A DNA stretch of 38,765 nt from Gammaproteobacteria bacterium (lineage in GTDB: Bacteria > Pseudomonadota > Gammaproteobacteria > Arenicellales > Poriferihabitantaceae): assembly GCA_009841725.1 (NCBI GenBank), contig VYGS01000111.1, positions 1-38,765 of the forward strand, written 5' to 3'. A program made the position numbers and the translations under genes. Positions 1 to 38,765 of this stretch are shown in pieces. Within the stretch, counting starts at the first letter, position 1, and every line of letters begins with the position of its first letter. The notes under the pieces are model-generated. The model was not told the DNA's origin. It searched no databases and was given only the letters and a program-made list of their open reading frames with translations.

Positions 1-31
1 CTTATATATAAATCGAGTCAGATAAGAAGAT

Positions 32-62
32 TTGATAGAACGCGAGTCCCGTTTGTTATATT
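32..62 (+). promoter_or_regulatory. possible promoter of the formate dehydrogenase operon
   Basis: The AT-rich leader contains TTGATA at 32-37 and TATATT at 57-62, separated by 19 bases, which is longer than the usual 17. The first 150 bases hold no convincing gene and are much less GC-rich than the coding DNA that follows. The assignment rests only on motif resemblance and position upstream of the first gene of the operon; a transcription start has not been shown. Confidence 0.3.
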
Positions 63-175
63 CTGTATCCCAAATATGTATGAATAAAAGGATTGCCCGC
101 CCCCGAAACCGCCATCAATAAGGCGTGACAAGGAGAGGCAACCTATAAAATGATAAACAGAGGAGGGTTATCAAC

Positions 176-817
176 TTGGCATCGGTCGGGATGAGTCACA
201 TTGCGGCGAGCTCCCAGCAATCCGGTCAACACCGGATTGATGCCCCTCTGTTGCGCTCCAACACCTACACTGTCCTGGCCTCGTTGCTTCACGGCCCCCC
301 GGGTTCGGCGCTGATCGACCATCTCTCAAGCCTGTCCGTTGCCGACGAGGATGCCTTGGGCGCGATGGGCCGGGCCTGGATGAATCTTCGAGACGCCGCG
401 CGCCGCGCGGACATCGCGGAACTCGGCCATGAATACCAGAACCTGTTCATCGGTCTTGGCCGGGGCGAAGTGGTGCCGTATGGAAGCTGGCACCTGACCG
501 GCTTCCTGATGGAAAAGCCGCTGAGCGACCTTCGCGACGATCTCGCGGCGCTCGGTATCGTTCGCGAGGAGAGCGGGAAGGATCCCGAGGACCACATCGC
601 CGCGCTGTGCGAAAGCATGGCCTTGCTGATTCAGGCCGATGATGTGGACGAGGACATGGAGCGTCGTTTCTACGCCTGCCACGTCAATCCCTGGGCGGGC
701 AAGTTTTTCAAGGGATTGCAGTCGGCGCCGTCGGCGAAGTTTTACCGGGACGTGAGCTTTCTTGGACAGACGTTCATGGAGCTCGAGGGCCACTATCTGA
801 ATTTACGAACGCATTGA
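176..817 (+). CDS. TorD/DmsD-family molecular chaperone for formate dehydrogenase
   Basis: This 213-residue protein resembles the TorD/DmsD family of cytoplasmic chaperones that bind Tat signal peptides and help insert the molybdenum cofactor into oxidoreductases before export. The helical body carries the family-like segments ELGHEYQNLFIGLGRGEVVP (about residues 82-101) and, near the C terminus, CHVNPWAGKFFKGL. The chosen start is TTG at 176 because a strong AGGAGGG lies at 161-167, eight bases upstream; an ATG at 191 is an alternative that would shorten the protein by five residues. It is the first gene of the cluster, directly before the Tat-signal protein and the catalytic subunit, so the client is inferred to be FdhA (1146-4016). 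Family assignment is fairly firm; the client is inferred from position. Confidence 0.85.
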   Translation: MASVGMSHIAASSQQSGQHRIDAPLLRSNTYTVLASLLHGPPGSALIDHLSSLSVADEDALGAMGRAWMNLRDAARRADIAELGHEYQNLFIGLGRGEVVPYGSWHLTGFLMEKPLSDLRDDLAALGIVREESGKDPEDHIAALCESMALLIQADDVDEDMERRFYACHVNPWAGKFFKGLQSAPSAKFYRDVSFLGQTFMELEGHYLNLRTH

Positions 818-845
818 ATTTATGACTGACTTGGAGGTTGTAAAA

Positions 846-1052
846 ATGAAGAAGATTTCCACGCAAACAGACTCGATCCCCCGCCGCAGTTTTCTGAAAG
901 GCGCCGCGGTCGCCGGAGCCGCCATCGGTGCGGGTGCGGCGAACAGCGTCGCGCATGCGGAAACCGCGGAGGAAGCGCCGGTCAAGACCCGTAGCAAGGG
1001 ATACCGGGAAACCGAGCACATTCGCGAGTATTACCGTCTGGCGCGCTTCTGA
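846..1052 (+). CDS. small formate dehydrogenase-region Tat-signal protein
   Basis: A 68-residue protein made mostly of a twin-arginine signal: a polar N region, the motif IPRRSFLKG around residues 13-21, an Ala/Gly-rich hydrophobic core, then a charged tail ending TEHIREYYRLARF. This matches the small Tat-target proteins seen directly upstream of formate dehydrogenase large subunits in many Proteobacteria. Their role is unknown; a short export partner or a structural piece of the complex are both possible. The start at ATG 846 is preferred over an upstream ATG at 822 because GGAGG sits at 833-837 and because it gives the normal length. It lies between the TorD-like gene and fdhA on the same strand with short gaps, so it is surely part of the same transcript. 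Confidence 0.85.
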   Translation: MKKISTQTDSIPRRSFLKGAAVAGAAIGAGAANSVAHAETAEEAPVKTRSKGYRETEHIREYYRLARF

Positions 1053-1145
1053 AGTCGCCGGCGGATTCCCGAATGACGAGGTCTTAACGAGTTAACCCAA
1101 TACAAGCATCCAGCAACGAGGCCGATCGCCTCAGGAGTTGAGAAA

Positions 1146-4016
1146 ATGAAATTGATACGCAAACAGACGGCGGAGCAGACCGGCAAGTTCGCCGGCCTCG
1201 GCGAGAGCATTGACCGCCGTACATTTCTGGCGCGATCGGGGATCGCGGTCGGAGCGGCAACCGCGGCGACGGTGCTGACTCCCGGCCGGGTCAGGAAGGC
1301 GCATGCCGCAAGCAGCGAAGCGCGAACCGGTCCCGTAACGATAAAGAAGAGCGTGTGCACGCACTGCTCGGTCGGATGCGGGGTCGTGGCGGAAGTCCAG
1401 AACGGTGTCTGGACGGGGCAGGAGCCGGATTTCGATTCGCCCTTCAATCTCGGCGCCCACTGCGCCAAGGGCGCATCGGTCAGGGAGCACGGGCATGGAG
1501 AGCGCCGTCTCAAGTATCCGATGAAACTGGTTGGCGGGAAGTGGACCCGCATGTCTTGGGACGACGCCATCAACGAGGTTGGCGACGGCATGCTCAAGAT
1601 CCGCGAGGAGTCCGGACCGGATTCCGTGTACTGGATGGGCTCGGCCAAGTTCAACAACGAACAGGCCTACATGTTCCGCAAGTTCGCCGCGATGTGGGGC
1701 ACCAACAACGTTGACCACCAGGCGCGCATCTGCCACTCGACCACGGTCGCCGGCGTTGCCAACACCTGGGGATACGGCGCGATGACCAACTCCTACAACG
1801 ATATGCACAACAGCAAGGCGATGCTCTTCATCGGATCCAATCCGGCCGAAGCGCACCCGGTTTCCCTGCAGCATATCTTCAGGGCGAAGGAGAACGGTTC
1901 CAAGATGATCGTGATCGATCCGCGATACACCCGCACCGCGGCCCACGCGGATCACTTCGTGCGAATCCGGCCGGGGACCGACGTGGGAATCATGTGGGGC
2001 ATGCTCTGGCATGTCTTCGAGAACGGATGGGAGGACAAGGAGTACATTCGCCAGCGCGTCTACGGCCTTGACGAGATCCGGGCCGAGGTGGCGAAGTGGA
2101 ATCCGCAGGAAACCGAACGGGTCACCGGCGCACCGGAGGACGTGGTCAGGACCGCCGCACAAATGATGGCGGAAAACTCGCCCGCCACCTTCGTGTGGTG
2201 CATGGGCGGTACCCAGCATACCATCGGCAACAACAACACCCGTGCCTACTGCGCGTTCCAGCTGGCGCTGGGCAATATCGGCAAGTCCGGCGGCGGCGCG
2301 AACATCTTCCGCGGCCATGACAATGTCCAGGGTGCGACCGACTTCTGTGTGCTGTCGCATTCGCTGCCCGGATACTACGGCCTCAGCGACGGTGCGTGGA
2401 AGCACTGGTCCAGGGTCTGGGATCTGGAGCACGAATGGGTCAAGGGACGCTTCCATCCCGAACAGGTGGAAGGCGACAAGGGCAAACCGATCCATCCGAT
2501 GAACTACCGGGGCATTCCGGTGTCACGATGGGTGGACGGCGTGCTCGAGGAGAGCATCGGCCAGAAAGACAACATCCGCTGCATGGTCTGGGCCGGTCAC
2601 GCTGTCAACAGCCAGAGCCGCGGTCCGGAAATGAAGAAGGCCATGAACAAGCTGGACATGATGGTGATCATCGATCCCTATCCGACTCATGCCGCGGTGC
2701 TGCATGACCGGAGCGACGGTGTCTACCTGCTTCCGGCCTGCACCCAGTTCGAGACGTACGGCTCGGTCACCGCTTCGAACCGCTCGCTGCAGTGGCGCGA
2801 AAAGGTCATCGAACCGTTGTTCGAATCGCTTCCGGACCACACGATCTTCTACAAGTTCGCCAAGAAGTTCGGATTTGCCGACCAGTACTGCAAGAATATC
2901 GCGGTCGAGAACGACGAGCCGAACATCGAGGACGTGACCCGGGAATTCAACCGCGGCATGTGGACCATCGGCTACACCGGGCAGAGTCCGGAACGGCTCA
3001 AGCTTCATGCGCAGAACAAGCACACCTTCAACACCACGACGCTGAAGGCCGAGGGCGGCCCCTGCGACGGGGACTACTACGGCATGCCCTGGCCCTGCTG
3101 GGGAAATCCCGAGATGAACCATCCAGGCACGCCGGTGCTGTACGACACCAGCAAGCCGGTTGCCGAAGGTGGTCTGTGTTTCCGGGCCCGGTTCGGGGTC
3201 GAGCATGAAGGCAACAACATCCTGGCCGAGGGCTCCTGGCCGAAGGGGTCCGAAATCCAGGGTGGTCATCCCGAATTTACCGCCGATCTGCTCAAGAAGC
3301 TGGGCTGGTGGAATGACCTGACCGCGGACGAGCAGGCCATGGCGGAAGGCAAGAACTGGAAGACCGACCTCTCCGGAGGCATCCAGCGTGTTGCCATCAA
3401 GCACGGCTGCGCGCCGTTTGGAAACGCCAAGGCCCGGGCCATCGTGTGGACCTTTCCCGATCGGGTGCCGATCCATCGCGAGCCGCTCTATGCGCCGGAC
3501 CGCGATCTGGTGAACAAGTATCCGACCTACGAGGACCGGAAGCGGTTCTATCGGCTTCCGACCCGGTACATGTCGATCCAGAAGGATGACTATTCGCAGC
3601 AGTTCCCGCTCGTCTTCACCAGCGGCAGGCTGGTCGAGTACGAGGGCGGCGGCGAGGAGTCCCGCTCGAATCCCTGGCTGGCCGAACTCCAGCAGGAGAT
3701 GTTCGCGGAGGTCAATCCGACCGATGCCAACAACAGCGGCATCAAGGACGGGGACATGATCTGGATCGAAACGCCGGAAGGCGCGCGCATCAAGGTGGCG
3801 ACCATGATCACCAGCCGCGTGGCGCCGGGAGTCGTGTTCACGCCGTTCCATTTCGGGGGCTGGTACGACGGCGAGGACCTGCTGGACAAGTATCCGCCCG
3901 GGACCGAGCCCTATGTGCGGGGCGAGGCGTGCAACACCGCCTTTACCTACGGGTATGACTCAGTAACCCAGATGCAGGAAACGAAAGTGACCCTGTGTCG
4001 CATCAAGGCCGCTTGA
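1146..4016 (+). CDS. fdhA: formate dehydrogenase catalytic (alpha) subunit, molybdopterin type, Tat-exported
   Basis: A 956-residue molybdopterin oxidoreductase that oxidises formate to CO2 and passes electrons to the FeS subunit encoded next. A Tat signal (DRRTFLARSG, residues 23-32) predicts a periplasm-facing enzyme. A [4Fe-4S] site follows with Cys71, Cys74, Cys78 and Cys106. The active-site motif is ARICHST, with Cys196 (codon TGC at 1731) where the E. coli enzymes FdnG and FdhF carry selenocysteine, followed by His197. The C-terminal part (from about residue 815) has the dinucleotide-binding barrel, including VFTSGRLVEYEGGGEESRSN. AGGAG at 1133-1137 supports the ATG at 1146. Length fits the Cys-type periplasmic subunits of respiratory FDH. 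Identity as a formate dehydrogenase, rather than another family member, is supported by TorD, the Tat protein, FdhB, FdhC and FdhD in the window. Confidence 0.95.
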   Translation: MKLIRKQTAEQTGKFAGLGESIDRRTFLARSGIAVGAATAATVLTPGRVRKAHAASSEARTGPVTIKKSVCTHCSVGCGVVAEVQNGVWTGQEPDFDSPFNLGAHCAKGASVREHGHGERRLKYPMKLVGGKWTRMSWDDAINEVGDGMLKIREESGPDSVYWMGSAKFNNEQAYMFRKFAAMWGTNNVDHQARICHSTTVAGVANTWGYGAMTNSYNDMHNSKAMLFIGSNPAEAHPVSLQHIFRAKENGSKMIVIDPRYTRTAAHADHFVRIRPGTDVGIMWGMLWHVFENGWEDKEYIRQRVYGLDEIRAEVAKWNPQETERVTGAPEDVVRTAAQMMAENSPATFVWCMGGTQHTIGNNNTRAYCAFQLALGNIGKSGGGANIFRGHDNVQGATDFCVLSHSLPGYYGLSDGAWKHWSRVWDLEHEWVKGRFHPEQVEGDKGKPIHPMNYRGIPVSRWVDGVLEESIGQKDNIRCMVWAGHAVNSQSRGPEMKKAMNKLDMMVIIDPYPTHAAVLHDRSDGVYLLPACTQFETYGSVTASNRSLQWREKVIEPLFESLPDHTIFYKFAKKFGFADQYCKNIAVENDEPNIEDVTREFNRGMWTIGYTGQSPERLKLHAQNKHTFNTTTLKAEGGPCDGDYYGMPWPCWGNPEMNHPGTPVLYDTSKPVAEGGLCFRARFGVEHEGNNILAEGSWPKGSEIQGGHPEFTADLLKKLGWWNDLTADEQAMAEGKNWKTDLSGGIQRVAIKHGCAPFGNAKARAIVWTFPDRVPIHREPLYAPDRDLVNKYPTYEDRKRFYRLPTRYMSIQKDDYSQQFPLVFTSGRLVEYEGGGEESRSNPWLAELQQEMFAEVNPTDANNSGIKDGDMIWIETPEGARIKVATMITSRVAPGVVFTPFHFGGWYDGEDLLDKYPPGTEPYVRGEACNTAFTYGYDSVTQMQETKVTLCRIKAA

Positions 4017-4033
4017 GGCAGGAGTACAGAACA

Positions 4034-4624
4034 ATGGCAACAATGAAATTTCTTTGCGATGCCGAGCGCTGCATCGAATGCAATGGTTGTGTAACCGCCT
4101 GCAAGAACGAGCACGAGGTGCCCTGGGGAGTCAACCGTCGAAGGGTGATTACGCTCGGAGACGGGGACGTCGGCGAGAAGTCGATTTCCGTGGCCTGCAT
4201 GCATTGCACGGACGCACCCTGCTCGGCGGTCTGCCCGGTCGACTGTTTCTACACGACCGACGACGGCATCGTGCTGCACGACAAGGACCTGTGCATCGGC
4301 TGCGGCTACTGCTTTTACGCCTGCCCGTTCGGTGCGCCGCAGTATCCCGAGCAGCAGGCTTTCGGTGTGCGGGGCAAGATGGACAAGTGCACCTTCTGCG
4401 CCGGGGGGCCGGCCGACGACAACTCTCCCCGAGAGTTCGAAATGTACGGCCAGAACCGGATTGCGGACGGGAAGCTGCCGCTTTGCGCCGAAATGTGTTC
4501 GACCAAGGCGTTGCTGGCCGGCGACGGGGACATGGTCGCGGACATCTACCGCGAACGGATCCTCAAGCGCGGCGGACGGCCCCAGACCTGGGGCTGGGAA
4601 ACCGCCTACGGCCAGACCGTGTAG
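4034..4624 (+). CDS. fdhB: formate dehydrogenase iron-sulfur (beta) subunit
   Basis: A 196-residue four-cluster ferredoxin that carries electrons from FdhA towards the membrane cytochrome b subunit. Four Cys groups are visible: CIECNGCVTACKNE near the N terminus, CMHCTDAPCSAVCPVDC, CIGCGYCFYACPFG, and the pair CTFC...CAEMC. Unlike E. coli FdnH it shows no C-terminal membrane helix, as in the shorter proteobacterial versions. The start is ATG 4034, preceded by GGCAGGAG overlapping the end of fdhA; a longer reading from 3995 would run into the fdhA coding end and adds no conserved sequence. A terminator-like hairpin follows its stop before the next gene of the operon. Confidence 0.94.
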   Translation: MATMKFLCDAERCIECNGCVTACKNEHEVPWGVNRRRVITLGDGDVGEKSISVACMHCTDAPCSAVCPVDCFYTTDDGIVLHDKDLCIGCGYCFYACPFGAPQYPEQQAFGVRGKMDKCTFCAGGPADDNSPREFEMYGQNRIADGKLPLCAEMCSTKALLAGDGDMVADIYRERILKRGGRPQTWGWETAYGQTV

Positions 4625-4631
4625 GGACTGG

Positions 4632-4665
4632 ACAAAACGGGGAGGCTTCGGCCTCCCTCTTTTGT
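4632..4665 (+). terminator. hairpin between fdhB and the lipoprotein gene, possible partial terminator
   Basis: A seven-base-pair stem GGGAGGC / GCCTCCC (4640-4646 and 4651-4657) with a TTCG tetraloop is flanked by complementary ACAAAA (4632-4637) and TTTTGT (4660-4665). This is the typical shape of an intrinsic terminator, although the T run is short. It lies inside the operon, so it may set the ratio of FdhAB to FdhC or protect the upstream mRNA end rather than end transcription completely. Confidence 0.6.
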
Positions 4666-4727
4666 CTTCGGCTCACCGTCCGGCGCACCCGTCAGCCGGT
4701 GAATGCAAATCAGCAGGGTATTTGGAA

Positions 4728-4922
4728 ATGAGTGCTTGTATTAGAAAACTGACCGCTTGGGCAGGAGGATTCCTTCTCGCGGTCTTGTTGACCGGTTGCC
4801 TGGAATCTCCGGAAGTGACGGTATTCGAACCGGGCGTCTACAAGGGTGCTGATGACCCGTTGCTGGCTAACCGCGACAGCGGCCCGTTGAACGAGCGTTT
4901 CAGCGGGCAAATGGACCGCTAG
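4728..4922 (+). CDS. small lipoprotein encoded between fdhB and fdhC
   Basis: A 64-residue protein with a type II signal: a charged N terminus, a hydrophobic stretch and the lipobox LLTGC, predicting lipidation at about Cys24. The mature part is only about 40 residues and includes VFEPGVYKGADDPLLA. The reading frame is open further upstream (from 4332), but ATG 4728 gives a sensible signal peptide; the GGTATTTGGAA stretch before it is a poor ribosome site. The gene is too short for family recognition by eye. Its place between the FeS and cytochrome subunits, 28 bases before fdhC, suggests a small membrane-attached accessory or structural piece of the FDH complex. That role is inference. Confidence 0.7.
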   Translation: MSACIRKLTAWAGGFLLAVLLTGCLESPEVTVFEPGVYKGADDPLLANRDSGPLNERFSGQMDR

Positions 4923-4950
4923 CGTCCGGGTATCAACTGGGGGAACTTTC

Positions 4951-6021
4951 ATGTCAACACAGCAAACTACCGTTGAAAAGAGCCGGCGGCGATTTCGGGC
5001 CATGGGATGGTCGATTCTGTTCATCCTTTCATTCGCCATGATATTGCCGACGGCGACATACCTGATTCCGACGGACTCCGTCCAGGCCCAGGTCGCCAAT
5101 GACCAGAACCAGCGGGCCAATTTCTGGCGGGCGGTCCGGGAAGGCAACTCCGGATACAGTGCGGTTGTCGGACCCGAGACCGGCGTGTTCATCAACAACG
5201 GCGGCCAGAACTGGCGCCAGATGCGAAACGGCGTCATCGCCACCTACGGCGGCTGGGCGCTGATCGTCGCGCTGGCCGCATGCATCCTGTTCTTCCTGGT
5301 GCGCGGCAAGATCAGGATCGAGGCCGAGCGGTCCGGTCTGACCGTTCCGCGATGGCAGGTGTGGGAGCGTTTCATGCACTGGTACACCGCGGCCGGTTTC
5401 GTGGTGCTGGCGATCACCGGCCTCAGTTTGCTGTTCGGCCGGCTGGTGCTCATCCCGGTGCTCGGCCCCGAGGGCTTTTCCGCTTGGGCGGCGCTGTCCA
5501 TCAACGTGCACAACGTGGTCGGGCCGTTTTTCAGCATCGGCGTTTTCGCCATGCTGCTGTTCTGGATCAAGAACAACATTCCCAATGCGACCGACATGAA
5601 ATGGTTTGCGGCCGGCGGCGGGATCATCGGCAGTGCGCATCCCAGTGCCGGCAAGGCCAACGGCGGAGAGAAGGTCTGGTTCTGGATCGTGATCCTGATC
5701 GGCCTGGTTGCGGTCTGCGGTTCCGGTTTCGCACTGATCGGCTGGCTGGCCCAGATGGGAATCGGCGATGCGACCCGGGCCTCCATGCAGTACATGCATC
5801 AGATTCATGCGATCGCCGCGGTGATCTGGATCGTGGTATTCGTCGGTCATGCCTACATCGGGACGCTCGGCACGGAAGGCGCATTGGAAGGCATGACGAC
5901 CGGGCGCGTCAGCGTCGAATGGGCCAAGCAGCATCACGACATGTGGTATGAAGAGGTCAAGGGCGAGGCCGGACAACAGCCGGTCTCCGATGTCGGAGTC
6001 TCCGAAGCGAAAACGACCTGA
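4951..6021 (+). CDS. fdhC: formate dehydrogenase cytochrome b556 (gamma) subunit
   Basis: A 356-residue membrane protein that anchors FdhAB and passes electrons to the quinone pool through b hemes. The first membrane helix (about residues 11-31) is followed by a ~60-residue periplasmic stretch including FWRAVREGNSGYSAV, typical of long proteobacterial gamma subunits. A second helix around residues 92-112 precedes the cytochrome b561-like core: VWERFMHWYTAAGFVVLAIT, SINVHNVVGPFF and MHQIHAIAAVIWIVVFVGHA, which supply the heme-ligand histidines. GGGGGA at 4939-4944 supports ATG 4951. It is the last FDH structural gene and is followed at once by a strong terminator. Confidence 0.93.
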   Translation: MSTQQTTVEKSRRRFRAMGWSILFILSFAMILPTATYLIPTDSVQAQVANDQNQRANFWRAVREGNSGYSAVVGPETGVFINNGGQNWRQMRNGVIATYGGWALIVALAACILFFLVRGKIRIEAERSGLTVPRWQVWERFMHWYTAAGFVVLAITGLSLLFGRLVLIPVLGPEGFSAWAALSINVHNVVGPFFSIGVFAMLLFWIKNNIPNATDMKWFAAGGGIIGSAHPSAGKANGGEKVWFWIVILIGLVAVCGSGFALIGWLAQMGIGDATRASMQYMHQIHAIAAVIWIVVFVGHAYIGTLGTEGALEGMTTGRVSVEWAKQHHDMWYEEVKGEAGQQPVSDVGVSEAKTT

Positions 6022-6036
6022 ACGCCCGGCAAATCG

Positions 6037-6069
6037 AAAAAACCCCTGTCCCCCGGACAGGGGTTTTTT
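6037..6069 (+). terminator. strong intrinsic terminator after fdhC
   Basis: A perfect 15-base-pair stem (6037-6051 with 6055-6069), AAAAAACCCCTGTCC against its complement, closes on a CCC loop and ends in six Ts. Because A and T runs flank both sides it could act in both directions. It separates the FDH structural operon from the 6104-8890 gene group. Confidence 0.9.
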
Positions 6070-6154
6070 GTAACGGGCCAGCGTTGCACGGCGGGGCGCA
6101 GTCTTGAAGAGGTTCCCGAAACCGATTTCGGACAGCATGAGGAAAAGCGGGGCC

Positions 6155-6646
6155 ATGACGACCTGCGCTCCCGTCCGGTTCGATCACGGCGACTGGGAGA
6201 CGGCCGTTTTTTTCGAGGTGGGCGGAAAGGCGTGCAGAAAGGACCGGGAAACCCTAAGGCGCGCCCGGTCCCCGTTCGCGGTCGCGCTTGAAGCCGATTT
6301 GATGAGCCATGCCTCGGCCAGCATCATCATGCTGCGGTTCGAGGTCATGACCGCTCCGGACAATCCCCTGGTCGGGGAAGTGCTGATCGCCCCGGGGCTC
6401 GGCAGCGCCCAGTTCGATGTGGTGGACAATCTGACAAGGCAAAAGAGCATGCGATGGTTCTTCGGTGACGGGTCTTACCGTATAATCTTTTCGCAACAGA
6501 CGACGCTGATGGACCGGGAGCGCCGGGGCTATTCGGAACTGCTCGGCGAGGCGGTCAGCCACGATGCCCTGATCAGGCTGACGGGACGGTACGACGCACA
6601 CAACGCGCTTGGCGAGATTGTTGGACATTATGCTTACCGGAAATAG
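6155..6646 (+). CDS. unknown protein, first gene of an FDH-linked four-gene module
   Basis: I do not recognise a family. The frame is open from 6104; ATG 6155 is preferred because a purine-rich AGGAAAAGCGGGG lies just before it and the extra N-terminal residues look non-conserved; this choice is uncertain. It encodes 163 residues, soluble, with no signal or membrane segment. Visible blocks include VRFDHGDWETAVFF near the start, a central hydrophobic stretch, and MRWFFGDGSYRIIF. The next gene starts inside its 3' end (ATG 6630 versus stop 6646), so the two are translationally linked. It follows the fdhC terminator, so it either has its own promoter or is reached by read-through. A formate dehydrogenase accessory role is inferred from position only. 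Confidence 0.65.
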   Translation: MTTCAPVRFDHGDWETAVFFEVGGKACRKDRETLRRARSPFAVALEADLMSHASASIIMLRFEVMTAPDNPLVGEVLIAPGLGSAQFDVVDNLTRQKSMRWFFGDGSYRIIFSQQTTLMDRERRGYSELLGEAVSHDALIRLTGRYDAHNALGEIVGHYAYRK

Positions 6647-7400
6647 TCGAGCACGCGGCATCCGGCTCGCGCAGGCCGCCGGGATTGCCTGCCTTTGCCT
6701 GTATGCGGCAAAGGCTGCTACGTGGGACACGTTTTCCGAAGCCGTCTACAAGAACGACGTGGCCGACATGGAGGCGTTTCTCCATGCCCCCGATCCGATC
6801 CCGGATATCGATGTTCGGGGGACGAACGGGAAAACCGCCCTGATGATTGCCGCGCGCTCCGGCGAGGCGGATCTGGTCATGGAACTGCTTGAACGGGGCG
6901 CCGATCCGAATTCCGAGAACATCAACGGAGGTACGCCGTTGATGTTCGCCGCGATGAGCGGCAGCATACCGGTTGTGCGGGCGCTTCTGGATCGCGGCGC
7001 GGATGTCGGCGCAACGGGCAGCAACGGCTGGAATGCTCTGATGGTGGCCTCGGCCAAGGGGCACGAAGATGCCGTCAAGGTGCTGCTGGATCATGGCTCG
7101 GACGTCAACTCGGCCGATGTATACCGGTGGACCCCGCTTCACCGGGCCGCCTACGAGAACCGGGTGTCGGTCGTCGGCATCCTGATCCGTCAGGAAGGCG
7201 TCGAGATCGATTTTCAGGACGATCAGGGCGCGACGGCGCTACATCATGCGGCGGCGGGAGGATACCAGGAGATCGTCGACATGCTGCTGGTCGCGGGGTC
7301 GAATCCGGCCAGACGGGACCTGTCCGGCCGGACCGCGGCCGCATATGCCAAGGACAGCGGCCACGAACGGCTGGCGGATCGGCTTGAAGGGCGGACCTGA
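6630..7400 (+). CDS. exported ankyrin-repeat protein
   Basis: A 256-residue protein with an N-terminal signal-like segment (Arg-rich start, then a hydrophobic stretch to about residue 27, AAKA) and then about six ankyrin repeats to the end. Repeat hallmarks are clear: GKTALMIAARSGEADLVMEL, GGTPLMFAAMSGSIPVVRAL, GWNALMVASAKGHEDAVKVL, RWTPLHRAAYENRVSVVGIL, GATALHHAAAGGYQEIVDML and a final GRTAAAYAKDSGHERLADRL. Such domains bind proteins; the signal suggests action in the periplasm. ATG 6630 is chosen over a TTG at 6609 because it starts a proper signal peptide. It overlaps the preceding gene by 17 bases and is followed after 3 bases by the ligase-like gene, so it is expressed with them. Confidence 0.85.
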   Translation: MLTGNSRARGIRLAQAAGIACLCLYAAKAATWDTFSEAVYKNDVADMEAFLHAPDPIPDIDVRGTNGKTALMIAARSGEADLVMELLERGADPNSENINGGTPLMFAAMSGSIPVVRALLDRGADVGATGSNGWNALMVASAKGHEDAVKVLLDHGSDVNSADVYRWTPLHRAAYENRVSVVGILIRQEGVEIDFQDDQGATALHHAAAGGYQEIVDMLLVAGSNPARRDLSGRTAAAYAKDSGHERLADRLEGRT

Positions 7401-7403
7401 CGC

Positions 7404-8162
7404 ATGCGGACAGGCCGTCCGGAGCTTCCGGCAGCGTACGAGCTCGTCGAGATCGAGGAGTCGGATGATCTCCGCAGGCTTGCCGCGGGCATGGCCTGCG
7501 ACGGGCGCCGGGAGGGGACGCTGATCTGGCTCAAGCGCCAGCTCTCGGGCCGGGGATGGGACGACAGCCCTTGGTACAGCCAGGAAGGGGATCTGCATTG
7601 CGCCGTTCTCCTCGAGCCCGAATTCGAACGTCGGCGCTACGGCGAAATCATTCTGGTGGCGGCCGTCAGTTTGGGCAATGCGCTGGCTCTTCACCTCTCG
7701 CCGATGATCGCGCTGGGCTATGACTGGCCGGACAGGCTGGTCATCGCGAATCATGTCGTGGGCCGGATCTGGGCGGAATGCGGCCACCATCCGAAGCCCT
7801 GGCTGAGCGTGTCGTGTTCGGTCAATCTTCTCGATTCGCCCGAGGACTATTCGATTTCGGCCATCAGTGTCCGCGAGGCGGAGGGCACCACGGAACTGGA
7901 TGCCGGCACGCTGCTCCAGTCCTTTGCCCGGGAGTTCATCACCGGGATCAACGCGTGGAGCGAGGAGGGCATGCCGTCGCTGGTGGACAAGTGGAGAATT
8001 CGAGGGAACCGGCCTGGAACGCCCTGCACGGTCGGGGCGCTTTCGGGAACGGTGCGCGGGATCGACGAAGCGGGCAATCTGCTCGTGGAGGCGGAGGCGG
8101 GGCACCAGGAAAAACTGGTTCTGGAATCCCGTGTACGGGAATTTACGGAGAGGACACAATGA
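7404..8162 (+). CDS. biotin/lipoate A/B protein ligase-like protein
   Basis: A 252-residue cytoplasmic protein resembling the BPL/LplA/LipB-like family that is often found in proteobacterial formate dehydrogenase clusters. Family-like elements include EGTLIWLKRQLSGRGWD (about residues 37-53), the strand-rich block LHCAVLLEPE, LGYDWPDRLVIANHVVGRIW and LSVSCSVNLLDSP; the C-terminal part (about 200-245) looks like a small beta-barrel domain with GTVRGIDEAGNLLVEAEAG. No biotinyl or lipoyl acceptor domain is seen near it, so the classical reaction is not supported by context; a cofactor or modification role for FDH is inference. It starts 3 bases after the ankyrin gene, and its stop overlaps the next start as ATGA at 8159-8162. 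Confidence 0.78.
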   Translation: MRTGRPELPAAYELVEIEESDDLRRLAAGMACDGRREGTLIWLKRQLSGRGWDDSPWYSQEGDLHCAVLLEPEFERRRYGEIILVAAVSLGNALALHLSPMIALGYDWPDRLVIANHVVGRIWAECGHHPKPWLSVSCSVNLLDSPEDYSISAISVREAEGTTELDAGTLLQSFAREFITGINAWSEEGMPSLVDKWRIRGNRPGTPCTVGALSGTVRGIDEAGNLLVEAEAGHQEKLVLESRVREFTERTQ

Positions 8163-8890
8163 AGGAAACGGTACGACTCGGGAGACGGTCGTTTTTCAAG
8201 GTCTGCATGTCCACGCTGTCCCTGATCGGGGCCAGCCCCTACCTGCTCGCCCAGAACGATTCGGCATCCCGTTCCTACAATCGCGTCAGGCTGGTGACGG
8301 AGGAGGGTCAGGCCGTGACCTCGGAAAGACTGAAGAAAGCGGGATGCCTGATCTTCAACTATCCCTACGTGACCACCCCGTGCTTCCTGATCGACCTCGG
8401 CAGGGCGGTCAATCCGCCGGCGGCGTCCAGCTGGCCCGGAGGATCGGGAAAGGACCGTTCCGTGGTCTGCTATTCCGCCATTTGCGCACACAAGCAGACC
8501 TACCCGGCAAGAAGCGTCAGCTTCATCAACTTCCGCCCCGAGGAGATTTCGTACCGCGACCACGACAACAACGTGAAGAAACAGTCCGCACTGATCTACT
8601 GCTGCTCGGAAAGCAGCGTGTACGATCCGGCCCGGGGAGCCCGGGTCATGGGGGGGCCGGCACCGGTTTCCCTGACCACCATCCTGCTCGACTACGACGC
8701 CGAGTCCGATCACTACTACGCGACCGGGACCATGGGCGTCGAGCAGTACGAGGCCTTTTTCGACCGGTTCACATTTCGCGTCGCGCTGGAGAACGGCATG
8801 AAGGGCGTGGAGGACATCCGCACGCTGGCGCGCGATGCGACGAGGGTCTATACGCCCGAAGAGTACAGCATGCAACAGGTCAGCTGCTGA
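8159..8890 (+). CDS. Tat-exported Rieske-like [2Fe-2S] protein lacking the second ligand histidine
   Basis: A 243-residue protein with a twin-arginine signal (GRRSFFKV, residues 8-15, then a hydrophobic run) and a Rieske-type fold: YSAICAHKQTYP holds the first ligand pair Cys109-x-His111, and SSVYDPARGARVMGGPAP is the characteristic sequence after the second box. The second box itself reads YCCSESS (residues 147-153) where CPCHGS is expected: Cys148 and Cys149 are present, but no histidine lies at the CxxH position in either register. Cys104 is an extra cysteine near box 1. The protein may bind an altered cluster or none. It is the last gene of the four-gene module, has GGAGAGG at 8148-8154, and is followed by a hairpin terminator. 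A periplasmic electron-transfer or assembly role for FDH is inferred. Confidence 0.82.
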   Translation: MKETVRLGRRSFFKVCMSTLSLIGASPYLLAQNDSASRSYNRVRLVTEEGQAVTSERLKKAGCLIFNYPYVTTPCFLIDLGRAVNPPAASSWPGGSGKDRSVVCYSAICAHKQTYPARSVSFINFRPEEISYRDHDNNVKKQSALIYCCSESSVYDPARGARVMGGPAPVSLTTILLDYDAESDHYYATGTMGVEQYEAFFDRFTFRVALENGMKGVEDIRTLARDATRVYTPEEYSMQQVSC

Positions 8891-8900
8891 AGGCAGGCAT

Positions 8901-8925
8901 CCTGCGGCGGTCCGCGCAGGCTTTT
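8901..8925 (+). terminator. intrinsic terminator after the Rieske-like gene
   Basis: CCTGCG at 8901-8906 pairs with CGCAGG at 8915-8920, with a GC-rich loop, followed by CTTTTT. It ends the 6104-8890 module and lies just before the convergent end of the fic gene. Confidence 0.6.
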
Positions 8926-8952
8926 TCCGGATCCGCCATTCGCCGCGCCTCA

Positions 8953-10101
8953 TCAGCGCTTCGAATAAAATGCCTGCAGGTACGGTTCAAATACGAACAA
9001 TCGGCTCCGGCTTCGACCGGTAATTTCCCGGAGAATGCCGTGCTCGCACATCAAGGCGATCAACCGGTTGGCCGTCCGAAAGGTGGTTCCGCAGGCTGTT
9101 GCCGCCTCGTCGACGCTGACGATCGGTTTCTGGAACAGGTGTTGAAGCAATGTCATCGCATTCGCCGCTCGCCTGCCGAAGTCAGTTTGAATTCTTTGCT
9201 CAATGTCCGTCTTGAGATCCCGTATTCCTGCAAGGGTCTCGACGGCTTCATTGGCAGTCTGTTCCACTCCATCCAGAAAGTACTCCAGCCATCGCCCCAT
9301 GTCGTTGTGGGTTCGTGTTCTCATCAAATTGCTGTAGTAGAGTTCCCGGTCCCTTTCGAACCAGGTCGAGATATAGAGAAGGGGGCGCTTCAGGATTTCC
9401 TCACTGACAAGATAAAGAGTGATCAGCAGACGGCCGATTCGTCCATTGCCGTCCAAAAAGGGGTGTATGGTCTCGAACTGGTAGTGGGCGATGGCGATCC
9501 GGACAAGCGCCGGAAGATGGAGGTCTTGATTATGCAGGAATTTCTCCAGATCGCTCATCAGCTCCGGAACATGTTCATGCGATGGCGGAATGTATGTCGC
9601 ATTCTGCAGATTATGCCCTCCTATCCGGTTTTGGCTGACCCGATATTCTCCAGGCAGTTTGTGCTTGCCTCGGACATTGTCGAGCAGTGTTGTGTGAGCA
9701 CGCCTCAATAGGCGCGATGACAACGGCAGAGTCTCCAGATCTTCGAGCGCCTGATTCATGGCCAGAATGTAATTATTGACCTCGTGCCAGTCGTCGCGCC
9801 GCTCCGGGTTGATTTCTTTTTCGGGAAGTAGCGCCTCGTCCATGTTCGTCCTGGTTCCCTCGATTCGACTGGAGTCCACCGACTCCTTGACGACATGCAA
9901 CCGGATGAACAGATCAATACTCGGAACCATGCGCGCATAGGAGTTAAATTCTCCAAGCCTGAGCGCGGCTTTTTCAGCCAGCTGGTTGATCCGCGGGACA
10001 TTCCAGGTCCAGATGTCGTTTATGCGGGTTGGCAGAAAGAATCGATATCCCGCTCCCTTGATGAGTTTGCCGGATTGATACGTTTCCAGTTTGATGGTCA
10101 T
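8953..10101 (-). CDS. Fic-family protein (AMPylase-like), class II, with C-terminal winged-helix region
   Basis: A 382-residue Fic protein. The catalytic motif HPFLDGNGRIGR is complete at residues 213-224, with His213 as the catalytic base; the family transfers AMP or related groups to hydroxyl side chains. The N-terminal SSRIEGT (residues 78-83 region) matches the inhibitory helix motif S/T-x-x-x-E-G/N of class II Fic enzymes, whose Glu blocks ATP binding until released. The C-terminal ~80 residues look like a helix-turn-helix (AATACGTTFRTANRLIALM), suggesting DNA binding or autoregulation. It is on the strand opposite to the flanking FDH-linked genes and sits between the Rieske-like gene and DUF3306, so it looks like an insertion into an accessory cluster. 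The target is unknown. Confidence 0.92.
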   Translation of the reverse strand: MTIKLETYQSGKLIKGAGYRFFLPTRINDIWTWNVPRINQLAEKAALRLGEFNSYARMVPSIDLFIRLHVVKESVDSSRIEGTRTNMDEALLPEKEINPERRDDWHEVNNYILAMNQALEDLETLPLSSRLLRRAHTTLLDNVRGKHKLPGEYRVSQNRIGGHNLQNATYIPPSHEHVPELMSDLEKFLHNQDLHLPALVRIAIAHYQFETIHPFLDGNGRIGRLLITLYLVSEEILKRPLLYISTWFERDRELYYSNLMRTRTHNDMGRWLEYFLDGVEQTANEAVETLAGIRDLKTDIEQRIQTDFGRRAANAMTLLQHLFQKPIVSVDEAATACGTTFRTANRLIALMCEHGILREITGRSRSRLFVFEPYLQAFYSKR

Positions 10102-10184
10102 GGGCTTGTCCGTTATTGATCCAAAGTAAAATATGGAATTACTTATGGTTCTTTATCGGCATAAAGTATCATAATATATGAATT

Positions 10185-10202
10185 ATTGTACATTTGTGCA
10201 AT
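10185..10202. promoter_or_regulatory. 18-bp palindrome upstream of fic, possible operator
   Basis: ATTGTACATTTGTGCAAT is nearly self-complementary: seven Watson-Crick pairs, one G-T pair and a TT centre. It lies in an AT-rich stretch about 84 bases before the fic start. Fic proteins with a C-terminal winged helix can regulate their own genes, so this is a candidate binding site. No regulator can be named from the sequence. Confidence 0.4.
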
Positions 10203-10321
10203 AGCTTTTCCGGTGCCTTGTCTGGAGCCGCGAAGGATTTCTGCCAAGAGGAGTGGTTCCGCCCGAATGATTCACGGGAGTCTTCAGCGCGAACCCGATT
10301 TCGGGATCGCAAGCGGTGACT

Positions 10322-10347
10322 TTGCGGGCCTACTTTCGGGCCCGCAA
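10322..10347. other. GC-rich hairpin just beyond the DUF3306 gene
   Basis: TTGCGGGCC (10322-10330) pairs perfectly with GGCCCGCAA (10339-10347). It lies 18 bases past the stop of the DUF3306 gene, where a terminator would be expected for the minus strand, but there is no T run on either strand. It may be an RNA-stabilising 3' hairpin. The rest of 10203-10364 shows no gene. Confidence 0.4.
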
Positions 10348-10364
10348 CGCCTTCATGCCGGGAA

Positions 10365-10961
10365 TTACGGGGGCGTCTCGCCGTCGGGGTCGGCCTCGCC
10401 CTCCGGCAGTTCTTCCGGCCCGACCGGTTCCGCGTCGGGGGAGTCCTCCTCCTCGCTGGTCGGAGACTCGGCCTCATCCTGCTCCACCGCCTCTTGTTCT
10501 GCGGCGGCTTTCCGTCGTTCCTCTTCCTCCTCTTCCTTTCGCCTTTTCTCCTTCATTTCCTCGCGGTGCTTCATGTCCGAGGTGACCAGGTCGCCGAGCG
10601 GTTCGAAATAGGTGAAATCGTCATCGTAGTCATCCAGGCCGTCCCGGATATTGAATCCGGCGCCGGAGAACAGTTTCCGAAGCGCCAGGCGTCGAAGCTT
10701 CTCGCTGACCCCTTCCGACATGAACAGCGAGTAGTCGCTGTTTTCGTCAAGGCTCTCGATTGGGGGCATGTCCTCGTCGGTGAGAACCCGGGACTCCCCG
10801 GTCGATTCCGGGAGCGTGTCCGAAGCCGATTCGCTCTGCACAGGCTCGGGAACCGTCGCCTCCTGCCCGGTATCCTGGCTGGGCGACTGTTCCGATTTGC
10901 GACGCGACCAGCGCGACAAAAAGGACTTCTCTTCAGTGTCTTGTCGTTGATCCTTTGACAT
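10365..10961 (-). CDS. DUF3306-family protein, formate dehydrogenase-associated
   Basis: A 198-residue protein with the FLSRWSRRK start (residues 14-22) typical of DUF3306 proteins, a central conserved block (LRRLALRKLFSGAGFNIRDG, then LDDYDDDFTYFEPLGD), and a very acidic low-complexity tail from about residue 130 that includes a run of five Glu. DUF3306 genes are commonly found beside DUF3305 and Cys-type formate dehydrogenases; their function is unknown. Its start lies 29 bases inside the preceding DUF3305 gene, so the two are translated together. They are on the opposite strand and about 4 kb from fdhABC, separated by the ligase/Rieske module and fic. No signal peptide or membrane segment is seen. 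Confidence 0.85.
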   Translation of the reverse strand: MSKDQRQDTEEKSFLSRWSRRKSEQSPSQDTGQEATVPEPVQSESASDTLPESTGESRVLTDEDMPPIESLDENSDYSLFMSEGVSEKLRRLALRKLFSGAGFNIRDGLDDYDDDFTYFEPLGDLVTSDMKHREEMKEKRRKEEEEEERRKAAAEQEAVEQDEAESPTSEEEDSPDAEPVGPEELPEGEADPDGETPP

Positions 10962-11463
10962 AGTCGGAATCGCTGAGCCAGTCCTTGCGTTTTCGCTTCT
11001 TCTTCACTTCCGGGACATAATGGGTGATCACGTAGCTTTCGAGAATGCCGCACATCTCGTCCGGCATGGGAATCTCGAGAACCGTGCGCTCCGCTTCCAT
11101 GTCGCCGGTGGCCTCATCCTGATTGGCGGTCACAAACACGGGTTCGATTTCCATCTCGCCCTGGTTTCCGTCGCACACGACGAACAGATGCGGCTTGTCC
11201 GACAGCAGGTTGTACCAGTAGCCCTCGTTGCCGTCCTTGTACAGATGGACCGACATGCCGGTCCACAGGAATCTCGCATGAATCCCGTCATCGTGGATGA
11301 GCACCTTTCCGGCATCGGTGCCGGCCTGATTGTCGCAGATCAGCGCATAGGCCGACCAGTGGGGCAGGCCCCATGGGCTGTCGGGGTCCAGTGTCCTTTG
11401 GAGCACGACCGAAACCGGAACGACGACTTCCCGGTCCGATGCCTGAAAATGAATGTCTGACAT
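10933..11463 (-). CDS. DUF3305-family protein, formate dehydrogenase-associated
   Basis: A protein of 176 residues when read from ATG 11463 (start MSDIHFQ). The frame is open to 11529, but the shorter start puts the conserved opening VVVPVSVVLQRTLDPDSPWG near the N terminus as in DUF3305 proteins; neither start has a clear ribosome site. Further conserved-looking parts are WSAYALICDN, LYKDGNEGYWYNLLSDKPHL and a Lys/Arg-rich C terminus (KKKRKRKDW). The product is probably cytoplasmic and of unknown function; the family is repeatedly linked to formate dehydrogenase clusters. It is the first gene of the DUF3305-DUF3306 pair and overlaps its partner by 29 bases. Confidence 0.83.
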   Translation of the reverse strand: MSDIHFQASDREVVVPVSVVLQRTLDPDSPWGLPHWSAYALICDNQAGTDAGKVLIHDDGIHARFLWTGMSVHLYKDGNEGYWYNLLSDKPHLFVVCDGNQGEMEIEPVFVTANQDEATGDMEAERTVLEIPMPDEMCGILESYVITHYVPEVKKKRKRKDWLSDSDYVKGSTTRH

Positions 11464-11596
11464 GATTCGTTTTCGGGGCAGTACCCGAGCCCGGAAAATG
11501 GCGGGCAACTGGATCTTCCCCGGATGCAATGATGGAAATTATAACCCTCTGAGAGAGAATTTATCGGGGAGGGTGTTCAATAAATTTTCAATTGAA

Positions 11597-11815
11597 TCAA
11601 CCGAATTCAAAAAGGATCACTTCGCCATCTGCGGCTTCCTGTTGAGCGAGAAGAATGTCTTTGATGAAGCTGTAGGGCTGATCAGGGTTTTCCTCGACAA
11701 TTTTGCCGATCAATGACCAATGTTCAATCTGCTTCGAGATCGAACGGCGATAGATGCCACCATATTGACGCGCTTTACCGATCAATTCGTCAGAAAGCTT
11801 CACAGACATTGGCAT
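11597..11815 (-). CDS. ParD-like antitoxin without visible toxin
   Basis: A 72-residue protein matching the ParD-like antitoxin family: MSVKLSDELIGKARQYG at the N terminus forms the ribbon-helix-helix part, followed by RSISKQIEHWSLIGKIVEEN and the conserved end SFIKDILLAQQEAADGEV. Such proteins bind DNA as dimers and usually neutralise a RelE/ParE toxin. ATG 11815 (MPMSVKL) is preferred over 11842 because CAGGAGA lies just upstream. No toxin-sized gene sits beside it: downstream on the same strand are only 67 bases before the DUF3305 reading frame, and upstream is the relic element. It may be a solitary antitoxin or a remnant of a pair. The first copy-number bias to AT-rich codons fits a mobile origin. 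Confidence 0.8.
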   Translation of the reverse strand: MPMSVKLSDELIGKARQYGGIYRRSISKQIEHWSLIGKIVEENPDQPYSFIKDILLAQQEAADGEVILFEFG

Positions 11816-11880
11816 TTCCCGGTCTCCTGCAAAAATTGACATCTTGGCTATATGCTAAAAAGAGGCAAGGTGCAACCTAT

Positions 11881-11910
11881 GTTCCGGTTCAGCGCATGCG
11901 GGACCGGAAC
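11881..11910. repeat. inverted repeat upstream of the ParD-like gene
   Basis: GTTCCGGT (11881-11888) and ACCGGAAC (11903-11910) are perfect complements, 14 bases apart. The repeat ends inside the left direct repeat of the relic element. It could be an operator for the ParD-like protein or a leftover hairpin. Confidence 0.4.
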
Positions 11911-12033
11911 AGTTCTGTCAAACCCATTTAGAAATGTCCCCTTCTCTCCATCTCCGCCCCCGATTCCAAAAAGGGGACATTTTAAAATTGGACAAAGGGG
12001 GCATTACTAAATTGGGCTAACAGGAACAGTTCT
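11906..12033. mobile_element. ~107-bp MITE-like relic with direct repeats at both ends
   Basis: GGAACAGTTCT occurs at 11906-11916 and again at 12023-12033, like a target-site duplication. Between them the sequence begins TGTCAAACCCATTTAG (from 11916) and ends CTAAATTGGGCTAACA (12007-12022); these ends are inverted copies matching at 12 of 16 positions with TGT...ACA termini. Inside, AAATGTCCCCTT (11932-11943) and AAGGGGACATTT (11971-11982) form a perfect 12-bp inverted repeat. There is no coding capacity, so it is a non-autonomous element or the remains of an insertion sequence. The rest of the gene-free stretch 11843-12182 shows nothing else clear. Confidence 0.6.
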
Positions 12034-12182
12034 TGCCAGGACTCTCGATCTGGAGTAGACTTTTTCATTGATTGTCTGTTCGAACTGGCGGTCGAAACAG
12101 ACGAAGAACATTCAATTTGCATCCGGTATCCGGGCTTCGGGAGAGTGCATCCCGATCCTCGGATTGGACGCCGGTATCCTCC

Positions 12183-14027
12183 ATGTCAGTCAAATCTGGA
12201 ATGCCGGGTCGGCTTTCCCCGGCCCGATGGAACGGGCAGCTGTCAATCACGGTCATACTGGCTACGGCGATCTCTCTTCTCGTTTTCGTATCGGTGAGCA
12301 GTGTGCTCGGCGTCGGCATGTGGCTCGCGAGCAAGAACACGCTGGCGTTGACGAGTGCCAACGCCAATCAGAGCATCGCCAACATGGTCGACCAGATCGA
12401 ACGTCATCTGCGGCCGGCCGAAGACCAGGCCCGTTTCATCGCCGAGCGTATCGAGAGCGGCGAGTTCGACCCGCAGGATCGCGCGACGCTCGGCCGGCTG
12501 CTCACGGGCGGCCTCGCCGGTGTGCCGCAGACCGAGGCAGTATCGTTCTTCTACCCCGGGCTGAAGTCCTTCTTTGCGGCGCGCTACGAGGGAGGTCGCA
12601 CCGAGCTGGCTGAGGTAGATCATGCGGGCGATCCGAGATTCCGCGCATATATGGCTTCAATGCCGAAGGAACCGCACTGGGTGTCTCCATTCTGGATAGA
12701 GCGACATGAGGGGACCTATTTCAGCCGGGTCCATCCGATCTGGCGCGGCGGTCGGTTTGTCGGGGCCACGGTTGCGACGGCATCGATCCGGGATCTCTCG
12801 GCCTGGGTCCGCAAGGTCGGCGAGGGCGATCCCGGCACGCGGTTCGTCCTGTACGGGCGTGACCGGGTGCTGGCCCATCCTCTCATGGCGGACGGCTATC
12901 CCGGTCTCTCGTTGGAAAATCCGATGCCCCGCCTGGCGGGATTTCGGGATTTCGTTTTGGCGGCAATATGGCGGGAGGATAAGCACTCCTCCGATCTGAT
13001 CATTTCTCTTGCGCCGGGGACGAGCGGGCATGCGATCCGGATTGGAGAACAAGTGCATGTCTTCATACTCCGTCAGATGCACGGCTTCGGCCCGCAACCG
13101 CTGACCGTCGGCATCCGGTTCCATGTCGATGACATCGCCACCGAGTTTCGCCGGATGGCCGTCGCCCTGATGGTCGGCTCTGGCGCTCTCGTGCTCTCGA
13201 TCATCGCTGCCCTGATCCTCGGCCGGCGCATCGCCCGGCCCATTGTGCGGTTTTCCGCGGCAGCGGGACAGGTTCGCGACCTCAATATCGGAGAGATCGG
13301 AGACCTGTCCGGCAGCGTTTTTCGCGAACTCGACCAGCAGGCCAAATCCTTCAACTCCATGCTGCGAGCCCTGCGCTGGTTCGAGCTCTACATTCCCCGG
13401 AAGGTCGTCGAGCGGCTGGTGAAGCGCGGCGAAATCGAGGATACGATCTCCATCGAGCGGGAGGTCACCGTCATGTTTACCGATATTGCAGGGTTCTCGT
13501 CGGTTGCCGAAAACCTGTCGGCACCGGACGTGGCCGCCTTGGTCAACCGCCATTTCGAGATCGTCGCCGACTGCATCGAGGCCGAAGACGGCACCGTCGA
13601 CAAATTCATGGGCGATTCCGTGATGGCTTTCTGGGGCGCCCCCGACGCGCAGCCGGACGCCGCCATACGGGCCTGCCGCGCAGCCCTGGCGATCGCCGAC
13701 GGTGTCCGGGCGGAGAATGCCCGGCGCCGGTCCGCAGGCGAGGCGCCGCTCGGCATCCGCATCGGCATCCATTCCGGCAGCGCCACGGTCGGCAACATCG
13801 GCGCGCCCGGCCGCATCAACTACACGATCATCGGTGATGCCGTGAACATCGGACAGCGTCTCGAGCAACTCGGCAGGACGCTGTATTCCGAAGACAGCGA
13901 GGCGGCGATTCTGGTGAGCGGCGCGACGGTGTCGAAACTCGGCCCGGATTTCTGCCCTGTGCCGGTCGGCAGACACCCCGTGAAGGGCCGCTCCGGCGAG
14001 GTCGACGTTTTCAGGCTTGACAGTTGA
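12183..14027 (+). CDS. membrane class III adenylate/guanylate cyclase with extracytoplasmic sensor
   Basis: A 614-residue signalling enzyme when read from ATG 12183; the frame is open to a TTG at 12072 but that part is unlike a natural N terminus. A first membrane helix (about residues 21-48) is followed by a ~270-residue periplasmic sensor region, resembling a Cache-type domain (SFFYPGLKSFFAARYEG, HWVSPFWIERHEGTYFSRVH), a second helix (about 325-347, ending LILGRRIARPI), a HAMP-like linker and a C-terminal cyclase domain (about 420-580). The cyclase has the metal-binding aspartates in VMFTDIAGFSS and KFMGDSVMAFWGAP, the Lys of VDKFMGD that favours adenine, and NIGQRLEQL with the transition-state Asn and Arg. 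It should be active and likely makes cAMP. The ligand is unknown; it stands alone, 196 bases before fdhD. Confidence 0.9.
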   Translation: MSVKSGMPGRLSPARWNGQLSITVILATAISLLVFVSVSSVLGVGMWLASKNTLALTSANANQSIANMVDQIERHLRPAEDQARFIAERIESGEFDPQDRATLGRLLTGGLAGVPQTEAVSFFYPGLKSFFAARYEGGRTELAEVDHAGDPRFRAYMASMPKEPHWVSPFWIERHEGTYFSRVHPIWRGGRFVGATVATASIRDLSAWVRKVGEGDPGTRFVLYGRDRVLAHPLMADGYPGLSLENPMPRLAGFRDFVLAAIWREDKHSSDLIISLAPGTSGHAIRIGEQVHVFILRQMHGFGPQPLTVGIRFHVDDIATEFRRMAVALMVGSGALVLSIIAALILGRRIARPIVRFSAAAGQVRDLNIGEIGDLSGSVFRELDQQAKSFNSMLRALRWFELYIPRKVVERLVKRGEIEDTISIEREVTVMFTDIAGFSSVAENLSAPDVAALVNRHFEIVADCIEAEDGTVDKFMGDSVMAFWGAPDAQPDAAIRACRAALAIADGVRAENARRRSAGEAPLGIRIGIHSGSATVGNIGAPGRINYTIIGDAVNIGQRLEQLGRTLYSEDSEAAILVSGATVSKLGPDFCPVPVGRHPVKGRSGEVDVFRLDS

Positions 14028-14223
14028 AAGGCGGCGAAATCTTCGGTCGAAATGCCGTGGGCGCGGCCTTCGGTCGGGGCCGTAGAAATCGGGAGCCAGA
14101 CTTCGGTTTAATGCTAGAATTGTCGGGACATCGTGAACGGAGAGACGGCATGATCGTCTCTCCAGCGAATCCGTGCTTTCCGGTCCGGCCGGCAGGATGC
14201 GGTTTCTGTAACCAGATTCGTCC

Positions 14224-15147
14224 ATGACACAAGTCGCCCAATCTCCGTCAACTGCTGCAAGCCAAAACGGTCACGACAGTGCGGATTCCTATGCGGGTCT
14301 GCTGCCGGAGTTGACCGGCGAAGGGCTGGAATCGATCCACCAGGTTGAAGCGAAAAACCAGTACGGCATCGACCAGCAGGTCAATATCGTCGATGAATTG
14401 CCGTTGACGATCAAGGTCGATGGAGAGGAACTGGTTACGCTGATGACCCTGGGCAGCCAGCCGGAACGGCTGGTTCTCGGCTACCTCCGCAACCAGTCGC
14501 TTTTCGAGCATCCGGGCCAGATCAAGTCGGTCAGGGTCGACTGGGACCGGGAGCTTGCCGAAGTGGTTACCCGGGACGGGAATGGTCTGGACGGTATCGA
14601 CACTTCGCGCAAGACCGTGACCAGCGGATGCGGCCAGGGCACGATTCTCAGTTGTACGCTGGACAAGCTCTACGATCACCGTCTGCCCGAAGTGACGCTG
14701 CGCCAATCCGATATCTACGAGGTGCTCCATCGGGTCAAGGATTTCAACAAGGCCTACCGCGCGGCCGGTTCCGTGCACGGTTGCGGGTTGTGCCGGGACG
14801 GGAAGGTCCTCATGTTCATCGAGGATGTCGGACGCCACAATGCCATGGATACGATTTCCGGCGAGATGTGGCTCAAGAACATGCCGGGACACGACAAGAT
14901 CTTCTATACCACCGGCCGGCTGACCTCGGAAATCGTGATGAAGTCGGCCCTCATGGGGATTCCGGTCCTGGTGTCGCGAAACGGCACAACGAACATGGGC
15001 TATGAACTCGCGGTCGAGTTGGGAGTCACCCTGATCGCCCGGGCAAAAAGCCGGCAGTTCACCGCGCTGAACGCGCACAACATGATATTCGACGCGGCGC
15101 CTCCCGTGCCGCCCCATATGGACAGTCGGCGCCAGAAAGCCCGCTAG
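14224..15147 (+). CDS. fdhD: formate dehydrogenase accessory sulfurtransferase FdhD, variant type
   Basis: A 307-residue FdhD, which passes sulfur to the bis-MGD cofactor of formate dehydrogenase and is needed for its activity. Family blocks are clear: VTLMTLGSQPERLVLGYL, VTSGCGQGT, FIEDVGRHNAMDTISG, FYTTGRLTSEIVMKSALMG and PVLVSRNGTTNMGYELA. The E. coli CGxC pair (Cys121/Cys124) is reduced here to Cys136 in CGQG, the second Cys being Gly, while an extra HGCGLC (Cys187, Cys190) precedes the EDVGRHN block. The N-terminal ~55 residues are variable. It is separated from fdhABC by about 8 kb, with no ribosome site evident before ATG 14224. Its stop shares a CTAG with the stop of the convergent dioxygenase gene. 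Confidence 0.93.
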   Translation: MTQVAQSPSTAASQNGHDSADSYAGLLPELTGEGLESIHQVEAKNQYGIDQQVNIVDELPLTIKVDGEELVTLMTLGSQPERLVLGYLRNQSLFEHPGQIKSVRVDWDRELAEVVTRDGNGLDGIDTSRKTVTSGCGQGTILSCTLDKLYDHRLPEVTLRQSDIYEVLHRVKDFNKAYRAAGSVHGCGLCRDGKVLMFIEDVGRHNAMDTISGEMWLKNMPGHDKIFYTTGRLTSEIVMKSALMGIPVLVSRNGTTNMGYELAVELGVTLIARAKSRQFTALNAHNMIFDAAPPVPPHMDSRRQKAR

Positions 15148-15944
15148 ACTCCTTCCCTGGGAAGGACCACCGGAAAATCCGGCCCGCTCATCGAATCCCC
15201 GTGGCGCAGGCGACAATCCGGAAACGGCGGCGAGGTTTGGCCTTCCCTGACCGCGAAGGCGGCGTCGTCTCCCAGCCAGCGGCTTGAAAACGCCCGGCGG
15301 CGCACGGTGGCGGATCGGTTGCCCGGAGCGCCGTGCAGGGTCAGGAAATGAAAGGCAACGGCATCGCCGCTCTCGAGCTCCCAGCCCAGGATGTCGTAGA
15401 GGCCCCGGTTCGAGTCGATGTCCGGCAGGGGCGCATAATCCGAATTTTCGTAAAGCGGGGTCCTGTTGAACCGTTCCGGCCGAAACATCTTGCCCGAGTT
15501 GTGCGATCCGGCTATGAACTCCAGGGTCGATTCCCGGGACACCGGATCGAGAACCAGCCACAGGCTGCAGTTCTGTTTTCCGTCGACACAATAGTACGGC
15601 TGGTCGTGATGCCACGGAGTCGGGGTGGAAGTTCCCGGTTCCTTGACCAGCACATGCTCGTGAAACAGGCGGACCGTGCGCGAGCCCATGAGATCGCTGG
15701 CGATGGCGGCGGCCGGGGAATCGAACAGGAATTCACGGTACTCCCCGATTCGCTGCCAGTTGCAGTAGTCGCCGAAGAACCGCCCCTGAACGGGATCGTT
15801 GTAGTCGCGGACAAACGGTCCCGGGGAGGCCATGTTCTTCTCGATGCCGCGCCTGAGCGGCTCGACCCATTCCCTGAAGTATCCCCGCAGCACGACGGCA
15901 CCGTTTGCCCTGAATTCTTCGATTTTCTTTTCCGGAACGATCAT
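15144..15944 (-). CDS. phytanoyl-CoA dioxygenase (PhyH)-family Fe(II)/2-oxoglutarate oxygenase
   Basis: A 266-residue protein read from ATG 15944 (MIVPEKKIEEF); a TTG at 15977 is the alternative. It shows the PhyH pattern: FRANGAVVLRGYFREWVEPL at the N terminus, the iron ligands His-x-Asp in TPWHHDQPYYC, the distal His in FHFLTLHGAPGN, and Arg in TVRRRAFSSRWLGDD for 2-oxoglutarate. LWLVLDPVSRESTLEFIAGS is the usual sequence after the HxD motif. These enzymes hydroxylate small molecules; the substrate cannot be read from the sequence. It overlaps the fdhD stop by 4 bases tail to tail and is divergent from the aldo/keto reductase gene, which may share the promoter region 15945-16094. Confidence 0.88.
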   Translation of the reverse strand: MIVPEKKIEEFRANGAVVLRGYFREWVEPLRRGIEKNMASPGPFVRDYNDPVQGRFFGDYCNWQRIGEYREFLFDSPAAAIASDLMGSRTVRLFHEHVLVKEPGTSTPTPWHHDQPYYCVDGKQNCSLWLVLDPVSRESTLEFIAGSHNSGKMFRPERFNRTPLYENSDYAPLPDIDSNRGLYDILGWELESGDAVAFHFLTLHGAPGNRSATVRRRAFSSRWLGDDAAFAVREGQTSPPFPDCRLRHGDSMSGPDFPVVLPREGV

Positions 15945-16094
15945 GGCGTATTGAAATGAACGGCGAAACGGCGACAATACCCGATTCTATCTATACTTTT
16001 CGGTTGCTGCGCAATTTCCGGCTCGGGATGCACGAAGATCGTGCGGTCACCGGGGCCGGGTTGCCGTGACCGGTTCGATCGGACGGATACAGCC

Positions 16095-17144
16095 ATGCAA
16101 TATCGACAATTGGGGGATTCCGGAATTCGTGTCAGCGCGATTTGCCTGGGCACGATGACCTGGGGGGAGCAAAATACCCGCGAAGAAGCGCTGGAGCAGA
16201 TGGACTACGCTCTTGAGCGCGGCGTGAATTTCTGGGATGCCGCCGAGATGTATCCCGTCCCGACCCGCGAGGAGACCCAGGGCGAGACGGAACGGTGCAT
16301 CGGCGAGTGGTTCAGTCGTACCGGCAGGCGTCACGATGTCGTCCTTGCGACCAAGGTGACCGGGCGAAGCGATCGGGTGTGGATCCGGAGCGGACGGGAA
16401 ACCCGAGTCAACAGGGCCCAGATCACCGAGGCGATCGACGGCAGTCTCAAGCGTCTCAGGACCGACTACATCGATCTTTACCAGGTGCACTGGCCGGATC
16501 GCAGGCTCGGCCTGTGGGGCGAGGGAGGCGGATCGTATGTTCACAAGGCGGACGGGGACGAGACGCCGATCCTGGAAATCATGGAGGTCATGTCGGAGTT
16601 GGTCCGTTCCGGGAAGATCCGTTGCGTCGGGGTATCGAATGAAACGCCCTGGGGAGTGGGGCAGTATCTCGACGCCTGTCGCAACGGATGCGAACGGATT
16701 GTCTCGGTGCAGAATTCGTACAGCCTCCTGAACCGGGTCTACGAGCATGGCCTGAGCGAGTTCGCGTTCAGGGAAGGCATCGGGTTATTGGCCTATTCCC
16801 CGCTGGCGATGGGGACGTTGAGCGGAAAGTACGTGTCCGGCCGGACTCCTCCGGGCAGCAGAAAGGCCCTGTTTCCCGCTTTCCTGAAGCGCTACGAGGG
16901 GGATCATGTCCAGCAGTCCATCTCCGGGTACACAAACCTCGCGGCTGCGCATTCCCTGCACCCGGTCCATCTTGCCCTGGCGTTCGTCAACACCCGTCCG
17001 TTTGTGACGTCCAACATCATCGGCGCGACAAGCCTGGAGCAGTTGAAGCAGAACATCGACAGCGTCGGGATCACGATTTCCGAAGAGCTTGAAGCCGAAA
17101 TCCAGGCGATACACTCAAGATGCAAGCATCCCGCCGCCGCATGA
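16095..17144 (+). CDS. aldo/keto reductase, Tas-like
   Basis: A 349-residue NADPH-dependent TIM-barrel reductase. MQYRQLGDSGIRVSAICLGT is the usual start of the family. Catalytic residues are in place: Asp and Tyr in NFWDAAEMYPV, Lys in VLATKVTG, and His in LYQVHWPDR. SVQNSYSLLNRVYE and the C-terminal NIIGATSLEQLKQNID fit cofactor binding. The EMYPVPTREETQGETE stretch is typical of the E. coli Tas subfamily. ATG 16095 is preferred to a GTG-type extension from 16041, which adds no conserved sequence. It is divergent from the PhyH-family gene; a common pathway is possible but not shown. Confidence 0.92.
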   Translation: MQYRQLGDSGIRVSAICLGTMTWGEQNTREEALEQMDYALERGVNFWDAAEMYPVPTREETQGETERCIGEWFSRTGRRHDVVLATKVTGRSDRVWIRSGRETRVNRAQITEAIDGSLKRLRTDYIDLYQVHWPDRRLGLWGEGGGSYVHKADGDETPILEIMEVMSELVRSGKIRCVGVSNETPWGVGQYLDACRNGCERIVSVQNSYSLLNRVYEHGLSEFAFREGIGLLAYSPLAMGTLSGKYVSGRTPPGSRKALFPAFLKRYEGDHVQQSISGYTNLAAAHSLHPVHLALAFVNTRPFVTSNIIGATSLEQLKQNIDSVGITISEELEAEIQAIHSRCKHPAAA

Positions 17145-17163
17145 AACGCCGCCCCATTGAGCG

Positions 17164-17613
17164 TCACTCGGGAGTGAACGCCCTGACATGGATGAACAGG
17201 ACGGTTTCGCCGCTGCCGTAGACGGAGATTTGCTCCAGTCCGTGATGGTACAGCCAGTGCATCCTGCTGGGCATCCTGACCAGCGGCTCGATCGGCCTGA
17301 GGCCGATATGGGCAAGCGCCCGGATATCGAAGGACACCGGGGGGTTGGCGAACGTGAACCAGTCTGCCTGTCCGTCGATGAATGTGACCTCGATCGCGCC
17401 TTCGGCATACTGGCAGGCACTTCCCTGATAGGTGTCCTGGCACCCTCCCGGCGGGCCCAGCAAGGCTGAAATCTGCTCCGGCGTTTTTCCGGCCATGCCG
17501 AGAACCGCGTATTCGTCCGCCAGTGCGGATGTCGAACCGATGCCCAGGAGGGCACCGAGGACCGGGGCGAGCAGACGCAGGCCGGCCGGGGACGGGGCGG
17601 ATCGGACCGGCAT
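17164..17613 (-). CDS. secreted protein of unknown function
   Basis: A 149-residue protein read from ATG 17613, which starts a clear signal peptide (MPVRSAPS, hydrophobic core, STSALADEY). An upstream extension to 17715 would overlap the neighbouring gene and is unlikely. The mature part contains GKTPEQISALLGPPGGC, with two close Cys residues (GGCQDTYQGSACQYAEG) that may form a disulfide, followed by beta-rich sequence (IEVTFIDGQADWFTF). The GKT-E-L--LG-P pattern loosely recalls small periplasmic proteins of the SmpA/BLIP-like type, but I cannot name a family. It lies 22 bases after the stop of the next upstream gene on the same strand and is convergent with the aldo/keto reductase. Confidence 0.72.
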   Translation of the reverse strand: MPVRSAPSPAGLRLLAPVLGALLGIGSTSALADEYAVLGMAGKTPEQISALLGPPGGCQDTYQGSACQYAEGAIEVTFIDGQADWFTFANPPVSFDIRALAHIGLRPIEPLVRMPSRMHWLYHHGLEQISVYGSGETVLFIHVRAFTPE

Positions 17614-17635
17614 GATCGGCTGACCTGCGGAAGTC

Positions 17636-18370
17636 TCAGGCAGAGCCGGATGAACCGGGCTCACCGAATGATTCGATGACGGCTTGTGCATCGAAGAGAT
17701 TCCGGGCCGTTTCACGGACGTCCTTCCAGCGGAAGCGGACCGAGTTCTTGACCGGAGTCCGGTCGAACCGTTTCAGCTCGTCGGCGATCGGAGACCATTT
17801 GTAGAGCGCGTCGGGGCTGACGGAGAAGACCGCATCGCCGTCCTCGTGCATGGAGAAGTCCATGTTCTCGATCCGGATCTTCAACGCTTCGACCGATTCG
17901 TGGAAATCGTCTCCGGCCTCGTCGGGCATGCCGATTTCATCGACAATGTCGTCGACCACCCGGCTCATGAGACGCACCACCTTGTCATTGTCCGAACCGG
18001 TCCGAAGATGCAGCAGAACGCCCATGTAGGCGGCCAGATCGGAGATGCAGGCGATGTAGATGTGCCATTTGGCGAGGTTGATCGAGGCGAGCATTTTCGG
18101 GTTTTCGAAAAGCTCCGGAAAGCGGGTTCCGGCACGGGTTTTCAGGTATCCGTACAGCGCGCTTTGGGCCACGTGGCTCGACCGGCTCGATACGAAGGAT
18201 CCCAATTCCCGAGCGGTCGTGATGGGGCGGTTGCTGACCGGGCGACCCAGTCCGATATATTCCCCGAGAGTAATCCACGTATCCTTTGAAAACAGTGGGT
18301 TAATATTTCTTTTCGCCCAGGATTCGAGTTGTGAAACGATTCCGGAGGATGGGTTGTTTTCTGGACTCAT
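17636..18370 (-). CDS. conserved-looking cytoplasmic protein of unknown function
   Basis: A 244-residue protein read from ATG 18370 (MSPENNP); the frame is open to 18412. It has no signal or membrane helix. Visible blocks are DTWITLGEYIGLG, RPITTARELGSFVSSRSSHV, QSALYGYLKTRAGTRFPELF and LASINLAKWHIYIACISDLA, which look strongly constrained. The C-terminal half contains FSVSPDALYKWSPIADELK. I do not recognise the function. Gene-like codon use and the two-gene arrangement with 17164-17613 support a real gene. It is divergent from the sodium symporter pair, with 169 bases between them. Confidence 0.75.
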   Translation of the reverse strand: MSPENNPSSGIVSQLESWAKRNINPLFSKDTWITLGEYIGLGRPVSNRPITTARELGSFVSSRSSHVAQSALYGYLKTRAGTRFPELFENPKMLASINLAKWHIYIACISDLAAYMGVLLHLRTGSDNDKVVRLMSRVVDDIVDEIGMPDEAGDDFHESVEALKIRIENMDFSMHEDGDAVFSVSPDALYKWSPIADELKRFDRTPVKNSVRFRWKDVRETARNLFDAQAVIESFGEPGSSGSA

Positions 18371-18438
18371 CGAAATTATGCAAACCAGCCAAGTCAAATT
18401 TTTCAATGACATTGTATGCGAATCGGGGTATCATATGG

Positions 18439-18460
18439 GCTGGTTCGAATTCGGACCAGC
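18439..18460. promoter_or_regulatory. 22-bp near-perfect palindrome upstream of the symporter genes
   Basis: GCTGGTTCGAATTCGGACCAGC pairs with itself except for one T-G position. It lies 80 bases before the small symporter subunit, in an AT-rich leader, and is followed by TTTAATTAAA. It may be a regulator site or an RNA hairpin in the leader. No regulator can be assigned. Confidence 0.45.
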
Positions 18461-18539
18461 TTTAATTAAACATCCAAATCCAGACACTATGCCAACGACG
18501 GCATGGGCGGATAAACAAAGCCAAATTGGAGGAATTTGT

Positions 18540-18803
18540 ATGAATGATGCCGATAAGCGAGTGATGCATTGGCAGAGCACCAAGCGGCTAATGATCATTA
18601 CTCTATCGCTGTGGGTCTTCTTCTCATTTGTGGTCCACTGGTTTGCCGACGCATTGAATTCGATGAGCTTTCTCGGATTTCCGCTCGGCTTTTACATGGC
18701 TGCGCAGGGATCGGAAGTCGCTTTCGTGATCATCATTTTCTGGTTTGCTCGTGCCCAGCACAAGATCGACCAGGAATATGGTTTCGCTGAGGAGGAGGCA
18801 TAG
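18540..18803 (+). CDS. sodium/solute symporter small subunit (DUF4212 family)
   Basis: An 87-residue membrane protein with two helices: about residues 17-38 (LMIITLSLWVFFSFVVHWFA) and 45-70 (FPLGFYMAAQGSEVAFVIII), ending in FARAQHKIDQEYGF. This layout, especially GFYMAAQGS, is that of the small subunit that always precedes VC_2705-type sodium:solute symporters. GGAGGA at 18528-18533 fixes ATG 18540. It ends 4 bases before the large subunit start, and the two act together. Confidence 0.92.
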   Translation: MNDADKRVMHWQSTKRLMIITLSLWVFFSFVVHWFADALNSMSFLGFPLGFYMAAQGSEVAFVIIIFWFARAQHKIDQEYGFAEEEA

Positions 18804-18807
18804 GACA

Positions 18808-20628
18808 ATGTTTAAAGGCGATTTTATTGATAACCTGCCAAAGATTTATGGCACGTATACGGGTGGTTTCATCGTATTCATCATCCTGATGGCCATCCTT
18901 GAGCAGATGGGCCTGGGCGCCGACACCATCGGCATCCTGTTCGTCGCGTTCACGGTTTTCATCTATGCGGCAATCGGATGGCTGTCCCGGACCATGGAGG
19001 TCGGTGCCTACTATGTGGCGGGCAGACAGGTGCCAACGGTGTTCAACGGGATGGCAACCGCGGCAGACTGGATGTCGGGCGCCTCGTTCGTGGCGATGGC
19101 CGGCGGCATCTACTTCGGTGGGCACGGCTACCTGGCGTTCGTGGTCGGCTGGACCGGCGGCTACATTCTGGTCGCATCCCTGATGGCCCCGTATCTGCGC
19201 AAATTCGGCTGCTATACGGTTCCCGACTTCATCGGTACCCGTTACGGCGGCAAGCTCACCCGGCTGTGCGCGGTAGTCGTGCTGGTGGTCGCGTCGTTCA
19301 CCTACGTGACGGCACAGATCAACGCAACCGGCACCATCGCAGCGCGCGCCCTGCAGATTCCTTTTGAAGTGGGAGTCTGGTTCGGCCTTCTGGGCATTCT
19401 GCTTTGTTCGATGCTCGGCGGCATGCGTGCGGTCACCTGGACACAGGTCGCCCAGTACATCGTCCTGATCATCGCTTATCTCATACCGGTGTTCTGGATG
19501 TCGAACAAGCAGGGCTTCGGTCTGGTTCCGCAGCTGGTCTACGGCGACGCCGTAACCCGGATCACGGAGCTGGAGCAGTTGCACGGCTTGGGGACGCTGG
19601 AGGCGGTTTCCGGAGCTGCGGGGGGACTGAAAGCCCTGACCGTGCCTTTTGTACAGGCCGGTTCGGACGCCCTGAGCAGCTGGAAGTTCGTCACGCTGGT
19701 GTTGTGCATGATGGCCGGTACGGCTTCGCTGCCGCACATCCTGATGCGCTATTTCACCACGCCCTCCGTCAAGGCCGCCCGGCAATCCGTCGCATGGTCT
19801 CTGTTTTTCATCTTCCTGCTGTATTTCACGGCACCGGCTCTTGCCACGTTCACCAAGTTGCAGATTCTTGATCCGAACCTCGCAACCGGTATCATCGGCA
19901 AGTCCATCGCCGAGGTGAATGCGCTGGACTGGATTCAGAAATGGAGCAATGTCGGATTCCTGCAGGTCATCGATGCAAACGGTGACGGAATTCTTCAGTT
20001 GAACGAGTTCTTCATGCGGGGAGACATCGTGGTGCTGGCAACGCCTGAAATTGCGGGCCTGCCCTATGTCATTTCCGGTCTGGTCGCTGCAGGCGGCATG
20101 GCGGCCGCGATGTCGACGGCAGACGGTCTGCTCCTGGCTATCGCGAATGCCCTGTCTCATGATCTTTACTACAAGATCATCGACCCGAATGCAGAAACCA
20201 AGAAGCGTCTGCTCGTGGCCCGTGCCCTGTTGCTGATCATCGGTGCGCTGGGTGCGTTTGTGGCAAGCCTGAAGCTGACCACCATTCTGGGCGCTGTGGC
20301 CTGGGCATTTGATTTCGCATGTTCAGGACTGCTGTTCCCGATCGTACTGGGTATCTGGTGGAAACGGGCGAACCGTGCCGGCGCGATTGCCGGAATGATC
20401 GGTGGATTCGTTGCCGGAACATGGTACCTGTACATGGTGCGGTTTGCCGGAATGGATCCGTGGATCGGCATCGACCACCTGAGGTTCGGCATCATCGGTA
20501 TGCCGGTCAGCCTGGTGTGCATGGTAGTCGTCTCTCTCATGACCGAGGAGCCGGATGCCGAAACCCAGGCCATGGTGGATGAAACCCGCGTACCGGCCGG
20601 TCGTGCGGTTCTTCGAGCCACTCATTAA
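18808..20628 (+). CDS. sodium:solute symporter large subunit, VC_2705 type (ActP-related)
   Basis: A 606-residue member of the sodium/solute symporter family with about 13 membrane helices, probably importing a small organic acid such as acetate; the substrate is not readable from sequence. Family signs are YYVAGRQVPTVFNGMATAAD near the N terminus, SGASFVAMAGGIYFGGHGY, and GLVAAGGMAAAMSTADGLLL for the sodium site. Residues 389-400 (DANGDGILQLNE) form a textbook EF-hand calcium loop within a non-membrane insertion. ATG 18808 is preceded by GGAGGAGG at 18791-18798. The gene follows the small subunit and is closed by a terminator at 20649-20676. Malic enzyme further downstream could feed on the same carbon, but that link is weak. 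Confidence 0.93.
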   Translation: MFKGDFIDNLPKIYGTYTGGFIVFIILMAILEQMGLGADTIGILFVAFTVFIYAAIGWLSRTMEVGAYYVAGRQVPTVFNGMATAADWMSGASFVAMAGGIYFGGHGYLAFVVGWTGGYILVASLMAPYLRKFGCYTVPDFIGTRYGGKLTRLCAVVVLVVASFTYVTAQINATGTIAARALQIPFEVGVWFGLLGILLCSMLGGMRAVTWTQVAQYIVLIIAYLIPVFWMSNKQGFGLVPQLVYGDAVTRITELEQLHGLGTLEAVSGAAGGLKALTVPFVQAGSDALSSWKFVTLVLCMMAGTASLPHILMRYFTTPSVKAARQSVAWSLFFIFLLYFTAPALATFTKLQILDPNLATGIIGKSIAEVNALDWIQKWSNVGFLQVIDANGDGILQLNEFFMRGDIVVLATPEIAGLPYVISGLVAAGGMAAAMSTADGLLLAIANALSHDLYYKIIDPNAETKKRLLVARALLLIIGALGAFVASLKLTTILGAVAWAFDFACSGLLFPIVLGIWWKRANRAGAIAGMIGGFVAGTWYLYMVRFAGMDPWIGIDHLRFGIIGMPVSLVCMVVVSLMTEEPDAETQAMVDETRVPAGRAVLRATH

Positions 20629-20648
20629 CAAAACCTTCAATCCCATTG

Positions 20649-20676
20649 AACCGGGGCCTTGTGCCCCGGTTTTTTT
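20649..20676 (+). terminator. intrinsic terminator after the symporter pair
   Basis: AACCGGGGC (20649-20657) pairs perfectly with GCCCCGGTT (20663-20671) around a CTTGT loop, followed by a run of Ts. It ends the two-gene symporter operon. Confidence 0.88.
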
Positions 20677-20852
20677 ATTTGTGCGCCAAGGCACCGCTGT
20701 CGGCGCTTCCTTCCTGATAGACCGGCGCGGGGCCTTCCCGGCCCGATGATCGAAAGTACTATCGACCCGGCAATTCATATATACTGCCCCCTGCGCAGGC
20801 CGGAACATGGAGTCCAGTCTTCGTAATTTCCACAATCCGATCCAGTTTCATC

Positions 20853-21206
20853 ATGTATGCGGAATTTCCAGTTTGGCTGCTGACCTTTGACTACATAATG
20901 GGAATGATCATGTGGACCCTGATCGGACGCTTCGGGATGGGAATATTCCTGCCCCAGGACAGCAAGTTCTTTTTCATGCGGGTATTCGTGAAATACACGG
21001 ATCCGCTGATCCGCCTGTTCAGGCCGATCACCCCCGGCTTCCTGTTGCCGGGACTCGTCCCCCTGTACGTGGCCTGGTTTTTCTACATGATCCGGTTCTA
21101 CCTGATGCCGTGGCTGCTGGGATACTCCGTGATGGGAATGCTGTCGTTTCCTCTGGAGACCGAATTTGCCCACGGCATTGCGGCCTTTATCGGAAAACTG
21201 TTCTGA
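20853..21206 (+). CDS. small membrane protein, YggT-like
   Basis: A 117-residue protein with two or three membrane helices. The cytoplasmic loop DPLIRLFRPITPGFLLPGLV resembles the conserved loop of YggT-family proteins, which have poorly known roles in envelope or division. The C-terminal half has further hydrophobic stretches (PLYVAWFFYMIRFYLMPWLL). ATG 20853 has no strong ribosome site, but TATACT at 20780-20785 is a possible -10 element for it. It is a single gene, on the same strand as the YqaA-like gene 88 bases later. Confidence 0.72.
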   Translation: MYAEFPVWLLTFDYIMGMIMWTLIGRFGMGIFLPQDSKFFFMRVFVKYTDPLIRLFRPITPGFLLPGLVPLYVAWFFYMIRFYLMPWLLGYSVMGMLSFPLETEFAHGIAAFIGKLF

Positions 21207-21294
21207 AATCCGCCCCGGCGAGCGCGAATCGGTTGCCGCGTCTTGTCTTGCGGCCCGGCGCGCGTGAGAATGTAACGGTTCCTCGGGCTGTGTA

Positions 21295-21729
21295 ATGGAG
21301 CTTGCCGGACTATTCTTCGGTTCGGTGCTGGCCTCGACGCTGGCTCCTTTCGGGGTGGAGTTGCTGCTGTATTATCTGCACGAATCGGACGAGTACTCGT
21401 GGGTGGTGCTGTTGACGGTCGCAACCGCCGGAAATACCGCGGGGGGATGTCTCATGTACGGCGCCGGATGGCTCCTCGTGAAGGGGATATCGGCAACCGG
21501 GTGGTACGGGAAAATCCAACGCCTGTTCAGGCTGGAGGGCGAGGCGATGGCGCGAGTCGGGAAATGGGGCCCGTTTGCCCTGCTTTTTTCATGGATGCCG
21601 GTTGTCGGCGACCCGCTCTGCCTGGCGGCAGGATATCTCAGATTGCCGCTCCTTTTATGCGTCCTGATGATCCTGACTGGAAAGCTGGCGCGGTATGCGG
21701 CGTTGCTGTGGATTTTCCACCAATCCTAA
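21295..21729 (+). CDS. YqaA-family membrane protein (DedA/VTT-like)
   Basis: A 144-residue membrane protein of the YqaA type, related to DedA/VTT proteins proposed to move lipids. Hallmarks are GSVLASTLAPFGVELLLYYL, VATAGNTAGGCLMYGAGWLL, GPFALLFSWMPVVGDPLCLA and a last hydrophobic helix. The length is normal. It stands alone and is convergent with the radical SAM gene, with 33 bases between the stops. Confidence 0.85.
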   Translation: MELAGLFFGSVLASTLAPFGVELLLYYLHESDEYSWVVLLTVATAGNTAGGCLMYGAGWLLVKGISATGWYGKIQRLFRLEGEAMARVGKWGPFALLFSWMPVVGDPLCLAAGYLRLPLLLCVLMILTGKLARYAALLWIFHQS

Positions 21730-21762
21730 TCCTGGAATCGGCCGTAGCCGCCGCTTCCCCGG

Positions 21763-22731
21763 CTAGCCCAGAGCGCCGCCGCAACTGCTCCCGGAACCGG
21801 CCGTACAGCCGTAACAGTGGCTTGCAACCCGGACCGGATTGTCGAGCAGCTCGCTCGCATTGATCTCCCACAGTTTCGTGGGCCGCCCTGTGCCCAGATG
21901 CATCTCCAGCATCTGGTTGAAGTCGCAGTCATAGACATTGCCCTGCCAGTCCACGCTGAGCAGGTGGCGACACATCAGGTGCTCGATGGTTGACGGGTTG
22001 AAGTTCTCCAGCAAGAGCTGCCGGTAGTCCTGCAGCTGGTTTGTCCTCTCAAGGAAATGCCTGAAGCGTTTGACCGGCAGATTGGTGATGGTCAGAAGCC
22101 GGTTGAACACGATGTCGAAATCTTCCGACAGGGCGTTCTTGTAGTCCGCCTCGAGAGAGGCCTGATCGGGCGGAAGGTGCGGCCCGATCGGGTTGTAGAC
22201 CAGATCCATGGCCAGGTCGGGATCGGTCCCGTAACCTTGCCGGTTGAAATTCCGGAGTCCCTGGATGCTCTTTCCGAACACGCCCTTTCCCCGCTGCTTT
22301 TCGACGTTCTCGCGACTGTAGCAGGGAAGCGAGCAGACCAGGCGGATTTTCCGTTCGGCATACCAGGCGGCCAGATCTTCCTGCCCCGGCTCGAACTGGA
22401 CGGTGATGTTGCAGCGGCTGGTGATGGAGATTCCCCGTGATCCCAGACCGTCACAGAATTTTCTGAAATGGGGATTCATTTCGGGTGCACCGCCGGTCAG
22501 GTCGACGGAACGGATCTCGTTGGCGTCGATCCATTCGAGAATGGATCGCATCGTCTCCCAGGTCATCAGCTCCGTCCGTTTCGGACCGGCCTCGACATGG
22601 CAGTGTTCGCACGCCTGGTTGCACAGGTACCCGAGATTGATTTGCAATTCGGTCAGCTTGGCCCTGCGAAGCGGGGGACATCCGTAATCCTTCAGCGTTT
22701 GCGTGAAGTTATGTCTTGCCTTGATATCCAT
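21763..22731 (-). CDS. ArsS-like radical SAM protein (arsenosugar biosynthesis type)
   Basis: A 322-residue radical SAM protein. CNQACEHC (Cys37, Cys41, Cys44) binds the [4Fe-4S]/SAM cluster; DLTGGAPEMNPHFR is the GGE-like region of the family; the C terminus ends with CYGCTAGSGSSCGG (Cys306, Cys309, Cys317), the mark of the radical SAM/Cys-rich group called ArsS. ArsS members are linked to arsenosugar formation by joining an adenosyl group to methylated arsenic. Some relatives carry selenocysteine in this protein; here the positions are Cys. No arsM or other arsenic gene is in the window, so the name is from sequence alone. It is a single gene with two TATAAT boxes upstream. Confidence 0.88.
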   Translation of the reverse strand: MDIKARHNFTQTLKDYGCPPLRRAKLTELQINLGYLCNQACEHCHVEAGPKRTELMTWETMRSILEWIDANEIRSVDLTGGAPEMNPHFRKFCDGLGSRGISITSRCNITVQFEPGQEDLAAWYAERKIRLVCSLPCYSRENVEKQRGKGVFGKSIQGLRNFNRQGYGTDPDLAMDLVYNPIGPHLPPDQASLEADYKNALSEDFDIVFNRLLTITNLPVKRFRHFLERTNQLQDYRQLLLENFNPSTIEHLMCRHLLSVDWQGNVYDCDFNQMLEMHLGTGRPTKLWEINASELLDNPVRVASHCYGCTAGSGSSCGGALG

Positions 22732-22787
22732 GGGTTATCCGAAAAAAGGGCGGGGCGGACTCCCGGCGGCCGCAACCGGAATCATCG

Positions 22788-22803
22788 ATTATAGTGAATT
22801 ATA
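22788..22803 (-). promoter_or_regulatory. two perfect -10 boxes upstream of the ArsS-like gene
   Basis: Reading the minus strand, TATAAT occurs at 22798-22803 and again at 22788-22793, ten bases apart, about 57-72 bases before the start codon. No good -35 element is seen at the usual distance, so promoter activity is only suggested. Confidence 0.35.
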
Positions 22804-22855
22804 GTCGCAACCTGCGCTGTTTTTCGTGCTTGCGGCACTGCAACCGACACCGGAA

Positions 22856-23488
22856 CTAGCCGCAGCTGAACGCGTTTTCGCAAAGATCGTTCAGGATGCA
22901 CGATTCGCATTGCGGCTTGCGCGCCGTGCAGGTGTAGCGGCCATGCAGGATGAGCCAGTGATGCGCGTCCTTCCTGAATTTTTCGGGCACCCTGTCCATC
23001 AGGCTGTCTTCGACCGCCGCGACATCCTTGCCGGGGGCGATGCCGGTTCGGTTCGAAACCCGGAATATGTGAGTATCGACGGCGATGACGGGCTCCCCGA
23101 ATGCCGTGTTCAGTATGACGTTCGCGGTTTTTCTGCCCACTCCCGGAAGCGCCTGGAGCTCCTTTCGCGTGCGGGGCACGTTGCCGCCGTGCCGCTCAAG
23201 CAGCAACTCGCAGGTCTTGAGAATGTTCGAGGCCTTGGTGTTGAACAGGCCGATGTTGCGAATATGGCCTTTCAGGCCGTCAAGCCCGAGTTCAAGCAAG
23301 GCCTCGGGGGTGTTGGCCACGGCATAGAGCTTTCGGGTCGCCTTGTTGACCGAAATGTCGGTCGCTTGGGCGGACAGGATGACCGAGACCAGCAGTTCGA
23401 ACTCGCTCCGGTATTCCAGTTCCGTCGTGGGGGCCGGGTTGTTTCGGGCCAGCCGCCTGAACGCCTCTTCGATGTGCTCGGGCGTCAT
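22856..23488 (-). CDS. nth: endonuclease III
   Basis: A 210-residue DNA glycosylase/AP lyase that removes oxidised pyrimidines. The helix-hairpin-helix with catalytic Lys is LQALPGVGRKTANVILN (about residues 108-124), the catalytic Asp is in VDTHIFRVSNR, and the C-terminal [4Fe-4S] loop has the exact spacing Cys-x6-Cys-x2-Cys-x5-Cys (CTARKPQCESCILNDLC). ATG 23488 overlaps the stop of the upstream RsxB-like gene as ATGA. The rsxB-nth order is a familiar proteobacterial arrangement. Confidence 0.96.
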   Translation of the reverse strand: MTPEHIEEAFRRLARNNPAPTTELEYRSEFELLVSVILSAQATDISVNKATRKLYAVANTPEALLELGLDGLKGHIRNIGLFNTKASNILKTCELLLERHGGNVPRTRKELQALPGVGRKTANVILNTAFGEPVIAVDTHIFRVSNRTGIAPGKDVAAVEDSLMDRVPEKFRKDAHHWLILHGRYTCTARKPQCESCILNDLCENAFSCG

Positions 23489-24105
23489 GGGAGATCGGAA
23501 GAGCGGGTTTTTCTGTGAACCGCGGCCAGGATTCCCTGCTTGAGCCGGTTCCGGTCCGAAAGGCGTTTGCCGGGCGACGGCCTGGTCTTGCGCCGGGCGT
23601 CCCGGTCAAGCTTGAGACCCGTATCGCGGCGTGCCCGTTCGACCTGCTGTGACGTGAATTCCGGCCAGGGGCTCGCCGTGCCTTCGAAACGTTCGGCCGG
23701 CAACAGCTCGATGCAATCCGTCGGGCAGACCGGAAGGCAAAGCTTGCATCCGGTACACTGCTCGGCAATCACGGTGTGCATCACCTTGTTGGCCCCGACG
23801 ATGCAGTCGACCGGGCAGGCCTTGATGCACAGCCTGCAGCCGATGCACTCCGCCTCCCGAATGAAGACAACCTGTTTTTTCTCATGGACTCCGTGATTCT
23901 CGTTGAGCGGGAGGCGGGGCTGGTCAAGCAATTTCGCCAGAGCCGAGATCGTGACGTCGCCGCCTGGCGGACACTGGTTGATATCCGCTTTCCGGGCGGC
24001 AATGGCGGAGGCGTACTCCCGGCAGCGGGGGTAGCCGCAAAGCGTGCATTGCGTCTGGGGCAGGCATTGATCGATTCGATCAATCGTTGTCGGCAGCCCC
24101 TTCAA
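23485..24105 (-). CDS. RsxB/RnfB-like ferredoxin protein
   Basis: A protein of about 206 residues with an N-terminal Fe4S4 (Fe-S) domain, LPQTQCTLCGYPRCREYASA plus a later Cys in INQCPPGG, and two classical [4Fe-4S] ferredoxin motifs, CIGCRLCIKACPVDC and CTGCKLCLPVCPTDC. This is the RsxB/RnfB layout but without an N-terminal membrane anchor, as in the stand-alone proteobacterial forms; the other Rnf/Rsx subunits are not nearby. The start is uncertain: TTG 24105 (LKGLPTTIDRIDQCLP) is the best fit to the family start, and the open frame continues to 24255. The C-terminal ~65 residues are basic. It is translationally coupled to nth by an ATGA overlap. Confidence 0.82.
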   Translation of the reverse strand: MKGLPTTIDRIDQCLPQTQCTLCGYPRCREYASAIAARKADINQCPPGGDVTISALAKLLDQPRLPLNENHGVHEKKQVVFIREAECIGCRLCIKACPVDCIVGANKVMHTVIAEQCTGCKLCLPVCPTDCIELLPAERFEGTASPWPEFTSQQVERARRDTGLKLDRDARRKTRPSPGKRLSDRNRLKQGILAAVHRKTRSSDLP

Positions 24106-24324
24106 TGTTCCGCCCGGTCCAAATCGGCCTTGTGCGAGGCAGACGCCGCGACAACCGGTTCGTGCCGGATGCCCGGCAGGACCCGCGCGCAAGATCCGGA
24201 AAGGCCGGAACCGTCCATCTTGCTGGCGCAATGGCTGTTCCGGCGCTCCGGGCAATTGGTGATAGAATCGAAAATATCCACATGCAGATTATATCTGTTG
24301 TCTTTGCCAGGGCGTTAAGGGCCG

Positions 24325-25599
24325 ATGCATCCCGATCCCACCTACCGGATGAAATTCGAGAATATCGTGCAGCAGACCTCTTTCGGGCTGCTGACGAGCC
24401 GGGAGCAGGAGTTCATTCGGACCAAGGCGTTCGAGATGCGTTTCACGCAGCAGGAGCTGCGCCAGGTCAGCGACATGGCGCTCGACCGGATGAGGTGGAA
24501 GGAGGCTCGCCTGTCGGCCAACTGGCCCGAAGAGAGGGTGTATTCCGATCCCCGGCAGGAAAAGAAGCGGATATTCGCGAAGATCCATGCCGCCCATCGC
24601 GCGCTCGCCGCGACGGACAAATCCTACGGGAGCTTCTCGCGCGAGGATCGGCCCTCGACCGAAAAGCCGAAGCTGGTCAGCCGGGCAGGCAAGAGGCTGG
24701 GACTGGGGATGTGCCCGGTGGCGTCCGAGCGGACTCGGTGCTGCAATCTCATGACCCTGGATGCGGTTCAGCAGTGCGGATTCGACTGCAGCTACTGCAG
24801 CATCCAGTCGTTCTATCATGGAAACGAGGTGGCTTTCGACACGGAATTCGCGTCGAAACTCCGGGACCTGACGCTGGATCCGGGCACGATCTATCATATC
24901 GGCACCGGCCAGTCTTCCGATTCGCTGATGTGGGGAAACCATCACGGTGTGCTCGAAGCGCTCTGCGACTTCGCCCGGAACAATCCCAACGTCCTTCTCG
25001 AGCTCAAGACCAAGTCCCGCAACATCGGCTGGCTACTGGACAATCCCGTACCCCAAAACGTGATCTGCACATGGTCGCTGAACACCCAGCCGATCATCGA
25101 TTTTGAAGAGCATCTGACGGCAAGTCTGGCCCAACGGATGGATGCGGCCCAGGCGATGGCCAAAAAGGGCGCGCTCGTGGGATTTCACTTCCATCCGATC
25201 GTCCATTACTCCGGCTGGGAATCCGACTATGCCGATATCGCCCGGTCGCTGGTGGAGCGTTTCGATCCCGACCGGGTCGCCATGGTCTCCCTGGGGACGC
25301 TGACCTTTACCCGTTCCGTGATGAAGACGATCCGGAGCCGGGATCTCAAGAGCAAGATTCTCCAGATGCCCCTGGAGGAGAGCGCCGGAAAACTGTCCTA
25401 TCCCGCGCCGATGAAGCTCGAGCTGTTCCGGCTGGTGTACGACGCGCTGGCCGACTGGCACGGGCGCGTCTTCTTTTATCTTTGCATGGAGCCGCATTCA
25501 TTGTGGGAGCCGGTGTTCGGGTATCGCTACGAGAGCAACGAGGAGTTTGAAAACGCCATGAAGACGGCCTATCTGAAGAAGGTTCGATCCCCTGTCTGA
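24325..25599 (+). CDS. radical SAM protein, spore photoproduct lyase-like (SPL family)
   Basis: A 424-residue radical SAM enzyme with the cluster motif CGFDCSYC (Cys151, Cys155, Cys158) and the SPL-type pattern around it: GMCPVASERTRCCNLMTLDA, SIQSFYHGNEVAFDTEF and LLELKTKSRNIGWLLDN. SPL repairs a thymine dimer in spores, but this is a non-spore-forming lineage; such homologues in Proteobacteria have no known substrate. The C-terminal third ends with FFYLCMEPHSLWEPVFGY, in which a Cys (about residue 388) could correspond to the hydrogen-donating Cys of SPL. The gene starts at ATG 24325 and is followed 10 bases later by malic enzyme, so the two may be cotranscribed. It is divergent from the RsxB-like gene. 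Confidence 0.85.
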   Translation: MHPDPTYRMKFENIVQQTSFGLLTSREQEFIRTKAFEMRFTQQELRQVSDMALDRMRWKEARLSANWPEERVYSDPRQEKKRIFAKIHAAHRALAATDKSYGSFSREDRPSTEKPKLVSRAGKRLGLGMCPVASERTRCCNLMTLDAVQQCGFDCSYCSIQSFYHGNEVAFDTEFASKLRDLTLDPGTIYHIGTGQSSDSLMWGNHHGVLEALCDFARNNPNVLLELKTKSRNIGWLLDNPVPQNVICTWSLNTQPIIDFEEHLTASLAQRMDAAQAMAKKGALVGFHFHPIVHYSGWESDYADIARSLVERFDPDRVAMVSLGTLTFTRSVMKTIRSRDLKSKILQMPLEESAGKLSYPAPMKLELFRLVYDALADWHGRVFFYLCMEPHSLWEPVFGYRYESNEEFENAMKTAYLKKVRSPV

Positions 25600-25609
25600 G
25601 CGAGGCGAC

Positions 25610-27232
25610 ATGAGCGAGAAAAGTCACGGGCTGTCAGGTGTCGAGTTGTTGCACAGCGCCGCATACAACAAGTCGACCGCGTTCACGGAACAAGAGCGGG
25701 ACCGGTTCGGATTGAGGGGACTGTTGCCCCCGGCCGTCGGGTCCATGAATACCCAGATCACGCGGGTGCTCGCGAACATGCGGCGCAAGGAGAGCGATAT
25801 CGAGAAATACATCTTCCTGTCCATGCTTCAGGACCGGAACGAGCGGTTGTTCTTCAGGCTGATCATGGACAATTTCCAGGAGTTGCTGCCGATTGTCTAC
25901 ACCCCGACGGTCGGGCAGGCATGCCGCGAGTTCGCGAACATATTCCGGACCGAGAAGGGGTTCTACGTCACGGCGAGGGATCGCGGGCAGATCCGGAAAA
26001 TTCTCGACAACTGGCCCAACCGCGATGTCCGCATCATCGTGATCACGGACGGCGGCCGGATTCTGGGCCTGGGCGATCTCGGAGCCAACGGCATGGGAAT
26101 TCCGCTGGGCAAGCTCGGCCTGTATTGCGCTTGCGCCGGGATCTGGCCGGAACAGACCTTGCCGGTGATGTTCGATGTCGGCACCGACAACAGCGAACTG
26201 CTCACCGATCCCATCTACCTGGGGTTGCGCCAGCCGCGCTTGCGCGGGGAAGAGTATTTCAGCCTGATGGACGAATTTGTCAGGGCCGCGAGCGATGCGT
26301 TTCCGGGGGTGCTGATCCAGTTCGAGGATTTCGCGGCCGACAACGCCTTTGCCCATCTCAACACCTACCGGGACAAGGTGCTGTGTTTCAACGACGACAT
26401 CCAGGGCACGGCGTCGGTGGTGCTGGCGGGGGTCTATGCGTCCACCCGGTTTTCTGGAATCGATTTTAGGGATCTCAAGTTCCTGTTTCTCGGGGCCGGA
26501 TCGGCGGCGACCGGCATGGGGAACATGATCGTCGAAGCCCTGATCCGGGAGGGGCTTGACGAGAGGGACGCCCTCGGAAGGCTGTGGTTTTTCAACCGGG
26601 ACGGGCTGGTGAGGGAGGGTGCCGCCAACCTGCCGGACTATATCCGGCGATTTGCCCATCCGATCGACGATTGCGATCTGATTACGGCGATCGACATTCA
26701 TCGCCCGGACATCCTGATCGGGGCGACGGGGACTCCCGCGACCTTCACCCGGCAGGTGGTCAGGAAGATGGCGGCGATCAAGTCGAGACCCGGCATTTTT
26801 GCGCTGTCGAACCCGACCAGCCGTGCCGAATGCACCGCCGAGGAAGCGTATCAGTGGACTGACGGGCGGGCCATATTCGCGACCGGAAGCCCGTTTGATG
26901 AGGTGGTATTCAACGGAAAGGCCCTGAGGCCCGGCCAGGGCAACAATTCCTACATCTTTCCGGGAGTCGGATTGGGCATGATCGTGTGCCGGGCCCGTTC
27001 CATTCCCGACGACATCTTTCTTGAAGCCGCGAAGGTGCTGTCCGAGTCCCTGTCCCGGGACGACATCGATCACGGTTCGGTGTACCCCAGGGTCGACAAG
27101 ATCCGGCGTGTTTCCCTGAAGATCGCCACGGCGGTGGCAACCCATGCCTGGGACAATGGCCTGGCCCGGGCCCCGCGCCCGGACGACATCGGGCGGCACA
27201 TCGAGAACTACATGTACGACCCGACCTATTGA
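25610..27232 (+). CDS. NAD(P)-dependent malic enzyme (malate oxidoreductase, decarboxylating)
   Basis: A 540-residue malic enzyme of the large type (E. coli MaeA/SfcA-like) that turns malate into pyruvate and CO2. LLPIVYTPTVGQAC carries the conserved Tyr, VITDGGRILGLGDLGANGM the malate-binding block, QFEDFAADNAF and CFNDDIQGTASVVLAG the metal-binding Glu/Asp residues, and FLGAGSAATG the nucleotide-binding loop. ALSNPTSRAECTAEEAY is also typical. The length is only slightly shorter than E. coli MaeA. ATG 25610 lies 10 bases after the SPL-like gene. Confidence 0.94.
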   Translation: MSEKSHGLSGVELLHSAAYNKSTAFTEQERDRFGLRGLLPPAVGSMNTQITRVLANMRRKESDIEKYIFLSMLQDRNERLFFRLIMDNFQELLPIVYTPTVGQACREFANIFRTEKGFYVTARDRGQIRKILDNWPNRDVRIIVITDGGRILGLGDLGANGMGIPLGKLGLYCACAGIWPEQTLPVMFDVGTDNSELLTDPIYLGLRQPRLRGEEYFSLMDEFVRAASDAFPGVLIQFEDFAADNAFAHLNTYRDKVLCFNDDIQGTASVVLAGVYASTRFSGIDFRDLKFLFLGAGSAATGMGNMIVEALIREGLDERDALGRLWFFNRDGLVREGAANLPDYIRRFAHPIDDCDLITAIDIHRPDILIGATGTPATFTRQVVRKMAAIKSRPGIFALSNPTSRAECTAEEAYQWTDGRAIFATGSPFDEVVFNGKALRPGQGNNSYIFPGVGLGMIVCRARSIPDDIFLEAAKVLSESLSRDDIDHGSVYPRVDKIRRVSLKIATAVATHAWDNGLARAPRPDDIGRHIENYMYDPTY

Positions 27233-27353
27233 CAGGGCGAGTCAGGAGTGTGCCCGGACCGGAAGCGGGGGAGGTCCGCCCCTCCCGTCAGTCCAGCCCG
27301 GCTTTCAGGCCTGATGGACTTCCGGGACATTCGCATGGCCGTGAATCCGGCGA

Positions 27354-28400
27354 TCAGGTTGCCCTGAAATAGACCAGGTGCTCGATCTCGAGCCGGATCC
27401 GGATATCTTCCCCGACCTCGTGATTCTGGTGGGAAGGCATGAGCGAGAGCAGGGTCTGCCCGCCGGCCAGGGCCAGCGTGTACAGGTAATTTTCTCCACG
27501 AAAGGTTCTTCGAACGATTCGGGCCGGGATTTCGCTATCGCCGTCGATCACAACATCGTCCGGGCGGATCAGCAGCTTGACGGACTTTCCTATGTCCTCG
27601 GGATTCCGGATTGTGCCCCGGTGGGTCGCGATGTCGGTCTTGATCCTGTCGGAAGAGGTGATCTCGGCATCGAGAAACGTCCCGTCGCCGACGAAGTTGG
27701 CCACGAATTCGGTCGCGGGTTCGTGATACAGGTTGTAGGGCGTGTCCCACTGGCAGATGTTGCCGTCTCGCATCACTCCGACCACGTCACTGAACGTGAA
27801 CGCGTCCTGCTGGTCGTGCGTGACCATGATGCAGGTGGTTCCGGTTTCCTTGAGCAGATCGCGGGTTTCCTGTCCCAGCCTTTCCCGCAATTCCACATCG
27901 AGATTGGAAAACGGCTCGTCCATCAGGAGCAGTCTCGGATTGGGGGCCAGGGCCCGGGCGAGCGCCACGCGCTGCTGCTGGCCGGCCGACAGTTCGTGGG
28001 GATAGCGGCCGGAGTATCTCTCGAGGCGCACGTAATGCAGCATCCGGCCGACGGCGTCCCGGATCTCGGAAGGCTTTCGGGCGTGGAGTCCGGCCGCAAT
28101 GTTTTTCTCCACGGTCAAATGGGGGAACAGGGCGTTGTCCTGGAAGACCATGCCCAGGTTTCGTTTCTCCGGGGCAATCATCACGGCGGGGCTCGAGATG
28201 CAGCGTCCGTGCAGTTCGATCTTTCCGAAGAGCAGGGGCTGAAAGCCGGCGATGGCGCGAAGAACGGTTGTCTTACCGCATCCGCTCGGGCCGAGCAGAC
28301 AGGCGAGCGCCCCCGATTCCAGTTCGAAGGAGACGTCCCTGACGACCTTCTCCTCGCCGTAGTGGCAGGTGATGTCCTGAACTGTGAGTACCGTTGTCAT
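27354..28400 (-). CDS. ferric iron ABC importer, ATP-binding protein (FbpC-like)
   Basis: A 348-residue ABC ATPase: Walker A GPSGCGKTT (about residues 36-44), signature LSAGQQQRVALARALA, Walker B LLLMDEPFSNLD, and the switch His in VTHDQQDAF. A C-terminal TOBE-like regulatory part (from about residue 240) is present, as in FbpC/PotA proteins. ATG 28400 (MTTVLTVQD) is the family-like start; the frame is open far upstream but that part is not conserved. It powers the iron importer whose binding protein and permease are encoded 2.3-5 kb away on the same strand (32433-33446 and 30724-32394). Specificity for iron is inferred from those partners and the Fur box. Confidence 0.88.
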   Translation of the reverse strand: MTTVLTVQDITCHYGEEKVVRDVSFELESGALACLLGPSGCGKTTVLRAIAGFQPLLFGKIELHGRCISSPAVMIAPEKRNLGMVFQDNALFPHLTVEKNIAAGLHARKPSEIRDAVGRMLHYVRLERYSGRYPHELSAGQQQRVALARALAPNPRLLLMDEPFSNLDVELRERLGQETRDLLKETGTTCIMVTHDQQDAFTFSDVVGVMRDGNICQWDTPYNLYHEPATEFVANFVGDGTFLDAEITSSDRIKTDIATHRGTIRNPEDIGKSVKLLIRPDDVVIDGDSEIPARIVRRTFRGENYLYTLALAGGQTLLSLMPSHQNHEVGEDIRIRLEIEHLVYFRAT

Positions 28401-28485
28401 TCCGGATTGGGGTCGGGAGTATTGTCGGATCGTCGCTGTTGACCGCGGAGCAACCGTCGCAACAGGAAGGCGAGGGGCTTCAAGA

Positions 28486-28491
28486 ATTATA
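28486..28491 (-). promoter_or_regulatory. possible -10 box for the FbpC-like gene
   Basis: On the minus strand a perfect TATAAT lies about 86 bases before the start codon, within the 252-base gap between the MFS gene and the ATPase gene. The -35 region is poor. It would give the ATPase its own transcript, apart from the Fur box upstream of the binding-protein gene. The rest of the gap shows no gene. Confidence 0.35.
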
Positions 28492-28652
28492 TACGAAAGT
28501 GCCGGAAGTGAAGCCGGCGCGCGGACCGGCGGATGCGGAGTCGGTCGTTTTGAGAACGGTCGATTGCAGCCAGGGTCGAGTCCCGGATTTCCACTCGACA
28601 TATGCCTGTTGGAACTCGTCGATCCGATCCGATCGGCAGAGCGGCTGCCCGG

Positions 28653-29864
28653 TCAATCCGCTGCCGCGGACCGGAACGACTCGCTCCGGTCGACCCGCAT
28701 GACGAACAGGGTCGCGACGAGGCCCAGCGCCGAAGTCAGCAGCATCATTCCCAGCAGGACGTATCCGGCACCTTCTCCCGAAATCACTACTCCGGTTATT
28801 GCCGAGAGCACGGCTCCGCCCGCAACCGTCAATGCCCCGCACAGGCCCGAGGCACTTCCGGCGAGCCGGGGCCGTACGGACATGACGCCCGAGTTGCAGC
28901 TCGGCATGGTGATGCCGTTGCCAATTCCGACGAAGACGCAGAGGCCGAACAGGGTGGCAGGATGGACAAGGCCTATCGCCAGAATCAGGAGTCCGGCGAG
29001 CAGGCCGGTGCAGGCGACGATTCGCCCGGCAAGCATCATGGTGGTCAGGGCAAAACGGGTCGAATATCGCCCGGCAAGAAAGCTGCCGAGGATAAAGCCT
29101 GCGGTAATGCCGCCCATGTACAGGCCGATCCCGGCGATGGAAAGGTCGAAGAGGATGGAAGCGACGAGAGGAACCCCGCTGAGGTAGACGTAAAACGCTC
29201 CCGTCGAGAACGTCATGCACAGCGTGTAGCCCCAGAATCGGCGCGAGCGAAACAACTCCGGGTAGGTCTGAATCTGTTCCCTGAGTGTCTTCGACGGGGA
29301 GAGGTTGGTTTCACGAAGATCAAGGGAGCAAAGTCCAAGCACCGCCGCTCCGGCAGCCAGAAACGCCCAGAAGCTTGCCCGCCAGCCGAAGAATTCGTCC
29401 AGAACACCGCCAAGCATCGGGCCCAGCATGGGAGCGAAGGCCCAGACCGTTGCGACATAACCGATCAGGCTGGCAGCCTTCTGGTCCTCGGACGAATCCC
29501 GGATGATGGCGAGTGACACCGCATAGCCTGAGATGATCGAGGCCTGGATCATGCGAAAAACCAGAAAGCTCTCGATGTTGCGCGCGAGCGCACAGCCGAG
29601 TGAAGCCAGGCAGAATAGCACCAGTCCCGAGAGAATGACCGGCCGCCGTCCGAAGCGGTCAGACAGGGGCCCCATGACAATTTGCAGGATGGCGGTCATG
29701 AATGCGTAACCCGCAATCGACAGGTTCACGATCGCGTAGTCGGCATTGAACTCGAGTGCAATGTTCGGGAGGGAGGGCAGAAACATGTTCAGGGAGACGA
29801 TCGACAGTCCGCTCAGTAAAATCAGCGTGACCAGTTTCGGACGGACGACCGCGCGCCTGCTCAT
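28653..29864 (-). CDS. MFS multidrug efflux protein, Bcr/CflA type
   Basis: A 403-residue transporter with 12 membrane helices. LNMFLPSLPNIALEF after the first helix is characteristic of the Bcr/CflA drug-resistance group, and GPLSDRFGRRPVIL is the motif A loop between helices 2 and 3. LGPMLGGVLDEFFGWRASFW is motif C, typical of drug/proton antiporters. ATG 29864 (MSRRAVVRPKL), with AAGG upstream, is chosen over a much longer open frame to 30164. It sits between the ATPase and the other iron importer genes; a role in siderophore or metal-chelate export is possible but not shown. Confidence 0.88.
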   Translation of the reverse strand: MSRRAVVRPKLVTLILLSGLSIVSLNMFLPSLPNIALEFNADYAIVNLSIAGYAFMTAILQIVMGPLSDRFGRRPVILSGLVLFCLASLGCALARNIESFLVFRMIQASIISGYAVSLAIIRDSSEDQKAASLIGYVATVWAFAPMLGPMLGGVLDEFFGWRASFWAFLAAGAAVLGLCSLDLRETNLSPSKTLREQIQTYPELFRSRRFWGYTLCMTFSTGAFYVYLSGVPLVASILFDLSIAGIGLYMGGITAGFILGSFLAGRYSTRFALTTMMLAGRIVACTGLLAGLLILAIGLVHPATLFGLCVFVGIGNGITMPSCNSGVMSVRPRLAGSASGLCGALTVAGGAVLSAITGVVISGEGAGYVLLGMMLLTSALGLVATLFVMRVDRSESFRSAAAD

Positions 29865-30114
29865 GTGCCTTGCTTCGTTGATGAATCCGCGAGAGGGACG
29901 ATAATACTCGATGGCGTTGCCGAGGTGGCGGGAATCTCTCCCGGACCGTGACGGTTCAGGATCGTCTCCCTTCGGCGCAATACGGGCCATCAGGCGAGGC
30001 GGCATCAGGCGGCAACTGAGCCGGGATCGCAAGACTGTCGACAAGCCGGGCTCGCATGCCCAGGGGAGGATGTGCAGACCGTTACGCCTGTACCGGGTCG
30101 GCAACGGCCGAGGG

Positions 30115-30513
30115 TCACTGTTCCTGCGCAGGCTTAAGGATGAAGTCGGGTTCGCAATATTCAAGCAGGGAGGAGAATCGTTCGTCGAGCATGATTTCCA
30201 GGCAGAACACCATGGCTTTCATGGAGCACAGCATCTCGTCCGATCTGAGTATCAGCGTCTTGAATCGATCAAGCCTGGTTTCCAGTTTCAACCCGTTTCG
30301 ACCGACCTTCCTGATCAGCAGTTTCTCCAGTTCTGGATCGAGAGGCCATTCACTGAATGAGACGATAATGCCCACGGCCAATCCCGGATCGGACTCCTCG
30401 CATTCGGGTTCATCCGGAGCCCTGGCGTGAACCGGAGGGTTGAACACGAACTGGGAGGAGACGATGAGGATCGCGGAGAGAAAAAGGGTGCGAGGACGTG
30501 ACATCACGGACAT
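30115..30513 (-). CDS. secreted protein with four cysteines, unknown function
   Basis: A 132-residue protein read from ATG 30513, with a signal peptide (MSVMSRPRTLFLSAILIVSS, cleavage near VHARA). The mature part has four Cys (in PECEES, EMLCSMK, VFCLEI and EYCEPD) that could make two disulfides. The block VGIIVSFSEWPLDPELEKLL and following RKVGRNGLKLETRLDRFKTL hint at a small alpha/beta fold reminiscent of protease-inhibitor I9 domains, but this is too weak to name. It is in the iron-uptake region between the MFS and permease genes, on the same strand. A start at 30504 is also possible. I do not assign a function. Confidence 0.6.
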   Translation of the reverse strand: MSVMSRPRTLFLSAILIVSSQFVFNPPVHARAPDEPECEESDPGLAVGIIVSFSEWPLDPELEKLLIRKVGRNGLKLETRLDRFKTLILRSDEMLCSMKAMVFCLEIMLDERFSSLLEYCEPDFILKPAQEQ

Positions 30514-30636
30514 GTCCGGGGGCTTGATTGAATTTGACCCATGCTCACTGTTGTTTTCCTCTTTGCGGATGCGTGCCAGCCGATTGGGCGATCCAGATCC
30601 GAAAAGCTGAGGGAATCTGCCCGTCAAACGGCATTC

Positions 30637-30642
30637 ATTATA
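30637..30642 (-). promoter_or_regulatory. possible -10 box for the secreted Cys-containing protein
   Basis: A perfect TATAAT on the minus strand lies about 124 bases before the gene's ATG at 30513, in the gap beyond the permease stop at 30724. No strong -35 element is seen, so this is only suggestive. Confidence 0.3.
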
Positions 30643-30723
30643 GCGCAATGGCCAAGAAGCCGATTGAAGACGCGACAAGGTCCTGCGAGCCCTGAGAGTG
30701 GATCCGGACGCGGAGGCCGCGGT

Positions 30724-32394
30724 TCAGCCTGATCGCTGGAAAAGTTGCCGGGAAGACGAGATGGTGCGGCTGATCAGGATGACCGGGATCAGCCCGGCCA
30801 GGACGATGAACAAGGCGCCCAGTGCGGCCCGCTCGATTTGCTCGTCCGAGGCGGCCTGGTAGATGTGCGTCGCAAGCGTCTCGAAGTTGAAGGGCCGAAG
30901 GAGCAGCGTCGCCGGCAATTCCTTCATGCAATCGACAAAGACGATCAGGACCGCCGTGAGAGCACCGCCCTTGATCAGAGGCAGGTGATAGAGCCTCAGC
31001 GTTTTGAACGGGGCGTATCCCAGGGTTCGTGACGCCATGTCGATGGAGGTCGACACCTTCGAGAAACTGGAATCAACATTGCCGATCGAGATCGCCATGA
31101 AGCGGATCACATAAGCCAGGATGATCGAGAAAGCGCTGCCGCTCAAGAGAAGCCCTGTCGAGAAGCCGAAGCGGTCCCGGAAAAATCCGTCCAGGGAATT
31201 GTCGATCCAGCCGAGGGAGACGACAATGCCAACCGCGAGGACGCTGCCGGGCACCGCGTATCCCATCGAGACAAGCCGGGACAGAGCCAGCGGGACGTTG
31301 CCGCGGTGAAGCCGCTTTGTATAACTGATCACGACCGCGAGAACGGTGCAGCAGATTGCGACAGTCAAGGACACGAACAGGCTGTTGGCGGCGTAGGACC
31401 GAAAAGCGGGAGTCCACGACTGATCGAAGTAGGCGACGCTGTTGCCGACGAGGACAACCATGGGAACAAGAAAACCGAACAGCACCGGCAACAGGCACAG
31501 CAGCGATGCTCCCCATTTGAATCCTCCCGCCAGAGCGACCCGTTCGGTCGGAATGAACCGGCCCGAGGACTGATAGAACCGGGCTTTTCGCCGTCCCGAA
31601 TATTCCACCCCGATCAGGATGAGTATGAATGTCAGCGTCACCATGGAAATCTGGGCCGCTCCGCCCAGGTTGTTCATGTTGAGCCAGACGTCGAACAGGC
31701 CGACCGACAGGGTCTGGATCGAGAAAAACTCGACCGTGCCGATGTCGTTGACGGTTTCCATGAGTGCCAGGGCGACACCGATCGCAACGGCCGGCCGGGC
31801 GACCGGCAGCGAAACGAACAGGAACGTTCTGAAGTGGGACCGGCCCATCAGGCGGCAGGCGTCGCGGTAGTGTGGCGACTGCTCGAGGAACGAGGCTCTC
31901 GCCATCAGATACACGTAGGGATAGAGGACCAGTCCCATGAGGAGTATCGCGCCGCCCATGCTGCGGATCTCCGGAAACCAGTAGTCCCTCGCCAATTCCC
32001 AGCCGAAGAGGTGTCTCAGCAATCCCTGTACCGGCCCGGAAAATTCCAGAAGATCGGTATACAGGTAAGCGATCACATAGGAGGGAAAAGCGAACGGCAG
32101 AAGAAGCAGGAACTCAAGCTGCCTTCTCAGCGGGAACTCGAAGGTGGTGACCAGATAGGCGGTTGTGACACCGGTCAGAAACACCGCAGCGCCCACCCCG
32201 ACCACCAGGATCAGGGTATTGCCCACATAGCGGGGCAGCGCGGTCTCGATCAGATGCGGCCAGATGTTTTCAGCCGGCGAGAAAGACAGTCCGAGGATCG
32301 TGATGACCGGCAGCGCGGCGACGACCGCGGCCACGGCCACGCTCAGCTGCCAGACATCTGCGCCGTAATGGAGGCGCACCCTGATCCGTTCCAT
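30724..32394 (-). CDS. ferric iron ABC importer, permease (FbpB-like)
   Basis: A 556-residue permease with about 12 membrane helices, made of two fused halves as in FbpB/CysW-like iron permeases. Each half ends with an EAA-type loop that contacts the ATPase: ASFLEQSPHYRDACRLMGRS in the first half and MASRTLGYAPFKTLRLYHLP in the second. FVDCMKELPATLLLRPFNFE near the C terminus is typical of ferric iron permeases. It starts 38 bases after the binding-protein gene, with which it forms an operon. The ATPase is not next to it but lies at 27354-28400. Confidence 0.9.
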   Translation of the reverse strand: MERIRVRLHYGADVWQLSVAVAAVVAALPVITILGLSFSPAENIWPHLIETALPRYVGNTLILVVGVGAAVFLTGVTTAYLVTTFEFPLRRQLEFLLLLPFAFPSYVIAYLYTDLLEFSGPVQGLLRHLFGWELARDYWFPEIRSMGGAILLMGLVLYPYVYLMARASFLEQSPHYRDACRLMGRSHFRTFLFVSLPVARPAVAIGVALALMETVNDIGTVEFFSIQTLSVGLFDVWLNMNNLGGAAQISMVTLTFILILIGVEYSGRRKARFYQSSGRFIPTERVALAGGFKWGASLLCLLPVLFGFLVPMVVLVGNSVAYFDQSWTPAFRSYAANSLFVSLTVAICCTVLAVVISYTKRLHRGNVPLALSRLVSMGYAVPGSVLAVGIVVSLGWIDNSLDGFFRDRFGFSTGLLLSGSAFSIILAYVIRFMAISIGNVDSSFSKVSTSIDMASRTLGYAPFKTLRLYHLPLIKGGALTAVLIVFVDCMKELPATLLLRPFNFETLATHIYQAASDEQIERAALGALFIVLAGLIPVILISRTISSSRQLFQRSG

Positions 32395-32432
32395 CCCGGT
32401 CTCCCCGGCCGGCTTGGCTGCGGCGCGGGCCG

Positions 32433-33446
32433 TCAGCCGTCGTAATTCACCCGGTCGGCCATCTTGGAGGCCTCGGCGCGGTGCCGGGCGACGTCGCCGA
32501 GATCCAGCGAATCCCGCTTGAAGTCACCCCATTGCCGAACGTCCTTTGAAAGCGGAATCCCGCTCTTGACCGGATACTCGCCGTTCAGTTCCGCGTACAT
32601 CTGCTGCGCCGCGTCGCTCGCGAGAAATTCCATCAGCTTGAGGGCGTTATCCCGGTTCGGCGCGTGCCGGGCCATGGCCATGCCGCTGATATTCATGTGG
32701 GTGCCCCGGTCTTTCTGGTTCGGAAAGACCACGTAGATCGAGTCCGCGGCAGGTTTCTGCTCGGGATTCGCGAGCATCAGCGCGAGGTAGTAGTGGTTGA
32801 TGATGGCAATGTCGCACTCGCCCTCCTTGATCGCCTTGACCTGGCCTCGGTCGTTGCTTTGCGGTTTCCGCGCCAGATTGTCCCGGACCCCGGCCAGCCA
32901 TTTTTCGGCTTCGGCCTCGCCGTGGACCGAAATCATCGACGCGGTCAGCGCAACCATGTACGGGTGCTTGCCGGATCGGGTACAGATCAGCCCCTCGAAC
33001 CGCGAATCGGCCAGCTCTTCATAGGAGGTGATCGCTCCTTTCTCGACACGGTCCCGGGAAGCCACGATGATCCGGGCGCGGGAAGTCAGCCCGAACCAGT
33101 GGCTGTCCGCATCCCGCATCTGCGAGGGAATGTTCTGATCGAGCGCCGCCGAGCCCACCGGCTGGGTCAGCCCGGCATTCTTCAAGTCGGACAGGCGGCC
33201 GATATCCACGGTGAACAGGACATCGGCCGGGCTGTTGGCGCCTTCGCTCATGAGTTTCTCCAGCATGCCCTTTTTCGCGAAGATCACGTTCACATCGATG
33301 TCGTGCCGGGCGCTGAACGCATCGATCATGGGCTGTATCAATTCCTGCTGCCTGTATGAGTAGACGTTGACTTCCCCGGCCGCATGGGCACCGGATACCA
33401 GGGTCAGGGACACGATCGAACCTGCGAGAAGAGACTTGAGTTTCAT
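32433..33446 (-). CDS. ferric iron ABC importer, periplasmic binding protein (FbpA/FutA type)
   Basis: A 337-residue periplasmic protein with a signal peptide (MKLKSLLAGSIVSLTLVSGA, cleavage near HAAGE). The mature part starts with VNVYSYRQQELIQPMIDAF and carries the adjacent iron-binding tyrosines in INHYYLAL (Tyr219, Tyr220), plus FTVDIGRLSDLKNAGLTQPV, all typical of Fe(3+) binding proteins. ATG 33446 is preferred over 33455, three codons earlier. It is the first gene of the importer operon and lies directly downstream of a strong Fur box. Confidence 0.94.
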   Translation of the reverse strand: MKLKSLLAGSIVSLTLVSGAHAAGEVNVYSYRQQELIQPMIDAFSARHDIDVNVIFAKKGMLEKLMSEGANSPADVLFTVDIGRLSDLKNAGLTQPVGSAALDQNIPSQMRDADSHWFGLTSRARIIVASRDRVEKGAITSYEELADSRFEGLICTRSGKHPYMVALTASMISVHGEAEAEKWLAGVRDNLARKPQSNDRGQVKAIKEGECDIAIINHYYLALMLANPEQKPAADSIYVVFPNQKDRGTHMNISGMAMARHAPNRDNALKLMEFLASDAAQQMYAELNGEYPVKSGIPLSKDVRQWGDFKRDSLDLGDVARHRAEASKMADRVNYDG

Positions 33447-33481
33447 GATTGGCATTCCAACAAAATAAAGATTACAGGAAT

Positions 33482-33506
33482 GATAATGATAATCGTTCTC
33501 ATTATC
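33482..33506. promoter_or_regulatory. Fur box controlling the iron importer
   Basis: GATAATGATAATCGTTCTC at 33482-33500 matches the 19-base Fur consensus GATAATGATAATCATTATC at 17 positions, and a further ATTATC extends the symmetry to 33506. It lies 36 bases before the binding-protein ATG and about 120 bases before argS on the other strand. It implies repression of iron uptake when Fe(II) is plentiful. Confidence 0.9.
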
Positions 33507-33627
33507 AACCTATTTTTTACTGTGCGCATTTTACCTGTCGATGGACAAATCCGCTTCTACTTGCCGTCTCGTGCGGGTACAATCGACGGCTTCAATCCTG
33601 TAGCCACGCCTCTTCGCGCCACGAAAC

Positions 33628-35364
33628 ATGAAAGACCAGGTCAGGCAGCTTGTTGCTGACGCGATCGCTCGTCTTAAGCAGCAGGGAGATTTCGTGGAGG
33701 TTGATCCCGAGCAGATCGTCGTGGAGCGGACACGCGATGCGTCGCACGGGGATTTCACGACCAACATCGCCATGAAACTGGCATCGCGCCAAGGATGCCC
33801 GGCCAGGGAGCTTGCCGGTCGAATCGTCGAGGCCATGCCCGGCAGCGCGATTCTGGAGCGGGCCGAAGTCGCGGGACCCGGATTCATCAATCTGTTTGTC
33901 GACTCCGGCGCCTATATCGGAATGATCGACACGATCCGAAGCGCAGGCAGCGAGTACGGGAAATCCGATTCCGGAAGCGGACTCAGGGTGCTGGTCGAAT
34001 TCGTCTCGAGCAACCCGACCGGCCCGCTGCATGTCGGCCACGGCCGGGGTGCCGCGTACGGCGATGCACTCGTGCGGATCCTGTCGTTCGCCGGATACGA
34101 CGCCCATGCGGAATACTATGTCAACGACGCGGGCCGACAGATGGACATCCTGACCGTGAGCGTCTGGATTCGCTATCTGGAGGCGCTCGGGCTGCCGTCC
34201 CGATTTCCGGAAAACGGGTACCGGGGAGGGTACATCCGGAACATCGCGCGACAGCTCAACGAGTCGTACGGCAGTCGCTTCGCCCGCGACGATCCGGCCT
34301 TGTTCGAAGCGCTTCCCGGGGACACGGATGCCGGCGTGGACGAACTCGTCAGACGCTGCAAGGAGGCATTGGGAGAGGGCTATGAGACCGTGTTCAATGC
34401 GGCATGCGGCGCCATGGTCGACGATATCCGGAAGGATCTCGGGGAATTCGGAGTGGTGTTCGATCGCTGGTTCCATGAAAGCTCGCTCGTGGGAAGCGGA
34501 GACATCGACGCCTCGCTCGCACGCCTCGATGAGAACGGATACCTCTACGAGCAGGACGGAGCGACATGGTTCCGCTCGACCGACTTCGGCGACGACAAGG
34601 ACCGAGTGGTCGTTCGGGCGAACGGCAGCAAGACCTATTTCGCCTCGGACATCGCCTATCACTACAACAAGGCGGAACGACAGTATGACCGGATCATCAA
34701 CGTGTTCGGCGCCGACCACCATGGATACACGAAGCGGATCGAGGCCTCCTTCCAGGCGATGGGAAACCCGCCCGAGCGGCTGGAATTCCTGGTCGTGCAA
34801 TTCGCCATCCTGTACCGGGGGGACGAGAAGGTGTCCATGTCCACCCGTGAAGGGGAATTCGTCCCCTTGCGCGAGCTCAGGGAGGAAGCCGGCAACGACG
34901 CCGCCCGGTTTTTCTACGTTCTCAGGCGCTCGGACCAGCATATGGAATTCGATCTTGAGCTTGCGAAGTCACAAAGCGCTGAAAATCCGGTATATTACAT
35001 CCAGTATGCTCACGCGAGAATCTGCAGCGTTTTTGAACAGGCCAGGGAGAAGGGTTTGGGTACGCCCAATACGCAGGCTCCCGACTATCGCCTGTTGACC
35101 GAGGAGCGGGAGATGGAATTGCTGAAGGTCCTGGCCCGCTTCCCGGAAACGGTCAAGCTGGCCGCCGCAAACCGGGCTCCCCACCAAGTGGCCTACTACC
35201 TGCGGGATCTGGCCCACCTGTTCCACGCCTACTACAACGCGCACCCGTTTCTCTCGAGCCGGGACGAGTTGCGTCTCGCCCGGCTCGGCCTGATCGACGC
35301 GGTTCGTGTCGTGATCGCGAACGGGCTCGGGATTCTCGGGGTTTCGGCTCCTTCGAGCATGTAA
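33628..35364 (+). CDS. argS: arginyl-tRNA synthetase
   Basis: A 578-residue class I synthetase charging tRNA-Arg. The N-terminal Arg-tRNA synthetase domain is followed by the HIGH-type motif GPLHVGHGRGAAYGD (about residues 132-146), the catalytic Rossmann fold (VSSNPTGPLH, YVNDAGRQMDIL), the KMSKS-type loop EKVSMSTREGEF, and the DALR anticodon-binding domain at the C terminus, ending LGILGVSAPSSM. The length is normal. It is divergent from the iron importer and followed after 14 bases by a SPOR protein gene, a pairing common in Gammaproteobacteria. Confidence 0.97.
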   Translation: MKDQVRQLVADAIARLKQQGDFVEVDPEQIVVERTRDASHGDFTTNIAMKLASRQGCPARELAGRIVEAMPGSAILERAEVAGPGFINLFVDSGAYIGMIDTIRSAGSEYGKSDSGSGLRVLVEFVSSNPTGPLHVGHGRGAAYGDALVRILSFAGYDAHAEYYVNDAGRQMDILTVSVWIRYLEALGLPSRFPENGYRGGYIRNIARQLNESYGSRFARDDPALFEALPGDTDAGVDELVRRCKEALGEGYETVFNAACGAMVDDIRKDLGEFGVVFDRWFHESSLVGSGDIDASLARLDENGYLYEQDGATWFRSTDFGDDKDRVVVRANGSKTYFASDIAYHYNKAERQYDRIINVFGADHHGYTKRIEASFQAMGNPPERLEFLVVQFAILYRGDEKVSMSTREGEFVPLRELREEAGNDAARFFYVLRRSDQHMEFDLELAKSQSAENPVYYIQYAHARICSVFEQAREKGLGTPNTQAPDYRLLTEEREMELLKVLARFPETVKLAAANRAPHQVAYYLRDLAHLFHAYYNAHPFLSSRDELRLARLGLIDAVRVVIANGLGILGVSAPSSM

Positions 35365-35378
35365 CCGGAGCAGGGACC

Positions 35379-36071
35379 ATGGCTGCCAAGAGGAAGAAAC
35401 CCGCCCGCCGGTCGGCATCGGATTCCCGGATGGCGCCCACATTGATCGCATTCGCAATCGGGGTGACCGTGGGAGTGCTCACCATGGCCCTGTTGCAGCA
35501 AGGAGAGGTCAAGTCGGATTTCGGCAAGGGAATACGGGATTTCATGAGCCAGTCCCGAAAGGACGATGCGCTCAAAAAAGAGGAGACGGCATCGCCGGAA
35601 CCGGAAGATGCTCCGGCGGAGCAGAAAAACATATACGACTTCTACACGGTGTTGCCCGAGGTCGAAGTGCTGATTCCCCAGGACTACAGGGAAACCGACA
35701 CCAGGCCGGAACCGGCGAAAGCCGACAAGACGGAAGTGGCGAAGGCCGACGACACGTCCGGAACGTCGGCCGCGACCGATTCCCCGTCTTCACAGGCATC
35801 GCAGTCCGAACAGGCTTCGTCCGGAGGAACTCACTACGTGCTCCAGGCCGGTTCATACAGGCGGGAGGCGGATGCGGAGAGATTGCGGGCCCGCCTGGCG
35901 CTTCTGGGGCTCGGTTCGTACATCCAGAAGGTGACCATACAGGACAGGGGGGATTTCTACCGGGTTCGGCTGGGACCGTTTTCGGATTATGAAGACATGG
36001 TCAAGGCCGACGGGACATTGGGCGGCGAGGGAATCAAGCCGTTGCGACTGAAGGTATCCAAGAGCAATTGA
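35379..36071 (+). CDS. SPOR-domain membrane protein (FtsN-like)
   Basis: A 230-residue single-pass protein: a basic cytoplasmic N terminus (KRKKPARRSA), a membrane helix at about residues 21-41, a long Ala/Glu/Ser-rich periplasmic linker, and a C-terminal SPOR domain (about 150-228) with YVLQAGSYRREADAERLRAR and DFYRVRLGPFSDYEDM. SPOR domains bind denuded peptidoglycan at the division site. It starts 14 bases after argS and is probably cotranscribed with it. Whether it acts as the true FtsN cannot be told from sequence. Confidence 0.9.
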   Translation: MAAKRKKPARRSASDSRMAPTLIAFAIGVTVGVLTMALLQQGEVKSDFGKGIRDFMSQSRKDDALKKEETASPEPEDAPAEQKNIYDFYTVLPEVEVLIPQDYRETDTRPEPAKADKTEVAKADDTSGTSAATDSPSSQASQSEQASSGGTHYVLQAGSYRREADAERLRARLALLGLGSYIQKVTIQDRGDFYRVRLGPFSDYEDMVKADGTLGGEGIKPLRLKVSKSN

Positions 36072-36237
36072 TCGAAGTTCCCCATTCCCGTACGCAGGGC
36101 AGGACCGCCGGGCATCTACCTTGCGCGGCTTCGCGGGCGGCGAAGCGCGCATTCGCCCGTGAAGTCGGGGACACGACAGGCCGCGCCCGACGATGTCAGA
36201 GCCGATCGGGCGCATCCGGCCCCCCGGCCGTTTGACG

Positions 36238-37179
36238 ATGCGTACGATTCGAATCGGCACCCGCCGCAGCCGGCTGGCACTGTGGCAGGCGAACTACGTG
36301 AAGGACGGGCTGAAACGGCTGTATCCGGACCGGGATGTCGAACTGGTGGAAATCGTGTCGGAGGGGGACCGGACCCTGGACATTCCACTGCACCAGGCAG
36401 GCGGGAAGGGTCTGTTTCTCAAGGAACTCGAGACGGCGTTGCTGGAGGGGGAGACGGACCTTGCCGTGCATTCGATGAAGGACGTGACGATGCATTTGCC
36501 GGATGGACTTGAGATACCGGTTCTCTGTCCACGCGAGGATCCCCGGGATGCGTTCGTGTCGAATCGTTTCGATTCCCTGGATTCCATGTCCCGAGGCGGG
36601 AGGATAGGCACCTGCAGCCTGAGACGGACATGCCAGTTGAAGGCCGCCTATCCGCATCTCGCCTTCGAAAATCTCCGGGGCAACGTGGATTCCCGGATGG
36701 CCAAACTCGACTCCGGACAGTATGATGCGATCATTCTCGCTGTTGCGGGGCTCAAGCGCCTGGGCATGGAGAGCCGGATTCGCCAGGCGATCAGCCCGGA
36801 TATCTGCCTGCCCGCAGTGGGACAGGGTGTCGTCGGCATCGAATGCCGAAGCGGCGATTCGGAAATCCGGGATCTGATCTTGCCCATGAACGATCCCGAC
36901 AGTGCCATTCGCGTCGACACGGAACGGCAGGTCAACGCGGCATTGAACGGAGGTTGCCACGCTCCGGTGGCGGTGTTTGCCGAACCGTTCGATGATCAGG
37001 GAGAAGGCAAGCTCAGAGTGAGGGCGATGGTCGGGGAGCTGGACGGCTCCACCGTGCTGAAAAGCGATCGGGTCGGTCCCTGTGCAGCAGGCCATATGCT
37101 GGGCGAGAAGGTCGCCATGGACCTCCTTCGGCAGGGCGCGCGCGCAATTCTTGACCGGTTCGGCGGTGACCGCTCCTGA
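36238..37179 (+). CDS. hemC: porphobilinogen deaminase (hydroxymethylbilane synthase)
   Basis: A 313-residue heme-pathway enzyme that joins four porphobilinogen units. IRIGTRRSRLALWQANYV is the usual N terminus; LFLKELETALLEGETDLAVHSMKDV carries the catalytic Asp region (quoted in part), and the dipyrromethane cofactor Cys is in NAALNGGCHAPVAVF. Arg-rich loops RIGTCSLRR and NLRGNVDSRM bind substrate. ATG 36238 is preferred over 36193. The last 14 bases overlap the GTG start of hemD, as in many Gammaproteobacteria. The gene is complete and ends just before the abnormal junction. Confidence 0.96.
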   Translation: MRTIRIGTRRSRLALWQANYVKDGLKRLYPDRDVELVEIVSEGDRTLDIPLHQAGGKGLFLKELETALLEGETDLAVHSMKDVTMHLPDGLEIPVLCPREDPRDAFVSNRFDSLDSMSRGGRIGTCSLRRTCQLKAAYPHLAFENLRGNVDSRMAKLDSGQYDAIILAVAGLKRLGMESRIRQAISPDICLPAVGQGVVGIECRSGDSEIRDLILPMNDPDSAIRVDTERQVNAALNGGCHAPVAVFAEPFDDQGEGKLRVRAMVGELDGSTVLKSDRVGPCAAGHMLGEKVAMDLLRQGARAILDRFGGDRS

Positions 37180-37228
37180 AGCACTTCGGAACCTTCGAGT
37201 CCTGGTTCCAAGACCCAGTCCACAGGGT
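37166..37228 (+). pseudogene. hemD: 5' fragment of hemD (uroporphyrinogen-III synthase), cut off after ~21 codons
   Basis: A GTG at 37166, overlapping the hemC end by 14 bases, begins VTAPEALRNLRVLVPRPSPQ, which matches the start of HemD proteins (a first beta strand followed by an R-P-x-x-Q turn). After Gln at 37223-37225 the homology stops, and the same frame continues as an SDR. The expected further ~230 residues of HemD are absent. The break is either an assembly join or a real rearrangement. Confidence 0.65.
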
Positions 37229-37732
37229 GACGACGACACTGACCCCTTCCTCCACCCCACCGAGGCCGGGTCCAGCTTCAACCGTCCCACCGAGTTTTGG
37301 CAGAAGGTCCTCGACGTCAACCTCACGGGCGTCATGCTCTGCGCCCGCGAGGCCGCCCGCCAGATGGTGGCCGAGGGTCACGGCGGCACGATTGTTAACT
37401 TCGCCTCGACCGCCGCCTACAACCCCTCGCCCAACATGACCGACTATTGCGTCTCCAAGACCGGCGTCGTCATGCTGACGCGCTGCTTCGCCACCGAGTT
37501 CGGCCCCCACGGCATCCGCGTCAACGCCGTCGCCCCCGGCCCCATCGAGACGCCCATGCTGGCGCGGGTGCACCGTGCTCGCGGCGACAACGAAGGCTTC
37601 CGTTCCCTGCCCCTGGGTCGCACCGCCCAGCCCGAGGAGGTCGCCGAGCTCGTCCTCTTCTTCACCAGCGAACGCTCGAGCTACGTCACCGGCAAGACGC
37701 TTGGGGTCGACGGCGGAACCAGCACCCTCTAG
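37229..37732 (+). CDS. C-terminal part of a short-chain dehydrogenase/reductase (SDR)
   Basis: About 167 residues in the same frame as the hemD fragment. It starts after the point where the N-terminal Rossmann motif (TGxxxGxG, NNAG) should be; those parts are missing. What remains is typical: FWQKVLDVNLTGVMLCAREA with the conserved Asn, the catalytic Ser in NFASTAAYNPS, the Tyr-x-x-x-Lys pair in DYCVSKTGVVMLTR, GIRVNAVAPGPIETPML and the end SSYVTGKTLGVDGGTS. Without the cofactor-binding half it cannot be active. The codon style, rich in GCC, CTC and GTC, is unlike the preceding genes. The start coordinate is the estimated junction, not a start codon. Confidence 0.8.
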   Translation, partial: DDDTDPFLHPTEAGSSFNRPTEFWQKVLDVNLTGVMLCAREAARQMVAEGHGGTIVNFASTAAYNPSPNMTDYCVSKTGVVMLTRCFATEFGPHGIRVNAVAPGPIETPMLARVHRARGDNEGFRSLPLGRTAQPEEVAELVLFFTSERSSYVTGKTLGVDGGTSTL

Positions 37733-37753
37733 GGGCCGATGGGCGTCCGCTGC

Positions 37754-38155
37754 CTACAGGTCGTCCAGCGGGCTCGATGAGCCGCCGGCGACGATCTCGT
37801 CCAGCGCCAGCAGCGCCTCCAGCGTGTCCTGCACACGCAACGGCACCGCGAACTCTCGCGGGATAAGCGGCCGGTTGATCGCCGCGAAGAAGAACTCGCG
37901 TGCGTACCTCGGCACGTCGTCCTCGTCCAGCAACTGCAGCCCGTAGTTGGCCTGCCGCACGAGCCGCTCCGCCACCTGCTCGTGCGACGGGCCAAGCGGC
38001 TGCTCCGAACCGTCATCCAGCCCCAGCGCGATGGGGCGCGTGCTCTCGTGGAATGGCCCCTCGCCCTCGTAGGAGACGCGCATGTAGGTGATGACGTGCC
38101 CGTCCGCGCTCTTCTCGGTGCACAGTCCCCCGATGCGCTCGAACCGTCCCCGCAT
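37754..38155 (-). CDS. unknown acidic small protein in the atypical tail
   Basis: A 133-residue cytoplasmic protein with no signal or membrane helix. Visible stretches are GHVITYMRVSYEGEGPFHES and VQDTLEALLALDEIVAGGSS. I do not recognise a family. ATG 38155 opens the frame. High-GC codon use is shared with the SDR piece and the last gene, supporting that all three come from the same source DNA. It is convergent with the SDR and divergent from the final gene across a 188-base gap in which I see no clear feature. Confidence 0.55.
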   Translation of the reverse strand: MRGRFERIGGLCTEKSADGHVITYMRVSYEGEGPFHESTRPIALGLDDGSEQPLGPSHEQVAERLVRQANYGLQLLDEDDVPRYAREFFFAAINRPLIPREFAVPLRVQDTLEALLALDEIVAGGSSSPLDDL

Positions 38156-38343
38156 CGCAGCCTCCCCTGGCCGCTGCCGGCCCGCCGATCGTTACAGGGT
38201 TTGCAGGCAGGATGGCAACCCCTTGGCCGGCCGGCGGGGCGCGATGCCCGCTCCTTAGGCTGACATTACCTGTCCTTAACGTTCGCCATGCGCCCCCGCC
38301 GCCCGAGTCGTACGCTGGAAGCAGGCATAGAGGTGAGTGGCTG

Positions 38344-38763
38344 ATGAAGTGCGAATTCCTGACCCTCGCCGATGCCGCCCAGGTCCAGGGCGACCGCATC
38401 CTCATACTCGGACGGGGCCTGAGCTGCCTCACGACCGGTGAAGGCTTCCCCTTCAAGCACCACCTCGGCGTGGCCGCGAGCCTCGTCGTGGGGGGCATCG
38501 AGACCAACCAGCCCCATCATTACACCTTCCGCCTGAGCCCCCGAGACGCAGCCGGAGAGTCCATCGACGTCGAGGGCGACTTCGAAAAGGAGCGTCCCGT
38601 GGACTCGCCCCCGGACGACGACCAGCACATGCTCCTCGCCGCCAACCTCGACCCGAGCTTCGCGAGCGCCGGCGACTACGTCGTCCGCATGCTGGTGGAC
38701 GGCGAAGAGCTCGCCCACACCGACTTCACCGTCCTCGACTCGGCTGCTGTCGCCGTCTCCTGA
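38344..38763 (+). CDS. DUF6941-like protein of unknown function
   Basis: A 139-residue protein starting MKCEFLTLADAAQVQGDRIL, which resembles DUF6941-type proteins, common in Actinobacteria and a few other GC-rich groups. The rest is beta-rich (SLVVGGIETNQPHHYTFRLS; YVVRMLVDGEELAHTDFTVL), suggesting a small Ig-like or beta-sandwich fold. ATG 38344 is preceded by GAGGTGAG at about 38331-38338. The gene is complete and ends two bases before the window edge. The taxonomic hint is from memory of the family and is soft. Confidence 0.6.
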   Translation: MKCEFLTLADAAQVQGDRILILGRGLSCLTTGEGFPFKHHLGVAASLVVGGIETNQPHHYTFRLSPRDAAGESIDVEGDFEKERPVDSPPDDDQHMLLAANLDPSFASAGDYVVRMLVDGEELAHTDFTVLDSAAVAVS

Positions 38764-38765
38764 CC

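Follow-up and report, generated by a model that had tools for sequence, protein, structure and literature searches.

The Rieske-like gene and its surroundings

The window analysed here is the whole 38,765-nt stretch of contig VYGS01000111.1 (assembly GCA_009841725.1) from a Gammaproteobacteria bacterium of the Poriferihabitantaceae, read on the + strand. It carries, in this order, genes for a TorD-like chaperone, FdhA, FdhB, FdhC, a protein designated u6104, an ankyrin protein, a biotin/lipoate-ligase-like protein and a Rieske-like protein, followed at some distance by fdhD. The features are given below, with the occurrence of cluster genes counted over 40 compared neighbourhoods of relatives in which the second Rieske box reads CCSE; neighbourhoods located at contig ends are incomplete.

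176..817, + strand: TorD/DmsD-type chaperone (Pfam PF02613, 2.7e-28)
1146..4016, + strand: FdhA-like molybdopterin oxidoreductase with Tat motif (TIGR01591, 3.6e-141, below the curated cut-off; PF00384, 1.4e-44)
3995..4624, + strand: FdhB-like 4Fe-4S protein (PF12838, 1.2e-12)
4951..6021, + strand: FdhC-like cytochrome b (TIGR01583, 2.7e-43, above the cut-off)
6104..6646, + strand: u6104, conserved cluster protein (homologues in 25 of 40 CCSE neighbourhoods)
6609..7400, + strand: ankyrin-repeat protein with signal-peptide-like N-terminus (PF12796, 1.4e-42; 36 of 40)
7404..8162, + strand: biotin/lipoate ligase A/B-like protein (PF16917, 1.3e-18; 22 of 40)
8159..8890, + strand: gene for the Rieske-fold protein with acid-type box 2 (ORF of 243 aa, AlphaFold model)
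8180..8260 (approximate extent), + strand: Tat-like signal region (RR at residues 9-10, Cys16)
8483..8491, + strand: box 1, C109-A-H111, predicted first Cys and His ligands (invariant in 73/73 family and 7/7 outgroup rows)
8600..8611, + strand: box 2, C148-C149-S150-E151, with E151 at the place of the canonical second ligand His (SoxF/AioB alignment)
8885..8887, + strand: C-terminal Cys243 (codon TGC), proposed disulfide partner of C149 (Cys in 73/73 aligned members)
10365..10961, - strand: DUF3306 protein (PF11748, 2.1e-27)
10933..11529, - strand: DUF3305 protein (PF11749, 2.9e-33)
14224..15147, + strand: FdhD (PF02634, 5.3e-66)

The Rieske-like ORF runs from an ATG at 8159, which overlaps the stop of the upstream gene, to a TGA at 8888-8890. 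Its Tat-like motif is G8-R9-R10-S-F-F-K-V, and the relevant codons are TGC for C109 (8483-8485), CAC for H111 (8489-8491), and TGC, TGC, TCG and GAA for C148, C149, S150 and E151 (8600-8602, 8603-8605, 8606-8608 and 8609-8611). The ORF and codons confirm the box 2 sequence and residue numbering of the initial annotation, and the Tat signal that it reported is present as R9-R10-x-F. Within the signal region, residue 16 (8204-8206) is a Cys in 61 of the 64 acid-type rows described below.

Several neighbouring genes deserve mention in their own right. The protein u6104 matched no Pfam family; its 19 aligned homologues share invariant C21, W31, D47, D122, D154 and R158. The biotin/lipoate ligase A/B-like gene sits inside the formate dehydrogenase (FDH) cluster. 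A gene for a Fic-domain protein (8953-10101, - strand) is convergent with the Rieske-like gene, and Fic-like matches also occur at loci L089 and L090. The DUF3306 and DUF3305 genes lie between the Rieske-like gene and fdhD.

Fold and relation to known Rieske families

The AlphaFold model of the protein (pLDDT 86.4, pTM 0.81) displays the Rieske domain superfamily fold with its two cluster-binding loops. The best structural match is AioB (1g8j_B; Z 16.9 over 126 residues, rmsd 2.0, VIA-align), and SoxF (1jm1) is matched with Z 13.9 (VIA-align), so that the protein as modelled has a Rieske fold. Sequence profiles point in the same direction, with matches to SoxF (3.6e-16) and AioB (1.9e-15); the best sequence relatives are the SoxL2 model (2.5e-18) and SoxF (7.1e-10). 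Membership of established families is nevertheless not indicated, since the score against SoxL2 (TIGR03171) is 66.2 bits versus a curated cut-off of 582.1, and that against the arsenite oxidase small subunit (TIGR02694) is 44.1 bits versus 95.65, the neighbouring enzyme moreover being an FDH. The Pfam Rieske model PF00355 gave no match to the protein at E 0.1, and at 0.01 it matches 3 of 27 family members. The 2.6 Mb assembly (G000) contains 15 canonical Rieske matches to PF00355, and the Rieske-like gene is not among them.

Box 1 has the Rieske Cys-x-His pattern, and the Cys-x-x-His pattern is missing from box 2. An HMM alignment to SoxF (1jm1) places C-C-S-E-x-S opposite C-P-C-H-G-S (within HCPCHGS), by which pairing E151 occupies the place of the ligand His. 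The absence of the second ligand His, noted in the initial annotation, thus stands, whereas its uncertainty as to whether Glu or Ser takes this place, depending on register, does not: the register is unambiguous, and the residue is Glu151.

Conservation and origin of the acid-type box 2

Searches over related genomes yielded 77 distinct sequences in which box 2 could be read; the counts refer to the sampled genomes, and duplicates were removed only if identical. Glu occurs in 58 of them (CCSE 56, CCAE 2), Asp in 10 (CCAD 8, CCGD 2) and His in 9 (CCAH 6, CCSH 2, CCLH 1). The scan of genome contigs produced only four close relatives, and plasmid records gave only distant arsenite-oxidase-like matches. 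For tree construction 73 longer family rows were aligned with 7 AioB-like outgroup rows. In the family rows residue 151 is Glu 55 times, Asp 9 times and His 9 times, so that all 64 distinct acid-type proteins carry Glu or Asp there, while C109, H111, C148, C149 and the terminal Cys (C243) are invariant in 73/73. In the acid clade the only invariant His, Glu, Asp or Cys residues beyond the proposed ligands are D156, C149 and C243, and D156 is invariant in the His type too. The codons for C109, H111, C148, C149 and residue 151 differ among synonyms across the family, which favours selection on the protein over recent common descent.

Judged from the alignment, replacement of the ligand His by an acidic residue is a trait of the whole subfamily, as the initial annotation had suspected for the loss of the His. 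Since the replacement is kept throughout a large bacterial clade, a new mode of cluster binding is a more probable explanation than a damaged gene. A sequencing artefact, a decayed copy or a pseudogene can be discarded, since the gene is complete and 64 acid-type proteins share the motif. Another conserved His supplying the missing ligand, the case that would have overturned the original idea, was looked for, and H111 proved to be the sole invariant His. Cys75 (in TPC) was also considered as a ligand and rejected; many members have Val, Ser or Ala in its place, and most of the canonical outgroup shares the Cys.

In a tree rooted with the AioB-like sequences, the acid-type rows form one clade (support 100/96). 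The nine His-type proteins are placed basal to it, some of them on long branches, and the outgroup also has His, which points to one His-to-carboxylate change. The simplest history read from these alignments would be a single such change, with Glu and Asp later interchanging in one sub-group. Circularity, with box 2 itself driving the grouping, was rejected as an explanation: after exclusion of the box 2 columns the acid clade retains a support of 93 and the switch is still single.

A proposed replacement disulfide

The cysteines that form the disulfide of bc1-type Rieske proteins (third Cys of box 1, middle Cys of box 2) are missing in 73/73 family rows. All seven outgroup rows have Cys at positions 114 and 150 but lack it at 149 and 243; in the family, His type included, every row shows the reverse arrangement, with Cys at 149 and 243 and none at 114 or 150. 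No residue is found at the Cys243 position in the seven AioB-like rows of the full alignment, and a few family members extend 1 or 2 residues beyond the terminal Cys. As the canonical pair is missing and C149 and C243 occur in all rows, a replacement disulfide between these two would be the simplest reading. At the level of the alignment, three points go beyond the initial annotation: where the His is replaced, a carboxylate always takes its place, the terminal Cys does not vary, and the canonical disulfide appears to be swapped.

Gene neighbourhoods of family members

The gene in the window lies beside TorD-FdhABC, and FDH genes are found near the CCSE gene in 33 of the 40 neighbourhoods, in agreement with the link between the subfamily and FDH that had been suggested at the outset. 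Six further CCSE neighbourhoods, mostly short or incomplete stretches, have the ankyrin gene without FDH. Ten acid-type neighbourhoods from the family of genome G166 (CCAD, CCAE and CCGD types; L118, L122, L178-L185) mostly lack FDH or FCSD genes close by; a clear FDH set is present in one (L184), and L178 shows only a weak ferredoxin-like match. Judged by eye, L118 and L122 are near LysR/CysB-like and aminotransferase-like genes.

The His-type genes have other neighbours, an FCSD-like flavoprotein in 9/9 (L120, L121, L123, L173, L174, L175, L176, L177 and L191; assigned by Pfam for three and by similarity for the rest) and FDH in 0/9. This flavoprotein resembles the flavin subunit of flavocytochrome c sulfide dehydrogenase (FCSD). 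The His-type Rieske protein may replace the cytochrome c subunit of flavocytochrome c. In the broadest form of our proposal, a natural Rieske-fold [2Fe-2S] protein with Cys2-His-Glu/Asp ligands and a relocated disulfide would have arisen once from a Cys2His2 ancestor, with formate dehydrogenase taking over as partner from a sulfide-dehydrogenase-like flavoprotein; we give this scenario slightly less than even odds.

Nature of the metal site and possible function

The defining ligand set of Rieske proteins consists of two Cys and two His, and it is to the two His that the high, pH-dependent potential of these proteins is ascribed. For the protein described here we favour, with a probability of about 0.55, a Tat-exported Rieske-fold protein whose metal site would be formed by Cys109, His111, Cys148 and an acidic residue, Glu151 here and Asp in part of the family, in place of the canonical Cys2His2 set. 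This site would most likely hold a [2Fe-2S] cluster of altered potential, and the usual loop-to-loop disulfide would have given way to a Cys149-Cys243 bridge that ties the tail over the site. The protein would then most likely act as a periplasmic electron carrier or as an attached subunit of the neighbouring membrane-bound FDH, a role modelled on that of AioB, which serves the molybdoenzyme AioA. Because FdhA has a Tat motif and shares a superfamily with AioA, a direct complex with the Rieske-like protein is plausible, if unproven. FDH is the most likely partner on the basis of gene neighbourhood, which in itself does not prove interaction.

Carboxylate-ligated [2Fe-2S] clusters are rare. In the regulator RsrR, however, a [2Fe-2S] cluster is coordinated by two Cys, one His and one Glu (PMC11138216, PMC12499515); its EPR gav is about 1.93 (PMC12499515), compared with about 1.91 for Rieske clusters. 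For ARF, an archaeal Rieske protein, a cluster is kept when His64 is replaced by Cys, whereas His44 is not replaceable (PMC2946596); by its motif spacing, His64 would be the box 2 His, and thus the counterpart of the one lost here. A search of the open-access literature found no documented case of a Rieske site with His and Glu on one iron and nothing relevant on His-less Rieske proteins, an unusual Rieske fold or FDH-Rieske-ankyrin clusters; most subscription journals were outside its scope, and an earlier description is possible.

The acid at position 151 could also be a non-ligand, and other occupants of the site can be envisaged. A mitoNEET-like 3Cys-1His [2Fe-2S] cluster, coordinated by C109, H111 and C148 together with C149 or C243, would use residues that are all invariant, and the H64C variant of ARF holds a low-potential cluster of this kind in a Rieske fold (PMC2946596). 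Yet C149 and C243 are just as constant in the nine His-type relatives, where they accompany a full Cys2His2 set and must have another task; C149 thus cannot be seen as making up for the lost His. This disfavours the initial proposal of C149 as the third Cys, given its occurrence in the CCAH, CCSH and CCLH relatives. Since C149 also follows ligand C148 immediately, and the constant Glu/Asp at 151 would be left unexplained, we consider such a cluster unlikely. To a similarly small degree we would credit a mononuclear Fe or Zn site of the Cys2-His-Glu/Asp type, structural or redox-active, for which four conserved ligand-type residues are available and of which the ARF triple mutant, with mononuclear Fe in a Rieske scaffold, provides an example (PMC2946596); the retention of the GPA segment after box 2 speaks against it, as does the fact that the close relatives with solved structures, AioB and SoxF, carry [2Fe-2S] (partly general knowledge; PMC2946596).

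Loss of the cluster, with a structural role left to the protein, was the other option raised initially; a protein of this kind might also help in FDH assembly. The second His is gone, and one could imagine an exported helper encoded next to FDH, a TorD-type chaperone and an ankyrin protein. However, cluster loss would free the ligand residues, and their constancy counts against it: C109, H111 and C148 have stayed fixed across the 64 acid-type proteins, which come from many families, and residue 151 is confined to E/D despite synonymous codon turnover. With three ligands that never vary and a fourth that is always Glu or Asp, loss seems quite improbable.

If the favoured carboxylate-ligated [2Fe-2S] site is correct, evolution has already carried out the experiment: in a large natural family exactly one ligand was exchanged for a carboxylate while Cys2His2 sisters survive, and a comparison of the two could show how the ligands determine cluster potential and proton coupling. 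The family further suggests that the FDH gene cluster of many gammaproteobacterial families includes a periplasmic redox component not described so far.

Comparison with known systems

The arsenite oxidase subunit AioB shares the fold (Z 16.9 over 126 residues) and the CxH of box 1, and its partner AioA is, like FdhA, a molybdopterin enzyme of the same superfamily; it differs in having CxxH in box 2 and in serving AioA instead of an FDH, and the AioB-like outgroup rows possess the canonical disulfide cysteines but lack a C-terminal extension with a final Cys. The archaeal SoxF and SoxL2 proteins are closest by sequence and share the GPAP segment after box 2, but box 2 of SoxF is CPCH, and the score against SoxL2 is far under the curated cut-off (66 versus 582 bits). 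More similar is the His-type sister group (CCAH/CCSH/CCLH), which has C149, the terminal Cys and a Tat signal and lacks the canonical disulfide, but has kept the second ligand His and is found with a flavoprotein neighbour in 9/9 and with FDH in 0/9 cases.

Among unrelated proteins, mitoNEET and IscR resemble the proposed site in their single His and mixed ligation, but their 3Cys-1His clusters employ a third Cys ligand in different folds, and such a set does not explain the E/D conservation; the candidate Cys residues for it are present in the acid type, but in the His-type relatives as well. The Streptomyces regulator RsrR has the ligand set of two Cys, His and Glu that is proposed here, albeit in an unrelated Rrf2 fold, with ligands from two monomers and with Glu and His on different irons.
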